DNA from: SAR202 cluster bacterium
GTDB lineage: Bacteria; Chloroflexota; Dehalococcoidia; Lucifugimonadales; UBA826
NCBI GenBank assembly: GCA_009392815.1
Contig: VFFS01000057.1
Coordinates: forward strand, 1-63,957
Length of the DNA stretch: 63,957 bases
Direction: 5' to 3'
A program made the translations under genes and the position numbers. The notes beneath the pieces were generated by a model that saw nothing but the letters and a program-made list of their open reading frames with translations, made no database searches and had not been told where the DNA came from. Of this stretch, positions 1 through 63,957 are shown in pieces; position 1 is the first letter of the stretch; every line of letters begins with the position of its first letter.

Positions 1-527
1 GGAGTGGTAACAACTATGAAGCCGTCCATAGTCAGTACTTGCATTATGGTTAGCGGAGCATCGGATGTGCCAGGAGGTAAATCAACTATTAGATAATCTA
101 GATCACCCCAATCTGTGGATTGAAGCATTTGATTGATTGCATTGTGAATCATGGGTCCACGCCAGATGATGGCTTCATCTTCATTTTCTTGAAAAAAAGC
201 CATTGACATTACTTTGATACCAAATTTCTCTGGCGGGATCATTTTTTTATCATCGCCAACCATTGGCTGGTCAAATGAATTGATTGCGCGAACCACATTT
301 GGGCAATCAACATCGACATCTAGTATCCCAACACTGGCGCCATCATTTGCCAACGTTGCAGCTAAATTTACAGCTATAGTTGTTTTGCCAACTCCTCCTT
401 TCCCACTGTAAACCCCGATTTTATTTTTTATACCTGACAGAGCTTCATCGATCTGCCGTTTCTGTTCAAATTGGCGCTTCATCGCCTCGATGCGGGCGCG
501 CGCCTGTGCGGGATTTTGTTGACTCAT
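1..527 (-). CDS. mrp: Mrp/NBP35-family Fe-S carrier ATPase, 3' end cut off by window edge
   Basis: This is the N-terminal 175 codons of a P-loop ATPase of the Mrp/ApbC family, which binds and transfers Fe-S clusters in the cytosol. The deviant Walker A motif SGKGGVGKT lies at residues 41-49, a Walker A' aspartate run (ILDVDVDCP) follows, and the family signature DLPPGTSD is near residue 145. The ATG start has a GGAG eight bases upstream. A short N-terminal basic helix precedes the P-loop; the DUF59 domain that some Mrp proteins carry at the N-terminus is absent here and is instead encoded by the separate upstream gene, which supports the two acting together. The reading frame is open to the first base of the window, so the C-terminal CxxC region cannot be inspected. 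Confidence 0.93.
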   Translation of the reverse strand, partial: MSQQNPAQARARIEAMKRQFEQKRQIDEALSGIKNKIGVYSGKGGVGKTTIAVNLAATLANDGASVGILDVDVDCPNVVRAINSFDQPMVGDDKKMIPPEKFGIKVMSMAFFQENEDEAIIWRGPMIHNAINQMLQSTDWGDLDYLIVDLPPGTSDAPLTIMQVLTMDGFIVVTT

Positions 528-576
528 CGGATACTCCAGAGGGAATGAAAGGGATACTTATATGAAGCCTATATGA

Positions 577-891
577 CTAATCTAAACCTAAGAGTCTTTT
601 ACCCTCTTCTGTAATCATATCTGGGGTCCACGGAGGATCGAATACGAGGTCTACGTTGATGTCTTCTATGCCTTCTACTTCTGCGAGACGCCATTCCGCC
701 TGCTGTGCAATATATGGTCCCATCCCGCATCCTGCAAAAGTCAAAGTCATCCTGACATCTACGTCTCCGTCGTCAACTTCAACTCCATAAACGAGTCCCA
801 GATCAACTATATTAACTGGGATTTCGGGATCATAAACATCCCTTAGGGCTTCTAACACTTCGTCGTGGGTAACCGTTGCGGATTCTGCCAT
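577..891 (-). CDS. sufT: MIP18/DUF59 family Fe-S assembly protein (SufT-like)
   Basis: A 104-residue single-domain DUF59 protein. The family motif [15 protein letters not shown] is at residues 21-35 and the conserved cysteine sits in TFAGCGMGP (C55), the spelling typical of SufT rather than of PaaD. SufT proteins assist maturation of Fe-S proteins in the cytosol. It lies 49 bases upstream of the mrp gene on the same strand, so the two are probably cotranscribed, and it follows uvrB after a 144-base gap. Function is inferred from family membership and the mrp neighbour; a PaaD-type role is unlikely because no phenylacetate genes are nearby. Confidence 0.88.
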
Positions 892-1035
892 TATGCACTA
901 CCTGAATTTAGAATAATTTGCCTAACATTTGAGACCCGGCCAACCTTGTTGACTGATCTGGTCATGAATTGATTGTATCTATCAAATCTTGGGGGTGTCA
1001 ATTTTAATCTGTCGTTGTTCCGTAAAACTTATATG

Positions 1036-3012
1036 TTAATTTACAAGTACTTTACGCAAGTCAATTATTTGATCTCTCAATAGAGCGGCTTTTTCAAATT
1101 CAAGATTTTTGGAGGCTGATTTCATTTGGGATTCCAAATCTTTGATTAAGCGCGTTATATCTTCCTTGGGGAGGTCATCGCCGGATACCAAAGGACCAGA
1201 TTCGGGCTCTGCAATCGATCTGACTCTTTCTGTGATATCCCGTATTGTTTTACGTATACTTTGAGGAGTGATGCCGTTTTCGCGATTATGCGATTCTTGA
1301 ATTTGTCTTCTTCTTTCTGTTTCGTCTATTGCCCGTTTCATTGAGTCAGTAACAATATCAGCGTACATAATGACCTTGCCATCTACGTGCCGTGCTGCCC
1401 TTCCTATAGTTTGCACAAGGGAGGTTGTTGACCTTAGATATCCCTCTTTGTCGGCATCTAAAATCGCCACTAGACTCACTTCGGGGAGATCCAGACCTTC
1501 CCTAAGTAGATTAATACCCACAAGAACGTCGTAGACTCCGAGCCTTAAATCTCTGAGAATTTCGCTTCTTTCTAGAGTGTCTATTTCAGAATGCAAATAG
1601 TGAGTCCGTATTCCAGTTTCTTTTAAGTAGTCTGATAATTCCTCTGACATCCTTTTTGTCAAAGTGGTTATCAAACAACGTTCTCCTTTGTTGACTCTCT
1701 GATTCACCTGGTACAAGAGGTCATCAATTTGACCATCGACCGGTTTCACTTCTATTACAGGGTCAGTGAGTCCGGTAGGGCGTATGACCTGTTCAATTAT
1801 TTTCTCGCTGTGTTCCATTTCGTATGGGCCTGGCGTGGCCGAAACATAGACGGCTTGACTGATTCGATCTTCGAATTCTTCAAAGTTTAAAGGGCGATTA
1901 TCCAGAGCGGAAGGTAATCTAAATCCATGTTCCACCAAGGTCTCTTTTCTTGACCTGTCTCCCTTATACATTCCTCTTATCTGGGGGATTGTCATGTGAC
2001 TCTCATCCACAAAAAGCAGGAAGTCATCTGGTAGATAATCCATCAAAGTATAGGGAGTACTTCCTGCCGCTCTCTGAGCGAGATGCCTTGAGTAGTTTTC
2101 GACCCCTGCACAGTAGCCCGCTATTTCCAACATTTCAAGATCATAGTTTGTTCTTGACTCTAATCTTTGCGCCTCCAAAACTTTGCCTTGCGACTTGAGG
2201 GATTTTAGATGTATAGATAGTTCATCCTGAATATCTTTAATGGCATTCTTAAGCTTCTCTTGAGACGTGACAAAATGTTTGGCGGGAAATATTTCTATGG
2301 CATCTCTCTCAGACAGAACTTCCCCAGTTAGTGGGTCTAGTTGGATTATTCTTTCAACGTCATCCCCCCAAAATTCTATTCTGACTCCAAGTTCTTCATA
2401 TGCAGGCATAATTTCAAGGGTATCTCCTCTAACCCTGAATCTTCCTCTTGCTAAGTCGTAGTCATTACGCTCATATTGCATATCTACCAGTTGTCGGATC
2501 AATTTATTTCTGTTTCTGACCTCTCCTTTGCGAACAGAAGCGACGAATCCTTCGTATTCATCAGGAGATCCGAGACCGAAAATACATGAGACAGAAGCCA
2601 CTATTAAGACGTCTCTGCGGGTGAGAAGTGCCCTTGTAGCGGAATGCCTCAGTTTATCTAATTCTTCGTTCACATCTGCATCTTTTTCTATATATGTGTC
2701 TGTTCTAGGGACGTATGCTTCCGGCTGATAGTAATCGTAATAGCTAACGAAATATTCAACAGCATTCTGCGGAAAAAACTCTTTAAATTCTGTAGCGAGT
2801 TGGGCGGCAAGAGTTTTATTATGTGCAATAACTAAAGTTGGTTTTTGAACTTTTTCCACAACGCAGGCCATGGTAAAAGTTTTTCCGCTGCCCGTAACAC
2901 CCATGAGAGTCTGATGTCCCGTGCCATCTTTTATTGCCGAAGACATATCATCGATAGCTGCGGGCTGATCTCCAGTAGGTTGAAAATCTGAAGCTATTTT
3001 AAATTTATTCAA
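1036..3012 (-). CDS. uvrB: Excinuclease ABC subunit B
   Basis: UvrB is the DNA-damage verification helicase of nucleotide excision repair; it is loaded by UvrA and recruits UvrC. The 658-residue length is normal. Walker A GVTGSGKT is at residues 38-45, the damage-probing beta-hairpin region ([12 protein letters not shown]) is near 92-103, the helicase motif DESH is present, and a UVR domain for UvrC contact ends the protein. The start is TTG, sharing bases with the TGA stop of the preceding methyltransferase (TTGA), which implies translational coupling. It is the last gene of the yebC-ruvC-ruvA run before the sufT-mrp pair. Confidence 0.97.
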
Positions 3013-3773
3013 TAGTCACACTTTTTCTCCAGTTCGAAGATCATTTCACTGCTTTGATTTTCAATGGAGTTAGTAAAATTATTCACTATATTTCTGGTGA
3101 TAAAACCATTATTTAAAAACAGATATTCAGCTTCTTTAGGATGAATATATCTAAGCGTAAAATCTAAATATCTTGTTTCTGTGACTAAATCAGCCTTCGA
3201 ACTCTCAACTAATAGCGTTGTTTCTATCAATTGGGAATGCATGTCGAAGCTTGATCTATGTTTAACTAGGGTAGATGTTCTTGGGTCTTCCCCAGATATC
3301 CTTTTCACTTCGTAGAAGACCCTATTATCTTGATCAAACATTTCCAAGCTCGGGAAAAACATATCCACTATTACTTTTCCATCTTCTTTCAGGTGTTTGT
3401 TTATTGCTGCCAGACATTTTTCTTGGTCGCCTTTCAATAGTAAAGATTGAAAACCCCTAAACGGAATAATAATGAGGTCAAATTTAACATCAAGCTCGAA
3501 ATATCTCATGTCAGCTATGACACAGTCTAGGATTAAACCACCCAGTACTGCTTTTTGTTTAAGTACATTGATCATTTGCCCGGATAAGTCTAGAGCAGTC
3601 AGTTTAGAGGTCACTTCTGCAATCGGTATGCTAACTCGGCCGGTGCCACATCCAAGCTCCAGTACTGCATGATCGGGTCCTGTAATTTGGTTGACATAGT
3701 ACGGGATATCATCAACGACGTCTCCGTAAACTTTGTCATATAAGGTTGCCCATACTTCGTAGTTAAGAGTCAC
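3009..3773 (-). CDS. Class I SAM-dependent methyltransferase
   Basis: A 254-residue Rossmann-fold methyltransferase. Motif [11 protein letters not shown] (about residues 37-46) binds S-adenosylmethionine, followed by an acidic motif II ([10 protein letters not shown]) and motif III region ([10 protein letters not shown]). The substrate is not evident; the overall pattern matches the broad Methyltransf_25 group that acts on small molecules. The start is GTG, with AAAGG nine bases upstream, and it begins 11 bases after the ruvA stop; its own stop overlaps the uvrB start. Its place inside a recombination and repair operon is unusual, and no repair role can be read from the sequence. Confidence 0.85.
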
Positions 3774-3784
3774 AGGAGAGACCT

Positions 3785-4378
3785 TTACTGGGATGTTAAG
3801 AATTGCAAGGCAAGCCTAAGTTTTTCCTCAGTATTTAGTTTGTTATTTTCCTCTGTGTTTATTGACGTGATGGCATTACGTGTTTCTTGAATAGAGTATC
3901 CGAGTGATGTGAGTGAGTCGAAAACGTCATCCACTATTTCTGCTCCGCCAGGAATAGACCATGACTGATCCAATTTCCCCTTTAGTTCCAAAACGATTCG
4001 GCTAGCAGTCCTAGCGCCTACTCCAGGAACTCGTACGAATGCTCCCGTGTCCTCTGACTGTACTGCGGCAGCCATTGAGCCAGCGTCGAAAGTTGATAGG
4101 ACTGCGATTGCTAATCGAGGTCCTACCCCATTTATGTTAATCAATGCATCAAATGCAATTCTATCTTCCTCTGTAGCGAATCCGTACATGGTGATACTGT
4201 CTTGTCTCAGCTGCAGTGAAGTCAGAAGTCGAACGGAATCCCCTGATTCGCCAATTTGGTCTATTGTGGTGGTAGGCGTACTTATTCTAAAAGTGACGCC
4301 GTATACATTGACGTCGACGTATTCAGGACCCTTTGATTCTATTTTCCCACTGACTGCTGAAATAAGCGTTGTAACCAT
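3785..4378 (-). CDS. ruvA: Holliday junction branch migration protein RuvA
   Basis: RuvA binds four-way junctions and carries the RuvB motor for branch migration. The 197 residues contain the N-terminal OB fold, two helix-hairpin-helix motifs (ININGVGPRLA and VRVPGVGARTA), and a C-terminal three-helix RuvB-contacting domain (residues about 145-197). It starts three bases after the ruvC stop, and the ruvC end supplies its ribosome site (GGAG). ruvB is not in the window, so the motor gene must be elsewhere. Confidence 0.96.
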   Translation of the reverse strand: MVTTLISAVSGKIESKGPEYVDVNVYGVTFRISTPTTTIDQIGESGDSVRLLTSLQLRQDSITMYGFATEEDRIAFDALININGVGPRLAIAVLSTFDAGSMAAAVQSEDTGAFVRVPGVGARTASRIVLELKGKLDQSWSIPGGAEIVDDVFDSLTSLGYSIQETRNAITSINTEENNKLNTEEKLRLALQFLTSQ

Positions 4379-4380
4379 TC

Positions 4381-4872
4381 CTACTCCATTAAGAGGTTAT
4401 CCAACATCGTTGCGTTATGGTGACATATTGCCACTGCTAAGGCATCAGTGACATCATTAGGGCCAATTATTTCTATATTCCCCAACAGTAGTTTAACCAT
4501 ATCCTCAACTTGTTCTTTGGAACTTCCCCCGTAATCTGTAACAGCCTTTTTAATCTCTCTTGGAGCATATCTGTATACCGCTATTTCCTTATGGGCAGCA
4601 GCTATGAGAACCACCGCCTGCGCCTGTCCTATAGCGATGGCAGTTCTCGGGTTTTTTGAGACAAAAGGCTCTTCTACCGCTATTACGTCAGGTTTTACCT
4701 CGTCAATTATATTAGCGATACCGTTGTAGAGTTCTCCCAGTCTTTGTTCTATCGAGAATGACCGCCGTGGAGTAAGACACCCGTGATCTACATTGGCTAA
4801 CTCCCCGGAGATGGAATCTACGATACCAAATCCCATCTTGATTGTTCCTGGATCGACACCAAGTACTCTCAA
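4381..4872 (-). CDS. ruvC: Crossover junction endodeoxyribonuclease RuvC
   Basis: RuvC is the Holliday-junction resolvase, an RNase H-fold nuclease acting as a dimer with two metal ions. The 163-residue protein keeps the acidic catalytic set: D7 in GVDPG, E67/E68 in AVEEP, and D140 and D143 in NDVTDALA. The start is TTG, placed correctly for the conserved N-terminal strand RVLGVDPG. It follows yebC by 13 bases and precedes ruvA by 2 bases, the usual yebC-ruvC-ruvA order. Confidence 0.97.
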   Translation of the reverse strand: MRVLGVDPGTIKMGFGIVDSISGELANVDHGCLTPRRSFSIEQRLGELYNGIANIIDEVKPDVIAVEEPFVSKNPRTAIAIGQAQAVVLIAAAHKEIAVYRYAPREIKKAVTDYGGSSKEQVEDMVKLLLGNIEIIGPNDVTDALAVAICHHNATMLDNLLME

Positions 4873-4885
4873 AGACTTTTCAACC

Positions 4886-5641
4886 TTAACCCGACTGAAA
4901 ACTTTCTAGAGCATCTTCTGGGAAGTCAGCGTTGGAATACACTTTTTGAACGTCATCCAAATCTTCGAGCGTGTCCAACAATCTTAATGTTTGAACCGCC
5001 TTTCCACTTTCTAGCATTATGGTGTTGCTTGGTATCATAGAGAGCTCAGTGGATGCTATTGCAGCGTTGTTGTCTGATAAGGACGACCGTATGTCCATTA
5101 GGGACGTAGGTATCGAATACACGTGCAATGTACCATCATAAGTCTCAAAGTCCTCTGCTCCCGCATCTATGGCAATCATTGCAAGATCCTCTGCTTTGTC
5201 CTCGTCAACATCGATAACAATCACCCCTTTTTGTTGAAACTGCCAGGCAACCGCACCTGACTCTGCCATGTTGCCTCCCGCTTTAGAAAATGTGGAACGT
5301 ATATCAGATACTGTTCGGTTTTTATTGTCTGTCAAAGTTTCTAGCATTATTCCCACTCCGCCTGGTCCATACCCTTCGTAGGTGATCTCAGACATGGTGT
5401 CGCCATCGGAACCTTCTCCTGTTCCCCTTTTGACGGCCCTGTCAATGTTATCTGCAGGCATATTAGCGTCTTTAGCGATTTGGATTGCCATTCGGAGGCG
5501 AAAATTCATGTCAGCATCACCGCCACCTTGCTTAGCTGCCACTATTATTTCCTTTGACAATTTAGTGAAAAGTTTACCTCTTTTGGCATCAGTGGCTGCT
5601 TTTTTATGTTTTATTGTTGACCATTTTGAATGTCCCGACAT
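4886..5641 (-). CDS. yebC: YebC/PmpR-family DNA-binding regulator or translation factor
   Basis: A 251-residue YebC/TACO1-family protein, starting with the hallmark MSGHSKWSTIKHKKAATD and carrying GPGGVGIMLE and NRTVSDIRSTFSKAGGNM. Family members have been described as DNA-binding regulators and, more recently, as ribosome-associated factors that ease proline-rich stalls; the sequence does not choose between these. It is the first gene of the ruvC-ruvA operon, with AGAGAGGTG about ten bases before the ATG. The 142 bases upstream hold no other gene. Confidence 0.95.
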   Translation of the reverse strand: MSGHSKWSTIKHKKAATDAKRGKLFTKLSKEIIVAAKQGGGDADMNFRLRMAIQIAKDANMPADNIDRAVKRGTGEGSDGDTMSEITYEGYGPGGVGIMLETLTDNKNRTVSDIRSTFSKAGGNMAESGAVAWQFQQKGVIVIDVDEDKAEDLAMIAIDAGAEDFETYDGTLHVYSIPTSLMDIRSSLSDNNAAIASTELSMIPSNTIMLESGKAVQTLRLLDTLEDLDDVQKVYSNADFPEDALESFQSG

Positions 5642-5783
5642 TTTATCTGAACACCTCTCTATACTTAGTTACGTGGTTCGTGTTTCCAAATTACTTTGGA
5701 CTGCACTGAGTCCAAATATGGTCGATTCTACCATCTCAAATTAAATTTATACTTGCCAATGTTGAACGATGTCTCAATTTAGG

Positions 5784-6662
5784 CTAAAGGAAAATTTGAG
5801 ACCTGAACTCAGGCTTGCCAGAAATTTTTGGGTTTAATCGAAACAAAGCTCCGGCTTGGTCCCCATTTTCCTTTTGATTGTCTCCTCCTGCGGTTGTCAC
5901 ATACATATGGGTGAAGGAATCTTTCTTGCCATCTCGGGCTAGAGGATCTTCGGCAAATGTTGGACAGGAAACCTTTTTTGTGTTGAAGTCTATTTTCTCC
6001 ACTTGTTGTCCTTCGGGACTGTAACGGTATAAGGCCCATCCATCCCAACGTGCCGACCAAACGTGGTTTTCTGAGTCTACAGTCATTCCATCTGGTATCC
6101 CATCATCAGGTGGCGTGGTCACAAAAACTGATCTGTCCGAGATTTCAGAATTTTTGGGATTAATCCGATATCTGTATATGGTACGAGCAGTGGAGTCTGT
6201 GTAGTACATCCATGAGCAATCTGTTGTGAATCCAAGACCATTGGATATTCCAATTCCAGTTACAATAGGCCTGATTGAACCGTCTACGTCCATACGGTAG
6301 AGAGTCCCGGCGGTTTTATCAGTGGACATAGTTCCACAAAAAACGCTTCCGTTCGGAGCAGCGATTACGTCGTTGAACCTTGAGTTTTCCTCGCCCTCCA
6401 AAGATTCAATAACGTAATGAAGTTCTTTTCCGTCCCAGATAGCAACGGCCCCTTTTTCCATAAAAAGTAGCAAGTTTCCATCAGCTTGTATGGTTATTCC
6501 CCCAATTTGGGGACCTGTGTAGACTTTTTCATGGGCGTTTGTAAAAGGGTCGTATCTAAAAATTGATCCTGCTGGTATGTCTAACCAGTAAAGCTTTTTT
6601 TCATCCGAATGCCAGATTGGACCTTCTCCTGTCACACAGTGATAATTTGCTATCATTTCCAT
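5784..6662 (-). CDS. SMP-30/gluconolactonase family lactonase
   Basis: A 292-residue six-bladed beta-propeller of the SMP-30/gluconolactonase/luciferin-regenerating group, which hydrolyses sugar lactones using a divalent metal. The expected metal ligands are visible: E13 in TGEGPIWH, an Asn in RFNDV, an Asn in SNGLGF, and an Asp in PDGMTVD. I place the start at the ATG at 6662 because a GGAGAT lies four bases before it; the longer reading to 6761 would overlap the divergent ubiA-like gene and adds residues foreign to the family. The natural lactone is unknown. It could serve the uronate oxidation genes found 50 kb further on, which is conjecture. Confidence 0.9.
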   Translation of the reverse strand: MEMIANYHCVTGEGPIWHSDEKKLYWLDIPAGSIFRYDPFTNAHEKVYTGPQIGGITIQADGNLLLFMEKGAVAIWDGKELHYVIESLEGEENSRFNDVIAAPNGSVFCGTMSTDKTAGTLYRMDVDGSIRPIVTGIGISNGLGFTTDCSWMYYTDSTARTIYRYRINPKNSEISDRSVFVTTPPDDGIPDGMTVDSENHVWSARWDGWALYRYSPEGQQVEKIDFNTKKVSCPTFAEDPLARDGKKDSFTHMYVTTAGGDNQKENGDQAGALFRLNPKISGKPEFRSQIFL

Positions 6663-6752
6663 TTTTATCTCCGAATGCTCTAATATTTTGTAAACGGTGG
6701 ATGTGGATATTGTTAAAGTACCATTGATTTCGGAAAGAGGTGAAAAAGGGCG

Positions 6753-7652
6753 GTGTCCCAACTTTTTTTAGCGACCCGACCCAGACAATGGATTAAGAAT
6801 TTTGTAGTTTTTGTTCCGTTGTTATTCTCTTTCAATGAATACTGGTTTTTTGAAAATGAGAATGAAGCGCTTACTCTATTATTAACGGTTTTACTTGCGT
6901 TTGTAATTTTTATTTTGGCCAGCTCTTCGGTTTATCTACTTAACGATGTCGTTGATGCGAAGGAAGATAAATCACATCCTATCAAGAAGTACAGACCTGT
7001 TGCATCAGGGGCACTGAATGTTAGGTTTGCTTTGTTCTCTTCTTTATTCATTGCTGCAATTGGATTGATAATGTCCTGGATTTTTGTCAGGGAGTTGACT
7101 ATCACACTCGTGATTTACCTGGCACTAATGCTTTCTTACACTCTTTTTTTGCGGCAGTACGCCATATTGGATGTTTTTTGCATAGCCTCTGGGTTCATGC
7201 TCAGGGTTATTGCAGGAGGTGTGGTTATAGGGGTGCCCATATCTCCTTGGCTACTCGTCTGTATGGGGTTTGGCGCTCTATTCATTGGCTTTGCCAAACG
7301 TAAGGGTGAACTATTGAATGTAAGTGATGACTCTTATCAGGGCTCGCAAATTAGAAGTGCTTTAGAGAAATACGACATCAGATTTATAGATAATCTCTTA
7401 TTAATTGTAGTTACATCTACTCTCATATCCTATTGTTTGTATACTTTTTGGGCGGAAAACCTTCCGAACAACAATTCCATGATGCTAACTATTCCATTTG
7501 TTGTTTATGGTCTATTTCGGTATCTCTATCTGTCGAGAACAGCTGGGCTAACAGAGCGTCCAGAAGAAACAATTCTTCGTGATCCACACCTAATGGTATC
7601 TATAGTGATATGGCTGTTGATGGTTGTGGGGATTTTGTATCTTTATCGTTGA
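6753..7652 (+). CDS. UbiA-family prenyltransferase, decaprenyl-phosphate phosphoribosyltransferase-like
   Basis: A 299-residue integral membrane protein with about nine hydrophobic segments. The first Asp-rich motif is NDVVDAKED (residues 64-72), followed by HPIKKYRPVASG, and the second is YAILDVFCIASGFMLRV around D140. This pattern matches the phosphoribosyl-transferring branch of the UbiA superfamily (the Rv3806c type), which moves 5-phosphoribosyl from PRPP to a polyprenyl phosphate in the membrane, rather than quinone-type UbiA. The start is GTG with AGAGGTG about ten bases upstream. The gene converges with galU, and both supply activated sugars, so a role in envelope glycan building is likely. 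The DprE1/DprE2 partners are not in this window. Confidence 0.85.
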   Translation: MSQLFLATRPRQWIKNFVVFVPLLFSFNEYWFFENENEALTLLLTVLLAFVIFILASSSVYLLNDVVDAKEDKSHPIKKYRPVASGALNVRFALFSSLFIAAIGLIMSWIFVRELTITLVIYLALMLSYTLFLRQYAILDVFCIASGFMLRVIAGGVVIGVPISPWLLVCMGFGALFIGFAKRKGELLNVSDDSYQGSQIRSALEKYDIRFIDNLLLIVVTSTLISYCLYTFWAENLPNNNSMMLTIPFVVYGLFRYLYLSRTAGLTERPEETILRDPHLMVSIVIWLLMVVGILYLYR

Positions 7653-7671
7653 TATTTCGATTTCTAAAAAT

Positions 7672-8508
7672 TTATTTTTTAAGATCAAACCCAAATTGAG
7701 TCTTGGCTATATGAAGTGAGGCATTCAGCATACCAAATGGCGTACCCACATCAAAATGTGTTCCAGTGAATTTGTACCCTGTGCAGTCAAAGGTATTTAA
7801 AAGCGCAATCATACCGTCAGTAAGTTGTATTTCACCGAGAGATCCTGGCGGAGTATTTTGAATTGCTTCAAATATTTCGGCAGGTAATACATATCGGCCG
7901 ATAATCGCCATATTAGAGGGGGCAGTTTCCAGAGAAGGCTTTTCTACCATTCCAAGGACTTCAACTGTATTTCCAAAATCATTTCCTTGATTGACTATTC
8001 CAAGATTTGGTACCGCTTCTTCTTCAACTTCCCTTACGGCTAAGACCATGTTGTTGGTTTCTTCTGCTATTGAACACATTTCCCCAATCGTAGGTCTATT
8101 ACTTAGAATTAAATCGTCGGGCAAGAGTACCGCAAAATCCTGCTCTCCTATAGTTTTTCGTGCCTGTAGTATGGCGTGTCCGAGGCCTAGTTGTTCTTTT
8201 TGGATAACTACACTTATGTCGGCCATATCTGGTATTTCCCGCAACAACTCAAGCATTTCGGGATTTTTTCTATTAGTGACTGCTTCCTCTAAATCGGGCC
8301 TTTTGTCAAAATATTTTAGGATAGCTTCTTGACCTTCTGAAGCGACTAATATGATGTGGTCGATCCCTGATTCAGAGGCTTCTTGCACAGAGAAATGAAT
8401 AGGAGGTCTATCAAATACAGGGATCATTGATTTGGGGACTGATATGGACACGGGAAGAAATCTGGTTCCTAACCCGGCTACAGGTATTATAGCTTTGCTA
8501 ATTCTCAT
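7672..8508 (-). CDS. galU: UTP-glucose-1-phosphate uridylyltransferase
   Basis: GalU makes UDP-glucose from UTP and glucose-1-phosphate in the cytosol. The 278 residues begin with the nucleotide-binding loop AGLGTRFLP (residues 11-19), and contain the VPKSMIPVFDRP substrate region, the LGLGHAILQAR segment and the LPDD metal-binding motif. Length is standard for the bacterial enzyme. It converges with the ubiA-like gene, with 19 bases between the stops, and follows an MFS gene on the same strand after 31 bases. Confidence 0.94.
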   Translation of the reverse strand: MRISKAIIPVAGLGTRFLPVSISVPKSMIPVFDRPPIHFSVQEASESGIDHIILVASEGQEAILKYFDKRPDLEEAVTNRKNPEMLELLREIPDMADISVVIQKEQLGLGHAILQARKTIGEQDFAVLLPDDLILSNRPTIGEMCSIAEETNNMVLAVREVEEEAVPNLGIVNQGNDFGNTVEVLGMVEKPSLETAPSNMAIIGRYVLPAEIFEAIQNTPPGSLGEIQLTDGMIALLNTFDCTGYKFTGTHFDVGTPFGMLNASLHIAKTQFGFDLKK

Positions 8509-8539
8509 GGTTTAGATTCCGTCAATCTCATATCGAATC

Positions 8540-9793
8540 TTACGGAACTGCTTGATAGTTGCCTGCAAACGTTCTTTTAAGCACTTTGTCCCAGACGCCC
8601 ATTGAAGAGAAGACTAACAGAAATACTGCTCCTGTTATCACTAGCACGATTGGTGCGGTGAAAGTGTCGGCTAGTTTCCCGTACCCTAGGTTGGCGAAGG
8701 CCATTATTCCTCCAGCGTGAAGTATGTAAAGACTCGAAACTCTGCCCCTATATTGGTCGGGAGTAGCCAACTGCACATATGTAATTGTGAGAGCCATGAA
8801 TGTTGATTGTGAGGCCCCCATTAGAAAACTCGCTATGAAAGATATCGACGCGTCAGATGACAAACCTAAACCGATTGGTGATATGGAGCTGACGAGCCCA
8901 GTAATAAGTAACATCCTCCCCTTACCACTCTCACTGCGTACTCCAGCCAGCAAAAATGTGCCAATTGCAGCTCCGCCTCCAAAGGATAGTACGAGCAAAG
9001 CTAGCAAGAATTCATCTTCTGATCCCAGACTGTCTCTAGTTAGTACTGGAAGGATCGAATCAAATGACATTACTAATGCGCAGTGGAAAGCTACCAAAAT
9101 TATGAAAATGCCAACTTCATGTTTGGTGTAAATAAATTTTACCCCGTTAATCATTCCTCGGACCAATCCTGTCTGCACGAAAGATTCTCCGATAGATTTT
9201 TTTCTAACTCTAACTATCAAAATTAGAGAAATTGTCCCAAGTAAACCGCTGGCTATCAGAAACTGAGTGATATCAAGACCTTCTCCAAGAGGAGCTCGAG
9301 TCATTAACAATAGTCCCATGCCAATGACTCTTGATCCGTGCCTCGTTGCAGCATTTAACGTTATTGCATTCAATAGCGTTTTTTCAGGGACTACATTTGT
9401 TACAAGTGCTACTAAGGCTGATTCCTGAGTAGCCCTAAAGCAACCCGCCGCGAAAGCGAGTATACATAACTGCCATAGGCTCAAAACTCCCAAAAAAGAT
9501 AGAACGGCGCTGACTGCGATGGCTATAGTAATACCTGCTTGGGTTATAGCAGTTAGTTTTTTTCTTTCAGTTCTGTCTGCAAGAATTCCGCCTATAGGTG
9601 AAACTATTAGATATGGGAGCATAGATGCAAATGTAAACAAACCCACAAAGACTGATTTATCTGATTCAGAAAGTACGTACCACTGGCTCGCTATTAAGAA
9701 GGTCCATGTACTGGCACCGCCCAGTGCGTTTGCTCCCCAAATGTACCTGAAGTCTCGACTCCCAAATGCAGCTAAATGTGGTGGAATGGACAT
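8540..9793 (-). CDS. MFS transporter (MFS_3, exporter-like)
   Basis: A 417-residue major facilitator protein with twelve predicted membrane helices. The N-terminal FRYIWGANALG segment and the loop GGILADRTERKK between helices 2 and 3 are typical of the MFS_3 (EntS/macrolide-efflux-like) group. The second-half equivalent is YRGRVSSLYIL. Substrate cannot be read; this group mostly exports siderophores or drugs. It may be cotranscribed with galU downstream. The start ATG at 9793 fits the family's N-terminus. Confidence 0.87.
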   Translation of the reverse strand: MSIPPHLAAFGSRDFRYIWGANALGGASTWTFLIASQWYVLSESDKSVFVGLFTFASMLPYLIVSPIGGILADRTERKKLTAITQAGITIAIAVSAVLSFLGVLSLWQLCILAFAAGCFRATQESALVALVTNVVPEKTLLNAITLNAATRHGSRVIGMGLLLMTRAPLGEGLDITQFLIASGLLGTISLILIVRVRKKSIGESFVQTGLVRGMINGVKFIYTKHEVGIFIILVAFHCALVMSFDSILPVLTRDSLGSEDEFLLALLVLSFGGGAAIGTFLLAGVRSESGKGRMLLITGLVSSISPIGLGLSSDASISFIASFLMGASQSTFMALTITYVQLATPDQYRGRVSSLYILHAGGIMAFANLGYGKLADTFTAPIVLVITGAVFLLVFSSMGVWDKVLKRTFAGNYQAVP

Positions 9794-9926
9794 TAAATAA
9801 AAAAATTCGGGTTCAGAGTTATTATGATTGCATTATCTCCCTACTAACCTTAAATGGACGCTTGGCTACGATACATTAGCAATTTTTCGAAATGTGTAGG
9901 GAACCCTTCACATTTGTTAGTAGACT

Positions 9927-10002
9927 TGGTGGAGATAGGGGGACTCGAACCCCCAACCTCGGCATTGCGAACGCCGCGCTCTCCCAGTTGAGCTATATCC
10001 CC
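9927..10002 (-). tRNA. tRNA-Ala (anticodon CGC)
   Basis: The minus strand folds into a complete 76-nt cloverleaf: acceptor GGGGATA pairs with TATCTCC, D arm GCTCAACTGGGAGAGC, anticodon stem CGGCG/TGCCG around loop TTCGCAA, and T arm GGGGG-TTCGAGT-CCCCC. The discriminator A and an encoded CCA follow. The CGC anticodon reads GCG alanine codons, a secondary isoacceptor beside the usual TGC. It lies alone between the MFS gene and the dehydrogenase promoter. Confidence 0.95.
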
Positions 10003-10154
10003 CTCTGCTGAGTACACGCCTAGCATCCTAGCAATCCAAAGTCTGGAGTGTCAACGAAAATTTCATACTTGAGTCTCAGAGCATTTGACCAACTTGAATT
10101 GGCTCCACTTAGATATGCGTCCTCATAACATGTATAGACTTTTCTGAATGTCCA

Positions 10155-10181
10155 TTGGTGCATATGGTTAAGTGTTATAAT
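10155..10181 (+). promoter_or_regulatory. Extended -10 promoter for the 2-oxoacid dehydrogenase operon
   Basis: A perfect TATAAT at 10176-10181 is preceded by TGT, giving an extended -10 (TGTTATAAT). The -35 is weak (TTGGTG at 10155, 15-base spacer), as is common for extended -10 promoters. It lies 86 bases before the E1 alpha start, leaving a leader of about 80 bases that contains no obvious structure. The rest of 10003-10267 holds no gene that I can support. Confidence 0.6.
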
Positions 10182-10267
10182 CCGGCCATTTCCACGTCAA
10201 AATTATTTCAGAACGGTGCAAACTGCGCTCACTTACCGGCCGTTTTGACATATGGGAGTCAAACAGT

Positions 10268-11245
10268 ATGCCGTATACAGAAATTAACAGAGATTCACTT
10301 TTGTGGATGTATGAGACTATGGTCACCATAAGAAGGTTTGAGGAGCAGTCCAGACGTGAAGCTGACGCAGGGAAGTTGAGGGGTATGCATTCTTCAGTTG
10401 GCCAGGAAGCTGTACCTACAGGTCTTTGTGCACATCTTGACGAAAACGACTATGTTTTAGGAACCCATAGAAGCCATCATCACTGCATAGCAAAAGGCCT
10501 CGATCTTAATCATATGATGGCTGAACTTCTCGGGAAATCCACCGGAACTGGTAAGGGTAAGGGTGGGACAATGCATATCGCAGATATTGATCGAGGTATG
10601 CTTGGAGCAAATGGAGTCGTAGGTTCTAATATTCCTGTTGCCACAGGAGTGGCTCTAACAGCAAAAGTGAAAGGTACTAATCAGGTAAGCGTTGTTTTTT
10701 TTGGAGATGGTGCCTCCAGTCAGGGGGTTTTGCATGAGTCAATGAACTTGGCAGGGATTTGGAAATTGCCGGTTATTTTTGTCTGCGAAAACAACCGTTA
10801 CGCTGAGGCAACTCCTTTTGAGTATTCCGTCGCTGGTGGCTCTATATCCAACAGAGCAGATGGCTACGGGATTCCGGGGGTTTCGGTTGATGGGCAGTCC
10901 GTCATGGATATGTTCGAAGTGGGCAGGGAAGCGGTCGCCCGAGCGCGAGCGGGTGACGGACCTACTTTAATAGAAGCCCAGACTTATCGATACATGGGCC
11001 ATTTTGGAGCAGATGATCCTTTAGGCTACAGATCTGCGGAAGAGCAACAGTATTATATCGACCGAGACTGCATCGCAAATTGTAGGGCCCACATACTTGA
11101 AGGGTCTTTTGCCGAAGAGTCAGAATTGGAAGAAATAGATGCTAGTTGCTTAGCGGCGGTGAATGAGGCGACAGAATTTGCTAATAAAAGCCCATTCCCA
11201 GACCCTGAAGAGCTCCTACAAGACGTATACGTTTCATACTCATAA
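10268..11245 (+). CDS. 2-oxoacid dehydrogenase E1 component, alpha subunit
   Basis: The 325-residue thiamine-diphosphate-binding alpha chain of a pyruvate/acetoin/branched-chain 2-oxoacid dehydrogenase. HRSHHHCIAKG is near residue 77, and the ThDP motif starts at GDGASSQGV (about 148) and ends at CENNRYAEA (about 178). The alpha/beta split enzyme decarboxylates the keto acid and hands the acyl group to the E2 lipoyl arm. The substitution of EAT for the usual SVS after ENNRYA resembles acetoin or pyruvate types, but substrate cannot be fixed from sequence. It is the first gene of a three-gene operon; no E3 gene follows. Confidence 0.92.
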   Translation: MPYTEINRDSLLWMYETMVTIRRFEEQSRREADAGKLRGMHSSVGQEAVPTGLCAHLDENDYVLGTHRSHHHCIAKGLDLNHMMAELLGKSTGTGKGKGGTMHIADIDRGMLGANGVVGSNIPVATGVALTAKVKGTNQVSVVFFGDGASSQGVLHESMNLAGIWKLPVIFVCENNRYAEATPFEYSVAGGSISNRADGYGIPGVSVDGQSVMDMFEVGREAVARARAGDGPTLIEAQTYRYMGHFGADDPLGYRSAEEQQYYIDRDCIANCRAHILEGSFAEESELEEIDASCLAAVNEATEFANKSPFPDPEELLQDVYVSYS

Positions 11246-11292
11246 TAAATATAACCGGAAGCTACATTAATAAAAATGGTGGGGGTATAAAA

Positions 11293-12321
11293 ATGACGCA
11301 AGCTGAAGCTACTAGACAGATATCTTTTATTCAGGCTATTAACGAGGCCCTTAGACAGGAGCTTCAGAGAGATCCTTCTGTGATAGTGATGGGAGAAGAT
11401 ATTGCAGGTGGGGGAGAAAGAGAAGATTTTCAAGATGCCTGGGGTGGGCCTATGAGGCTCACAAAAGGGCTTGTTAATGAATTTGGAAGAAATCGCATAA
11501 GGGATACACCTATCTCAGAAGCAGGCTTTGTGGGAGCAGGAGTTGGAGCTGCTGCTTCAGGGCTTCGTCCCGTGGTAGACCTGATGTATGTTAGCTTCTA
11601 TGGCGTTTGTGCAGACCAGATAACAAACAACGCCGCAAAAATGCATTACATGTTTGGTGGGAAAGTTACCGTGCCTCTCACCATAATGACAGGGATTGGT
11701 GCTGGAACTAACTCTGCGGCTCAACATTCCGAGACTCTTTATTCCATATTCACTCATTTTCCGGGTCTGAAATGCGTAGTTCCTTCCAATCCGTACAACG
11801 CAAAGGGATTGATGACTGCCGCAATTCGTGATGATGATCCGGTGATTGTTTTTAATAATAGACAATTGATGGGGCTGAGATTTGACGATCATGTTCCGGA
11901 GGACCAATACACAGTTCAAATTGGTAAATCTGAGATAAAGCAAGAAGGGGATGATATTACTCTGATAGGAATAGGGTTTACTACACGGGTCTGCATGGAG
12001 GCAGCTGAAGAATTGGAGGAGCAGGGCTATTCAGTGGAAGTTTTAGATTTACTTTCTCTCTCGCCTATGGACAATGATGCTATTCTTTCCTCGGTACAGA
12101 AGACTCGCAAGGTGGTGATAGTAGACGAAGATTATCCTCGTTGTAGCATTGCAGCTGACATATCAGCACTTGTAGCAGAAGAAGCTTTTGACTATCTTGA
12201 TGCACCTCCTCGTAGAGTAAATGCTCCACATGCATCCGTGCCCTATTCAAGACCTTTAGAGGCCTTGTACGTTCCCAACAAGGAAAAGGTGGTTGAAGCT
12301 GCCCTTGAAATAATTGACTAG
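11293..12321 (+). CDS. 2-oxoacid dehydrogenase E1 component, beta subunit
   Basis: The 342-residue beta chain that completes the E1 active site with the alpha chain. Family landmarks are the N-terminal AINEALRQEL, the GEDIAGGGERED segment, RIRDTPISEAGFVGAGVGAA, and a C-terminal transketolase domain ending in the PHASVPYSRPLE region. The ATG follows GGGGGT after six bases. It lies 47 bases after E1 alpha and 12 bases before E2, so the three are one transcription unit. Confidence 0.93.
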   Translation: MTQAEATRQISFIQAINEALRQELQRDPSVIVMGEDIAGGGEREDFQDAWGGPMRLTKGLVNEFGRNRIRDTPISEAGFVGAGVGAAASGLRPVVDLMYVSFYGVCADQITNNAAKMHYMFGGKVTVPLTIMTGIGAGTNSAAQHSETLYSIFTHFPGLKCVVPSNPYNAKGLMTAAIRDDDPVIVFNNRQLMGLRFDDHVPEDQYTVQIGKSEIKQEGDDITLIGIGFTTRVCMEAAEELEEQGYSVEVLDLLSLSPMDNDAILSSVQKTRKVVIVDEDYPRCSIAADISALVAEEAFDYLDAPPRRVNAPHASVPYSRPLEALYVPNKEKVVEAALEIID

Positions 12322-12333
12322 GAGAATCTGTAC

Positions 12334-13518
12334 ATGGCTACTCCAATAGTAATGCCCAGACTCGGTGACTTTATGACCGAGGGTGTTGTTACAAGATTTA
12401 CAAAGGCCCAAGGAGACAATGTCACACAGGGTGAAGTAATAGCTGAAATCGAGACAGAAAAGGTCAACTATGACCTTGAAGCGACTGTATCTGGGGTTTT
12501 TCATCCTTCTGTAGATCCAGGTGCCACTGTTGCTGTCGATGATGTGATGGGCTATCTCCTTGATGAAGGTGAACAAGCTCCCGCTAAAGAATCCCAAAAC
12601 ACTTCAACAGCAAAACCTGCTCGCAGAGATAGGACTTCCTCCCCTACTCGTAGCCAAGCTCGAAGAAAGGAAGGAAGTCCCGTTCCGTCCACCCCGGGGG
12701 CTAGAAAGCTTGCTGCAAATTTGGGTGTTGATTTGGAGAAAATTACTCCTACTGGGCCAAGAGGTCGAATTGTCGAAGCAGACGTCAGGAATTTTGTTGA
12801 GGCTGCTCCTGCAGATAAGACCGATGAATCAAATACTCAAGAAGGCTTGCCAGCAGGCCATCCAGATCCTGTTGAGGAAATTCCACTAAGGGGAATGAGA
12901 AGAGCTATAGCAAACAACATGAAGAAAAGCTTAGCTGAAACAGCCCAGTACTCATTTTTCTTTGAAGTGGATGTGACTGATGCCCAAACCTATCGACGTG
13001 AGTCTGGTGTTGGGTTGACAGAATTCTTGATCAAGGCGTCGGGGGAGGCCATAAAGAGGGTCCCCACTATGAACAGTGTGATCGCAGGGGACACAATATA
13101 TCGATTCGATCAGATTGACGTAGCAATGGCAGTTGCTCTTGAAAACGGCTTAGTCGTTCCTGTCATAAAAGATGTTGGCAATAAGTCTCTTGAACAGATT
13201 TCTGAAGATGTCAAGAACCTTTCCGCTCAGGCAAGAGAGGGGAAGATAAGACCAGATCAGCTAGTGGGGGGGACATTTACTATTTCTGTCCTAGGTTCTG
13301 TTGATGGTTTCACTCCAATATTGAATCAAGGTCAGGTGGGACTACTTGGTGTTGGTAGGAGTAATCAGAAACCTGTTGTAAAAAGAGGGGAAATAGTTAT
13401 AAGGGAAATGATGACATTGAGCTTGACGGGAGATCATCAAGCTATAGATGGAGCTGTGGCAGGGAATTTCTGCAGGCGTCTGCAACAGCTCGTGGAGAAC
13501 CCTTCAAGAATTTCTTGA
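12334..13518 (+). CDS. 2-oxoacid dehydrogenase E2 component (dihydrolipoyl acyltransferase)
   Basis: A 394-residue acyltransferase core of the complex. It has one N-terminal lipoyl domain with the lipoylated lysine predicted at K43 (IETEKVNYD), a flexible linker rich in Ser, Arg and Pro (about 85-115), a peripheral subunit-binding domain (TPGARKLAANLGVDLEKI to GPRGRIVEADV), and a C-terminal catalytic domain with DHQAIDGAVAG near the end, the HxxxDG active-site motif. E2 passes the acyl group to CoA. The gene ends nine bases before the convergent rhomboid gene's stop. E3 must be supplied from elsewhere. Confidence 0.94.
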   Translation: MATPIVMPRLGDFMTEGVVTRFTKAQGDNVTQGEVIAEIETEKVNYDLEATVSGVFHPSVDPGATVAVDDVMGYLLDEGEQAPAKESQNTSTAKPARRDRTSSPTRSQARRKEGSPVPSTPGARKLAANLGVDLEKITPTGPRGRIVEADVRNFVEAAPADKTDESNTQEGLPAGHPDPVEEIPLRGMRRAIANNMKKSLAETAQYSFFFEVDVTDAQTYRRESGVGLTEFLIKASGEAIKRVPTMNSVIAGDTIYRFDQIDVAMAVALENGLVVPVIKDVGNKSLEQISEDVKNLSAQAREGKIRPDQLVGGTFTISVLGSVDGFTPILNQGQVGLLGVGRSNQKPVVKRGEIVIREMMTLSLTGDHQAIDGAVAGNFCRRLQQLVENPSRIS

Positions 13519-13526
13519 GTCCCTTC

Positions 13527-14255
13527 TTACAACCTGTCAATAAAATTCCTATTGTTTGCCACGATTACAGTACCGATAATAGTGAATATAGCTACTAGAA
13601 ACGCCAGGGTTTTTGCGGTTTTGTGGTTCAGAATATGCTCTTTTGTTGTAACCCGATTGATGCATAACTTAGTAGATGTCAGATGAGCCGGGGTTAGACC
13701 AATACCAACCATGATGCCGGATAAAAATCCCCCTATATGGGCCCAATTATCGATGCCAGGCATCATAAAACCAAAAGCGAAGTTTATAGCTGCTAGGATC
13801 AATATCGCATTCAGGTTTTGCTTTCCTAGCTGCCCCAGATCTTGTCTATGAATTAGGAAAAAAGATGCTAATGCGCCAACACAGCCGAAAACGGCTCCAC
13901 TAGCACCGGCTCCGATAGAAAACGGATGTATCATCAAGAAACTGAACGCACTTCCTCCAAGTCCAGATCCTATATATATAATCGAAAATCTGATATGGGA
14001 AAATACCTTCTCCACCATTCCTCCCATTATGAGGAGACTAAGCGAGTTAACCGCTAGATGAGCGGCCCCTATATGTAAAAACATAGCGGCTAATAAACGC
14101 CAGTATTCACCGGATCGTATTTCCAAAAAAGAGATGCCGCCAAATCGCATTAAGTTTTCTGTGTCTTTAGACCCACCTGTTAACTCAAGACAGACCCAGA
14201 GCAGCAGATTTATCGCCAAAATGGTGTAAACAATGAATGGGCGTTTTGCGCTCAT
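13527..14255 (-). CDS. Rhomboid-family intramembrane serine protease
   Basis: A 242-residue membrane protein with six to seven helices. The rhomboid catalytic dyad is present: Ser119 in GAGASGAVFG and His173 in WAHIGGFLSG; the oxyanion residues H66 and N70 in HIGAAHLAVN also match. Rhomboids cleave membrane proteins within the bilayer. Substrate is unknown. It converges with the E2 gene and is separated from lysA upstream by 43 bases, so it may be in one transcript with lysA. Confidence 0.93.
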   Translation of the reverse strand: MSAKRPFIVYTILAINLLLWVCLELTGGSKDTENLMRFGGISFLEIRSGEYWRLLAAMFLHIGAAHLAVNSLSLLIMGGMVEKVFSHIRFSIIYIGSGLGGSAFSFLMIHPFSIGAGASGAVFGCVGALASFFLIHRQDLGQLGKQNLNAILILAAINFAFGFMMPGIDNWAHIGGFLSGIMVGIGLTPAHLTSTKLCINRVTTKEHILNHKTAKTLAFLVAIFTIIGTVIVANNRNFIDRL

Positions 14256-14298
14256 AGTTTTAACTGCCTTGAAAGAGGCTGAGAATATTTCGAACTAC

Positions 14299-15612
14299 TT
14301 AAACATCTAAGGCAATTAAATCTTGGTAGGTTTCTCGGCGTCTAATTATTTGTGAAGTGCCGTCTTTCACCATAACAACTGCCGGTCTCGGATTCATGTT
14401 GTAGTTGCTAGACATAGCTAGACAATATGCGCCGGAAGAAGGTATTGCTATTATGTCCCCTGATTCCAATGTTGGGAGTGATACGTCCTTGACCAGAATA
14501 TCTCCTGATTCACAGTATTTTCCGGCGAGAGTCACTATTTCATGGCCAGTGTCCACCGTCATTTTGTTTGCAACCACTGCTTCATATTCTGATCCGTATA
14601 AGGCTGGGCGTATGTTATCCCCCATTCCTCCGTCGAGTGAGACATAGGTTCTCACTGTCGGTATGTCTTTGATTACCCCCACTGTATAAACTGCTACTCC
14701 GGCCCTACCTACTATGGATCTACCTGGTTCAATAATCAGTTTAGGTAAATCAAAGCCAAGTTGGGTGCATTTTTTTATTAACATAGAGGTAATTACTTCA
14801 GCATATGCACTAATTGGCGGAGGAGGCTGGTTTCTCATATATCCGATAGCAAAACCACCTCCTGGACTGAATTCTCTTAAATTCAGCCCCTCTGATCTGA
14901 ACGGAGCCAAGTAATCCAACACTGTGTCAATTGCCTGAGAGTAGGGTTCTAATTCAAATATTGGTGATCCCAGATGAAAATGAATCCCCTTTAAATCTAA
15001 GTTTGTCGAACCCAAAGCCTGTCGGATTGCAGTGGTACTTTCACCAGACTCGATTGAGAACCCAAACTTTACATCTAGTATTCCTGTAGTGGTGTGGCCA
15101 TGTGTGTGTGCGTCCACGGAGGGAGATAGTCTTAGCATTATTCCCTGCACTATCTCTCGGCTGCTAGCCAACTGGTTAAGAAGATTTAGTTCGTGAAATC
15201 CGTCTACCACTATGGTTCCCACACCAGACTCAACAGCGTAAATTAATTCCTCAGGTGTCTTGTTGTTACCATGAAAGTCCATCCTAGATGCGGGGAAACC
15301 AGCAGATATAGCAGCAGATATTTCCCCCCCCGATACGACGTCTAAGGATAATCCCTCCTCATTAGCGATTCTGGCCATAGCTTTCGTTAAAAATGCCTTT
15401 GAAGCGTATGCAACCACAGTACTTTCATAACGGGATGTAAATTCTTTAACGAATGTTTTTGCCATCGTTCTAATAGTGTTTTCGTCGTAAACATACAGAG
15501 GTGTGCCATATTTTTGTGCAAGGTTTGTTATGTCACACCCGCCAACTGTAAGGGTTCCATTTTCAGATAATTTGGACCCCATTGGGAAAAGGCTGACGTT
15601 ATCAAATGTCAT
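14299..15612 (-). CDS. lysA: Diaminopimelate decarboxylase
   Basis: LysA performs the last step of lysine synthesis, decarboxylating meso-diaminopimelate with PLP. The 437-residue protein is a fold-type III PLP enzyme: the Schiff-base lysine is K72 in AYASKAF, the phosphate-binding loop is SPGGGFAIGY, EPGRSIVGRAG is the substrate region, and GKYCESGDI supplies the cysteine across the dimer. Length is normal. The 62 bases upstream contain no room for a lysine riboswitch. Confidence 0.95.
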   Translation of the reverse strand: MTFDNVSLFPMGSKLSENGTLTVGGCDITNLAQKYGTPLYVYDENTIRTMAKTFVKEFTSRYESTVVAYASKAFLTKAMARIANEEGLSLDVVSGGEISAAISAGFPASRMDFHGNNKTPEELIYAVESGVGTIVVDGFHELNLLNQLASSREIVQGIMLRLSPSVDAHTHGHTTTGILDVKFGFSIESGESTTAIRQALGSTNLDLKGIHFHLGSPIFELEPYSQAIDTVLDYLAPFRSEGLNLREFSPGGGFAIGYMRNQPPPPISAYAEVITSMLIKKCTQLGFDLPKLIIEPGRSIVGRAGVAVYTVGVIKDIPTVRTYVSLDGGMGDNIRPALYGSEYEAVVANKMTVDTGHEIVTLAGKYCESGDILVKDVSLPTLESGDIIAIPSSGAYCLAMSSNYNMNPRPAVVMVKDGTSQIIRRRETYQDLIALDV

Positions 15613-15674
15613 CTCTAGAAAGTCTCCACTTATATTTGAATGTCATTTAAAGGTTTGTTTAGGACTGTAATTTT

Positions 15675-16346
15675 CTAACCTGGTAGCGTCACAGTGCAAA
15701 CTTTTCTTGTTTCTGCGCAGCAAAACCATATTTCACGATTATGAATCGTCATACCATGTATCTCCGGTTCTTCAATGTCGATGACATCGAGAATATCACC
15801 AGTGTCGGTATCTAACTTATGGATTTTGCAGTCTTGAGTGTCTGCAAGCCAGATGTCTCCTTCATCCATAAAAAGTCCGTGTGGACGTATTCCTGGAGTT
15901 GGAATGGATCTCTTTACTGACATAGTACTGGGGTCCATCAGAAATACTGCTTTAGCGGGTGGAACTGCGACCCACATATTCTGTTCATCCACCCATTCCA
16001 TTCCGTGGGCTCCTGTAGTTGGTGGATCCTCGGCTTGCGCGAAGTCAACGACACCTTTCCCGGGAGTGTCGTATGTCTCTGCCGTTGTTCCGTCTTCATT
16101 GAGTTTGTAAAGAAGGCAATTATAAGTAGAGGCGACCCATAGGAATCCTCCTCCCTTTGTAACACCGCTCGACTTCATAGTCTCCGTTTCCACATCTTCT
16201 ATTATTGACCCATCTTCATAGGATAGTTTGTACAGATGGTCGTTTCCCTGGTCGATAGCCCAGAGACCGTCCGAATCTGCTTGTAGACCATTTGGTTGCG
16301 GTCCCGGATGTATCCAACGTTCTTCAGCTTTCATTTTATAAGGCAT
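15675..16346 (-). CDS. Vgb/NHL-type beta-propeller protein
   Basis: A 223-residue protein built from repeated propeller blades, visible as recurring GLWAIDQGNDHLYKL, GFLWVASTYNCLLYKL, NMWVAVPPAKAVFLM and DIWLADTQDCKIHKL units. It resembles virginiamycin-B-lyase-like and SMP-30-like propellers but I see no clear catalytic residues. There is no signal peptide, so it is probably cytosolic. The chosen ATG at 16346 has GGGGGA eight bases upstream; a longer form from 16376 is possible. It is divergent from the DUF362 gene. Function unknown. Confidence 0.75.
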   Translation of the reverse strand: MPYKMKAEERWIHPGPQPNGLQADSDGLWAIDQGNDHLYKLSYEDGSIIEDVETETMKSSGVTKGGGFLWVASTYNCLLYKLNEDGTTAETYDTPGKGVVDFAQAEDPPTTGAHGMEWVDEQNMWVAVPPAKAVFLMDPSTMSVKRSIPTPGIRPHGLFMDEGDIWLADTQDCKIHKLDTDTGDILDVIDIEEPEIHGMTIHNREIWFCCAETRKVCTVTLPG

Positions 16347-16460
16347 TAATCCATTCCCCCTTTCCAGATGTGACACTTTTTAACAAACAACTGTACTCAT
16401 TATCGCCTATATCTCCATTCGACGGCTATTCTAACTTCGAAAGATCGGCTTAAGAAATTA

Positions 16461-16489
16461 TTGACAGGGATATTAGCCAATGCTAATCT
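16461..16489 (+). promoter_or_regulatory. Promoter with overlapping operator-like dyad upstream of the DUF362 gene
   Basis: A perfect -35 TTGACA (16461-16466) is followed after 17 bases by TAATCT (16484-16489), preceded by TGC as an extended -10. The spacer and the -10 are overlaid by a perfect inverted repeat ATTAGC-CAAT-GCTAAT at 16472-16487. A protein bound there would block polymerase, so this looks like a repressor site. AATATAA also recurs three times downstream (16497, 16522, 16542) in the leader. Confidence 0.55.
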
Positions 16490-16566
16490 CAACCAGAATA
16501 TAACCTTTTTTGTTTGGGTAGAATATAAGGAATTTTAGGTAAATATAAGGAAGAGTGGAGGTTAAA

Positions 16567-17985
16567 ATGGCAGATTCGACAGTCTATTATATGGATGCAC
16601 ATTCTGAGTCGACTGAGACGGCTTTGGCCTCAAAGATGATCACTGTTTTTGATGCAGCAGGTCTCGATGAGATTGTGGAGCCTAACGACATTGTAGCTAT
16701 CAAGGTTCATTGTGGTGAATGGAATAATTCAGCCTATCTGAGACCCCTCTACGCAAGAACGTTGGCAGATAGAATCAAGGAACTTGGGGGCAGGCCGTTT
16801 GTCTGCGACACCACTACGTCCACCTATTCTCCCTGGGGATCAAGGTCAAGTGAACTTGATATCCTATTAACGGCCGAAAGAAATGGATACAGCTCTGCTA
16901 CGCTAGGCTGCCCATTTATTTGCGCGGATGGCTTTATAGGTACGAATGACTTCAGGGTAGATATCCCGGAAGGTTATATTCTTAAAGAAGCCTATGTTGC
17001 ACAGGCTATCGCCGCAGCTGATGCTCTCATAGCCTTGACGCACTTTAAAGGGCACAGCATGGGTGTTATCGGAGGCGCTTTGAAAAATCTGGGAATCGGC
17101 GCCCAGTCAAAGAGAGGCAAATTCAACGTACACATGGGTGGCCACCCGACTTACGGTTTGGGCTCCGCTGGTGTGTTCCACCCAGAAAACTTCAAAGGCA
17201 AGGCAAACACGCCTGATTGGGAAATCCTTGAGGATTGTTGCCCGTTCGGCCTTTACAACATTAATGAAAATGACGAATTAGAATGGGACAATGAGAAGTG
17301 CGCCAACTGTTTGGGGTGTTTTGGAGTGATGGGACCGAGAGGTCTTATGGACATTCCTCCTGTTCAATTTGACGCTGTTGATGCAGCTATTGCCGACGCA
17401 TGCTTAGGTGTTGAGAAAGCCGTTGGTAATGGAAAAGTTGGTTATGTAAATATGGCTGTTGATGTGTCGCCGGCTTGCGACTGTGCAGGACATGCGGATG
17501 TGCCAATCGTGCCTCATCTTGGAGTCTTTGCTAGCACAGACGCAGTAGCAATTGACATGGCTTGTGTTGATAAGGCCAGAGAGGCTGAAGGCATAAAGGG
17601 TTCCAAGGCGGAACTTATGGAAGCCCACCATGTTGGTGATAAGAAGTTTGAGGCCGCCGCCGCCACCTTCCATAATCAAAGCGAAGTTACTAGCATCAAT
17701 ACAGGGCACGAGATTGGTCTCGGCAGTAGAAACTACGAATTGGTTGAATGTGAGCCTGGAAGTCCAGAAAGATTTAGATTTCCATATGATAAAAGGCCTA
17801 GCAGACAGCGGTTTGGAAAGAGATTTGAGAAGTTCCAGCCATTCCCGTATGACAGACATGACGGAAAAGGCTTTGATAGGCTGGATGTTGTGGATCTTGA
17901 TAAGGTCAGACATCACTACGAAGATGACGATAAGCCCTCAGTAACTAAAGTTGAGGATGCGGTTCATGCCGATGGCGACGATTAA
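16567..17985 (+). CDS. DUF362 domain protein with a partial Fe-S motif
   Basis: A 472-residue DUF362-family protein. The N-terminal half has the family's IKVHCGEWNNSAYLRP and THFKGHSMGVIGGALKNLGIG segments. A short cysteine motif CANCLGC near residue 240 replaces the full eight-cysteine ferredoxin domain of some members, and another pair CDCAG follows; whether they hold a cluster is unclear. The last 90 residues are charged and rich in Arg, Phe and Asp, without recognised domain. The start is the ATG at 16567 with GGAGG five bases before it; a GTG 12 bases earlier overlaps that site. The biochemical role of DUF362 proteins is not settled. It is monocistronic, between its own promoter and a terminator. 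Confidence 0.85.
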   Translation: MADSTVYYMDAHSESTETALASKMITVFDAAGLDEIVEPNDIVAIKVHCGEWNNSAYLRPLYARTLADRIKELGGRPFVCDTTTSTYSPWGSRSSELDILLTAERNGYSSATLGCPFICADGFIGTNDFRVDIPEGYILKEAYVAQAIAAADALIALTHFKGHSMGVIGGALKNLGIGAQSKRGKFNVHMGGHPTYGLGSAGVFHPENFKGKANTPDWEILEDCCPFGLYNINENDELEWDNEKCANCLGCFGVMGPRGLMDIPPVQFDAVDAAIADACLGVEKAVGNGKVGYVNMAVDVSPACDCAGHADVPIVPHLGVFASTDAVAIDMACVDKAREAEGIKGSKAELMEAHHVGDKKFEAAAATFHNQSEVTSINTGHEIGLGSRNYELVECEPGSPERFRFPYDKRPSRQRFGKRFEKFQPFPYDRHDGKGFDRLDVVDLDKVRHHYEDDDKPSVTKVEDAVHADGDD

Positions 17986-18053
17986 CTGAAAAGAACCTCT
18001 ATCACATGGGCTTTATTGCCCAAGGGAAAAGGTTGAGGTTTTCGTTTAGAATG

Positions 18054-18078
18054 AGGGCGATCACTTAGTGGTCGCCCT
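18054..18078 (+). terminator. Hairpin terminator after the DUF362 gene
   Basis: AGGGCGATCAC and GTGGTCGCCCT form an 11-bp stem (one G-T wobble) around a TTA loop, followed by TTTGAGTTTAA. The downstream T tract is interrupted, so termination may be partial, but the stem is strong and it sits between two unrelated genes. Confidence 0.65.
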
Positions 18079-18113
18079 TTGAGTTTAATAGATTTTGTAG
18101 GAGTAAATGGTAA

Positions 18114-18437
18114 ATGCCACAATCAGGACAAGAAATGCTTGAAGAATCGATTGGAAGTTGCAAGCAAATAGCCGATGGCCTCGGAACTCAGAATGCTGCC
18201 TGGGAAACATCAATAGTCGAAATAATTGAAAAATTTGAAGAAGTAAGTGACACATTCTTTTTTAAAACTATGCCCAGTGTTCCTGTCACAAGGACAGCAA
18301 TGAGAGAGGCTGCTTCACTTCTTGATCTGAAGAATGAAGGTGACTGGAAAGGTTTTGAAGCATCTCTGGATTCGATGATATCTACTGCCCAAGATGTTAT
18401 AGAAAAGGCTGGGATGAAAGGGACAACTCTGACGTGA
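18114..18437 (+). CDS. Small alpha-helical protein of unknown function
   Basis: A 107-residue acidic protein that I do not recognise. It appears wholly helical, with heptad-like runs (MLEESIGSCKQIADGL, IVEIIEKFEEVSDTFF, SMISTAQDVIEKAGM) and a single cysteine at residue 16; no signal peptide or membrane segment is present. Its TGA stop overlaps the GTG start of the following epimerase (GTGA), which indicates translational coupling and a shared role. AGGAG stands about ten bases before the ATG. Confidence 0.7.
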   Translation: MPQSGQEMLEESIGSCKQIADGLGTQNAAWETSIVEIIEKFEEVSDTFFFKTMPSVPVTRTAMREAASLLDLKNEGDWKGFEASLDSMISTAQDVIEKAGMKGTTLT

Positions 18438-19309
18438 GTAACCCAGTTTTAATTACGGGCGGAGCGGGAAGTGTAGGTCGACAGCTAGCGGGAATGCTGC
18501 TGGAAGATGGAAAAACGGTCAGAATATTCGACTTGCCGTTTATGGATTTTTCTGGCCTGGAAGACGAGGAAGGAGTGGAAGTTGTTAAAGGTGACATAAC
18601 AGATGCGGATTCAGTGATTTCTGCGGTTGCTGGTGTTTCAGGGGTCCTTCATCTCGCTGCCATTCTCCCGCCAAATAGTGAAAAAGATAGAAATTTCACT
18701 TTTCGAGTCAATGTTGATGGCACAAGAAATATCGTAGAAGGCCTCAAGGCAGGTGCTCCCGAAGCACCATTAGTTTTTACATCCTCAATCAGCACTTACG
18801 GTGATACCTCGGGTGAGAATCCGCCTATTACGGTAGATCATTCGCAAGGTGCAATAGATGTATATGCTGACAGCAAGATAGCCGGAGAGAAGATACTGCT
18901 GGCCTCCGAGGTCAACTATATAATACTAAGAGTAGCTAGTATTGCCGTTCCTGGATTTTTGGAGCCCCCGGAACCATGGCCTTTTACGGCAGCACAGAGA
19001 GTTGAGATGATACACAGGGATGATGTCGCCGACGCTTTACGCAATGCTGTGGGAAATGAAAAAGCTGTGAGAAAGGTTTTTAATGTGGCAGGTGGAAACT
19101 CTTGGAGGTTGACAGGTAAGGACTACGTGGAAGACTTTTTTAATGTGATGGGTGCCCCCGTGGATATGGCTGTTTATCGAGATAGCCCTGGTTGGAATGA
19201 TTGGTATGATACCGAAGAATCTCAGAAGATACTTAAATACCAAAATAGATCATATGAATATTATTCCGATCAAATGAAAGCAATTGTTGAAGAAATGATG
19301 GCAGGTTAG
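18434..19309 (+). CDS. NAD-dependent epimerase/dehydratase family protein (extended SDR)
   Basis: A 291-residue extended short-chain dehydrogenase. The nucleotide-binding glycine motif TGGAGSVG is at residues 8-15, the acidic residue after strand 2 (FDLP) favours NAD, and the catalytic pair is in YADSKIAGEK, with SSISTYG upstream. It probably oxidises, reduces or epimerises a sugar-like or hydroxy-acid substrate; the exact one cannot be read. The GTG start overlaps the stop of the small helical protein by four bases. Confidence 0.85.
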   Translation: MSNPVLITGGAGSVGRQLAGMLLEDGKTVRIFDLPFMDFSGLEDEEGVEVVKGDITDADSVISAVAGVSGVLHLAAILPPNSEKDRNFTFRVNVDGTRNIVEGLKAGAPEAPLVFTSSISTYGDTSGENPPITVDHSQGAIDVYADSKIAGEKILLASEVNYIILRVASIAVPGFLEPPEPWPFTAAQRVEMIHRDDVADALRNAVGNEKAVRKVFNVAGGNSWRLTGKDYVEDFFNVMGAPVDMAVYRDSPGWNDWYDTEESQKILKYQNRSYEYYSDQMKAIVEEMMAG

Positions 19310-19367
19310 AAGCTAGAATATTTGTTGGTTCTATACTATATAGGACCATGAGGACAGGGAGTGTGCG

Positions 19368-20210
19368 ATGGTTCAAACATCTGACAAAACACTACTTCAG
19401 AAAAGATCTGATTTGGTAAACATACTCGAACAGATGAGGAGCGTTATCGTCGCTTATTCAGGCGGGGTAGATAGTGCATTTCTAGCTGCGGTGGCAAATG
19501 AAGCTCTTGGGAGAAAGGCCCTATCAGTCACTGCGGTATCTCCAAGTTTGGCACCATCCGAGTTGGATGAAGCTACAGATCTAGCCAATCGTATTGGCCT
19601 GAATTTTATGACCATAGAAACGAATGAAATAGATAGGCCAGACTATCAGGCCAATAATCCAGACAGGTGTTTTTTCTGTAAGGATGAACTTTATACACAT
19701 TTGGTTCGTTTTGCAGAGGAAGAGTCGTTCGATTCCATAGTGAACGGTACCAATGTAGATGATCTGGGTGACTACAGGCCAGGTATTGAAGCAGCCAAAC
19801 AATATGGAGTACGTAGCCCTCTTGTTGAAGCTGAGTTAACGAAGGACGATATACGCGCCCTTTCACGTGATATGGATCTTCCAACCTGGGATAAGCCGGC
19901 ACAGGCTTGTTTATCGTCTAGGATTCCATACGGTACCACTGTTACTGTTGAGGCACTTACTAAAATTGCCAAGGCGGAGCAATTTCTCAGGTCTAAAGGA
20001 TTTAAACAACTAAGGGTTCGTCATCACGAAACAATAGCAAGAATTGAGATAGAGCCGTCAGATTTCAGTGCAATAACTTCCGAGCCACTCCGGTCGGAAA
20101 TAAATCAGGAATTCAAAAATATTGGCTATTCGTATATAACTCTGGATTTGGACGGATTCAGATCTGGTAGTCTAAACGAAATTCTAAGTAAACTAGGTAA
20201 ATCTAAGTAA
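19368..20210 (+). CDS. larE: ATP-dependent sacrificial sulfur transferase LarE
   Basis: A 280-residue PP-loop ATPase of the LarE family, which donates sulfur from its own cysteine during synthesis of the nickel-pincer nucleotide cofactor of lactate racemase. The PP-loop SGGVDS is at residues 31-36; RCFFCKDELY and PAQACLSSRIPYG (about 176-188) follow, the latter holding the cysteine expected to be the sulfur donor. GGGAG precedes the ATG. larA, larB and larC are not in the window, so either the rest of the pathway is elsewhere or this protein thiolates another molecule. It lies upstream of an aminotransferase on the same strand. Confidence 0.9.
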   Translation: MVQTSDKTLLQKRSDLVNILEQMRSVIVAYSGGVDSAFLAAVANEALGRKALSVTAVSPSLAPSELDEATDLANRIGLNFMTIETNEIDRPDYQANNPDRCFFCKDELYTHLVRFAEEESFDSIVNGTNVDDLGDYRPGIEAAKQYGVRSPLVEAELTKDDIRALSRDMDLPTWDKPAQACLSSRIPYGTTVTVEALTKIAKAEQFLRSKGFKQLRVRHHETIARIEIEPSDFSAITSEPLRSEINQEFKNIGYSYITLDLDGFRSGSLNEILSKLGKSK

Positions 20211-20263
20211 CGCGAAGTACATACTGAATCGTATTGGTACAGGGTGTTAAGGAAGGACTCGAC

Positions 20264-21598
20264 TTGGACCCCAGCAAGCTTCAAGCAGAAATTGACACGT
20301 ATATTTCTAGAACTCCGAAATCGGCAGAACTTCAGAAACAGGCAGAATCATACTTGCCCGGTGGAAGTTCACGAGGAACGAGTTATTTTGACCCTTATCC
20401 ACATTTTATTGAGCGTGGAGATGGGCCATATATAGTCGACGTTGATGGGAACAAATCTTTAGATTTTATGATCAATGCCACTAGTTTGATACTTGGTCAT
20501 GCGAATCCGAAAATATCGGGAGTTATTTCAGATCAGGCCGGAAAAGGGGCAGCCTTCAGTGGTCCAACTAGTGCTCAGATTCGATTAGCTAATATTCTTA
20601 CGGACAGAATACCCTCAGTAGACACCATAAGATTCACAAACTCTGGGACTGAAGGAACTATGATGGCTGTTCGAGCAGCAAGACAGTTCACTGGCAGAGA
20701 GAAAATTTTAAAGATAGAAGGTGGATACCACGGCTCCCACGATTATGTGTCAGTCAGTGTATACCCATCTAAGGAAAAATTGGATCCTGACCAATCTACA
20801 CCCATACCTGAATACTCCTCACAGCCAGCTGCAATAGCTGAGGGAGTATTTGTCGTTGCTTACAATGATTCCTCTGCTGCTGAGGCTGTTATGAGGGAAA
20901 ATGCTGAAGAGATAGCCTGCGTAATAATGGAACCCGTTATTTCTTCAATTGGATATGTACCCGCAGATATTTCTTTCCTTGAAAAAATAAGAGAACTCAC
21001 TAAAGAATTGAATATAGTGCTTATATTTGATGAGGTCCAAAGCCTACGTGTTTCTCCTGGTGGAGCACAAGAATTGTTTGGAGTCGTACCAGACATGACT
21101 ACACTTGGTAAGATTATAGGTGGAGGTACCCCAGTAGGAGCGTTTGGGGGTAGAAGGGATATTATGTCTGCTTTTGATCCGACCGATGGTGGAGCGGATT
21201 TGGCGCATGCAGGCACTTTCAACGCGAACCCCATAACGATGAGAGCTGGGGAAGTGGTGATGAACGCACTTACAAAAGATGAATACGATCGAATGAATGC
21301 TCTGGGACAGGTTCTCCGGGAAAAACTTAGGGCGGTATTTGCTGAAATGGATGTGCCGGTGACTGTCACTGGCGTTGCTTCTCTTTTTGGGATTCATTTC
21401 ACAGACGGAGAAGTGAAAAACTATCGCGATGCAATATCTTCCGATACTCAGATGAAGAAGGCTTTCTTTATGGGCATGCTAAATGAAGGAGTCTTGCTCA
21501 TGGCCGGAGCGGCTGGGGCCCTTAATGTATTGAGTACAGAGGACCATGTCGATGAATTAGTAGATTCTGCCAGGAGAGTAATCCAGCGTATTCGCTAG
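20264..21598 (+). CDS. Class III PLP aminotransferase, glutamate-1-semialdehyde aminomutase-like
   Basis: A 444-residue fold-type I PLP enzyme close to HemL. GGSSRGTSYFDPYPHF opens the core, TNSGTEGTMMAVRAAR binds the cofactor phosphate, IFDEVQSLR carries the Asp that contacts the ring nitrogen, and the Schiff-base lysine is in TTLGKIIGGGTPVGAFGG near residue 280. HemL itself starts tetrapyrrole synthesis, but no other heme gene is nearby and the long N-terminal extension resembles the broader GSAM-like catabolic aminotransferases. I choose the TTG at 20264 because GGAAGGA lies six bases upstream; an earlier TTG at 20234 has no ribosome site. The next gene begins seven bases after its stop. 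Confidence 0.85.
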   Translation: MDPSKLQAEIDTYISRTPKSAELQKQAESYLPGGSSRGTSYFDPYPHFIERGDGPYIVDVDGNKSLDFMINATSLILGHANPKISGVISDQAGKGAAFSGPTSAQIRLANILTDRIPSVDTIRFTNSGTEGTMMAVRAARQFTGREKILKIEGGYHGSHDYVSVSVYPSKEKLDPDQSTPIPEYSSQPAAIAEGVFVVAYNDSSAAEAVMRENAEEIACVIMEPVISSIGYVPADISFLEKIRELTKELNIVLIFDEVQSLRVSPGGAQELFGVVPDMTTLGKIIGGGTPVGAFGGRRDIMSAFDPTDGGADLAHAGTFNANPITMRAGEVVMNALTKDEYDRMNALGQVLREKLRAVFAEMDVPVTVTGVASLFGIHFTDGEVKNYRDAISSDTQMKKAFFMGMLNEGVLLMAGAAGALNVLSTEDHVDELVDSARRVIQRIR

Positions 21599-21605
21599 TT
21601 AGAGT

Positions 21606-23726
21606 ATGGAAATTTCCTTAGAAGATATCGCTAAGTTCCCTGCGCCCGGCATGGATTTTCCAGGATCATTTGCCTTTAGTCCTGATAGCAAATACGCCAC
21701 TTTTTTGAAAACCTCTAATACCTCCGGTAGTAGGGCTCTATATGCGATTGACCTTAATACAGGACAAGAGCAGGTGCTCATAAAAACCTTAGAGGATTCG
21801 CCAAAAGAATCTTTGGAAGAGCAACTTAGGAGACAAAGACTCAGGCAGATGCATCGGGGTATAACCCGTTATTTCTGGACTATGCAAGGGAAGATAGTCA
21901 TCCCAGATGGAAATAGCATATACATATTAGACCAAATAGGTAGTACTCCCAGGCTACTTTTGGATCCCGAGGAATATCCTGCAACTGATCCGAAAGTTTC
22001 AAGCGACGGTGAAAAACTTGCTTTTGTGTCTCGTGGGGAAATATGGCTCATTTCAATTGAAGGAGGTGTGCCTGAACAAATCACAGATGGAAAAGTAAAG
22101 GGGACTACAAGAGGACTTGCGGATTACGTTGCCCAAGAAGAGATGAGGAGATCGTCAGGGTTTTGGTGGTCAAGAGAAGGTGACTATATAGGATTTACTG
22201 AAGTTGATGAAAGGCATATTCCTGACTTTCACATATTGCATTCAGGTAATTCTGACCCGGGTTCAGGGTCAATCGAGACGCATCGTTATCCATTTGCTGG
22301 CTCAGAAAATCCCAAGGTCAAATTGGGAGTAACTGACCTGAAAGGAAATACAACTTGGCTAGATACATCTGAATATGAATATATCGCTAGGGTGAACTGG
22401 GCGACTGGTCATTTTTTATATGTTCAGTGTCAAAATAGAGAACAAACAGAGTTAGATCTTCTATGTTTTGATATCCCCTCAGGTAGGAGGAGAATGATTC
22501 TCAAGGAAGAGTCAGATGTGTGGATAAATCTCCATGACATGTTCTATCCATTGAATGATGGTAGATTCATTTGGGCTTCTGAGCGCACTGGGTATCAGCA
22601 TATATATATCTACGACTCTAGTATTCAAACCCATTTACAAGTGACAAATGGAGACTGGCGGGTAGACTCCATTGCAGCGGTAGATGAATTAAATGAAGTG
22701 ATCTATTTCGCGGCTACTATTGATTCCCATGAAGGAAGCCAGATTTACAAGGTTTCTTTCAAAGGTGGTGCACCTGAGTTAATGACGACAGAGCCAGGTC
22801 TTCACTCCACTGTTTTTTCAGTCAGGTCGAATCGAATGATTGATACCCATCACTCCTTAACTCAACCGCCTTCAGTAAAAATGTCTAGACTTGGTAAAAC
22901 TTTAGATCCTATTCACATACATCAAAATTCCGACTCTAGGATTGAACTTTTAGATATAAAACCTCCTGAATTTTTTCATATTCAGTCTGAATCAGGGGAA
23001 TTACTTTCTGGTGCCATCTATAGGCCGGATGTAGCAAAGTTTGGCAATGGACCCTATCCCACAATGTTATATGTTTATGGTGGTCCTCATGTACAAGTTG
23101 TGACAAATGGTTGGAATATGACGGTCTCCATGAGGGCTCAATATCTTCGCCAACAGGGATTTCTTGTTTCAGTTCTCGACAATAGAGGTAGTGCCAGAAG
23201 GGGTTTAAATTTCGAGTCCCACATAAAAAATAAAATGGGGACAGTTGAAGTAACAGATCAAATAGATGGCATAAAACATCTTATTGGTGAAAAGCTTGTC
23301 GATCCCAAAAGAATTGGTGTCTATGGGTGGAGTTATGGCGGTTATATGTCACTAATGTGTTTGGCTCAGGCGCCGGAGGTTTTTAAACTTGCGGTTGCAG
23401 GTGCACCTGTAGTTTCCTGGGATGGATATGACACTCATTATACGGAAAGGTATATGAGTACCCCATCCCAAAACACCTCGGGCTACCATAATTCCAGCGT
23501 TCTGCGACATGTATCCAATATACAAGGTAAATTGCTGCTGGTTCATGGTTTGGTGGACGAGAATGTACATTTTCGTCACACTGCAAGATTAATAAATGCA
23601 CTAATTTCAGAGGGAAAGGATTATGACCTTGCGATGTTTCCCAGTGAACGTCATATGCCGAGGAGCGAGGCCGACAGAGTCTATATGGAAAGAAAAATCA
23701 CGACATTTGTCATAGACAATTTATGA
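21606..23726 (+). CDS. S9 family peptidase, dipeptidyl peptidase IV type
   Basis: A 706-residue prolyl-oligopeptidase-family enzyme. An N-terminal beta-propeller (about residues 1-450) bears the AQEEM motif, matching the double Glu that anchors the free amino terminus of substrates in DPP-IV, and the C-terminal alpha/beta hydrolase domain has Ser576 (GWSYGGY), Asp651 (LVDENVH) and His683 (ERHMPR). It would remove X-Pro dipeptides. No signal peptide is visible, so it is probably cytosolic. It is close behind the aminotransferase, suggesting cotranscription and use of peptides or amino acids. Confidence 0.92.
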   Translation: MEISLEDIAKFPAPGMDFPGSFAFSPDSKYATFLKTSNTSGSRALYAIDLNTGQEQVLIKTLEDSPKESLEEQLRRQRLRQMHRGITRYFWTMQGKIVIPDGNSIYILDQIGSTPRLLLDPEEYPATDPKVSSDGEKLAFVSRGEIWLISIEGGVPEQITDGKVKGTTRGLADYVAQEEMRRSSGFWWSREGDYIGFTEVDERHIPDFHILHSGNSDPGSGSIETHRYPFAGSENPKVKLGVTDLKGNTTWLDTSEYEYIARVNWATGHFLYVQCQNREQTELDLLCFDIPSGRRRMILKEESDVWINLHDMFYPLNDGRFIWASERTGYQHIYIYDSSIQTHLQVTNGDWRVDSIAAVDELNEVIYFAATIDSHEGSQIYKVSFKGGAPELMTTEPGLHSTVFSVRSNRMIDTHHSLTQPPSVKMSRLGKTLDPIHIHQNSDSRIELLDIKPPEFFHIQSESGELLSGAIYRPDVAKFGNGPYPTMLYVYGGPHVQVVTNGWNMTVSMRAQYLRQQGFLVSVLDNRGSARRGLNFESHIKNKMGTVEVTDQIDGIKHLIGEKLVDPKRIGVYGWSYGGYMSLMCLAQAPEVFKLAVAGAPVVSWDGYDTHYTERYMSTPSQNTSGYHNSSVLRHVSNIQGKLLLVHGLVDENVHFRHTARLINALISEGKDYDLAMFPSERHMPRSEADRVYMERKITTFVIDNL

Positions 23727-23738
23727 TGATGTTTTGTT

Positions 23739-24527
23739 CTATATGCCTTTGAATGTTGCGGTTCTTCTGTCAACGAAGGCTGTCTTACCCTCAACGAAAT
23801 CCTGACTATCAAAATTTGTGAAAGGCAAATGATTTTCTTCCGGAGTAAACCCTTTGAGCGATTGGTTACTAACTACTTTTTGCAATATTTTTTTGTGCCT
23901 AGATTGTGAGAGCGGAGCCAACGGTATCATCTCATCGACCAGTTTTTGGACAACTTCATCGAGACTTTCATCAGAAACCAGCTTGGTAATCAGACCCATA
24001 TGCTCGGCTTCTTCTGATCCAATTATCCTTCCTGATAGAAGTATGTATGAAGCGTTACCTTGGCCAACCAGATTGACGAGACGTTTCATCTCTCTGTAAC
24101 CGACGAGTATGCCAAGCCTTGCGACGGGAATTCCAAATTTGCTGCCCTCTGACGCAATTCTTATATCTGTAGCCATTGATAATTCGCATCCGCCGCCGAC
24201 ACAGATTCCTCTGATTTTTGAGATTGTTGGCATAGGTAAATTCTCTATTTCATCTAAGGCTCCATCAAATGCTTCCGAATATATCTTTGATGAAGCTGAG
24301 TCAAACCGGTGAGAATCAAAGTCTTTGATATCTGCTCCTGCAGAGAAAGAACGGGAGCCGGCGCCAGTAAAAACAGTGACTTTGATATTCGGATCTGATT
24401 TTATTTGCCGAACTATATCTATCAACTGCAGCCACCCTTCATAGCCTATGGCGTTATGTTGATCGGGTCGGTTGAAAGTTATATTTGCTACATTATTGTT
24501 AGTTTCTAAAAGTATTGCCTCTGCCAT
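23739..24527 (-). CDS. Enoyl-CoA hydratase/isomerase family protein (crotonase fold), atypical active site
   Basis: A 262-residue crotonase-fold protein. The oxyanion-hole segments are kept (FSAGADIKDF and RGICVGGGCELSMATDIRIAS). However, the stretch that normally reads PE...GLxPGxGGT with a catalytic glutamate is PVARLGILVGYREM here, so the hydratase glutamate and the glycine pair are missing. It may act as an isomerase, decarboxylase or hydrolase on an acyl-CoA. The ATG at 24527 follows GGGAG by five bases; a TTG 12 bases earlier lacks a site. It converges with the peptidase gene. Confidence 0.85.
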   Translation of the reverse strand: MAEAILLETNNNVANITFNRPDQHNAIGYEGWLQLIDIVRQIKSDPNIKVTVFTGAGSRSFSAGADIKDFDSHRFDSASSKIYSEAFDGALDEIENLPMPTISKIRGICVGGGCELSMATDIRIASEGSKFGIPVARLGILVGYREMKRLVNLVGQGNASYILLSGRIIGSEEAEHMGLITKLVSDESLDEVVQKLVDEMIPLAPLSQSRHKKILQKVVSNQSLKGFTPEENHLPFTNFDSQDFVEGKTAFVDRRTATFKGI

Positions 24528-24646
24528 ATCAGCTCCCAAATATGATTTATGTTCATCGTGATATTTTTATCCCATTTATATGGTGTAAAGTTGGATTTAT
24601 CTGAGTTGTAAGGAAAGACTCAATGGCTGCTCTGGTAAATTGCTTA

Positions 24647-25414
24647 TTAGAATGAGGTATACCCCCCATCGACGGGTATGGATACTCCTGTGACATAATC
24701 GGATGCCGCGCTAGAAAGAAAGACTGCCGTTCCAGCCAGATCGTCTGGCTCCCCCCATCTGTCATCTGGTATACGCGACAATATATGATCATATCTATCT
24801 TTGAAGTTGTCTTTGATTCCACTAGTAAGGTCTGTATGAATCCATCCAGGGAGTATTGTGTTGGCCTGAATATTGTCTTTTGCCCAAGATACAGCTAGTG
24901 TTTTTGTAAGCTGGACCACTCCACCCTTACTCGAGGCGTATGCTACAGCCCAATCTAAACCAAAAATAGATGTCATAGAGCCGATGTTGATAATTTTCCC
25001 ACCGCCAATTTCCCTCATGTGACCGTGTAATTCTCGAGCGCATAGAAATGACCCAGTCAGATTTATATCTATGACTTGGTTCCAATCCTCCAACTTATAT
25101 TCGTGAGGTAGTTTTCTTATTCCAATGCCGGCATTATTAACCAGTATGTCTACTTTTCCAGTAAGTTCCAAACTATTCTGGACCATATCTTTAATAGAGT
25201 CTTCACTAGAGACGTCAACGTATAAACCTTTGGCTTCGGTGCCAGTATTTTTCAAGGCTGCTACGGATTCTTTAGTTTTTTCTTGGTTTCGCGCCGCGAT
25301 AACTATACTGGCTCCCGCGTCTGCCAGGCCTTTTGCTATTCCGAAACCAATACCTCCGTTACCCCCAGTTACTAATGCGGTTTTTCCGGAAAGATTGAAC
25401 AATGTTGAAACCAT
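24647..25414 (-). CDS. Short-chain dehydrogenase/reductase
   Basis: A 255-residue classical SDR. TGGNGGIG (residues 16-23) binds the nucleotide and AARNQEKT after strand 2 favours NADP. NNAGIG is present, and the catalytic Tyr and Lys are in YASSKGG. The C-terminus ending in PVDGGYTSF is typical of 3-oxoacyl-ACP reductase/gluconate 5-dehydrogenase-like enzymes. Substrate is unknown. The start is the ATG at 25414, with GGGAG eight bases before it. It precedes the crotonase after 119 bases; that gap holds no gene I can support. Confidence 0.9.
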   Translation of the reverse strand: MVSTLFNLSGKTALVTGGNGGIGFGIAKGLADAGASIVIAARNQEKTKESVAALKNTGTEAKGLYVDVSSEDSIKDMVQNSLELTGKVDILVNNAGIGIRKLPHEYKLEDWNQVIDINLTGSFLCARELHGHMREIGGGKIINIGSMTSIFGLDWAVAYASSKGGVVQLTKTLAVSWAKDNIQANTILPGWIHTDLTSGIKDNFKDRYDHILSRIPDDRWGEPDDLAGTAVFLSSAASDYVTGVSIPVDGGYTSF

Positions 25415-25455
25415 TTGAAAAACTCCCAATATCAAAGAAAGAAATTAGATATAAA

Positions 25456-25887
25456 TTATACCTTTGGTTTGATAGGGCCGTTGGGCCTGAGTTTGTCGAG
25501 GAGTTCCAAAGTTTTTGTTCCTAAAAGTGTTCCGCTAGACCTATGTGTGGCAAGTACGTCTAGTGCAAAATCGGATAATTCAGAAGGGTCAGTTGAACTT
25601 CTTGATTCAAACCGGCGACATTTGCGAACAAGTATTTTTGTAGGACGGGATTTTTTTTCTGAGCATACCCGCGCCAGATGGCATAAGTAAGAGTAACAAA
25701 CCACAAACTCCTGATGAGTGCGAGAAATTTCCCCACCGCGATCGGTAAGTGGTTTGTCCAAATATCTTGATAATTTACGTGTAGCTGATTCTGAGAGTAT
25801 CTTGCGCTGACGCAATTGTGCCTTCCTGCCAAATTTATAGCTTGCAAGCCACACCAGTTTCGCCAAACCGCAAAGGGAATAATTCAA
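25456..25887 (-). CDS. Possible small basic hypothetical protein
   Basis: The 505-base gap between the SDR and ABC genes contains this 143-codon frame, the longest in the interval. It begins with TTG and has no clear ribosome site. The product would be basic, with a predicted hydrophobic N-terminal stretch and an Arg/Lys-rich middle (KKSRPTKILVRKCRRFESR), and is not similar to any family I know. Two competing frames overlap it (25560-25847 minus and 25415-25690 plus). I list it because nothing else explains the gap, but it may be noncoding or a decayed gene. Confidence 0.3.
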   Translation of the reverse strand: MNYSLCGLAKLVWLASYKFGRKAQLRQRKILSESATRKLSRYLDKPLTDRGGEISRTHQEFVVCYSYLCHLARVCSEKKSRPTKILVRKCRRFESRSSTDPSELSDFALDVLATHRSSGTLLGTKTLELLDKLRPNGPIKPKV

Positions 25888-25940
25888 CTGTAACTTGGAA
25901 TCAAATGAAATACCATGTATTTGTGTAGTGAATCAATTAA

Positions 25941-26663
25941 TTATTGTCGAAAACGTGTTCTAGTATCGTCTGTGTAATCTCCAAACAGAGTCCCGTTTTT
26001 AAGTTCGTTTACCTCATCTGCCATTGATAAAAGAGTAGAATCATGAGTTGCACAGACAATACTTATTCCTTGCTTATTTACCATTTCTTTAAACAATCCA
26101 AAAATATCTTTAGCGTTATTTGAGTCAAGTTCCCCTGTCGGTTCATCTGCCAGGATTAATGGAGGCTCACCCACTACTGCTCTTGCGATGGAGATTCTTT
26201 GTTGTTCTCCTCCGGAAAGTTCGTAAGGTCTGTGGTTTGCTCTCCCCCAGAGTCCCACCATTTCCAAAGCTGTTCTAGTTTTGTTTTGTCTTTCTACTAA
26301 ACCCATGCCAGTAATTCTCAGAGGGAGTTCCACATTCTCGAAAGCCGAGAGGAGAGGTAAAAGACCAAAGGATTGAAATATGAATCCAATTACGGTTCTC
26401 CTCATATTAGTGAGGTGGGATTCAGACATGTCGGCAATATTTTGCCCTTTCACGAGTACTTTGCCAGAGCTAGGTTGGTCTAATCCGGCAAGTAGATTAA
26501 GGAGAGTCGTTTTACCTGAACCAGATCTTCCCACTATCGCAATAAATTGTCCTCCGGTTATTTTTACATTGACTGACTGAATCACGTTCATGGTCTGGGT
26601 GCCGATTAGGTACGATTTTGAAATGTCAATGGCTTGGATAAGCGGTGTCTGCTCTGTGTACAT
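25941..26663 (-). CDS. ABC transporter ATP-binding protein (LolD/MacB type)
   Basis: A 240-residue ABC ATPase: Walker A GRSGSGKT (45-52), Q-loop in FIFQSFGLL, signature LSGGEQQRISIARA, Walker B LILADEPTGELDS, H-loop ATHD. The ELDS ending and the SFGLLPLLSAFENVELPL region are typical of the lipoprotein-release/macrolide group whose partners are FtsX-like permeases. No permease is encoded within the window. It follows another ABC ATPase after a 34-base spacer made of two dyads, one covering its ribosome site (AGGAA). Confidence 0.93.
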   Translation of the reverse strand: MYTEQTPLIQAIDISKSYLIGTQTMNVIQSVNVKITGGQFIAIVGRSGSGKTTLLNLLAGLDQPSSGKVLVKGQNIADMSESHLTNMRRTVIGFIFQSFGLLPLLSAFENVELPLRITGMGLVERQNKTRTALEMVGLWGRANHRPYELSGGEQQRISIARAVVGEPPLILADEPTGELDSNNAKDIFGLFKEMVNKQGISIVCATHDSTLLSMADEVNELKNGTLFGDYTDDTRTRFRQ

Positions 26664-26666
26664 AAA

Positions 26667-26680
26667 TTCCTACGTAGGAA
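26667..26680. repeat. 14-bp perfect palindrome over the ribosome site of the downstream ABC gene
   Basis: TTCCTACGTAGGAA reads the same on both strands. On the mRNA of the minus strand it could fold with arms TTCCT/AGGAA and loop ACGT, placing the AGGA ribosome site of the 25941-26663 gene in a stem four bases from its ATG. As DNA it is also a good dimer-binding site. Confidence 0.6.
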
Positions 26681-26695
26681 CGTGTTGTTACACGT
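26680..26695. repeat. Inverted repeat next to the 14-bp palindrome
   Basis: ACGTGT-TGTT-ACACGT has two perfect 6-base arms around a 4-base spacer and abuts the neighbouring palindrome. It starts two bases after the stop of the upstream ABC gene. The two dyads together fill nearly the whole 34-base intergenic spacer, either as an operator pair or as RNA hairpins. Confidence 0.6.
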
Positions 26696-26697
26696 CG

Positions 26698-27582
26698 TTA
26701 CTTGTTGGGAGTGATGATAATTCCGTCAGATGACAATATCACTTTTGCTTTTTCTTGGATTCCTGAATGACTTAACAAATCTCGTGGGATTTGTATTCTT
26801 CCGTTGCCGTCGACTAACACAAATTCTTCTAATTCCTGATTGGTATCCGATATTCCAGAAATACTGCTGTACTGTTCACTGCGCTTTATTTCCGTAGAAG
26901 TTTTCCCATCACGTATAAGGACTACTCTGCCTACTTTGTAAGCAATATCAGGATCATGGGTGACTATCAGTATGGTGGTTTCCAATTCCCTATTTACAAC
27001 GCCCAATAGGTCTAGAATTTCCGAAGCTGTTTTATCGTCCAACTCTCCGGTTGGTTCATCGGCCAATAATAGCTTGGGGTTGTTCGATAACGCGACCGCT
27101 ATGGCAACTCTCTGCTGTTCCCCACCTGAAAGCTTATCTGGAGTGTGCTTAGCTCGATCAGATAAACCAACAAGGTCAAGAAGTTCAGAGGCTCTTCTAT
27201 CCCTACTCTCTTCTGCCTCATTTGTTAGCATCATTGGTAACCTTACGTTCTCAATGGCTGTTAAATAAGGAAAGAGATTTCTGTTTGTTTGCTGCCATAT
27301 GAAGCCGACTTCTGATCGACGATACTCTTCAATATCTTTGGAATGCATCTGCAATAAATTGCGAGTACCAACGAATATACTTCCTGCCGATGGATGATCG
27401 TATCCTGCCAGGATATTTAGTAGGGTGCTCTTTCCGCTGCCGCTAGCCCCAACAATAGCTACCACTTCACCCTGTCGCACCTTAAGGTCTAAGCCTCTCA
27501 AGGCAACCACTTCGAGATCTTCTATTTTATAAATCTTGAAAATGTCTTCACAAATAATGTGAAATGGCTTCAATGTATCCAA
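26698..27582 (-). CDS. ABC transporter ATP-binding protein with AbrB-like C-terminal tail
   Basis: A 294-residue protein. Residues 1 to about 225 form an ABC ATPase: Walker A GASGSGKS (45-52), Q-loop FIWQQTNRNL, signature LSGGEQQRVAIAVAL, Walker B LLLADEPTGELDD, H-loop VTHD. Residues 253-294 resemble a SpoVT-AbrB swapped-hairpin element: FVLVDGNGRIQIPRDLL, then a short helix, then VILSSDGIIITP. Such elements bind DNA in AbrB and MazE; on an ABC subunit it could dimerise or touch a partner or the palindromes just downstream. No permease gene is present. The 115 bases upstream hold no gene. Confidence 0.9.
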   Translation of the reverse strand: MDTLKPFHIICEDIFKIYKIEDLEVVALRGLDLKVRQGEVVAIVGASGSGKSTLLNILAGYDHPSAGSIFVGTRNLLQMHSKDIEEYRRSEVGFIWQQTNRNLFPYLTAIENVRLPMMLTNEAEESRDRRASELLDLVGLSDRAKHTPDKLSGGEQQRVAIAVALSNNPKLLLADEPTGELDDKTASEILDLLGVVNRELETTILIVTHDPDIAYKVGRVVLIRDGKTSTEIKRSEQYSSISGISDTNQELEEFVLVDGNGRIQIPRDLLSHSGIQEKAKVILSSDGIIITPNK

Positions 27583-27697
27583 TTTAATTTGGCCTCACTC
27601 AAAACGAGGAAATGCACATTCAGACTTGATCACAGTCTCGACTTGATTGAATAACTAGAGAATGGGCTCGCGATTATCTCTGATTGACTCTTAACTA

Positions 27698-28822
27698 TTA
27701 CAGTCCAATTATCTCAGCCACTTTATCAAGATGTAAATCGGAATCCCCAAAAGCTAATTCAGCTGCTTTAGCTCTTCTGGAATAAAGCTGCATGTTGTGC
27801 TCTTTTGTGAACCCTATGGCACCGTGCGATTGGTGCCCTAAAGCGCATACTCTTTTATAAGAGTCACTCACCCATGCTTTGGCCATAGCTACTTCTCGGT
27901 CAGCTGGTAATCCTTCAGACAACATCCATGCTGCTTGGTAAGTGATAAATTTAGCCCCTTCCACATCAGTTGCCATGTTTGCACAGTGATGTTGGATTGC
28001 CTGAAATGTTCCAATCGGTCTTCCGAATTGTGTCCGCTGCTTTGCATATTCCACAGTCATGTCGAGAACGGACTGTCCTCCACCAGACATCTCTGCACAC
28101 TTACCTATTGCACCCCATTTGAGAACCTTTTCAATTGTTTTCCAGCCTTGATTCTTCTCACCTAAAAGAGATGATGAAGAGACACTCACGTTGTCGAAAC
28201 TTACCTCCGATTGTCTATCTGATGCGATTGTTTTCAATAGAGTCTGGTTAACTCCATTTGTCTGAGATGAGACGATAAAAAGGCTTATGTCGTTTTCCCC
28301 GCTGCCGGTCCTTGCGGCAACGACAATGTAGTCAGAAACATGGGCATTTGGGACGAATAATTTTGTTCCGTTCAGGGTATAGTCATCCCCGTTTTCAGTT
28401 GCTGATAACTGTATTCCTTCAGCATCCCAGCGACCACTTGGTTCATTTAGAGCAAGAGTAACAATTATTTGTCCTTCAGCTAATCGAGGCAAATATTCCT
28501 GTTTCTGTTCTTCTGTTCCAGAGTCCATAATAGACATACCACCAAGCACCACATTAGAAAAATATGGACCAGGCAACATATAACGTCCCATCTCTTCCAA
28601 AAGAATTGCCAGATCTTGGAATTCCAATTCAACTCCCCCATATTTCTCGGGGATTATTAGTCCTAACCAGCCTTGTTCAGCTAGTTTCTGCCACATTTCA
28701 GATGTGTATCCATTCTCATCCTCTTCCATCTCCCTTACATAAGTGTCAGGGCATTCCGCCTCAAGGAATTCCTGGGCAGAGTTTTTTAGCATTTGTTGAG
28801 CTTCGTTCAATCCTAAATCCAT
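27698..28822 (-). CDS. Acyl-CoA dehydrogenase family protein
   Basis: A 374-residue FAD enzyme that introduces a trans double bond at C2-C3 of an acyl-CoA. The N-terminal helical domain contains LAEQGWLGLIIPEKYGG, the middle has VTLALNEPSG with substrate and FAD contacts, and the C-terminal helices include QRTQFGRPIGTFQAIQH. The C-terminus lacks the TSEIQRN motif of the two downstream-paired genes, so it is a different subfamily. The ATG at 28822 matches the domain start; a longer frame from a TTG at 28855 is less likely. It is third in a minus-strand series of three such genes. Confidence 0.9.
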   Translation of the reverse strand: MDLGLNEAQQMLKNSAQEFLEAECPDTYVREMEEDENGYTSEMWQKLAEQGWLGLIIPEKYGGVELEFQDLAILLEEMGRYMLPGPYFSNVVLGGMSIMDSGTEEQKQEYLPRLAEGQIIVTLALNEPSGRWDAEGIQLSATENGDDYTLNGTKLFVPNAHVSDYIVVAARTGSGENDISLFIVSSQTNGVNQTLLKTIASDRQSEVSFDNVSVSSSSLLGEKNQGWKTIEKVLKWGAIGKCAEMSGGGQSVLDMTVEYAKQRTQFGRPIGTFQAIQHHCANMATDVEGAKFITYQAAWMLSEGLPADREVAMAKAWVSDSYKRVCALGHQSHGAIGFTKEHNMQLYSRRAKAAELAFGDSDLHLDKVAEIIGL

Positions 28823-28875
28823 ATCACTTATTTCCCTTTTGGTTCGTTCGATCAAACATTATGTTTATAAAAGCA

Positions 28876-30048
28876 CTAACCCCTCGGGAGTCCTAGGCCT
28901 CTCTGGGCTACTACATTTCTTTGTATCTCTGATGTGCCGGCAGCAACCATCCCGCCAAATGATCTCAGCCAAGCGTTTTCAATTCGGCCTTGCAATGGTG
29001 CCCATTTGGAGCCAGGGTCTAGCTGCCCATGTAACCCCATCATCTTTACGCCAAACCCATAAAGTCGATTCATCATTTCCGTTCCGTATACTTTTGTTAT
29101 CGAGGCCTCCATGTTGGGGATTTGACCTTGACTTTGCATCCATGCCACGTTGTAGCACATGAGCCGGGCTGTCTCAATCTGAACAGCCAGATCCGCTAGC
29201 TCTCTCCGTATGACAGGATCTGTAGATAGCGGGGTCCCATTTTTCTGATTCTCTTTTGCAAATTCAACTAGGTCTTCCAGTATCCGTTTGGCCCTAGCTG
29301 GCCTGTCTACACCTGATCGCTCAAAATCTAGTAGAGCCGCTCCCACATACCAGCCTCTATTAAGCTCCCCCACGAGGTTTTTCTTAGGGACTCTGACATT
29401 ATCGAAGGTAACGAGTCCTCTATAGGCCTCCCACATCATTGGAATGCGCTCTACAGTGACACCATCTGTTTCGAGTTCGGAAAGTACGAAACTGATTCCA
29501 CGATGTTTTGGAGCGTCAGGGTCGGTTCGAACCAACATAAACATCCAGTCAGAACCCGCATGGGCGGAATTCCAGATTTTGGAACCGCTTACGACAAAGT
29601 CATCCCCATCCTCTACTGCTTTTGTTTGTAGAGATGCCAAGTCAGAACCGGAGTCCGGTTCTGAGTAGCCTTGAGACCAATTGATTTCTGCATTGGCAAT
29701 TTTTGGCAGGAATTGTTCTTTCTGTTCATCAGTTCCGTACAACATTAGTATTGGGCCTACCATCCTCACCCCAGCATCACCCGCCGGTATACCCCGATAC
29801 GCCATCTCTTCGTTAAAGACTACCTGTCTCATATGTGTTGCTGATTGGCCACCATATTCGGTAGGCCACGCCATTGTCAGCCACCCCTGTTCTCCAAGTT
29901 TCTTTTTAAATTCCATCACTTTGATGGAATCTACCTCGTCCTCAGCGTCAAGATCTTCCTTACGCCAGTCCCATGGAAGCTCTTTTTCTATGAACTCCTT
30001 AACTTCTGATCTGAATTCTTCTTCGACGTTGTCGAACTTGAAATCCAT
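28876..30048 (-). CDS. Acyl-CoA dehydrogenase family protein
   Basis: A 390-residue acyl-CoA dehydrogenase. GYSEPDSGSDLASLQTKA is the FAD/substrate segment, GSKIWNSAHAGSDWMF follows, and the C-terminal MVAAGTSEIQRNVVAQRGL closes the flavin site. It is a clear paralogue of the next gene upstream: long identical blocks (QGYSEPxSGSDLASLQT, NRGWYVGAxLLDFERSGVD) show a tandem duplication. Acyl chain preference cannot be predicted. It starts 24 bases after its neighbour. Confidence 0.93.
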   Translation of the reverse strand: MDFKFDNVEEEFRSEVKEFIEKELPWDWRKEDLDAEDEVDSIKVMEFKKKLGEQGWLTMAWPTEYGGQSATHMRQVVFNEEMAYRGIPAGDAGVRMVGPILMLYGTDEQKEQFLPKIANAEINWSQGYSEPDSGSDLASLQTKAVEDGDDFVVSGSKIWNSAHAGSDWMFMLVRTDPDAPKHRGISFVLSELETDGVTVERIPMMWEAYRGLVTFDNVRVPKKNLVGELNRGWYVGAALLDFERSGVDRPARAKRILEDLVEFAKENQKNGTPLSTDPVIRRELADLAVQIETARLMCYNVAWMQSQGQIPNMEASITKVYGTEMMNRLYGFGVKMMGLHGQLDPGSKWAPLQGRIENAWLRSFGGMVAAGTSEIQRNVVAQRGLGLPRG

Positions 30049-30072
30049 TTTTCCCCCCTGTGTGGTTGAAGG

Positions 30073-31242
30073 CTAGCCTCTTGGTAGGCCAAGTCCTCTG
30101 GTAGCTATAATATTTCTTTGTATTTCTGACGTGCCCGCTTGAATGGTTTGAGAGACGTCTGTCAAATACATGTGTTCCACTTTACCTTCGAGCGGTGCGT
30201 GCTTCGACCCGGGTTCCAACTGGCCGTGCATCCCGAGCATATGCATTCCTGTTTCACTCACATGTTGTTGAAGCTCTGTTCCGAGAACTTTGCCCATTGA
30301 TGCTTCTTTATTTGGAACGAGCCCTTGTCCTTGCATCCAGGCTATGTTGTATGAGATGAGCTTGCTTACCTCCACCTCGATTGCCAGATCAGATAGCCGA
30401 TTTCTTGTAACGGGATCGTTTGCAAGCAAAACGCCATTTTTGGAGTTGGTTTTGGCAAATTCAACTAGTTCTTCAAGTGTACGTTTTGCCCCGGCCGAAT
30501 AATCAACGCCTGAGCGTTCAAAATCCAAGAGAGTTGCCCCTACGTACCATCCCCTGTTTTGTTCGCCGACCAAATTTTTCTTAGGAATTCTGACGTCCTC
30601 GAAGGTCACCATATTGAAACTGTGGTCTCCAGCCATGTTTATGATGGGATTTACGGTTATCCCTGGGGTGTTCATATCGCATAGTAAAAAGCTGATTCCC
30701 CTATGTTTAGGAGCGTCAGGGTCTGTTCTTGTTAATACCATTATATGGTCAGCTCGGTGAGCTCCAGATGTCCAAACTTTCGTGCCATTTACTACGAAAT
30801 CGTCGCCATCTTCAATTGCTCTTGTCTGTAGGGATGCTAGATCGGAGCCCGATTCCGGTTCTGAATACCCTTGGCACCATTGCACGTCACCCCTAGAAAC
30901 TGGTGGCAAAAACTGTTGTTTCTGATCCTCTGTCCCGTGAATCATTAACGTGGGAGCCATCATTTTGGTCCCGAACACATCTCTTCCTGGGGCGTTGTTA
31001 TATGACATTTCTTCTGCAAAGATGACCTGCATCATATGAGAGGCACTCTGGCCTCCATATTCTTCAGGCCATGCCATTGTTAGCCATCCTTTTTCTGCAA
31101 GCTTTCTTCTCATCTCCAAATTGAAAGCCCATTCAGAATCGGGATTGCTATCGCTACCGGGTCTAGCCGCAAGCTCTGTGTTAAGCCAACTTTTCAGTTC
31201 TTCTCTGAAAGCTTCTTCACTCTCTGAGAATTTAAAATTCAT
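30073..31242 (-). CDS. Acyl-CoA dehydrogenase family protein
   Basis: A 389-residue acyl-CoA dehydrogenase and tandem paralogue of the preceding entry. Shared motifs are LAEKGWLTMAWPEEYGGQSASHMMQV, GYSEPESGSDLASLQTRA and TIQAGTSEIQRNIIATRGLGLPRG. The ATG lies eight bases after GGGGGA. It sits 51 bases downstream of a small Lrp-type ligand-binding domain gene, so the four genes 31530-27698 may form one transcript. Confidence 0.93.
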   Translation of the reverse strand: MNFKFSESEEAFREELKSWLNTELAARPGSDSNPDSEWAFNLEMRRKLAEKGWLTMAWPEEYGGQSASHMMQVIFAEEMSYNNAPGRDVFGTKMMAPTLMIHGTEDQKQQFLPPVSRGDVQWCQGYSEPESGSDLASLQTRAIEDGDDFVVNGTKVWTSGAHRADHIMVLTRTDPDAPKHRGISFLLCDMNTPGITVNPIINMAGDHSFNMVTFEDVRIPKKNLVGEQNRGWYVGATLLDFERSGVDYSAGAKRTLEELVEFAKTNSKNGVLLANDPVTRNRLSDLAIEVEVSKLISYNIAWMQGQGLVPNKEASMGKVLGTELQQHVSETGMHMLGMHGQLEPGSKHAPLEGKVEHMYLTDVSQTIQAGTSEIQRNIIATRGLGLPRG

Positions 31243-31293
31243 TTTCGATCCCCCTATCTGGTCAGGTGATTAGAAAAAGTTCTGGATGTCTAT

Positions 31294-31530
31294 TTATCCT
31301 GTTACCGAAAGGCAAGTTACGGTTCTAACGATTCCTTGAATAGTGTGGATATCATTTGTAACCAACTCTCCAACTGATGGGAGGTCGTTGCAGGAAACTA
31401 TTGAGATTATGTCATAGGGGCCTGTCACGGCGTCCACATGGACTACATTATCTAATTTATTCAATGAATCAGAGACATCGTGTGTTTTACCTACGGCTGT
31501 TTCAATCAATATATACGCCTTAGTCGGCAT
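31294..31530 (-). CDS. Stand-alone Lrp/AsnC ligand-binding (RAM) domain protein
   Basis: A 78-residue protein that consists only of the RAM effector-binding domain of Lrp/AsnC regulators: AYILIETAVGKTHDVSDSL, then VDAVTGPYDIISIVS, then a last strand IVRTVTCLSV. No helix-turn-helix is present. Such single-domain proteins can oligomerise with full-length Lrp relatives or sense amino acids or other acids for an enzyme. It heads the acyl-CoA dehydrogenase row; a palindrome with an embedded -10 lies about 100 bases upstream. Confidence 0.88.
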   Translation of the reverse strand: MPTKAYILIETAVGKTHDVSDSLNKLDNVVHVDAVTGPYDIISIVSCNDLPSVGELVTNDIHTIQGIVRTVTCLSVTG

Positions 31531-31627
31531 GAATTTTTCTCCGTTCCCGGCAAGTCCGGGGTTAACTTTTGATCAAACAGGATATTGGAGCATTTTATTT
31601 TGGGCGTAGAATAGGTGTCAATTAAAG

Positions 31628-31642
31628 AGCGTATTATACGCT
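31628..31642. promoter_or_regulatory. Operator-like palindrome containing a minus-strand -10 box
   Basis: AGCGTA-TTA-TACGCT has perfect 6-base arms. Its minus-strand reading contains TATAAT (31633-31638), suitable as the -10 of the RAM-domain/acyl-CoA dehydrogenase genes; no good -35 is seen. A second TATAAT on the plus strand at 31688-31693 could serve the flavin reductase, also without a clear -35. The region 31531-31779 otherwise holds no gene. Confidence 0.5.
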
Positions 31643-31779
31643 TATTGAAGCTTATTTTAGATTTCATGGTCTGCCTGTGTTGGCAGTTATAATACAATCC
31701 TTTTCTATATCCTACATAAACATGAAATGGGAGCTTTATCTTTTAATCTCATTTTTATTATTTTTTTTGGGAGAGGGTT

Positions 31780-32253
31780 ATGAATGCGGATAAATTTCGG
31801 AGCGCCTGGGGAAATTTTGCAACGGGAGTATCTCTTGTAACCACAACAGAAGGGGACGGATCTGTGCACGGAATGACGGCTAATGGCATAGCATCGATTT
31901 CTTTAGAACCAATGCTGTCAATGGTATCGGTTGGCCATAAAGCAAATTCATACTCCATCATAAAAGAAACCGGCAGATTCGGAATTAATATATTAACGGA
32001 GCAACAGAGAATAATCGGGGAATTTTACGCCAAGTCCAATAATGAGGGCGAGACGGCTCCAGAAGCTATTTTCAAATTTACGGAAAATGGCACCCCTCTT
32101 CTTGAAGGATCTTTATCATCTATCGGCTGCAAAGTAGTGAGTATACATGTAGAAGGTGATCACACTTTGTTCATTGGAGAAGTTGAATTCATTGAACTTG
32201 GGGAAGGAGAGCCCCTCCTTTTTTATCAAGGCAAATGGAAAACGTTTTCTTGA
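31780..32253 (+). CDS. Flavin reductase family protein
   Basis: A 157-residue flavin reductase-like domain protein. WGNFATGVSLVTTTEGDG and GMTANGIASISLEPMLSMVSV form the FMN-binding strands, followed by GRFGINILTEQQ. Enzymes of this family use NAD(P)H to supply reduced FMN or FAD to two-component monooxygenases. It is therefore a plausible partner for FMNH2-dependent LLM enzymes such as the one at the right end of the window or for the HsaA-like protein, though none is adjacent. GGGAGAGGG precedes the ATG. Confidence 0.9.
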   Translation: MNADKFRSAWGNFATGVSLVTTTEGDGSVHGMTANGIASISLEPMLSMVSVGHKANSYSIIKETGRFGINILTEQQRIIGEFYAKSNNEGETAPEAIFKFTENGTPLLEGSLSSIGCKVVSIHVEGDHTLFIGEVEFIELGEGEPLLFYQGKWKTFS

Positions 32254-32331
32254 CACTGGGCACGTTAGAACCTACTGCGCTGTTTTTACCCTAATAAACA
32301 CTGTTTTTGTGCTCATTTATAGCTAACGGTG

Positions 32332-32361
32332 TTGACAATCAATTTTTTACTGACTTACTAT
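32332..32361 (+). promoter_or_regulatory. Sigma-70-type promoter for groES-groEL
   Basis: TTGACA at 32332-32337 is followed after 18 bases by TACTAT (32356-32361), about 105 bases before groES. No CIRCE element (TTAGCACTC-N9-GAGTGCTAA) is present in 32254-32467, so HrcA control is not indicated here. Confidence 0.55.
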
Positions 32362-32467
32362 GAGTAGTGCGCCCATTTGCGAGGCGTCCTTTGACCTTTG
32401 ACGTTATGGTTATAGATAAAGTCGATTTCAAAGGCCTGAAACACAAGGAAGTAGGAGGTTCTAATTC

Positions 32468-32767
32468 ATGACTACGAAGGTAGCTTTCAAGCCGCTGGGT
32501 AATCGTGTAGTGATTGAGCCCTCAGAAGGGGAAGAACAGGTTAGTGCTGGGGGAATATATATTCCAGACACTGCCAAAGAGAAGCCCCAGGAAGGGACTA
32601 TAGTTGCAGCAGGCCCGGGTAGATTAACTGACGATGGCAACAGGGTTCCTATGGAACTTGAAGTCGGCGACACGGTTGTTTACTCAAAGTATGCTGGCAC
32701 CGAGTACAAGGAAGGCGATACCGAATATCTTGTCTTGAGAGAGGACGATATTCTTTTTAAGAAATAA
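32468..32767 (+). CDS. groES: Co-chaperonin GroES
   Basis: The 99-residue co-chaperonin caps GroEL during folding. The typical [10 protein letters not shown] start, mobile-loop region around residues 18-33 ([15 protein letters not shown]) and [15 protein letters not shown] are present. AGGAGG precedes the ATG by seven bases. groEL begins 48 bases after its stop. Confidence 0.97.
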
Positions 32768-32815
32768 AACCAACATTTTTTTGATCTTTAAACAAGGTAT
32801 TTTTAGGAGGAAGTA

Positions 32816-34426
32816 ATGGCTAAACAGCTTACTTTCAGTGAAGAGGCTAGGGCCGCGATGAAGCGCGGCATAGATACAATGGCTGACACGGTTGGCGTCA
32901 CTCTTGGCCCAAGGGGCAGGAATGTGGTTCTGGACAAGAAGTTCGGACCTCCTCAAGTTTGCAGTGACGGCGTAACCATAGCCAAAGAAATAGAACTCGA
33001 GGATCCTTTTGAGAATATGGGAGCACAGCTTCTCAAAGAGGCTGCCAGCAAGACGAACGATGTAGCCGGTGATGGAACCACTACAGCTACTGTCCTTGCA
33101 CAAGCAATCATCCACGAAGGATTTAAGAATATAGCGGCTGGCGCGAATCCTATGGCAATAAAGCGAGGAATCGATAAGTCAGTTGAGACCTTGCGGTCAG
33201 CTGTTCAAGATATGTCCACCTCTGTTGAGGGCAGGGTCCAGATTGGGCAAGTTGCCTCTCTGTCTGCACATGACGAAGAGATGGGCAATCTTATAGCTGA
33301 TGTTATGGAAAAGGTCGGAAAAGACGGTGTTATTACTGTAGAGGAATCCAAAGGGCTCGATTACGAGCAAGAATTTGTTGAAGGCATGCAGATAGACCGG
33401 GGATATATCTCTCCTTACTTCATCTCAGACCAGGATAGAATGGAGTCTTCGATTGAGGATCCGTATATTCTTATTACTGATAAGAAGGTATCTGCTGTTT
33501 CAGATTTGCTCCCAGCTCTAGAAAAAATACTTCAGATAGCTAAGAACGTGGTGGTGATTGCTGAGGATGTGGAAGGGGAGGCTCTTGCAACTTTGGTTGT
33601 CAATAAGCTTCGAGGGACACTTAATGTTTTGGCTGTCAAAGCCCCAGGGTTTGGTGACCGCCGGAAAGCGATGTTGGAAGACATGGCGATATTGACCGGT
33701 GGGATAGTCATCAGTGAAGAAGTCGGAAGAAAGCTCGATTCAGTCACGGTTGAAGATCTTGGTAGAGCTCGCAGAGTAGTTTCAAGCAAAGAAGAGACGA
33801 CCTTCGTCGAAGGACATGGCGATGAAAGCCAAATTTCTGGCAGGATCAACCAGATCAGAGCGCAGATAGAGGAAACAACCTCCGACTTCGATAGAGAAAA
33901 GCTTCAAGAAAGGCTAGCAAAACTGTCTGGAGGCGTTGCAATCATCAAGGTGGGAGCAGCCACAGAGGTTGAGCTTAAGGAAAAGAAGAATAGAGTCGAA
34001 GATGCCCTCTCTGCGACAAGAGCAGCCGTGGAAGAAGGAATTGTCCCGGGTGGAGGACTCGCATTGATCAGGGCCCGACAGGCCCTCGAGGGAGTGACTC
34101 TGAATGGTGATGAGCAAACTGGGGTAAATATCCTCAAGGCAGCTCTCGTGAAGCCTCTGATGTTGATTTCAGAGAATACAGGAGTATCAGGGGAAGTTAT
34201 TCTTGACGGCACCCTTAAAGGTGACGGTGACTATGGTTACGATGCCGAAACTGGCGAGTACGGTAACCTTCTGGAAATTGGAATTATGGACCCGGCGAAG
34301 GTAACCAGGGCTGCTATTGAAAATGCCTCTAGCGTTGCAGCAATGGTCCTCACTACAGAGTCTTTGATTAGTGATATACCACAACCTGAGGCAGCGGCTC
34401 CTGCCATGCCTCCTATGGACTACTAA
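32816..34426 (+). CDS. groEL: Chaperonin GroEL
   Basis: The 536-residue chaperonin subunit. [16 protein letters not shown] and [13 protein letters not shown] bind ATP, and GGGLALIRA and [12 protein letters not shown] are in the equatorial domain. The tail is short and ends APAMPPMDY, without the GGM repeats of many GroELs. AGGAGG stands five bases before the ATG. The gene is followed by a strong terminator, so groES-groEL forms a complete two-gene operon. Confidence 0.98.
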
Positions 34427-34458
34427 ATTTAGAATTTTTTAGTTAGCCCGAAACTCAA

Positions 34459-34493
34459 GGGCCCTGTGCCACCTGGCACAGGGCCCTTTTTTT
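34459..34493 (+). terminator. Strong intrinsic terminator of the groESL operon
   Basis: GGGCCCTGTGCC and GGCACAGGGCCC form a perfect 12-bp stem with an ACCT loop, directly followed by seven T residues. This is the clearest terminator in the window. The following 34494-34702 contains no gene that I can support. Confidence 0.95.
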
Positions 34494-34702
34494 ATAACAC
34501 TCCGATCTAAACTCAAGGTCACTTTCTTGTGATTAAGCTAAGCCTCCGCTTAACTCAACCATTTAGATTGTAAAAAATCTAAATTATTTACTGCTCGGCT
34601 ACCTTGCACGATAGCCATCATGCAGCACTATAATCAAACTATCCCTTTTTCAGACCGGGCAGTCTTAGTAAAAAGTGGAAATTACCATTCGGGCAGGTAA
34701 CT

Positions 34703-37700
34703 TTGGTAAGTCATCTTCATGTGCACACTGAATACAGTATGTTAGACGGTCTTGCGCGTCTTGATCCGTTGGTCCAGAGAGCAGCTGAACTTGATATGAA
34801 AAGTTTGGCTATCACTGACCATGGCGGATTGTATGGCGCAATAGATTTCTACAGAACAGCTAAAGGTTCGGGCGTTAAGCCGATTATAGGTTGTGAAATG
34901 TATGTCACAACAAAAAGCAGGCATGATAGGAATCCTTCTGATCGGATCCATCATTTGACTGTGCTAGCAAAAGACGGAGAGGGGTATAAAAACCTTGTAA
35001 AGCTTGTGACTCTGTCCCATTTGGAAGGCTATTATAAAAAGCCTCGTGTTGATCATGAATTGTTGGAGGCACATAGTGGGGGACTCGCTGTACTTTCTGG
35101 TTGTCCTAGTGGGGAGGTTCCGTCCTTAATCAGTGAAGGAAGACTCGATGAGGCTATGGATCGAGCCAGTTGGTATCGGGATGTATTTGGTACGTATTTC
35201 CTTGAAGTGATGCAGCATGGGAATGTACCGGAATTGCCTGAAATCAACCAGGGATTGGTTGGTATCAATAAGAAGTTAAATATTCCTTTGGTAGCTACCA
35301 ACGACTCACACTATGTCCTAGAAGAACATGCTCATAATCATGAAGTTCTACTTTGCATCCAAACGAACACAAACATGGATGATCCGAAGAGAATGCAATT
35401 TGGGGAGGCCACGTATCATCTAAGGTCTCATGACCAAATGATCGCAGCGTTTTCTGAAATTCCGGACGCTGTTTCCAACACCGATATGGTTGCAGAAATG
35501 TGCAACTTGGAACTGGATTTCACTCAAGCCCGTCTTCCTGAATTCCCTGTGCCCGATTCTTTATCTTCAGATGAATACCTCAGGAAGATTTGCTTAGAAG
35601 GGTTTAGTCGCCTGTTGCCTGGAGCACCGGAGGAATATAAGCAAAGACTCGACTATGAACTGGAAGTAATTAGACAAACCCAATTTCCTGACTATTTTCT
35701 TGTGGTCTGGGATATAGCCAAATTCGTTAGGAAAAACAACATATTTTTCACAGTAAGAGGCAGCGCTGCGGCGAGTCTTGTTTTGTACTGTCTCGGAGTC
35801 ACTGATGTGGATCCCATGCCTTTCAATCTAGTATTCGAGAGATTTCTCAATTTGGAAAGAAAGGAAATGCCAGATATTGATATGGATTTTCAAGACGATA
35901 GGAGACAGGAGGTTATCAACTATTGTTCTGCACACTACGGACGAGAACACGTGGCACACATAATCACTTTTGGAACTTTTGGTGCTAGACAGTCTGTGAG
36001 AGATGCCGGAAGGGCACTGGGAATGACATTAGACAACGTCGACCGAGTGGCCAGAATGATTCCTGAAAAACTGAATATAGATATCGACACTTCCTTGGTG
36101 GAAAGTGAAGAGTTGAAAGTTGTATATGACTCCCATCAAGAGACAAAGCGGCTAATAGAAACTGCTAAACAACTTGAAGGTGTGACTCGTCATAAAAGTG
36201 TACATGCAGCTGGTGTTGTCATATCTAAAGAGCCGCTAGATACCGTTGTGCCTTTAGAATTCACCTCCAGAGGAGACGAGGCTGGGGCGGTTATGACCCA
36301 ATATGCAATGGACCCGGTGGCGGCATTGGGTTTGCTTAAAATGGATTTCTTAGGGTTAACGAATTTGTCAGTTTTGGCAAACGCATTGGTTATGGTTGGA
36401 GAAAATCATGGAGTAAACATCAAGCTACAGGAAATTCCGCTTGACGACCAAAATACTTTTGATCTTTTGTCGAGAGGGGAAACAATAGGAGTTTTCCAAC
36501 TTGAGAGCGCCGGTATGGTGAGGTACATAAAGGAGTTGAAACCGAACTCAATTAATGACGTAGCCGCAATGATAGCCCTGTATCGCCCGGGACCTATGGA
36601 CCATATCTCTACCTTTATTGATGCCAAACATGGCAGAAGAGAAGTGACGTATGTGCATCCAGCGCTTAAAGATATTTTAGAAGAAACCTATGGGGTTATA
36701 GTCTATCAAGATCAAGTGCTTCATATCGCGAGAGAATTTGCGGGATACACCCTAGGTGAGGCAGATATTGTCAGAAAAGCGATGGGTAAGAAAGTGCCAG
36801 AAATAATGGCTGAAGAACGGGACAAGTTTGTTGAAGGAGCCCAGGAACAAGGATACACAGAAGAATTGGCTGACTCGGTTTTTATGCTGGTGGAACCTTT
36901 TGCCGGATATGCTTTCAACAAGGCCCACAGTGTCAGTTATGGTTTGGTTTCGTACTGGACAGCGTACTTAAAGGCCAATTTCCCGGCTGAATACATGGCG
37001 GCCTTTATGAATTCGTACATTGGGAAAAAGGACAGGCTGATTTCTGCGGTCGCTGATTGTAGGCGGATGGGGATTCCTGTATTCCCTCCCAGCGTTAATT
37101 CAAGTTTTCAGGAATTTACCATAGAGAAAACGATTGATGGCGTCGTGGGAATCAGGTTTGGTCTCGCAGCCATTAAAAACGTTGGATCTGAAGCCTTAAC
37201 TCCTTTGATAGAAGCCAGATTGGAACATGGGAATTTCGATAGCCTTGAAAATTTATGTAAAAATGGAGACATTGGATCACTGAATCGCAAGTCGATAGAG
37301 TGTCTCATTATGGCAGGTTGCCTGGATGAATTTGGTGATAGAGGGGGTCTTTTAGAGGTCGCCGAAAAAATTAATTCGTTGGCACAACAAGAAAAAACAC
37401 TTAGAGATTCTAGTCAATCGACCATGTTTGACATGCTGGGGGAAGCTGAGGGAGCCTCGCTGGCAGCAATTGATATTCCAATTTCATCTACGAGTGATCA
37501 TGAGAAAAGGATGTGGGAAGTTGAACTTATGGGAATGAGTCTTTCATCCTCAGATCATTTGGCAAATGTTATGTCGAAGATGAAGGACGATGTGCAAATA
37601 ATGCTGAGCCAGCTCGAAAGTAAGGGAAAGAGGGGAAGATCAACCATAGGCGGGCAGGTTTCTACCATTGTTGATAGGTTTACTAGGGATAATAAGCCAT

Positions 37701-38326
37701 TTAAAGTCATTACCTTAGAGTTGCTGGACGGTAGTTTAGAGGCTGTGGTCTGGGAGGATGCGCTGAAAAAATCACCTGACATATGGGATCCGGGCAAAAT
37801 AGTCACAGTTACCGGCACAATCAGGGAGCGTGATGGAGATATAACAATTAGTGTTCAGGAAGGTAGTGAAGTAGATTTGGATAAAGTCTTAAATTCCGGA
37901 AATGTTAATGAAATTGAACAAGAGAAGCGGACTCAGACATCCCATGAAGTACCTGTCAGTCCTGAAACGAATGGAACTGTAATGAATGGGAATGGAAAAC
38001 ACTATGGAAACGGGCATTCACCCCATATTAACGGTGTAGTCAGGGAAAAACCTATTTCTGAAGTGGCTCATAAAAAGAAGTTGGTTCTGTTCATGAAGGA
38101 AACTGAGCATCCTCAACAGGACAAGATGCTGCTGGATGACGTGAAGCGTCTGTTATTAGGATCATCCGGATCAGATGAAGTTGGTCTGGAAATAGAGTCG
38201 CAAGGTTCATTGGTCGTTATGGATTGGAAACCAGTAAAGGTGGATGCTTCAGAAGAACTCCAGGAAAAGTTGAAGAGTACTCTAGGAGAATATGGTGGTG
38301 TTTCAGTACAAAGCCTAATGTTTTAG
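34703..38326 (+). CDS. dnaE: DNA polymerase III subunit alpha
   Basis: The 1207-residue replicative polymerase catalytic subunit, DnaE type. The PHP domain opens with HLHVHTEYSMLDG and ITDHGGLYG; the palm has the catalytic aspartates in PDIDMDFQDDRR (about 388-399); fingers motif RYIKELKPNS and beta-binding region follow, and an OB domain (SKGKRGRSTIGGQV onward) occurs near 970-1060. A low-complexity Asn/Gly/His linker (NGTVMNGNGKHYGNGHSP region, about 1090-1110) leads to a C-terminal domain. The start is TTG, placed by the conserved VSHLHVHTE. Its stop overlaps that of the convergent methyltransferase gene. Confidence 0.97.
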   Translation: MVSHLHVHTEYSMLDGLARLDPLVQRAAELDMKSLAITDHGGLYGAIDFYRTAKGSGVKPIIGCEMYVTTKSRHDRNPSDRIHHLTVLAKDGEGYKNLVKLVTLSHLEGYYKKPRVDHELLEAHSGGLAVLSGCPSGEVPSLISEGRLDEAMDRASWYRDVFGTYFLEVMQHGNVPELPEINQGLVGINKKLNIPLVATNDSHYVLEEHAHNHEVLLCIQTNTNMDDPKRMQFGEATYHLRSHDQMIAAFSEIPDAVSNTDMVAEMCNLELDFTQARLPEFPVPDSLSSDEYLRKICLEGFSRLLPGAPEEYKQRLDYELEVIRQTQFPDYFLVVWDIAKFVRKNNIFFTVRGSAAASLVLYCLGVTDVDPMPFNLVFERFLNLERKEMPDIDMDFQDDRRQEVINYCSAHYGREHVAHIITFGTFGARQSVRDAGRALGMTLDNVDRVARMIPEKLNIDIDTSLVESEELKVVYDSHQETKRLIETAKQLEGVTRHKSVHAAGVVISKEPLDTVVPLEFTSRGDEAGAVMTQYAMDPVAALGLLKMDFLGLTNLSVLANALVMVGENHGVNIKLQEIPLDDQNTFDLLSRGETIGVFQLESAGMVRYIKELKPNSINDVAAMIALYRPGPMDHISTFIDAKHGRREVTYVHPALKDILEETYGVIVYQDQVLHIAREFAGYTLGEADIVRKAMGKKVPEIMAEERDKFVEGAQEQGYTEELADSVFMLVEPFAGYAFNKAHSVSYGLVSYWTAYLKANFPAEYMAAFMNSYIGKKDRLISAVADCRRMGIPVFPPSVNSSFQEFTIEKTIDGVVGIRFGLAAIKNVGSEALTPLIEARLEHGNFDSLENLCKNGDIGSLNRKSIECLIMAGCLDEFGDRGGLLEVAEKINSLAQQEKTLRDSSQSTMFDMLGEAEGASLAAIDIPISSTSDHEKRMWEVELMGMSLSSSDHLANVMSKMKDDVQIMLSQLESKGKRGRSTIGGQVSTIVDRFTRDNKPFKVITLELLDGSLEAVVWEDALKKSPDIWDPGKIVTVTGTIRERDGDITISVQEGSEVDLDKVLNSGNVNEIEQEKRTQTSHEVPVSPETNGTVMNGNGKHYGNGHSPHINGVVREKPISEVAHKKKLVLFMKETEHPQQDKMLLDDVKRLLLGSSGSDEVGLEIESQGSLVVMDWKPVKVDASEELQEKLKSTLGEYGGVSVQSLMF

Positions 38327-38835
38327 ACGAAGTTTTTTTCCATTCGTAAGAGTTTTGACTTCAGTTCGAGTTGGACCGATTCACTACCAAACCCTGTAAG
38401 GTGGCCGTTACTACCTATTACTCGGTGGCATGGGATTATTATCGGTGTTTTGTTGCGGGCCATTGCCTGTCCGGCTGCTCTGCTTGCTTTTACATTTCCA
38501 GACTTATCGGCGAGCCAGGCATAAGTGCGTGTTTCGCCGTAGGGGACTTTCCTACATTCCTCTAATGCTTTCTTAAAGAAAGGAGGCGTTAAATCTAGGT
38601 CTATAACAACCTCGTTGAAATCGACAGCATTCCCGCAAAAATATTGGAGTACTTTCCACTTTAGATGTGTGAATGAATTATCATTGCGAACAGAATAATC
38701 AGACCAAGAGACGGCTAGTTCTGCACATTTTTCGAATGAATCGGTGGGCAGAGAAGTCCTACTCAGCCCTCGTCGAGTCTTTTCCATGGCCATCCATCCA
38801 TAGCCGGTTTCAAAGATCGTATATTCAATATTCAA
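38323..38835 (-). CDS. ogt: Methylated-DNA--protein-cysteine methyltransferase (Ogt/MGMT family)
   Basis: A 170-residue suicide repair protein that takes O6-alkyl groups from guanine to its own cysteine. The active-site PCHRVIGSNG has C136; the helix-turn-helix region KASRAAGQAMARNKTP and the KVPYGETRTYAWLA segment match the C-terminal domain. A short N-terminal domain is present. It converges with dnaE and the two stop codons share bases 38324-38325. Confidence 0.92.
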   Translation of the reverse strand: MNIEYTIFETGYGWMAMEKTRRGLSRTSLPTDSFEKCAELAVSWSDYSVRNDNSFTHLKWKVLQYFCGNAVDFNEVVIDLDLTPPFFKKALEECRKVPYGETRTYAWLADKSGNVKASRAAGQAMARNKTPIIIPCHRVIGSNGHLTGFGSESVQLELKSKLLRMEKNFV

Positions 38836-38961
38836 TATGTTGTCATCACTTATGATGTGCCATTGACTGCGACTCCAGAAAGATCTCTTGTGAGAAGTGT
38901 GAAATCGAAACTTCGAGGATTCAGTTGATGTCCCCCTTCACTAGAGATGTTTTTTGGCATT

Positions 38962-39726
38962 TCAATGCTTCCCGCCGCTTGTATCGATCGTGACACCGGT
39001 GACGTAGTTTGCATCTTCAGAGGCTAGAAAAGCTATAACTTTTGCCTGATCTTCAGGCTTGGACAAGCGTCCCAAAGGTATTTGGTCGATTATAATTTGG
39101 CGTTGTTCTTCCGATCTGCCTTCCCATCTCGGCTGGATTCTCTCGCTCAAAGTCATACCTGGGGCTATGGCGTTGCAAGTGACACCGTATGGCCCGGATT
39201 CCTTTGCAACTTTTTTGGTGAAAGCCATAATTCCTGCCTTGGCGGCTACATAGGCACTACTAGGTTCGCCAAGACTATGAGCGGCATCAGAGGATATATT
39301 TACTATTTTCCCGTTTCCTTGTCGTTTCATATGTTTGATAACTTCATGAGTACATAGAAAAGTTCCTCTTAGGTTGAAATCGAGGACTTTATTCCAATCA
39401 TCAAATGCCAGGTTATCAACGGAGGCCGAACTATTTTGAATAATCGTACTTCCTCCCACCGCATTGACAAGAATGTCTATTTTCCCCAAGTTTGCTATTA
39501 CCGAGTCCACTAAATTTTTAACTGGTTCTTCTTCAAGAACATTGACCTCGTTAGTGGTAATAATGCCGCCTTCTGCTTTAATACTTTTGGATAAATCCGA
39601 TAAAGAGTCCGGATTCAGATCGGCTGCTACTAAGTGAGCCCCCTCCCTTGCCAGTATTTCAGCGGTGGCTTTTCCGATCCCGCTGGCAGATGCAGTAACG
39701 AGGGCTACTTTATTTTGAAATCGCAT
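38962..39726 (-). CDS. Short-chain dehydrogenase/reductase
   Basis: A 254-residue classical SDR. TASASGIGKATAE (residues 11-23) is the coenzyme loop, with ADLNPD indicating NAD preference. Catalytic Ser and YVAAK follow; the protein ends in VTGVTIDTSGGKH. It could oxidise a secondary alcohol feeding the Baeyer-Villiger enzyme encoded 124 bases upstream on the same strand, which then would act on the ketone. That link is inferred from position only. Confidence 0.9.
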   Translation of the reverse strand: MRFQNKVALVTASASGIGKATAEILAREGAHLVAADLNPDSLSDLSKSIKAEGGIITTNEVNVLEEEPVKNLVDSVIANLGKIDILVNAVGGSTIIQNSSASVDNLAFDDWNKVLDFNLRGTFLCTHEVIKHMKRQGNGKIVNISSDAAHSLGEPSSAYVAAKAGIMAFTKKVAKESGPYGVTCNAIAPGMTLSERIQPRWEGRSEEQRQIIIDQIPLGRLSKPEDQAKVIAFLASEDANYVTGVTIDTSGGKH

Positions 39727-39850
39727 GAGAGGTCTTCCTTAAATTTAATGTCACCTGAACCAAATTAATTGGATTATATGGGATTTGCGAATGTTTCAGG
39801 TTTATCAAATACAGAGGATGGTCAATCCGTTTCAGATATTAGATTTTGTA

Positions 39851-41491
39851 TCAGAGCAAATTCAATTCTGCGTAGGAATTAGAGGCAACCTCATCGCATC
39901 GTTCACGATAAGAAGCTTGGCTGCCACTGTATCTTGCGAGGATTCTTTTTTGTCGACCTTCCAGGTTGCTATTTACGCCAGTCATCCAGGAATCAATCTG
40001 GTTGGACAGAAGCCCCTCGCCTTGTTCCACTACATAGTTGTACCAACTGTCGACAGCCTCGGGGGTTGCCTCTGCGCGAGTAAGGCCTCTTTCCCTCATG
40101 AAATCGATCAATGTCGTGATCCATTCAACGTTGTATTCGATACTTCTGGGATTGTTGCCTAGTAAAGCATGAGGGCCAAGTATCATAAATAGGTTCGGGA
40201 AATTGTTTATCTGGATTCCTAGGAAACTGGATAACTCCTGTTTCCACTGGTCCCGTAATTTCTGTCCGTTCGTCCCTTCTATGTTGATCCTGTCATAACT
40301 TCCCAATATTGCGTTGAATCCAGTCGCATATATTATGAAGTCGAATTCAAAATCCTTTTCCTGGGTAACTATTCCACTAGGAGTGATCTGCTCTATAGGA
40401 TTTTCGTTTATATCAACAAGCTCGACGTTGTCCTGGTTGTAGGCTTCGAAGTATTTGGTTTCCATTGGGACTCGCCTAGTCCCAAAACCATGGTCTTTCG
40501 GGATCAATTTTTCTGCCACATCTGGATCGTTTACTCGTGATCTGATTTTATCAGCTAGAAAATCTGACATTAATTTATTGGCTTTTGGGTCTGTGGCTAC
40601 ATCTTTGAAATTACCCATCCATATGCCGAAACCTCTACCGGCATATAAATGTTCCCAAAATTCGTATCTTTCTTTCTCTGTGACTTCGAAAGTGCTTCTG
40701 GGGTCGACCGTGTGTAGAAAGCCTGCCTGTGTTTGGTTACACAGGTCGAACATATCATCGTATCCGGATCTGATTTTGCCCATTTCTTCGGGATTAATTT
40801 TGTCATTATTTAGGGGAGCAGACCAGTTCGGACGTCTTTGAAATACGGTGAGTTGTCCAACGTCTTTACAAATTTCCTGTATGGCCTGGATTCCACTTGC
40901 GCCAGTACCGATTACTGCCACTTTTTTGTTTGAAAAATCCACCGGTTCATGAGGCCATCTCGATGTGTGAAATGATGGGCCCTGAAAAGATGCGATGCCT
41001 TCAATTTTAGGCATTGTGGGTTGGGAAAGTAGACCTATACCAGCTATTAGAAACCTCGTTCTATACTTACTGCCATTTTCTAAGGCGATTTCCCAGGTTC
41101 GGCTATGTTCATCATAAATGGCAGATTTAACATCACTTGAAAACTGGATGTCTTTTAGGAGATCAAATTTGTTTGCAACGTGCTGCAGGTAACGAAGAAT
41201 TTCCGGTTGTGAAGCAAAATGCTCGGACCAATCCCATTCGTCCAAAAGTTCCTGAGAAAAAGAATAAGCATACGAATAACTCTCAGAATCAAATCTTGCT
41301 CCTGGGTATCTGTTCCAATACCAAGTTCCGCCAACACCAGTACCTGCTTCAAATACTCTGACATTTAATCCGAGCTCTCTCAACTTATAAAGTTGATATA
41401 GACCAGCTATACCTGCCCCAATCACAATGGCGTCATAGTCCGTTTTGATGTCTTGAACAGTCTGACCAGATGCTGTCACAGATTTCCTCAC
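39851..41491 (-). CDS. Flavoprotein monooxygenase of the Baeyer-Villiger (cyclohexanone monooxygenase) type
   Basis: A 546-residue class B flavin monooxygenase that uses FAD and NADPH to oxygenate ketones to esters or lactones. The FAD loop GAGIAG is at residues 25-30, GTWYWNRYPGARFDSES is the typical CHMO-like stretch, the Baeyer-Villiger fingerprint FxGxxxHxxxWP occurs as FQGPSFHTSRWP near 168-179, and GTGASGIQ binds NADPH. The C-terminal half carries YATGFNA. The fingerprint separates it from plain N-hydroxylating monooxygenases. Substrate is unknown. It is upstream of an SDR and downstream of an MFS carrier on the same strand. Confidence 0.93.
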   Translation of the reverse strand: MRKSVTASGQTVQDIKTDYDAIVIGAGIAGLYQLYKLRELGLNVRVFEAGTGVGGTWYWNRYPGARFDSESYSYAYSFSQELLDEWDWSEHFASQPEILRYLQHVANKFDLLKDIQFSSDVKSAIYDEHSRTWEIALENGSKYRTRFLIAGIGLLSQPTMPKIEGIASFQGPSFHTSRWPHEPVDFSNKKVAVIGTGASGIQAIQEICKDVGQLTVFQRRPNWSAPLNNDKINPEEMGKIRSGYDDMFDLCNQTQAGFLHTVDPRSTFEVTEKERYEFWEHLYAGRGFGIWMGNFKDVATDPKANKLMSDFLADKIRSRVNDPDVAEKLIPKDHGFGTRRVPMETKYFEAYNQDNVELVDINENPIEQITPSGIVTQEKDFEFDFIIYATGFNAILGSYDRINIEGTNGQKLRDQWKQELSSFLGIQINNFPNLFMILGPHALLGNNPRSIEYNVEWITTLIDFMRERGLTRAEATPEAVDSWYNYVVEQGEGLLSNQIDSWMTGVNSNLEGRQKRILARYSGSQASYRERCDEVASNSYAELNLL

Positions 41492-41653
41492 TAATTTTCC
41501 AACCCGTATTTATTTTGCTAAATATACCCTGCAAAACAGAGATATTTCAATAATTAAGTGTCCGTTTACTCAGACACCACGAAATATTCAACAGAAATAT
41601 ATTAAGCCTGATGTTTATCATTCAGATAGTTTGGCTGAAACATTTTGACGTTT

Positions 41654-42949
41654 TTACTTTGTTGACTTCTGAGGTTTTTTTACAAATAACATTAAGAAGG
41701 CTCCAAAAAAAGTCAAGATAGCGAACACGGAGAATGGGACTGTATAAGAATTTGTAGTATCAAACATATAGCCTGCAAATAGGGGTGCCCCAATCATCCC
41801 TATATTCATTGGGAATTGGGATATTCCCATAATCGTCGCGAAGGCCTTTCGTCCGAAATATTCTCCACGGATAGCTGTGGTTAATGGATTACGACCACCG
41901 AATCCTATTCCATACAATAAGGCAAAAATATATGCTAAGAGGACAGAGTCCGCAAACGCAATTATTGTTATGGCGACTCCTTGGATCGCTAGAAATATGG
42001 CGATCATGAGAGTTTTAGGGAGACGGTCTGCGAAATAACCTGAAAGAAACTGGGAGGGCAAAGCCACTATGGTATAGGTAAGAACCACAGTACCTGCGCC
42101 AGTCAACGTCATACCCATGTCAGTTAGTTTTGGCACTAAGTGCAATGCAAGAGTTACGATTGCAACGCTAGAGGCTACTTGCATAATCGTCAGTATCCAA
42201 AAAGCTGGAGTTCTTAGCGCTTGCCCAGCGGTAAAGTCCGGTTCTTCGACTTCTGTTAGGACGGACTCTGATAAAATTTCTGAGTCACCGTCCGGTTGTA
42301 GGCCCATATCCTCTGGTCGGTTTCTTATCACTTTTGCTGCCGGACCTACAACTATTAAGAGAAATACTCCGATTATTGTGGCAGCCCCGTGGAATTCGAA
42401 TGTTTCTATTCCAAGTGCTAAAAGGGGAACAAGTAAACCTCCAAAGTGGATGCCTGACATCGCAGAAGCCATGGCAAATGAACGTTGCCGTGTGAACCAG
42501 TTATTCACCATAGCTATGATGGCAAGCCAACCCCCTAGACCTGAGCCGAGCGTGATAGTCATAAATGAGGCATAGAATGCCCAGAGAGTTTTCACCTGCC
42601 CCAGCCATAAAAAGCCTAGTCCCATAAGGATGTAACCTATCAGCACCATTTTCTGAGTACCTACACGATCCACCAAGAAACCTTCAATGGGACCTAGAAT
42701 TGCTCCCTCCACCCTTGCGAGGGAGAATGCGCCGGACAGCGCAGTGCGGCTCCAGCCGAATTGACGTTCGAGAGCGACCAGAATTGTTCCTAAACCTTGA
42801 AACACCGTAAGAGACATCAATGTCAGTAGGAAGGCAGCTACTCCAACAAGCCACCAGCCATAAAATAGATTTTCTGCTGGGAATAGGGACCGTAAAGTAC
42901 GGGTTCGACCTTTACCAGGATCGGGAATCTGATTCATATTAGGTACCAT
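41654..42949 (-). CDS. MFS transporter (monocarboxylate-type)
   Basis: A twelve-helix carrier of about 431 residues. FYGWWLVGVAAF opens helix 1, FSLARVEGAILGPIEGFLVDRVG covers helices 2-3 and the loop GYFADRLPKTLM is the second-half repeat. A hydrophilic central loop includes the phrase MGLQPDGDSE, shared with the carrier at 57740-59026, so the two are paralogues. The family commonly carries monocarboxylates or organic acids. I start at 42949, since the longer TTG-initiated frame to 43048 adds a stretch not shared with the paralogue; no convincing ribosome site decides it. Confidence 0.85.
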   Translation of the reverse strand: MVPNMNQIPDPGKGRTRTLRSLFPAENLFYGWWLVGVAAFLLTLMSLTVFQGLGTILVALERQFGWSRTALSGAFSLARVEGAILGPIEGFLVDRVGTQKMVLIGYILMGLGFLWLGQVKTLWAFYASFMTITLGSGLGGWLAIIAMVNNWFTRQRSFAMASAMSGIHFGGLLVPLLALGIETFEFHGAATIIGVFLLIVVGPAAKVIRNRPEDMGLQPDGDSEILSESVLTEVEEPDFTAGQALRTPAFWILTIMQVASSVAIVTLALHLVPKLTDMGMTLTGAGTVVLTYTIVALPSQFLSGYFADRLPKTLMIAIFLAIQGVAITIIAFADSVLLAYIFALLYGIGFGGRNPLTTAIRGEYFGRKAFATIMGISQFPMNIGMIGAPLFAGYMFDTTNSYTVPFSVFAILTFFGAFLMLFVKKPQKSTK

Positions 42950-43175
42950 TCTAAAGCATTTCAATTTTGGAAATAAAAACCAGAGGAAAACGATTTTAGG
43001 TGTAAAAATGGTGGTGGCTGCATAGATGTGTCCGGTGCCATTCTCCAAAGTGAGCCATTGAGGTGAAAGTGTCTATATAAAGTGACTACAGCTTTGGGCT
43101 GATGGACTTGAAACAGCTAATTGATTATCCTGATCTCCTATATTGCGACCTGTTACCAGTGGGAGGTCCCGAAGT

Positions 43176-44432
43176 ATGAACATCAAGTTGCGTCGGCATG
43201 CCAAACCCCGCGTCACAGCTGCGGAAATGTACCAAGTGAAAGAATCATATGTTCGTTTTAATCAGAAAGATCATATGGGCTCGCAGATGGTGTGGGACGC
43301 TCAACTCAAGGCTGAACGGGATAAACTAAAAGTCAAGCAACGACAGCTTACTGAAAAGGGGCGCCCCGGTTTCGAGGCTACTGCGTGGAGCCTTGATGCT
43401 GCTGCAGACTCTCTGCTATCTCTTATGGACTTTTCAAAGAATCAGGCGGACGCTCCAGCTACTGCATGGCAATCCGAGGTGGAGCCCTCGCCGATGGGTC
43501 GACCGAGCACTTCCCCTAAAGAAGCATCTCAGATTGTGCGTAAGGCTGCTCATTTGTTCGGGGCGGATCAAGTTGGCTTTGCCGAACTGGACCGCCGATG
43601 GGTGTACTCCCATTACTTCGATTTGGAGACGAAAAAGGATTACCCAATAAAGTTCTCAGATGAACCCGGCTATGAGCAATACGACCATCCCATTTGCCTT
43701 GAAGATGGGACACGGGTGATCCCTAAGGAGATGAACAACGTCGTCGTGTTACTACACGAATGGGGCAAGGATGTGGAAGGTACGGATTATGCCCCGGCTC
43801 TGCTAACTGAGGGTCTAAGTACTCTGGCATATGCCCGAATGGCGCCTACTCTGTGGATGCTGACCGAGTTTATACGGGGATTGGGGTACAATGCCATCCC
43901 CGCAGCCAATGACACGGCTTTAAGCATTCCTCTGGCCGTCGATGCAGGTCTCGGTCAGCTAGGGAGACATGGCCTGTTAATCAACCCTAAAGTGGGATCA
44001 CGCTGCCGTATCTCAAAAATATTCACCGATCTTCCGCTTGAGGCATTAGGGGCAGTGGACTCGGGTATAACTGAATTCTGCAACGCATGTTTGAAATGTG
44101 TACCGAAGTGCGGTACTGAAGCTATTACAACAGGCAACCGCGGGTTCGAGGCTTTGGGTGAGAGTAATGCTTCGGGAGTATTAAGCTGGAAGGTAGATGC
44201 TAAGAAGTGCATGACCTTCCAAATCCGTGTCGGGACTACCTGTAGTACCTGCGTCCGTAGGTGCGCATGGACCAAACCCCCCAGAAGAAGATACGCTGTG
44301 CCTCGCTTCTTTATAAGGAACTTTCGGTGGCGATGGTTGAACAAATCATGGGTGTGGCTTGACGATAAGTTAGGACATGGAAAGTTTGACAAGCAGCCTG
44401 ATGACTTTTGGGAGACTAACTACTCAAATTGA
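43176..44432 (+). CDS. Reductive dehalogenase-like corrinoid/Fe-S protein without Tat signal
   Basis: A 418-residue protein that resembles the catalytic subunit RdhA of reductive dehalogenases. The cobalamin-domain hallmark NDTALSIPLAVDAGLGQLGRHG and SRCRISKIFTDLPLE precede two Fe-S motifs: C302, C305, C308, C312 (CNACLKCVPKCG, usually CP) and C345, C356, C359, C363. These arrangements fit RdhA better than the queuosine enzyme QueG. There is no twin-arginine leader and no rdhB anchor gene beside it, so it is probably cytosolic. The ATG at 43176 has GGGAGG nine bases before; a TTG at 43143 is unlikely. It is visibly richer in GC than its neighbours and ends near two tRNA genes, hinting at transfer. 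Substrate unknown. Confidence 0.85.
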   Translation: MNIKLRRHAKPRVTAAEMYQVKESYVRFNQKDHMGSQMVWDAQLKAERDKLKVKQRQLTEKGRPGFEATAWSLDAAADSLLSLMDFSKNQADAPATAWQSEVEPSPMGRPSTSPKEASQIVRKAAHLFGADQVGFAELDRRWVYSHYFDLETKKDYPIKFSDEPGYEQYDHPICLEDGTRVIPKEMNNVVVLLHEWGKDVEGTDYAPALLTEGLSTLAYARMAPTLWMLTEFIRGLGYNAIPAANDTALSIPLAVDAGLGQLGRHGLLINPKVGSRCRISKIFTDLPLEALGAVDSGITEFCNACLKCVPKCGTEAITTGNRGFEALGESNASGVLSWKVDAKKCMTFQIRVGTTCSTCVRRCAWTKPPRRRYAVPRFFIRNFRWRWLNKSWVWLDDKLGHGKFDKQPDDFWETNYSN

Positions 44433-44544
44433 AGCCATTGTCAGATCAATTAACGTTGATATGAAGCTGAATAAGATGAACCTTGAGAGGCTATTAGGGT
44501 TTCTTGAAGAGATCGGAAAGAACCGATTCTAGGCACGAGAATGG

Positions 44545-44621
44545 TGGTGGGCGATGAGGGACTCGAACCCCCGACCCCTTGCGTGTAAAGCAAGTGCTCT
44601 AACCAGCTGAGCTAATCGCCC
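44545..44621 (-). tRNA. tRNA-Val (anticodon TAC)
   Basis: A 77-nt cloverleaf on the minus strand: acceptor GGGCGAT/ATCGCCC, D arm GCTCAGCTGGTTAGAGC, anticodon stem CTTGC/GCAAG around loop TTTACAC, T arm CGGGGGTTCGAGTCCCT-type, discriminator A and encoded CCA. TAC reads GTA and GTG valine codons. It lies nine bases downstream of tRNA-Arg on the same strand and is probably in one transcript with it. Confidence 0.95.
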
Positions 44622-44630
44622 TGAAAAAAG

Positions 44631-44704
44631 TGCGCTTGGTGGGACTCGAACCCACGGCCTCAGCCTCCGCAGGGCTGCGCTCTATCCAACTGAGCTACAA
44701 GCGC
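44631..44704 (-). tRNA. tRNA-Arg (anticodon GCG), no encoded CCA
   Basis: A 74-nt cloverleaf: acceptor GCGCTTG/CAAGCGC, D arm GCTCAGTTGGATAGAGC, anticodon stem CAGCC/GGCTG around loop CTGCGGA, T arm GTGGG-TTCGAGT-CCCAC, discriminator A. The bases that follow are CTT, so CCA must be added after transcription, unlike the neighbouring tRNA-Val. The GCG anticodon would read CGC and CGU without the adenosine-to-inosine edit that most bacteria use for ACG tRNA-Arg. Confidence 0.9.
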
Positions 44705-44851
44705 ATGTATCCATTATTTAGGCCAGTAATTTCATCATCCCGGTAACGTTCGAGCGGATTAACGAGATTCAATTTAGCCAGTCACGCCTTAGACACCAGA
44801 GATAAATGTTAGTTGTCTGGAATCGCCTAGTCAATTTAGCGTGGACTCTTA

Positions 44852-45934
44852 CTATCCAAAGGTTCGAATCTTACTAACTGTTTCAGAGTCCAATTTCCTT
44901 ACGACTTCGCTGACTAACTTAATAGCTTTATTAACATCATCAAGATGTATTATTGAATTATGGCTATGCAAATATCGAGTTGGGACGGTGATGTTAATTG
45001 ACGGAGTCCCACCTTTGGATCTCTGCATTTCTGCCCCATCTTGACCATATCCGCTGAGCACGTTGTATTGAAGGTCCATTTCTAAGTCAGATGCTGTTTC
45101 TTCCACCAAATCACGAAGGTTCTGATTTGGTAGCATCGAAGAATCATGTAGAAATATTGCCGGGCCTTTTCCCAGACTTTCCTGTGCCTCAAATTCTGAA
45201 ATTCCGGGATAATCACTAGCCACTCCAGATTCTAAATTGATTCCGATGTCTGGCGCGACTATCTCACTGCTAGTATGAGCGCCTCTTAGCCCCACCTCTT
45301 CCTGTACAGTCGCCACGGCATAGATATTGCAGGGTAGGTTGACTTCGCTCAGGATTTCAACAACTCCGCTCATTACAGCCAAGCCCGCTCTGTCATCCCA
45401 GGCTTTACCTAGAAGAAAATCACCTTGGTTGAGACGTTCAAATTTGCTTATCGGTGAAATCGGGTCCCCTGGTCTGATACCCAATCTGGTCATGGCATCT
45501 TTCTTGTCTAAGGCCCCTACGTCCAAAAAAAGGTTCTCTTTTTTAAAAACTCTACTTTTTTCTTCCGCTGACATGACGTGTGGGGTTTTAATTCCCGATA
45601 TTCCATTTACTTTTCCTGAGGAGGTTGAAATAACCCATCGCTGTCCTACTATTGCTTGATCTAACCATCCCCCTATGGTTTGAAATTTTATAAAACCGTC
45701 AGTGGTTATATATCGGACCATCAACCCAACTTCATCCATATGTGCTGAGAGCATGACATTCGGTAGGTCATCATCTTTTTTAATATTGGCGATCAAAGAT
45801 CCGAGTCCGTCTGTGGTGACTGTATCTACATAAGGAGTCAAAATATCTTTCATGACATTTCTTACTTCATGTTCGTGACCTGAAATACCTGGGGCTTCAG
45901 ACAGTGATTTAAGTATCTCAACTATGTTAGACAT
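44852..45934 (-). CDS. M42 family metallopeptidase (glutamyl aminopeptidase/endoglucanase type)
   Basis: A 360-residue di-zinc aminopeptidase of the M42 family. SAHMDEVGLMVRY carries the first metal His and catalytic Asp, KAWDDRAGLAVM the bridging Asp, VATVQEEVGLRGA the catalytic Glu pair, and the C-terminal HSHNSIIH region another ligand. Such enzymes form cytosolic dodecamers trimming peptides. Length is standard. The gene stands alone on the minus strand between the tRNA pair and the HsaA-like gene. Confidence 0.93.
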   Translation of the reverse strand: MSNIVEILKSLSEAPGISGHEHEVRNVMKDILTPYVDTVTTDGLGSLIANIKKDDDLPNVMLSAHMDEVGLMVRYITTDGFIKFQTIGGWLDQAIVGQRWVISTSSGKVNGISGIKTPHVMSAEEKSRVFKKENLFLDVGALDKKDAMTRLGIRPGDPISPISKFERLNQGDFLLGKAWDDRAGLAVMSGVVEILSEVNLPCNIYAVATVQEEVGLRGAHTSSEIVAPDIGINLESGVASDYPGISEFEAQESLGKGPAIFLHDSSMLPNQNLRDLVEETASDLEMDLQYNVLSGYGQDGAEMQRSKGGTPSINITVPTRYLHSHNSIIHLDDVNKAIKLVSEVVRKLDSETVSKIRTFG

Positions 45935-46051
45935 ATCCTCTTCTCCGCTTCCAAATAGTTTTGGGAATTTTTCGTATGTATAGAACTTATTTAGGTTTAT
46001 ATCATTATCTTTTTGACTGTCGCTGTAACTCTAGTTACCATTTTCGACGAT

Positions 46052-47215
46052 ATGGTTAAAAGTTCAACAATGCCAGTGACGGAAAGTCATTTTATATCTG
46101 TTGCAAGGGGTATCGTACCCCTAATACAGCAGCACGCATCCTCAATTAATCGTGAGCGACAGCTTACAGACAGGGTTTCTGGCCCCATGGCTGATGCCGG
46201 ATTATTCAGGTTGTTGATTCCTAAATCCAGGGGTGGATACGAAATTGATTATCTAGAATTTCTAAAGATTGTTTCGATTATTGCTGAGGCGGACGGTAGT
46301 GTCGCTTGGTGCCTGAATCAGAACAATGTTCTTTCCACTTTGTCTGCCTTCATGCCCGGTAGCTTGGCAGAAGAGATATGGGCTGAACGAAGGGCAGTTT
46401 TGTCCAATGGCCCTCCTGTGAATCCAAAAGCTGTACCAGTGGAAGATGGTTATGTTTTGAATGGTCGTTGGAACTTCAGTAGTGGTTCCCGCCATGCCAC
46501 TTGGCGTGTCGCCTTGACTCCAGTTGAAGGGAGGAAAGGATCTAATGGTCAGTCCGAAGTAAGGAACATGATTGTTCCAGCGGACTGGGTAGAGATGGAA
46601 GATACTTGGCAGGTCAATGGTTTAAGGGGTACTGGCAGTTTCAGCTTTTCTGTTGATGATTTGTTTGTTCCTGAAAGATTAACTTTTATAGATGGTGGAC
46701 CTCCAGAGGTGGAAGGGCCACTTTACATAATGCCTAAAAGCCTATTGTTTTGTTCCGGATTTGCTACGACTGCTCTGGGTGTCGCCAGAGCGGGATTAGA
46801 TTCTGTAATCGAGTTGTCTCGCGCAAAAACACCTCAGGAGCAGAAACTTCTAATGGAGCAACCTTTCACTCAGCGCGAAATAGGCCAGGCAGAGGCTATT
46901 TGGCGATCTGCCAAGGCCTATCTTTCTGACAGTGCGGAATCGGCATGGCACTTTGCGGTGACAGAGGGAGAAATTCCAGTTGAAGAGCGTATTAATCTAC
47001 GATTATCAAGTACGCACGCTATAAGAGAAGCGGTGAAGGTTGCAGATATTGCATATTCATTGACCGGCTCGAGCGCCATATTTGAGCAAACCGCGATACA
47101 GAGAAAATCTCAGGACGTAAGAACTATATCGCAGCAAATTCAAGGTAGATTTTCCCATTACGATACGGCCGGGCAGCATTTCCTCGGCATGAGTCCCCAG
47201 GGCAGACTTTTTTGA
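46052..47215 (+). CDS. HsaA-like acyl-CoA dehydrogenase-fold flavin monooxygenase
   Basis: A protein of about 387 residues in the acyl-CoA dehydrogenase fold, with the C-terminal Acyl-CoA_dh_2 domain of FMNH2/FAD-dependent hydroxylases such as HsaA. MADAGLFRLLIPKSRGGYE and DGSVAWCLNQNNVLS lie in the N-terminal half, RWNFSSGSRHATWRV in the middle barrel, and the end HYDTAGQHFLGMSP is family-typical. Such enzymes hydroxylate aromatic or similar rings and need a separate flavin reductase (compare 31780-32253). Three in-frame starts exist (TTG 46013, ATG 46052, ATG 46070), none with a good ribosome site; I use 46052. The DapA-like gene follows after 28 bases. Confidence 0.87.
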   Translation: MVKSSTMPVTESHFISVARGIVPLIQQHASSINRERQLTDRVSGPMADAGLFRLLIPKSRGGYEIDYLEFLKIVSIIAEADGSVAWCLNQNNVLSTLSAFMPGSLAEEIWAERRAVLSNGPPVNPKAVPVEDGYVLNGRWNFSSGSRHATWRVALTPVEGRKGSNGQSEVRNMIVPADWVEMEDTWQVNGLRGTGSFSFSVDDLFVPERLTFIDGGPPEVEGPLYIMPKSLLFCSGFATTALGVARAGLDSVIELSRAKTPQEQKLLMEQPFTQREIGQAEAIWRSAKAYLSDSAESAWHFAVTEGEIPVEERINLRLSSTHAIREAVKVADIAYSLTGSSAIFEQTAIQRKSQDVRTISQQIQGRFSHYDTAGQHFLGMSPQGRLF

Positions 47216-47243
47216 CTCTGATCAGGCATTAGGAAGTGACCGA

Positions 47244-48140
47244 ATGAGTTTAATACCAGATAGGAGCTCTATACCCGTAGTAGCACCTACTCCAACTCCG
47301 TTTACTGGCAAGGATAAACCAGACTACGATTTGCTTGCTGGGAACATAGAAAAATGGATGGCGACCGGCCTTAGTGGATTTGTGGTGGGATCCTATGGGG
47401 GAGAAGAATTCCATCTTTCAGGCAAGGAAAAGATACGCTGTGTGGAGGTGGTCTCACAGGCTCATAAAGGGAATCGTTTTGTTATTGCAGGTATTGATAC
47501 GCCTTCACCTACTGCCGCACTATCGCAGGCCGAAGAATATGCCCGCGCAGGTGCTGACATGATTAGAGTGCGGATTCCAGATATACCCGGAGATAAATCC
47601 GACAGAGGTGTAGTGGAATATTTTGATCAAGTTGTTTCCATGAGTCCTTTGCCAGTTATTGTTATTCATCAGCCAAAGCAGGCAATGTCAGTAAATGCTA
47701 CTCCAGAGGAGATGTTGGCAGTCACTTCTATGGACAATGTTTATGCCTATATCATGTCTCTGAATTTTAGGTGGGAATGTCGAGTACCTTCGTTCATACA
47801 TGAGTCTACCCAGTTGTGGACCTGTAATGGCACACTACTACTGCCCGGCGCAATGATAGGGGCTGACGGAGCATGTCTGTTCTTTGCAAACTGGGCTCCT
47901 GATATTTGCCGGAGAATAATCTGTTTGGTCAAAGAAGGTCACTACTCAGAAGCTAGAGATATCCAGTCGAAAATAACACATGCGGACTTTATTGGTATGG
48001 ATAAAGGGGTCGCTGCGCTGAAGTCAGGTCTTAATATGCTTGGGTATGAGACGACTGTGCCTAGAAGACCCACTCGTTCCCTGAATTCCGACGAGGAGTC
48101 GGAACTCAGGGAAGCATTTGAAACCGCAGGAATATTGTGA
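47244..48140 (+). CDS. DapA-family lyase/aldolase lacking the Schiff-base lysine
   Basis: A 298-residue TIM barrel of the dihydrodipicolinate synthase/N-acetylneuraminate lyase family. The entry loop GFVVGSYGGEEFHL matches GTTGE, and VIAGIDTPSPTAALSQAEEYARAGAD is conserved. At the catalytic strand, where class I enzymes have a GIK, this protein reads VYAYIMSLNF, so the lysine is Ile or Met. The tyrosine of YNxP is also changed (IHQPKQ). It is therefore either noncatalytic or a different activity. It shares an operon with the HsaA-like gene; the paralogue at 59264 keeps the lysine. Confidence 0.88.
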   Translation: MSLIPDRSSIPVVAPTPTPFTGKDKPDYDLLAGNIEKWMATGLSGFVVGSYGGEEFHLSGKEKIRCVEVVSQAHKGNRFVIAGIDTPSPTAALSQAEEYARAGADMIRVRIPDIPGDKSDRGVVEYFDQVVSMSPLPVIVIHQPKQAMSVNATPEEMLAVTSMDNVYAYIMSLNFRWECRVPSFIHESTQLWTCNGTLLLPGAMIGADGACLFFANWAPDICRRIICLVKEGHYSEARDIQSKITHADFIGMDKGVAALKSGLNMLGYETTVPRRPTRSLNSDEESELREAFETAGIL

Positions 48141-48163
48141 GGATATAACGGTTTAATATCCTC
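48139..48163. terminator. Symmetric hairpin between convergent genes
   Basis: GAGGATAT and ATATCCTC form an 8-bp perfect stem around a 9-base loop. The structure begins within the stop codon of the DapA-like gene and ends in the last codons of the convergent aldolase gene. The T tract is weak, so it is a possible bidirectional terminator only. Confidence 0.45.
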
Positions 48164-48878
48164 TTATACCATCTCCACTTTTAAGCATTTCGTTGACCGC
48201 ATCCCTTAAGGCTATTGTGGCATCAATTGTTACCATGACATCCTCATTGCGGTATTTGCCGGCAGCATGTATTTTTGCGGTTCCTTCGTCTGTGACTTTT
48301 ATGCAGTCTGGATGGTCCGGCTCCCCCGGGTATCCCATGGATTGCGCTAAGTCATTGGGGCCCCCGGCAAAAACGTTGATTCCATCAACCTGCAATATTT
48401 CATCCAGATTGTTATATGCTTTTATGTCTTCAATTTGTGGCATTACCAAAAGATCATCATTTGTATCATCCATCATTTTCTTTAAGTCATCCAAAAGCCC
48501 GAATCTCTGGACTCGTTTGCTGGTATAGCTTCTGTGACCTCGTGGCATAAAATAGCAGCAGTCTACGACAGCTTCCAATTCTTCTTTGGTGTTTACAAAG
48601 GGTACTGTAATAGCCTTTATACCCCGATCAATATAGTTCAGTATATTGCTCGGTATTTGGTCAGGGACACGCATTGTAGGGGTGACGCCCCAGCCGTCGC
48701 ACATGCGACAAAACCTGTCAATTGTTTCCGGAGTAATCGGTGCATGCTGACCGTCGTAGTTTACGAAGTCTAGCCCCATGACCCCTGCAAGTTCTATTAT
48801 TTCGTCCGCATAATAGCTCAGACCTATCCCGTAGGCTTTTTCACCTTTCTGCATTTTCTCAATTACTTTGTTTGCCAT
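48153..48878 (-). CDS. HpcH/HpaI aldolase family protein
   Basis: A 241-residue class II pyruvate-type aldolase barrel. The catalytic His is in NYDGQHAPI (where most have DGEH), the Arg of TMRVPDQ contacts pyruvate, the metal-binding Glu is in PQIEDIKAY and the Asp in FAGGPNDLAQSMGYPG. Family members split 2-keto-3-deoxy sugar acids or 4-hydroxy-2-oxo acids to pyruvate and an aldehyde in the cytosol. It is close to the DapA-like and LDH2-like genes, which fits acid-sugar catabolism. Upstream 48879-48964 contains nothing evident. Confidence 0.9.
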   Translation of the reverse strand: MANKVIEKMQKGEKAYGIGLSYYADEIIELAGVMGLDFVNYDGQHAPITPETIDRFCRMCDGWGVTPTMRVPDQIPSNILNYIDRGIKAITVPFVNTKEELEAVVDCCYFMPRGHRSYTSKRVQRFGLLDDLKKMMDDTNDDLLVMPQIEDIKAYNNLDEILQVDGINVFAGGPNDLAQSMGYPGEPDHPDCIKVTDEGTAKIHAAGKYRNEDVMVTIDATIALRDAVNEMLKSGDGIRGY

Positions 48879-48964
48879 TTTTTTGCTCCTCTCATTTGTT
48901 GGGCGGGATCATAACATCAGAATGTATATATAGTGTAGCCTGTGCAGCTTCGTTATTTCAGAAT

Positions 48965-49309
48965 CTAGGCCTTTTTCCCACCATGTCTGTAAGGTCGAGA
49001 TTTGTTGTATTCCATTTTTTTGGTCAAAGCCTCTTCCAAGTCTAGTCCGTAGGCTCCACACATATCTGCGATACGAATGATTGCGTCTGCAAGTTCAACA
49101 GTAAAACCCTCCGGTTTCCCATTTTCTTCGTTCCAGTTTTTTGACAATCCTTCTTTTCCAAGGTCCCGATATACCTCGAGTGCTTCACTTATCTCGCTGT
49201 GCACTAAGGCTAGTAGTTCCCCTACACTTTTATCGGGGTTCTCCCACCAGCCGTGATCTTTTGATATTTGATGAGAATCCCGTATAAGTTCTTTGATTGT
49301 GAGATTCAT
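48965..49309 (-). CDS. MazG-like nucleotide pyrophosphohydrolase
   Basis: A 114-residue all-alpha NTP-PPase domain. HSEISEALEVYR and ELADAIIRIADMCGAYG provide the ExxE and ExxD magnesium-binding pairs of the MazG superfamily, which hydrolyse nucleoside triphosphates to monophosphates, cleaning aberrant nucleotides. The ATG at 49309 follows AGGAAAG by three bases; a TTG 15 bases upstream overlaps that site. It follows an LLM gene on the same strand after 24 bases. Confidence 0.88.
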   Translation of the reverse strand: MNLTIKELIRDSHQISKDHGWWENPDKSVGELLALVHSEISEALEVYRDLGKEGLSKNWNEENGKPEGFTVELADAIIRIADMCGAYGLDLEEALTKKMEYNKSRPYRHGGKKA

Positions 49310-49333
49310 GTGCTTTCCTGTCAAAATTTGTAA

Positions 49334-50344
49334 TCAGATGAATTTGCCAATTGATTCGATTATGTTGTGGTAGCCGGCAGCGTCTGGTTCGTTAAATACG
49401 AGACGTATCTCGTCCACTCCATCATCGTAATATCTCTGCATTTGCTCCAGACATTCACTGGCGGAACCTATTAATGCAGTCGCTGATACCATCTCGTCAG
49501 TCACAAGATCAGCGGCTCCCGTCCGATCACGGTCTAAGTATTTTTTTCTGATCGCGTCTGATTCTTCGCCAAAGCCTATTCTGTGCATATATTCATGGTA
49601 AAAGGTTCCCATTCCTCCTATATAAAAGGCGATGTGTGGGCGTTCCCTGTTGAAGGCCTCTTTCTTATCATCCGTAATGTAAATTGAAACCTGAGGAGAT
49701 ACCGTGATGTCTGAGATCGATCTTCCTGTAATGGATGCTCCTGACTTCAATTTATTGTAAGAAGGGGCCATTCGTCCAGGAGAGTAATATATAGGCAGCC
49801 AACCGTCTGCGATTTCCCCGGTCATTTGCAAACTCAACGGAGTAAGAGAGGCTATGAATATAGGTAAGTTATCTCTAAATGGAGTAAACCTTAATCTAAA
49901 ACGTTTGGTGGAAAAAAACTCACCATCCTGATCTAGCCGATCTCCTTTGAGGGCCATACGAATAAAGTTAATGTATTCCCGCATACGAGAAAGAGGTTTT
50001 TCAAATTTCTCACCGTGGAAATCTTCTATGACTAGCTTACCGCTGGATCCGAGACCCAGAAAGAAACGACCTTTAGACATAATGTCCATATTTAGAGCTG
50101 TCATGGCAAGATTCGCAGGAGTTCTTGCGTAAACTGGAACTATACTAGTCCCTATGGATATTCTCTCTGTTACAGCTGCGAGTTGGGCTAGGGAAGTGAA
50201 GGCGTCTTCGCCCCAGGCTTCCCCCATTGTGAGACTACTAAATCCCAGCTGGTCAGCACGGGCCGCCATTTCTTTCGTTACTCCCCAGTCACTCCCGGGA
50301 GGTCTTAGGCCCATTAGCCCGACTTTTCCACCTATTTTTGCCAT
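49334..50344 (-). CDS. LLM class (luciferase-like) flavin/F420 oxidoreductase
   Basis: A 336-residue TIM barrel of the bacterial luciferase superfamily. AARADQLGFSSLTMGEAWGEDAF begins the barrel, TERISIGTSIVPVYARTPANLAM is the cofactor strand, FLGLGSSGKLVIEDFHG is diagnostic, and a C-terminal DEIRLVF strand is present. The pattern is nearer to the F420-dependent methylene-H4MPT reductase-like branch than to NtaA. Substrate unknown. The ATG at 50344 lies nine bases after AGGA. It follows the LDH2-type gene after 23 bases. Confidence 0.9.
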   Translation of the reverse strand: MAKIGGKVGLMGLRPPGSDWGVTKEMAARADQLGFSSLTMGEAWGEDAFTSLAQLAAVTERISIGTSIVPVYARTPANLAMTALNMDIMSKGRFFLGLGSSGKLVIEDFHGEKFEKPLSRMREYINFIRMALKGDRLDQDGEFFSTKRFRLRFTPFRDNLPIFIASLTPLSLQMTGEIADGWLPIYYSPGRMAPSYNKLKSGASITGRSISDITVSPQVSIYITDDKKEAFNRERPHIAFYIGGMGTFYHEYMHRIGFGEESDAIRKKYLDRDRTGAADLVTDEMVSATALIGSASECLEQMQRYYDDGVDEIRLVFNEPDAAGYHNIIESIGKFI

Positions 50345-50367
50345 CTCAGCTTTCCTCATTCATTGGT

Positions 50368-51441
50368 TTAAAGCCTTGCAGGAAGCTCAAGCTCTGCACT
50401 AATGCTACGAAACCAGTCTATTACTTCAGGGTGATAGGGAATTCCATTTTCTAGCCGTTCCTTTTCTTCTTCGTGTTCTGGGAGACCAGCATATGTGACC
50501 CGGTCATGGCCAGGGGCTGGTTTAGATTCGGTTAACGACTTCATGTACTGGTCAAGATCGTCTTTAAATCCATCTACATCCGTAAATGCGTCAATCTTGT
50601 ACGCCACAAAATGGTGGGAGGCTCCGGCTCTTCTATGAGGTCCTGCGGCTCCTCCAGATAATACTCCTGAGAGTATTTCTATCATTACCGCCAGACTATA
50701 CCCCTTGTGGGACCCTACCTCTCGGGTTCCTCCGAGCGGTAGGATCATATAGTCATCCGGAATATCAGACTCATCCATCAAGGGTGTTCCGTCTGACTGC
50801 GCAATCCAGCCTGGCATGGCTTGTACTCCTAGTCGTTTCGCCAAAGTGATTTTATTTCCGGCAACGGAGCTCATTGAAGCGTCAAAAATAAATGGAGGTT
50901 CATCTCTGGTTGGTGCAGCAATCGCAATAGGATTCAATCCAACTAATCTCTCTGCCCCATGAGTCGGGACTACAGTCACCCCTCCGGTTGTCATGGCGAT
51001 GCCGATCATGTCTTTTTCTAATGCCATAGCGGCGTGGTAGCCAGCGGCACCAAAGTGTCGTCCGTTGGTCACCGAGACTGAGCCGATTCCATATTTGTCA
51101 GCTCTCTCAATGGCCTCATTCATAGCTTGAGGTCCTACTACAAGTCCTAGACCCTGGTCGCTATCAATAGTGCATACCGCTGCGGCTTCGCGGATTATTC
51201 TGGTTTTGGGATTAGGATTGATGGTGCCCTCTTGAAATCCAGCAACATACGATCTCATCATGTTACTGACCCCATGAGACTCTACGCCCCTTATATCTGC
51301 ATACATGAGAACATCTGCAGACTGATCAGCATCATTTTCAGGCATTCCTAATTTGGTGAATATATCAACTAGGGTAGCTCGCATATCCTCCTGATTTACT
51401 CTGACTGCAATATCTTCTGGTACATGAAATCTCTCAAGCAT
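50368..51441 (-). CDS. Malate/L-lactate dehydrogenase family oxidoreductase (LDH2 type)
   Basis: A 357-residue NAD(P)-dependent 2-hydroxyacid dehydrogenase of the Ldh_2 family (malate, ureidoglycolate, sulfolactate and 2,3-diketogulonate enzymes). VESHGVSNMMRSYV near residue 55 has the catalytic His, VTNGRHFGAAGYHA and MTTGG form the nucleotide site, and GTREVGSHKGYSLAVMIEIL is family-typical. The exact hydroxyacid is unknown. It lies upstream of LLM and MazG-like genes on the minus strand. Confidence 0.92.
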   Translation of the reverse strand: MLERFHVPEDIAVRVNQEDMRATLVDIFTKLGMPENDADQSADVLMYADIRGVESHGVSNMMRSYVAGFQEGTINPNPKTRIIREAAAVCTIDSDQGLGLVVGPQAMNEAIERADKYGIGSVSVTNGRHFGAAGYHAAMALEKDMIGIAMTTGGVTVVPTHGAERLVGLNPIAIAAPTRDEPPFIFDASMSSVAGNKITLAKRLGVQAMPGWIAQSDGTPLMDESDIPDDYMILPLGGTREVGSHKGYSLAVMIEILSGVLSGGAAGPHRRAGASHHFVAYKIDAFTDVDGFKDDLDQYMKSLTESKPAPGHDRVTYAGLPEHEEEKERLENGIPYHPEVIDWFRSISAELELPARL

Positions 51442-51571
51442 GTTAAAAAGAATCCTTTTATTTCAAATATTGGTTATTACTCAACAGTGGTTCACTTCTA
51501 GCAATGTGTCTATGACTATGGAATCCTAGCACTATGTGGTCGTTATTTGTTTGTAGTCAGCTAAAATTGTT

Positions 51572-52759
51572 TTAACCCTTTAGCGAATTTAAGTCAGATC
51601 CTGGAAAATATGTGGATGGAGTGACCGAGGTTACTGAACTAGCTCTCTTTTCAAGCCAGTAATCGTATGCTGGGGGGGTTACCTGGTATGGATTTTCAGC
51701 TCCTAGCTTTAATGCCGCGTCAAGCGCCCAGTTAGGGTTGTGCAGAAGTTCCCTTGCCAAGGCGATCAAGTCTGCCTCTTCATTTTTCAAGATATTCTCT
51801 GCTTGCTCAGCATGTACTATCAGGCCTACTGCCATACTTTTTATTTCTGCTTCATTTCGAATTTTTTTAGCGTAGGGTACCTGGTATCCATAACTCACTG
51901 GTCCCGCACTTATGACTGGACTTCCTCTCATTCCACCAGATGAACAATCAATGACGTCGACACCTCTAGCTTTTACCAATCTGGATAGAATTACGCTTTT
52001 GTCTGGATCCCATCCTGCGTCGTCTTCAACCGATAACCTCATGAACAAAGGTTTGCTTTCAGGCCAATTTCGTCGTACTTCTTCTACTATTTCTGTTGCA
52101 AATCTCATTCTATTTTCTTCGGATCCGCCGTACATGTCATTTCTTTGATTTGCCTGCGGAGATAAAAACTGGTGTATCAAATAACCGTGTGCTGCATGTA
52201 TCTCCAGCACATCGAATCCTGCGGCATGAGCTCTCGCTGCGGCCTGACCCCACATTGCTACGAGTTCCTGCACTTCTTTGGTAGAGAGGCTTCTGGGAAC
52301 AGGTTCTGTATTATTAGAACCTATAGGACTTGGAGCTATTAATTCCCAATTGTCCCAGTCAGTGACACCTGCCAATGCGGCTCCTTCTGGGGTCAAAGGA
52401 TGTCCACCTTCCCATGGTCGGAATCTTCTCGCCTTTCTACCACTATGTCCCAGTTGGATACCTGGAACGGAATCTTGGTTTCTTATGAAGTCTGCCAGTT
52501 TTTTGAAGTGGGGGATGAAAGCATCATTCCAAAGACCTAAATCCCCAGCCGTACCGCAACCTCTTCTGTCCACCTTGGTGGATTCTATGAATACTAGGCC
52601 GGCTCCTCCCGCGGCGAATCTTCCCGCATTCATTAGGTGCCAATCAGTGGGGAATCCTTTCACCGCAGCGTACTGATGCATTGGCGCAACAACAACCCTG
52701 TTTTTTAGGTTCACATTCCTTATGGAAATTGGGTTGAAGAGCCTTGGAGTTTTTGGCAT
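51572..52759 (-). CDS. NADH:flavin oxidoreductase, old yellow enzyme family (YqjM-like)
   Basis: A 395-residue FMN-dependent ene-reductase. NLKNRVVVAPMHQYAA begins the barrel, IQLGHSGRKARR is the FMN-binding Gln/His region, EIHAAHGYLIHQFLSP carries the catalytic His pair, and DVIDCSSGG and LARELLHNPNWALDAA close it. The THAGRKA and C-terminal features match the thermophilic-like/YqjM class rather than yeast OYE. It reduces activated C=C bonds. The gene is divergent from the small membrane protein gene. Confidence 0.93.
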   Translation of the reverse strand: MPKTPRLFNPISIRNVNLKNRVVVAPMHQYAAVKGFPTDWHLMNAGRFAAGGAGLVFIESTKVDRRGCGTAGDLGLWNDAFIPHFKKLADFIRNQDSVPGIQLGHSGRKARRFRPWEGGHPLTPEGAALAGVTDWDNWELIAPSPIGSNNTEPVPRSLSTKEVQELVAMWGQAAARAHAAGFDVLEIHAAHGYLIHQFLSPQANQRNDMYGGSEENRMRFATEIVEEVRRNWPESKPLFMRLSVEDDAGWDPDKSVILSRLVKARGVDVIDCSSGGMRGSPVISAGPVSYGYQVPYAKKIRNEAEIKSMAVGLIVHAEQAENILKNEEADLIALARELLHNPNWALDAALKLGAENPYQVTPPAYDYWLEKRASSVTSVTPSTYFPGSDLNSLKG

Positions 52760-52911
52760 TGATTCACCTTGTGTTAAGACTTAGTAAAGATGGTAGCACC
52801 GTTTTATGATGAGGTGGCAATATTCTTTTTGGCCAGCAGACGGACCTTTATGAAGAAATGGGAGTTTATTAAGATTCTTTTTTCTACATTTGCCAGTAGA
52901 ATTGAATATAT

Positions 52912-53367
52912 ATGTTTAGAATGGAATTACTTGTCTCCGCTATAGCCAGACTTTTGGCAGCAGTTTTCTTTTCGGTTGTATTGATCGTTCTTACCTGGGC
53001 TTTTGTAAAGGTTTTCCTTCAACCATCCGCTTCGGACCCAACTATGTATTTTTTGAAACATGCCCTTCTCGTTGGAGGTGCTGCATCAGTTGGGATTATT
53101 CCGGCATGGTGGAACACAGCTACACCATTGGTAACTAATTTTAAGATGGCACTTACAGTAGTTATTGTTTCTATGCTTTCATCATGGGTTTTGAATGAAA
53201 TCAGAGGGGTCGAGACTCATTACGCTCTTTTTGGTGGAGTCCACAGAGTGGAGGTTTTCTCGGTCAGGTATATGCTTGAAGGCATGATGGCCGGCGCTGT
53301 TATAGGTGGGAATTTAATAGGGCTTGGATTCTATAGCTACCGAGGTCTTATTTACCGAGAATTCTAG
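52912..53367 (+). CDS. Small membrane protein of unknown function
   Basis: A 151-residue protein with four predicted membrane helices (about residues 5-32, 44-66, 78-95 and 125-145). No known motif is visible. It stands at the head of the plus-strand catabolic genes but is separated from the next gene by 129 bases. An ATG nine bases downstream (M4) is an alternative start; neither has a strong ribosome site. Confidence 0.65.
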   Translation: MFRMELLVSAIARLLAAVFFSVVLIVLTWAFVKVFLQPSASDPTMYFLKHALLVGGAASVGIIPAWWNTATPLVTNFKMALTVVIVSMLSSWVLNEIRGVETHYALFGGVHRVEVFSVRYMLEGMMAGAVIGGNLIGLGFYSYRGLIYREF

Positions 53368-53496
53368 GTTCTGTAATTTTTGAACTGTAGTGGAATCTGC
53401 CTGCAAGCTTCGATCCAAAACCTTGTAATGTAACTTTTCCTTTTACAGATATTGGTTTTACGATGTAAACATTCAAATAATGTGAGGTGGCCGACT

Positions 53497-53775
53497 ATGC
53501 TCTTTCTTGTAATAAGTAATCCCGAACCTGTGCGTCCGTCCACTGTTGTTGAAAACAGGAAAAGATATTGGCCCTGGGCTCAGGGCCTATTGGATTCAGG
53601 AAAAGCACAGTCTTTTTATGCTAGAACGGGTAGGGGAGCTGTCGCTATTTTTGATGTGGAGTCAAATGAAACTCTTCACGCACTGCTGAATGAGTGGTCA
53701 GAAATAGTTCCAGCTGAATTTCAAATATATCCTCTCATTTCCCCTGATTCTATTCGTCAATTTCTTGAAAAATAG
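53497..53775 (+). CDS. Muconolactone isomerase-like ferredoxin-fold protein
   Basis: A 92-residue protein of the muconolactone delta-isomerase-like dimeric alpha+beta barrel group. MLFLVIS begins strand 1 and AVAIFDVESNETLHALLNEW matches the IFDVESNxELHxLL motif of muconolactone isomerases. Those enzymes move a double bond in lactones of the beta-ketoadipate route. Here the rest of that route is absent, so it may isomerise another lactone. The ATG at 53497 follows GAGGTGG by six bases; a longer frame to 53452 is not needed. It is first of five closely spaced genes. Confidence 0.8.
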   Translation: MLFLVISNPEPVRPSTVVENRKRYWPWAQGLLDSGKAQSFYARTGRGAVAIFDVESNETLHALLNEWSEIVPAEFQIYPLISPDSIRQFLEK

Positions 53776-53821
53776 CGCAGAAAATATGTGGATATATCGA
53801 TGACAAAAATAGGAGTTAAAT

Positions 53822-54976
53822 ATGAAAATAACTAGTGTGGAAACTATGGTTATCGAAAATGTAGAGCCCTATAGGGGAGGAAGATATCTTCTTTTCCTGG
53901 AGATAAAAACAGATGAAGGGATAGTGGGGCTTGGAGAAAGGATAACTGGCAATACATACTCGAAGAGGTTGAAAGATCTCAGATCGCAGATCGACCTTAT
54001 AGAGGAATACGCCGATGAATTTCTCGTAGGGGAAAATCCTCTCAACATCGAGAAAATATGGGATCGGATTTATGCCTCAAGGCATGATTTTCGTCATCCA
54101 AGTCTACATGCTACGCCTGTGATTAGCGCGATAGATATGGCCCTGTGGGATATTGCAGGAAAAGTTGCAGGCCAGCCGATATACAATCTGCTGGGTGGTC
54201 AATACCACGAAAAACTTCGGGCATATGCTTATATGCCCAGTGGACTACCTGGTGGAAATTTTAGGGATGATCCCTCAATAGCAGGTGAAATTGCTCAGCA
54301 GTTGCTTGAGGAGGGTAATTCGGCATGCAAGCTGGATCCCTTCATGCCTGAATACCCCATACCAAGAGATATTCCCTTATGGGAAATTGAGCATGCGGCG
54401 AAGATATTTGAGAGTATTCGTCAAACGGTGGGGAATAAGCTTGAGGTTGGTATAGGAACGCATGGTCAACTAACAACCTATAGTGCTATACGTGTTGCGG
54501 ATTTCCTTCAACCCTATCATCCCTTTTGGTTCGAGGAACCCGTACCTCCCGAAAATGTGGATGAGATGGTGCGAGTTGCCCAGCACACTAGCATTCCGAT
54601 CGCCACCGGCGAACGGTTGGTAACAAAGTACGAATTTTCTGAAGTATTAGAAAAGGGAGCGGCTCAAATAATACAGCTCGACGTAGGTCAATGCGGGGGG
54701 ATTACTGAAGCAAAGAAGATAGCGGCTATAGCTGAAGCACACTACGCTATGATCGCTCCACATATGGCTTGTGGCCCCATCGCAGCAGCAGCAGCAATAC
54801 AAATAGATACATGTTCGCCCAATTTTTTAATACAGGAAGCGAATCAGGGTCCGTTGCATAAAACAATATTTGAAGAGCCAATGGTTTTTGAGAATGGATT
54901 TATCATTCCTCCCTCTGGACCTGGATTGGGAGTGGAATTAAACAGGGACATATTGTCACGTCTTGTAGTTGAATAG
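53822..54976 (+). CDS. Enolase-superfamily acid-sugar dehydratase (mandelate racemase/muconate lactonizing type), first metal ligand replaced
   Basis: A 384-residue enolase-superfamily protein with an N-terminal capping domain and a C-terminal barrel. K170 is in ACKLDPF, the second and third metal ligands are E238 (FEEP) and E264 (TGERL), and H314 is in IAPHMACGP. The region HGQLTTYSA after strand 3 and QLDVGQCGGITEAKKIA resemble galactonate dehydratase-type members. The first metal ligand, Asp in mandelate racemase, is Gly212 here (VGIGTHGQ): spacings of 26, 26 and 50 residues between positions 212, 238, 264 and 314 reproduce those of the reference enzyme exactly. H214 remains. It is in the operon with a Gfo/Idh/MocA and a uronate dehydrogenase-like gene. 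Confidence 0.9.
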   Translation: MKITSVETMVIENVEPYRGGRYLLFLEIKTDEGIVGLGERITGNTYSKRLKDLRSQIDLIEEYADEFLVGENPLNIEKIWDRIYASRHDFRHPSLHATPVISAIDMALWDIAGKVAGQPIYNLLGGQYHEKLRAYAYMPSGLPGGNFRDDPSIAGEIAQQLLEEGNSACKLDPFMPEYPIPRDIPLWEIEHAAKIFESIRQTVGNKLEVGIGTHGQLTTYSAIRVADFLQPYHPFWFEEPVPPENVDEMVRVAQHTSIPIATGERLVTKYEFSEVLEKGAAQIIQLDVGQCGGITEAKKIAAIAEAHYAMIAPHMACGPIAAAAAIQIDTCSPNFLIQEANQGPLHKTIFEEPMVFENGFIIPPSGPGLGVELNRDILSRLVVE

Positions 54977-55011
54977 TCTGATATTTTCTAATCATTAAGT
55001 GGAGTAGTCGT

Positions 55012-56136
55012 ATGGATCAGGAAAAACTTCGAGTGGCAATAATTGGTTGTGGAGAAGTTTGTCGAAACCATGTACGCGGCTATCTCAGATCCGATCGATA
55101 TGAGCTGGTTGCGCTATGTGATGTCAGACCTGAAGGGATGGTGGCGTTTGATAAGCATTTTAATGGATCTCCTAATTACAACCCGATCCATTTTGTTGAT
55201 GCAGAAACGATGCTATCAGAGGCTGTGCCAGATGTTGTTTCCATAGGGGTTTGGGATGGCCTCCATAAAGGGATGGTGGATCTTTGCGCAAACGCAGAAG
55301 TTACGGCAATTATGTGTGAAAAACCAATGTCCGATAGTACTTTAGATGCCTGGGAAATGATAAAGGTCTGTGAAGATAATGCCGTGAAACTTGCTGTGGG
55401 TCATCAAAGAAGATTCTTACCTTCCTACAACTTAGTTCGAGAGGCGATAGCCAATGGACATATTGGAGATGTGCATCTCTTAACATCTTTCGCTCGTGAC
55501 GGTCTCCCAAATTACTCATCACATTTATCGGATACCTTCCGATATTTGTTGGGTGATCCAGAATGCTTGTGGGTGATGGGGAATGTGGAGAGATTTACCG
55601 ACCAGTGGGCACGAGCCGTTCCAATAGAAGACAAAGCGTTAGGGATTTTTGGATTTGCTGGTGGAGCTCAGGCCTTTATTCTTTCTGGGTTGACGGACTA
55701 TCACGGATTCGGAGGGCGGATTTACGGTAGTGACGGGACTATCGAATTTACAGTTTCTGAAATGAAAATTATGAGTTTTGATTCTGCTGGCTGGGTGACA
55801 CATAGACCTGACGGCGACTTTGAATTATATGGTGCTGAAGATTTTGAAATGATTGAAGCTGGTGCAGCGCAAATGACGGAATTTGCACGATGGATTACTG
55901 GGGAAAGTGCAAATTTCAGAGGAGAAGCTATAAATGGGTATAAGGCTCTCGAAATGGTGCATGCTGTTTATGAGTCTGCTCGTACCTATTCTCAAGTTAT
56001 TCTTCCGATGAAACCGGATATTAACCCTCTTGAGAAAATGATCGACTCTGGTCAACTACCTGTTCTTAAAAAGGGGAAATATGACATTAGAGCCAGGCCG
56101 TGGGACGATGTACCTACTACGCCCTCGCAAGATTGA
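55012..56136 (+). CDS. Gfo/Idh/MocA family oxidoreductase
   Basis: A 374-residue NAD(P)-dependent sugar or inositol dehydrogenase-like protein. The Rossmann motif VAIIGCGEVCRNHVRGY is near residues 7-23, LVALCDVR gives the acidic residue for NAD, and MCEKPMSD has the family's EKP Lys. The C-terminal domain carries GHQRRFLPSYNLV and a long beta sheet. The substrate is probably a sugar or sugar acid. It starts 35 bases after the enolase-superfamily gene and ends 32 bases before the epimerase-like gene. Confidence 0.91.
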   Translation: MDQEKLRVAIIGCGEVCRNHVRGYLRSDRYELVALCDVRPEGMVAFDKHFNGSPNYNPIHFVDAETMLSEAVPDVVSIGVWDGLHKGMVDLCANAEVTAIMCEKPMSDSTLDAWEMIKVCEDNAVKLAVGHQRRFLPSYNLVREAIANGHIGDVHLLTSFARDGLPNYSSHLSDTFRYLLGDPECLWVMGNVERFTDQWARAVPIEDKALGIFGFAGGAQAFILSGLTDYHGFGGRIYGSDGTIEFTVSEMKIMSFDSAGWVTHRPDGDFELYGAEDFEMIEAGAAQMTEFARWITGESANFRGEAINGYKALEMVHAVYESARTYSQVILPMKPDINPLEKMIDSGQLPVLKKGKYDIRARPWDDVPTTPSQD

Positions 56137-56168
56137 ATTGTTGTACATGTTTATCAAAGGGGATCGAA

Positions 56169-56948
56169 TTGGGAAATAAAATAAAACTGCTTGTAACAGG
56201 GTTGAACGGAGTAGTAGGACAGGCACTTTTCCCGGCGTTGGAATCTCGCTATGAAATCAGCGCTCTGTCCCGAAGTGGGGTGGAGGGTATACCTCATGAG
56301 AAAGTTTTCCGAGCCGATATCGCTGATATCGATGCCATTCAACCTGCTTTTATAGGTATAGATGTGGTGCTTCATCTTGCGGCAGATGGTGGAATAGGAA
56401 GTCCGGATGGCCAGAGCGCCCCCTGGGATTCAATGCTAAGCAACAATATTGTTGGTACCTACAACGTTCTCCAATGCGCCCTCAATGAAGGAGTTTCTCG
56501 TGTGATTCTTGCAAGCTCGGGTGCGACGGTTAACGGTTACGAGTTGGAGGACCCTTACAAACAACTGGTAGCTGAAGTACCAGAACATATGCCAGAAAAA
56601 TGGGATCTTATCGATGAGTTTGCAGAACCTAAACCTGTTTCCCTGTATGGGGTTACTAAATTATTTGGAGAGGATTTAGCACGTTTTTATGCTCTTACTA
56701 CTGACATGTCTGTATTGAATCTGCGTATTAGTAGTTGCACTTCTGAGGACAGTCCCAAACCTGGTAGATCGATGGCGAATTGGTCTAGCTATCGAGATTT
56801 ACAACAGCTCACCATAAAATGTATTGAGGCTCCCTCTCGACTTAAATTTGATATTTTTTGGGCTACCTCTGACAATGCCAGAATATACAGGGATAACTCT
56901 CATGCAAAGGATGTTCTTGGATATATTCCGGAGGACGGGGCTCAGTGA
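56169..56948 (+). CDS. Uronate dehydrogenase-like NAD-dependent oxidoreductase
   Basis: A 259-residue extended SDR. The coenzyme motif is TGLNGVVGQ (residues 10-18), ASSGATVNGYE and YGVTKLFGEDLARFYA provide the catalytic Ser, Tyr and Lys, and the C-terminal pattern (NLRISSC, NWSSYRDLQQL, SDNARIYRDNS and LGYIPEDGAQ) matches uronate dehydrogenases, which oxidise glucuronate or galacturonate to the aldarolactone with NAD. The TTG at 56169 is preceded by AAAGGGGA by six bases. The frame open to 56100 would overlap the previous gene by 37 bases and is rejected. It is fourth in the operon. Confidence 0.85.
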   Translation: MGNKIKLLVTGLNGVVGQALFPALESRYEISALSRSGVEGIPHEKVFRADIADIDAIQPAFIGIDVVLHLAADGGIGSPDGQSAPWDSMLSNNIVGTYNVLQCALNEGVSRVILASSGATVNGYELEDPYKQLVAEVPEHMPEKWDLIDEFAEPKPVSLYGVTKLFGEDLARFYALTTDMSVLNLRISSCTSEDSPKPGRSMANWSSYRDLQQLTIKCIEAPSRLKFDIFWATSDNARIYRDNSHAKDVLGYIPEDGAQ

Positions 56949-57007
56949 ATAAGTAACGTTGCGATAGTCAATGCTTGAAATTAGATGTAAATATAAAGGA
57001 ACAAAAA

Positions 57008-57709
57008 ATGGCATCTTATTTGTTAGTTCATGGGTCATATCAGGGCGGTTGGATATGGAAGCCTACAGCTCAAAAACTTAGAGAAGCAGGAGAAACGGTA
57101 TATGTGCCTACTCTTGATGGATGTGGAGAACGTTCTTCGACCATAAGGCCAGGCATAACTATAACCTCACAGGCACGGGAAATCTCAGACATGATGTTCT
57201 ATGAGGATCTGGACGATGTCATTTTGGTAGCCACTAGTACCGGCGGGCTGGTCGTTTGTGTTGCGGCATCGATGAGTAGGGAGCGGGTATCCCAAGTGGT
57301 GTTTGTGGATGCGCTAGCTCCTCAACCTGGAGAAAAAGTTACTGATATTGTGAAGCTTGACCCTAATACTCCCAGGGTTACCACAGATTTAACGCAAGGA
57401 CCTTCGCAGGAAGAATTAGAAGAACGATTATTCAGAGAATTGGATCCGGAACTGAAATCATGGGCGATTGACCGGGTAACTATGCATCCAATTGAGGCCA
57501 AGGATCAGCCAGGGGCTCTTGATGAATTTTGGGCTCAGGATTGGTCGGCAACAGTAGTACGTTGCAAAATGAGCGCGAATCCCCCACTCGATCACCAGAG
57601 GAGAACAGCTGAAAAGTTGAATGCATCATGGCATGAACTTAACGCTGGCCACTACCCAATGTTAAGTCATCCAGATGAGCTTTCGGATATATTGCTTGGA
57701 TTAAAGTAG
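57008..57709 (+). CDS. Alpha/beta hydrolase
   Basis: A 233-residue alpha/beta-fold hydrolase of the esterase/hydroxynitrile-lyase-like group. YLLVHGSYQGGWIWKP has the HG oxyanion region, S77 in VATSTGG is the nucleophile (SxG with an Ala two before), and H215 in NAGHYPML is the catalytic His. It could open a lactone or cleave an ester formed by the neighbouring enzymes. AAAGGA lies seven bases before the ATG; the frame open to 56975 is not needed. It is the last gene of the five-gene operon and converges with the MFS gene. Confidence 0.88.
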   Translation: MASYLLVHGSYQGGWIWKPTAQKLREAGETVYVPTLDGCGERSSTIRPGITITSQAREISDMMFYEDLDDVILVATSTGGLVVCVAASMSRERVSQVVFVDALAPQPGEKVTDIVKLDPNTPRVTTDLTQGPSQEELEERLFRELDPELKSWAIDRVTMHPIEAKDQPGALDEFWAQDWSATVVRCKMSANPPLDHQRRTAEKLNASWHELNAGHYPMLSHPDELSDILLGLK

Positions 57710-57739
57710 TGTTTAAAGGATTTAACTTCAGTGAGGTGT

Positions 57740-59026
57740 CTATTTTACTAAGCCAGGTGAAAGGCGTATCGGGGGTTTCGGTTTTTGAATTAAGGCAAAT
57801 ATTAATGTTCCAGCTACATACATTCCAATAAATATCCATATCACTATCGTGTAGCTGTCGGTTCGATCAAATATATATCCAGCAAGTACAGGCATTATTA
57901 TCATTCCCCAGCTGTAAACCAGGCTTAAGAATCCTCTTAGGGTTGCAAATCGTTTCCGTCCAAAATAATCCCCGACGAGAGCCCAATTCAAAGCGCTTAG
58001 GCCTTCAACAACTGCGAATACACATATGAATATCCAGATTTCTCTGACCCCCTGTGCATTTTGCAGCCAGAGTAAGGATATTGCTCCTAAAGCCATTCCA
58101 GCCGAGAGGATCTTGGGTCTAGACCACCGATCCCCCAACCAGCCTATCCCTATTCTCATCGGGATGCTCAAAAAAGCTAGAATGCCTAGCATCATTGCCG
58201 CGGACTGTTCGGAATTGCCCTTCCATACCATCATAGGTACAAAATGGACTATTATTGTCCCGAGAGTCCCAGTACGAAGCATTGTTCCTATGGCCAATAT
58301 CCAATAAGACTTTGTTTTAAAGGCTTCCCGCACTGTGAAATCGACTACTTCTTCGTTTACCTCATCAGATTTATCTTCCTCCGCCATTTTGGAATTTGGG
58401 TTATCACCGTCAGGTTGAAGACCCATGGCCTCCGGGGATGGTTTAAGTAGCTGTGCAAATGGGACTACTATTGCCGCAAGAAGAACTCCACTGAGGATCA
58501 AAGCTGTTCGCCACCCCAAATGATGAATACCGAACGCCAAAAGGGGTGCGATTATCGATCCTCCGAGACTGAAGGCAGCGATAGATATTGCCATAGCCAA
58601 TCCCTTTCGCCGCACAAACCAATTGTTCACAACCGCCATTGTTGAACCAGAAAATGCTGCATTAAAGGCTAGAGAGACTATTCCCAGATAAACAATAAGA
58701 AATGTTGCGAAGCTATTCACACGACTCAGGAGGATATATCCCACTGCAACTATTAACGACCCCACCGTTAACATTCTTCTAGGACCATATCGATCTATCA
58801 AATATCCCGCCAAGGGTCCTTCAATGGCTCCTTCAGCTCGAGAGAGAGAAAATATCAGGGAGGTGGACGCACTACTTAACTTTAGTGCTTCTTTTATGGG
58901 AAGAAAGAAAACGGAGAATCCGTAGAAATATACTCCTCCACCCATGGCGTTTACTACGCAGGTAGCAGCTACAATCCACCAACCGTAAAATATTCCTCCA
59001 CCTTTTTTGTTAGTGCTTGGTGGCAT
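57740..59026 (-). CDS. MFS transporter (monocarboxylate-type), paralogue of 41654-42949
   Basis: A carrier of about 428 residues with twelve helices. FYGWWIVAATCVVNAMGGG opens helix 1 and SLSRAEGAIEGPLAGYLIDRYGPRRM matches the helix 2-3 region of the earlier MFS protein, as does MGLQPDGDNP in the middle loop. It may import the substrate processed by the adjacent enzymes. The ATG at 59026 is preferred; the TTG at 59077 lies inside an inverted repeat and adds residues not shared with the paralogue. Confidence 0.87.
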   Translation of the reverse strand: MPPSTNKKGGGIFYGWWIVAATCVVNAMGGGVYFYGFSVFFLPIKEALKLSSASTSLIFSLSRAEGAIEGPLAGYLIDRYGPRRMLTVGSLIVAVGYILLSRVNSFATFLIVYLGIVSLAFNAAFSGSTMAVVNNWFVRRKGLAMAISIAAFSLGGSIIAPLLAFGIHHLGWRTALILSGVLLAAIVVPFAQLLKPSPEAMGLQPDGDNPNSKMAEEDKSDEVNEEVVDFTVREAFKTKSYWILAIGTMLRTGTLGTIIVHFVPMMVWKGNSEQSAAMMLGILAFLSIPMRIGIGWLGDRWSRPKILSAGMALGAISLLWLQNAQGVREIWIFICVFAVVEGLSALNWALVGDYFGRKRFATLRGFLSLVYSWGMIIMPVLAGYIFDRTDSYTIVIWIFIGMYVAGTLIFALIQKPKPPIRLSPGLVK

Positions 59027-59068
59027 GTTAGGGCTATTCGTTCCTTTCACCTTTTTGATCCAGAGATG

Positions 59069-59108
59069 CGGTATCAATCTATAAATATGATTAAGTTGAT
59101 ACCGTATC
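59069..59108. promoter_or_regulatory. Operator-like inverted repeats in the divergent MFS/DapA-like spacer
   Basis: CGGTATCAA (59069-59077) and TTGATACCG (59096-59104) are perfect 9-base arms 18 bases apart. GATAC-C-GTATC (59098-59108) is a second dyad sharing the right arm. They lie between divergent genes for a carrier and a DapA-family lyase, as expected for a regulator of both. A TATAAT at 59181-59186 on the plus strand could be the -10 of the lyase gene, without a good -35. The spacer otherwise contains no gene. Confidence 0.5.
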
Positions 59109-59263
59109 TTGAATCGCTAATTCCGTTATCAGATAGTAACATCCGTTTTATTTGCTCGACGTGGTCTGCATCATTTTTCTTATAATCAAAGTTTGTGAAA
59201 AGATTAGCGTCACTCAATCAAAAGTCTTGAGATCAAACAATAGGCCAAGGGGGTTAAGTTCAT

Positions 59264-60196
59264 ATGACTTCTAATATTCGTTCCTGGTTATGCGGACCTA
59301 TGGTTGCCGTGGCCACCCCATTCAAAGAGGATTTATCTCTTGATCTGGCTGCTTTGACTGAAAATATACGGTTTATGGTCGATGCCGGAGTTGTTACAGG
59401 GAAAGGAACTCTTTTAGTTGGTGGTGCAGGGGGTGAGCATCCAGCAATGAGCCCGGACGAAAGAAAGATGGTGATGACTACTTCTGTTGAAGCAGCAAAT
59501 GATGAGGTTCCAGTCTTGTCTAGTGTCCAACATACAGATGTTCGTACAATAGTCGACTTAGCTCAGCATGCGTCAAAAATAGGTTTGGGCGGAGTGCAGC
59601 TAGGCCCAACCTATTACTATGAACCATCAGAATCTGACGTGGTTCGCTTATTTCAGAAGGTGGATGAAGACTCCGATATTGATCTTATGATCTATCACAC
59701 GTGGTGGGAAGGTCTTACTATGAGTCTTGGGCTGATAGATGAACTCTCGGATATAGACAGTGTTAATGCTATGAAGTGGTCTGCCCCTGAAGGTACCTTG
59801 TATCGAGACGGGTTGCATAGATTTGCAGATAAACTCGCTATCATTGATAACTCAGGGGAACATATTTTGAGCCATGTATTAGGGGCATCAGGGTTTATAA
59901 CACATCTCAGTGGTTTCTGGCCTGAGTACCCTGCTGAAGTATGGGACCTACTTAATAATAGAGATTATGAGTCAGCGAAAAATAAGTTAAGTGAGTTCAA
60001 ATGGAAATGGCGAAAATGGGTGGTAAAAGTCTTGTCATATACAGGTGGAGAGGGGCCATTTATTAAGGCCGCAATGGAGTATGTGGGACTCCGGGCTGGG
60101 CCTCCACGCCCTCCCTCTGTTAGGCTACCCAGTCATCTGTTGGAAGAGATGGTTAATTTATTTGAAGAGGCAGGTGTGCCTACACAAAGGGGTTGA
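59264..60196 (+). CDS. DapA-family lyase/aldolase with intact Schiff-base lysine
   Basis: A 310-residue dihydrodipicolinate synthase-family barrel. GTLLVGGAGGEHPAMSPDERK is the GTTGE-type loop, MIYHTWW keeps the Tyr before the substrate loop, and K171 in NAMKWSAPEG is at the catalytic strand. Family enzymes split or dehydrate 2-keto-3-deoxy acids. This copy should be active, in contrast to the paralogue at 47244. It begins after an operator-like region and is followed after 33 bases by an LLM gene. Confidence 0.9.
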   Translation: MTSNIRSWLCGPMVAVATPFKEDLSLDLAALTENIRFMVDAGVVTGKGTLLVGGAGGEHPAMSPDERKMVMTTSVEAANDEVPVLSSVQHTDVRTIVDLAQHASKIGLGGVQLGPTYYYEPSESDVVRLFQKVDEDSDIDLMIYHTWWEGLTMSLGLIDELSDIDSVNAMKWSAPEGTLYRDGLHRFADKLAIIDNSGEHILSHVLGASGFITHLSGFWPEYPAEVWDLLNNRDYESAKNKLSEFKWKWRKWVVKVLSYTGGEGPFIKAAMEYVGLRAGPPRPPSVRLPSHLLEEMVNLFEEAGVPTQRG

Positions 60197-60229
60197 TAAA
60201 CTCGATTACCACAAAATGGAGGTTCTACT

Positions 60230-61174
60230 ATGCAATTTGGGTTTTATCTACCTACTCATGGTCCTATGGCAACCAGAGAACCGTTACTAAAAATAGCTTC
60301 CCACGGAGAGGCACTCGGTTTTGATTCTATGGTTGCCGGTGATCACGTTATAGCTCCAATTGATCCTAAGTCACAATATCCATATTCGGTGACCTCCGAA
60401 GTTCCTTGGGATGAAGACGGGGAGCACCTAGAGATGATTTCCGAATTAGCATTCTTAGCGGGAGTAACGGAGAACACAAGTTTGGTTACTAGTGTATTGA
60501 TAGTCCCTCATCGGAATCCGGTTCTTACAGCTAAGATGTTGTCCACGGTTGATGTTCTTTCTGGAGGGAGATTGATTGTTGGCGTAGGGGTAGGGTGGCT
60601 TGAGGAAGAATTTCAAGCTCTCGATACTCCACCATTTAATCGGAGGGGGAAAGTCACAGACGAATACATTCGAATATTCAAAGTTCTTTGGAACGAGCAA
60701 AACCCTTCATTTGAAGGGAGCTACTATAATTTTCCCTCCTTACAGTTCGCTCCAAAGCCGCTACAAAATGGGGGACCACCTATTTGGGTCGGGGGACAAA
60801 GCAGGGCGGCAATAAGGAGAGTGGTTAAGCTCGGTGATGCATGGCATCCAGTTGGTGCTAATCCAGCCTCGCCATTGGAGCCTGAGGAATTGGCGACCGA
60901 AGTTGATTATATGCATTCCATGTGTGAAAGATACGACCGAGATCCCTCTGAATTATCTATCACCATGAAAGCTCCGATATACGATGTAGAAGTTGTGGGT
61001 GATGGTGGTCGGAGGCGGTTTTCAGGGGCGCCTGACCAGATTATTGAGGATATTATCGAATATGAAAACACAGGAGTGAGCCATATCATATTGGATACTA
61101 GGTCATCTGGCCTCCAACAATTTATTGAGAAGATGGATTGGTTGTCAGGAGAAGTGATAGAGAATTTCAGGTGA
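60230..61174 (+). CDS. LLM class F420-dependent oxidoreductase
   Basis: A 314-residue luciferase-superfamily barrel. MQFGFYLPTHGPMATREPLLKIA opens it, SMVAGDHVIAPID and TSLVTSVLIVPHRNPVLTAKMLSTVDVLSGGR follow, and VGVGVGWLEEEFQAL is diagnostic of the F420-type (TIGR03619-like) subgroup. ATG at 60230 fits the usual MxFGxxLPT start. It is directly downstream of the active DapA-like gene. The following 61175-61414 shows no gene. Confidence 0.9.
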   Translation: MQFGFYLPTHGPMATREPLLKIASHGEALGFDSMVAGDHVIAPIDPKSQYPYSVTSEVPWDEDGEHLEMISELAFLAGVTENTSLVTSVLIVPHRNPVLTAKMLSTVDVLSGGRLIVGVGVGWLEEEFQALDTPPFNRRGKVTDEYIRIFKVLWNEQNPSFEGSYYNFPSLQFAPKPLQNGGPPIWVGGQSRAAIRRVVKLGDAWHPVGANPASPLEPEELATEVDYMHSMCERYDRDPSELSITMKAPIYDVEVVGDGGRRRFSGAPDQIIEDIIEYENTGVSHIILDTRSSGLQQFIEKMDWLSGEVIENFR

Positions 61175-61414
61175 TTAGAACTTTATTTAAACCTGGCTTT
61201 TAAAATTAGTTTTTAGGGGTGTAGGAGGGTTCAGGTTTTTCGCCGAAGTTTGGAATATTTTCTACCTGCCCAAATTGAGTACAGGTTCTAGTACTTCCTC
61301 GTCAAATCCCTTCTTTACTGCTGCAGGCGAAGATAAAACCAATTGAGCTTATCTTTCCAGTCATTGTCCTTGATTACATAAAGTGTGTAAATATGCAGCT
61401 GTAGCAAAATAAAT

Positions 61415-62521
61415 TTATCTATCCCGTGCTGAATGAATAAATTTACCGCGTATGTTTCCTTCTTGGTCAACTATATTTGTAGATGGGAATTTGACAGTCA
61501 TTGTGCATGCATGTCCAGGCGCTGCCAACACGAAGTCGCCGACTTCCATTTTTTCTCCATTAAGCTTGATCACACCATGTTCTTCACTTTGTAGAATCAG
61601 GATTGCTTTGTCGTAGCCAATAATCCGAAATCTATGTTCTAGTGGCTGATCTGAGGAACAGGCTTTAGAGCCTATATCTACTGTGACAGTATCCATTTCC
61701 GGGTCTCGATCTACTACTTGCCCTAGAATTAGACTTGCTATTTCAAAGGGCAGTTCACCCATCTCGGCATTCCGTGTGTCCCAATAAATCCAAGTACCGG
61801 GTGTAGGGCGTATATTTGGATGATTTGCATAGTAAAAGAAAGACCATGATCCTCCTGCGAGATTGTCAGTAACTGGGATTCCTTCACTTTCAGATTTCAC
61901 CCAAATACTTTCCATTTCCTTAATAGTATTCGAGGCCATTGACTTGCGCTCTTCTGCGGAAGTCACATATGTGGTTTCGCCATCGAATACATGAACTCCG
62001 ACGGGGGACAGAAACTCGGTGTCTGCTATCGATAAATAGAAATTTACTGCTTCGCTACCTGGCTGTACCCCAGTTCTTCTCATTCCACTGTCCAAGTCCA
62101 TGTATACACCGACTTTTCTTCCTATATTACTGACTGCTTTGTTCAATTCTTTAAGGTGCTCTGATGTACTTGCAATCGCACTAAATTTTATTTCTGGGTG
62201 GCTATCGACGAGATGAGTGAAGCGGGCTAGTTTTATAGGGTGAATTAAGGGATAAGCCATAACTATCTCAAGACCACCATTTAAAGCAACCATTTCGACC
62301 TCTTTAAGAGTGGCGCATTTGAATGATCGGATTCCACGTTCTATTTGCATTTTTAAGATGTCGGGGGATTTGTGTGTTTTCGCATGAGGCACCAAATTGT
62401 TTGGGCTACCACAGATTTTGATGATTTCGTCGATGTTTTTATTGACGAGATGTGGGTAAGTAAGCATGGTGGGAGTGTCTAAAGATTCTGGATTATTTAG
62501 GTTATAAATTCCGTAGTTCAT
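61415..62521 (-). CDS. PLP-dependent D-threonine aldolase/D-serine dehydratase-like protein (DSD1 family)
   Basis: A 368-residue fold-type III PLP enzyme. The Schiff-base lysine is K48 in VPHAKTHKS; SFKCATLKEVEMVA and VGVYMDLDSGMRRTG are the PLP and substrate strands; and the C-terminal PGHACTM has the metal-binding His and Cys of the D-threonine aldolase/D-serine dehydratase group. Such enzymes split D-3-hydroxyamino acids. The 243 bases upstream (62522-62764) have no gene I can support and separate it from the divergent LLM gene. Confidence 0.88.
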   Translation of the reverse strand: MNYGIYNLNNPESLDTPTMLTYPHLVNKNIDEIIKICGSPNNLVPHAKTHKSPDILKMQIERGIRSFKCATLKEVEMVALNGGLEIVMAYPLIHPIKLARFTHLVDSHPEIKFSAIASTSEHLKELNKAVSNIGRKVGVYMDLDSGMRRTGVQPGSEAVNFYLSIADTEFLSPVGVHVFDGETTYVTSAEERKSMASNTIKEMESIWVKSESEGIPVTDNLAGGSWSFFYYANHPNIRPTPGTWIYWDTRNAEMGELPFEIASLILGQVVDRDPEMDTVTVDIGSKACSSDQPLEHRFRIIGYDKAILILQSEEHGVIKLNGEKMEVGDFVLAAPGHACTMTVKFPSTNIVDQEGNIRGKFIHSARDR

Positions 62522-62764
62522 TTGTAGGACTCCTTAAAATAGATTCGTTCAACAGAGCCTAAAGGGTTTTGGTCTCTTCTGAAGAATTATTGCTGATGTA
62601 TCGGGTTCAATATATCGTTTTTGATATCTGAAGTACTCGGTGTTTTAGTGATGAGTCAAGATATCTATTTTATCTTCTATTCGATGATATGTCCCTTAGA
62701 TGATGTGGGATAATGTGGCGCTGAGGAATATATGCGCTTCATTCGTTATGCTATGAGGTAGAAA

Positions 62765-63957
62765 ATGAGTATGTCGAAGGAGAAGGATTTTATGAGGCAA
62801 ATGTCACTTGTAGCGTTTCTTCAAGCGCAAAACTGTACGACACTACCCTCATCATGGAGACATCCAGAGGCTCGTATAGATACTTATTCTCCCGATTACT
62901 ATCAGCACATTGCTAGGGTTCTTGAAGAAGGTAAATTTGATATAGGTTTTTTTGATGATCGCTTGGCAATGCCAGATATGTATGCAGGTGATCACTCTGA
63001 GACCGTCAAAAACGGAATACGCTGTACGAAACTAGACGCGGTAACGTGTCTTATGACTATGGCCTCCGTGACAAACTACCTTGGTCTTGGAGCCACCTAT
63101 TCAACAACATATTACGAACCCTTTCATGTTGCTAGATTGTTTCAAACTCTAGACTTGATGACGAAGGGCAGGGCTGCATGGAATGTAGTCACATCAGTTA
63201 ATGATAACGAAGCTAAGAATATGGGACGAGAAACTCATACGGATCATGACCTGCGTTATGACAGAGCCGATGAATTTCTAGAAGCTGTTTTGGGTCATTG
63301 GGACTCATGGGATGACGATGCCATAGTGGTAGACAAAGCAAATAATTTATACGCACATCCAGACAAAGTTAGACGGATTGACTACAAGGGCAAATATTTG
63401 AGCTCCCGAGGGCCATTCACCGTGCCGCGGACTCCCCAAGGCCATCCTGTTGTTATTCAAGCAGGAGGCAGCCCTCGTGGGAAGCAATTTGCCTCTCGAT
63501 GGGGGGAGTTGATTTTCGCTGGGTATCGTAATCTCGACGTTGGTAAAACCGAGTATGCAGCGTTGAAGGCGTCAGCCGCGGCTGCAGGCCGTGATCCTGA
63601 ACATATGAAGATAGCCTCCCTGATGTATCCGATAGCTGCTGAAACCAAATCTGAGGCAGAAGATAAAAGAGCAGCATATGAGTTGTTGTCAAACGATATG
63701 GACCAGTTATTACTATTATCGGAAGCACTTAATTTTGACTTCGCCCAGAAAGGTTTGGACGAAGAATTCAGTGATGATGAAATTGAAGGCCTCCAAGGAA
63801 TGCAAGCTATGCGTGACAGGGTCATATCCACAGGGATAAAAAACCCTACCCCTAGAGATTTTATGAGAATTACTAGAAGAGGCTTGTTAAGTGACGGACA
63901 TACCATGGTTGGTGGGCCAAAAGAAATTGCCGATGAGATGGAAGAATGGTTCCATGG
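62765..63957 (+). CDS. LLM class flavin-dependent monooxygenase of the NtaA/SnaA/DszA type, 3' end cut off
   Basis: The first 397 codons of a luciferase-superfamily monooxygenase. GKFDIGFFDDRLAMPDMYAG, TNYLGLGATYSTTYYEPFHV, MTKGRAAWNVVTSVNDNEAKN and the HPVVIQAGGSPRGKQFASRWG segment are typical of NtaA-type enzymes, which use FMNH2 supplied by a reductase to oxidise compounds such as nitrilotriacetate or dibenzothiophene sulfone. Start ATG at 62765 follows GAGG by six bases; the ATG at 62792 follows AAGGAG and is an alternative. The frame is open to the window edge. Substrate unknown. Confidence 0.9.
   Translation, partial: MSMSKEKDFMRQMSLVAFLQAQNCTTLPSSWRHPEARIDTYSPDYYQHIARVLEEGKFDIGFFDDRLAMPDMYAGDHSETVKNGIRCTKLDAVTCLMTMASVTNYLGLGATYSTTYYEPFHVARLFQTLDLMTKGRAAWNVVTSVNDNEAKNMGRETHTDHDLRYDRADEFLEAVLGHWDSWDDDAIVVDKANNLYAHPDKVRRIDYKGKYLSSRGPFTVPRTPQGHPVVIQAGGSPRGKQFASRWGELIFAGYRNLDVGKTEYAALKASAAAAGRDPEHMKIASLMYPIAAETKSEAEDKRAAYELLSNDMDQLLLLSEALNFDFAQKGLDEEFSDDEIEGLQGMQAMRDRVISTGIKNPTPRDFMRITRRGLLSDGHTMVGGPKEIADEMEEWFH

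Follow-up and report, generated by a model that had tools for sequence, protein, structure and literature searches.

The locus examined here raises two questions: what kind of enzyme is encoded by an isolated gene for a reductive dehalogenase (RdhA)-like protein in a SAR202 genome, and how did the gene come to lie beside two tRNA genes? SAR202 bacteria are abundant in the dark ocean and are thought to oxidise recalcitrant organic matter, while reductive dehalogenases are best known from anaerobic respiration. The window, meaning the whole stretch of 63,957 nucleotides that was analysed, is one entire contig of a 1.78 Mb assembly (G000, 88% complete). An earlier note made from its letters had proposed an RdhA-like protein with a cytosolic role and a gene acquired from elsewhere. 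Our favoured answer, held with moderate confidence, is that the gene encodes a non-respiratory, cobamide-dependent reductive dehalogenase that was gained horizontally and has spread, at least in part, as a minimal cassette targeted to tRNA and tmRNA genes.

The open reading frame begins with ATG at 43176, ends with a stop codon at 44430-44432 and encodes a protein of 418 amino acids. It is preceded by a Shine-Dalgarno-like site that orthologues keep as (A/G)GGAG(G/T) (Table 1). In profile searches the protein scores above the cut-offs of TIGR02486 (168.2 bits; cut-off 160.35) and PF13486 (38.4 bits; cut-off 24.3). It falls far below that of TIGR00276 (46 bits; cut-off 200), the model for the epoxyqueuosine reductase QueG, with which it shares the cobamide/Fe-S superfamily. 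Among solved structures the best match is PceA of Sulfurospirillum multivorans (PDB 4UQU; E 9.6e-50, aligned over residues 50-404). A tree of 62 proteins places the window protein within RdhA, split from QueG at 100/100 and apart from the NpRdhA/BhbA branch, as part of a compact clade formed by Tat-less proteins of SAR202. The next relatives of this clade, 42-51% identical, belong to other Dehalococcoidia and to a single further Chloroflexota genome. Judged by these comparisons the product is a homologue of RdhA lying outside QueG; the proposed identity, start and length are all upheld, as is the placement that the tree against QueG was meant to check. A dN/dS of 0.04-0.08 against orthologues indicates that the gene is under purifying selection.

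Table 1. Features of the locus, in window coordinates.
Feature	Position	Strand	Basis
FMO/Baeyer-Villiger-type monooxygenase	39851-41491		
Candidate outer att repeat, AATGGTGGTGG	43007-43017	+	Exact copy of 44540-44550; weak
Shine-Dalgarno-like GGGAGG	43161-43166	+	Sequence and comparison of orthologue 5' flanks
rdhA-like gene, without Tat signal	43176-44432	+	TIGR02486 and PF13486 over cut-off, PDB 4UQU PceA match, dN/dS
Tyr219 codon (PceA Tyr246, proton donor)	43830-43832	+	Alignment to PceA
Asn245 codon (PceA Asn272)	43908-43910	+	Alignment to PceA
Arg278 codon (PceA Arg305; Lys in NpRdhA/BhbA type)	44007-44009	+	Alignment to PceA
First [4Fe-4S] motif, CNACLKCVPKCG, CG replacing CP	44079-44114	+	Sequence and clade alignment
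Second [4Fe-4S] motif, C-x10-CSTCVRRCA, CA replacing CP	44208-44267	+	Sequence and clade alignment
Candidate inner att repeat, AATGGTGGTGG, overlapping tRNA-Val 3' end	44540-44550	+	Weak
tRNA-Val (TAC)	44545-44621	-	ARAGORN and Rfam
tRNA-Arg (GCG)	44630-44704	-	ARAGORN and Rfam
HsaA-like flavin monooxygenase	46013-47215		
LLM oxidoreductase	49334-50359		

An AlphaFold model built from 10 near-identical sequences reached a pLDDT of 33, too low for use, and the active site was instead checked by alignment to PceA. Homology to PceA extends over about 350 residues and includes the C-terminal tail. Kunze et al. regard the catalytic tyrosine of these enzymes as the likely proton donor, and it is essential in NpRdhA (PMC5500849). 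The window protein keeps this tyrosine together with its PceA partners as Tyr219, Asn245 and Arg278. All three residues are invariant in an alignment of ten clade members; the NpRdhA/BhbA type has Tyr, Asp and Lys at these columns. The PceA pocket residues Tyr102, Trp376 and Tyr382 are replaced. PceA Trp96 and Glu92 correspond to W71 and E67 in a pairwise alignment but are unmatched in a many-sequence alignment, so this match is unsure. From these residues catalysis looks retained, and the substrate probably differs from that of PceA.

The two four-cysteine Fe-S motifs described earlier keep all eight cysteines (C302, C305, C308 and C312; C345, C356, C359 and C363), which are invariant in the clade. 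The first motif does read CxxCxxCxxxCG where CP would be usual, and the second has lost its proline as well, a change that the earlier note did not mention and that is new here. Clade members with readable motifs have CxxCxxCxxxCG and CxxCxxxC[A/S], the proline missing from both; CP stands at both motifs in almost every other RdhA or QueG protein of the collection. The window protein thus departs from the RdhA consensus of CxxCxxCxxxCP and CxxCxxxCP (PMC6797604) at each motif.

The records that contain orthologues bear the names SAR202 cluster bacterium or Dehalococcoidia bacterium. Within the window's own order, a copy with 79% identity or more along most of its length occurs in 18 of 250 genomes, from several families. 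Some copies are broken (L113/L114 in G589:C35, L109 in G601:C50), one split over two frames and one with an inner TGA. G000 also encodes two further Tat-less RdhA-like paralogues (L023, 1081-2334 of C45; L028, 1021-2313 of C53), which are kept in many genomes of the window's family (f1), score below the reductive dehalogenase cut-off and branch between QueG and RdhA. These have CP/CP motifs and Asp or Trp replacing Asn272, and are possibly a separate enzyme family to judge by these features.

The history of the gene differs from that of its hosts. Between the window genome and G407, of family f13, the protein is 90.5% identical and RpoB only 61.8%. In the RpoB tree f1 pairs with f123; in the RdhA tree the copies from the window and from its congener G004 are nested within f13, the group of four having support of 100/99. 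Forcing the f13 copies into one clade changes the log-likelihood by -66.7 units and is rejected (AU p 1.5e-6). The dS of the window copy is 0.37 to the f13 copy L033 versus 0.47 to the copy of the congener. The gene is also more GC-rich than its surroundings, as had been suspected: its GC content is 0.507, equally long pieces of the window average 0.439 (sd 0.021), and the pieces highest in GC fall on the gene. In the two f1 recipients the gene has a GC content of 0.507 and 0.529 and the flanks 0.438 and 0.440, whereas in f13 and other families gene and flanks are similar, mostly 0.51-0.60, so that the GC content of the window gene agrees with the donor family. Horizontal transfer between SAR202 families is well supported by these comparisons, and the identity gap and AU test place it on firmer ground than composition alone allows. 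Its direction was likely from f13 to f1, because the recipient genes differ in GC content from their flanks and those of f13 match theirs. Contamination is an unlikely source, since host tRNAs stand on the same contig as the gene, which is internal to it, and a single-cell genome obtained independently contains a member of the clade: the match from G004 is also that of the single cell AC-647-P02, L003 being identical to L032 wherever they overlap.

Across the loci compared only the coding sequence is alike, together with roughly 28 leader bases in the nearest ones. The loci of orthologues are otherwise unrelated, with neighbours common only to two close relatives, and no functional neighbours common across the clade were found. 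The copies in G042 adjoin solute-binding proteins, CbiZ lies near L038 and CobA/BtuR near L129, cases too few to count. A leader motif resembling TGTGACAA-N2-TGTTAC lies just 5' of the Shine-Dalgarno site (43124-43166 in the window) and is recognisable in several orthologues; it is perhaps an operator. A viral or plasmid carrier was considered and is not supported: no relative was found in viral contigs, and those in phage and plasmid records are distant.

The gene does end near two tRNA genes, as first observed, and the 3' end of tRNA-Val faces that of the gene across a gap of 112 bases. Three copies abut a tRNA or tmRNA 3' end, namely those of the window (tRNA-Val), G004 (tmRNA; L032/L186) and G443 (tRNA-Met; L040); the first two hosts, members of one genus, have different insertion sites. 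The repeat is clear in the complete genome G443 (OX638324), where the last 29 bases of tRNA-Met and two more recur right after the gene, 30/31 identical. These direct repeats are 1,526 bp apart and enclose rdhA alone, and their score was reached by 0/200 shuffles. In G004 (L032) the tmRNA 3' end recurs 1,592 bp away with 22/27 bases matching, a score that none of 600 random pieces attained. The window candidate, 11 bases repeated 1,533 bp apart, was equalled by 5/600 random 300-base window pieces and is suggestive only as an att site; no other convincing repeat of the tRNA-Val end was found in the window. Fragments of the tmRNA tail flank the f13 copy L033 on either side, though on an N-rich contig; the downstream fragment is about as far from the stop codon as its counterpart in G004. 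Apart from these fragments no tRNA-end repeats were found near the remaining copies, and age or another route must therefore explain them. The repeats in other genomes nevertheless strengthen the hint of tRNA-linked acquisition.

Relatives within f1 keep the tRNA-Val and tRNA-Arg pair, accompanied in most by an M42 peptidase, as well as the tmRNA locus; rdhA is absent from both sites, and the sequence past the tRNA-Val and tmRNA 3' ends varies among them. Synteny of the window with relatives stops at the tRNA-Val 3' end (44527-44545 and leftward), where several relatives have a MoxR-like ATPase operon that was not found in the window. The tmRNA 3' end in f1 is followed by differing genes across genera (L179-L184), a pattern that makes it a possible integration hot spot.

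The closest precedent for this insertion pattern is provided by the ssrA islands of Dehalococcoides, a genus of the same class. These islands carry rdhA cargo, vcrABC among it, at the 3' end of tmRNA, a sequence that recurs as a direct repeat, and some have no integration module; the nearest relative of their integrase is from a deep-ocean fosmid (PMC3146451). The SAR202 unit shares the location and the far-boundary repeat (weak in the window), but consists of one gene in about 1.5 kb, occurs also at tRNA genes and crosses families. No integrase lies between the repeats, rdhA being the only gene inside. Tyrosine integrases are encoded in 12/13 host genomes. Three in G443:C1 (at 1131832, 490630 and 1633964) lie about 800 bp from tRNA genes; they likely mark integrative elements and might supply an integrase in trans.

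It is possible, though on balance doubtful, that the transfer was real and the tRNA sites incidental, the gene having moved by homologous or illegitimate recombination or within larger islands since eroded. Most copies have no tRNA repeat, and the window sequence left of tRNA-Val is unlike that of relatives; the transfer there may therefore have involved more than one gene. Against this, the 30/31-base repeats of G443 bound exactly rdhA, and among the tRNAs of that genome examined no other 3' end is repeated within about 8 kb, barring two adjacent, mutually matching tRNA-Ser genes.

A slightly less probable alternative concerns the chemistry: the protein could be an RdhA-fold cobamide/Fe-S reductase acting on a non-halogen substrate such as an epoxide or an oxidised aromatic. 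The changed pocket and the clade-wide loss of both Fe-S prolines would suit this, as would the oxygenase-rich host genomes. The window neighbours are ordinary SAR202 genes, several oxygenases among them, and the aerobic-looking setting described earlier is visible in the FMO/Baeyer-Villiger-type, HsaA-like and LLM genes nearby (Table 1). The wider superfamily acts on non-halogenated substrates, QueG being the precedent. Work on marine Dehalococcoidia assigns such genes no settled function (PMC7506110). The full PceA-type Tyr/Asn/Arg set, the score over the reductive dehalogenase cut-off and the place inside RdhA in the tree count against a non-halogen substrate.

The protein shows no sign of export or of a membrane anchor, as the earlier note had said. 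A Tat motif is absent from its N-terminus and from every clade member whose N-terminus is intact. Hydropathy averaged over 19 residues peaks at 0.95, which leaves no membrane helix; in the first 110 residues the maximum is 0.76, and the N-terminal membrane helices of hybrid reductive dehalogenases (PMC6797604) are absent. No rdhB adjoins the gene, which is followed by the two minus-strand tRNA genes, and none lies beside orthologues at any locus compared. That the enzyme is respiratory all the same, its Tat signal and rdhB having been missed or encoded elsewhere, is highly improbable: its closest solved relative is the respiratory PceA, with the same Y/N/R set, but Tat signals and membrane helices are absent from all intact clade members and a partner gene from every locus. 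Weakest of all is vertical SAR202 inheritance with loss in most relatives and GC content set by protein constraints, a reading for which patchy presence (2/16 f1 genomes) and broken copies show that losses occur, but which the identity gap and AU test already contradict and which the dS values and the unlike insertion sites within one genus also oppose.

The absence of both Tat signal and rdhB suggests that the enzyme works in the cytosol and outside respiration, on the model of NpRdhA and BhbA, which likewise have neither, have a presumed cytosolic role and come from aerobic marine or soil hosts. Those enzymes differ in their fused reductase domain (about 1,070-1,210 amino acids in the loci read), their Y/D/K set and their separate branch. 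RdhA proteins with neither Tat signal nor rdhB have been described in sediment Dehalococcoidia (PMC4959651) and in marine aerobes (PMC6797604). Among the former, the DEH-C11 RdhA comes from the same class but is described as sister to the NpRdhA/BhbA clade, unlike the window protein, a comparison made by that description and outside our tree. A survey of trench sediment lists SAR202 among the orders with dehalogenating MAGs, in passages that carry no detail on this gene (PMC12750322), and no description of it was found in the SAR202 papers searched in the open-access literature. Judged on that literature, the kind of protein is known; what appears new is the clade with its Fe-S signature, and the one-gene cassette.

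We therefore return to the non-respiratory dehalogenase and its cassette. Two [4Fe-4S] clusters would pass single electrons, drawn from a soluble host donor (ferredoxin, flavodoxin or a flavin reductase), to the cobamide, whose reduced cobalt would take the halogen off an organohalide while Tyr219 donated a proton. B12-binding proteins are present in 13/13 genomes tested. CobS was not found in G000 or in G004 (55% complete), so these hosts may import cobamide. The purpose would be to dehalogenate organic matter ahead of oxidation by host enzymes, or to detoxify. The gene would have reached the window lineage from f13, in a cassette of about 1.5 kb that inserts at tRNA and tmRNA 3' ends with an integrase supplied in trans. 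The lost pocket aromatics and Fe-S prolines and the missing CobS weigh against this reading, as do the shortness of the window repeat, the lack of a repeat at most other copies, the lack of an integrase within the 1.5 kb and, to our knowledge, the lack of a demonstrated activity among close relatives.

More speculatively, and with real doubt on our part, SAR202 may share an integrase-free, one-gene mobile unit of about 1.5 kb that moves between families through the recombinases of other elements at tRNA and tmRNA 3' ends. The cargo enzyme would then represent a new subfamily of cytosolic RdhA, marked by non-canonical Fe-S motifs, whose substrates in oxic sea water would be natural organohalogens. 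The clade offers a natural test of the role of the prolines after Fe-S cysteines. The cassette with its tRNA repeats, if real, would be a very small integrative unit, placing in the marine relatives of Dehalococcoides the mechanism known from its ssrA islands. If SAR202 does have a conserved and mobile reductive dehalogenase of the cytosol, it would link this enzyme class to halogen turnover in oxic water.
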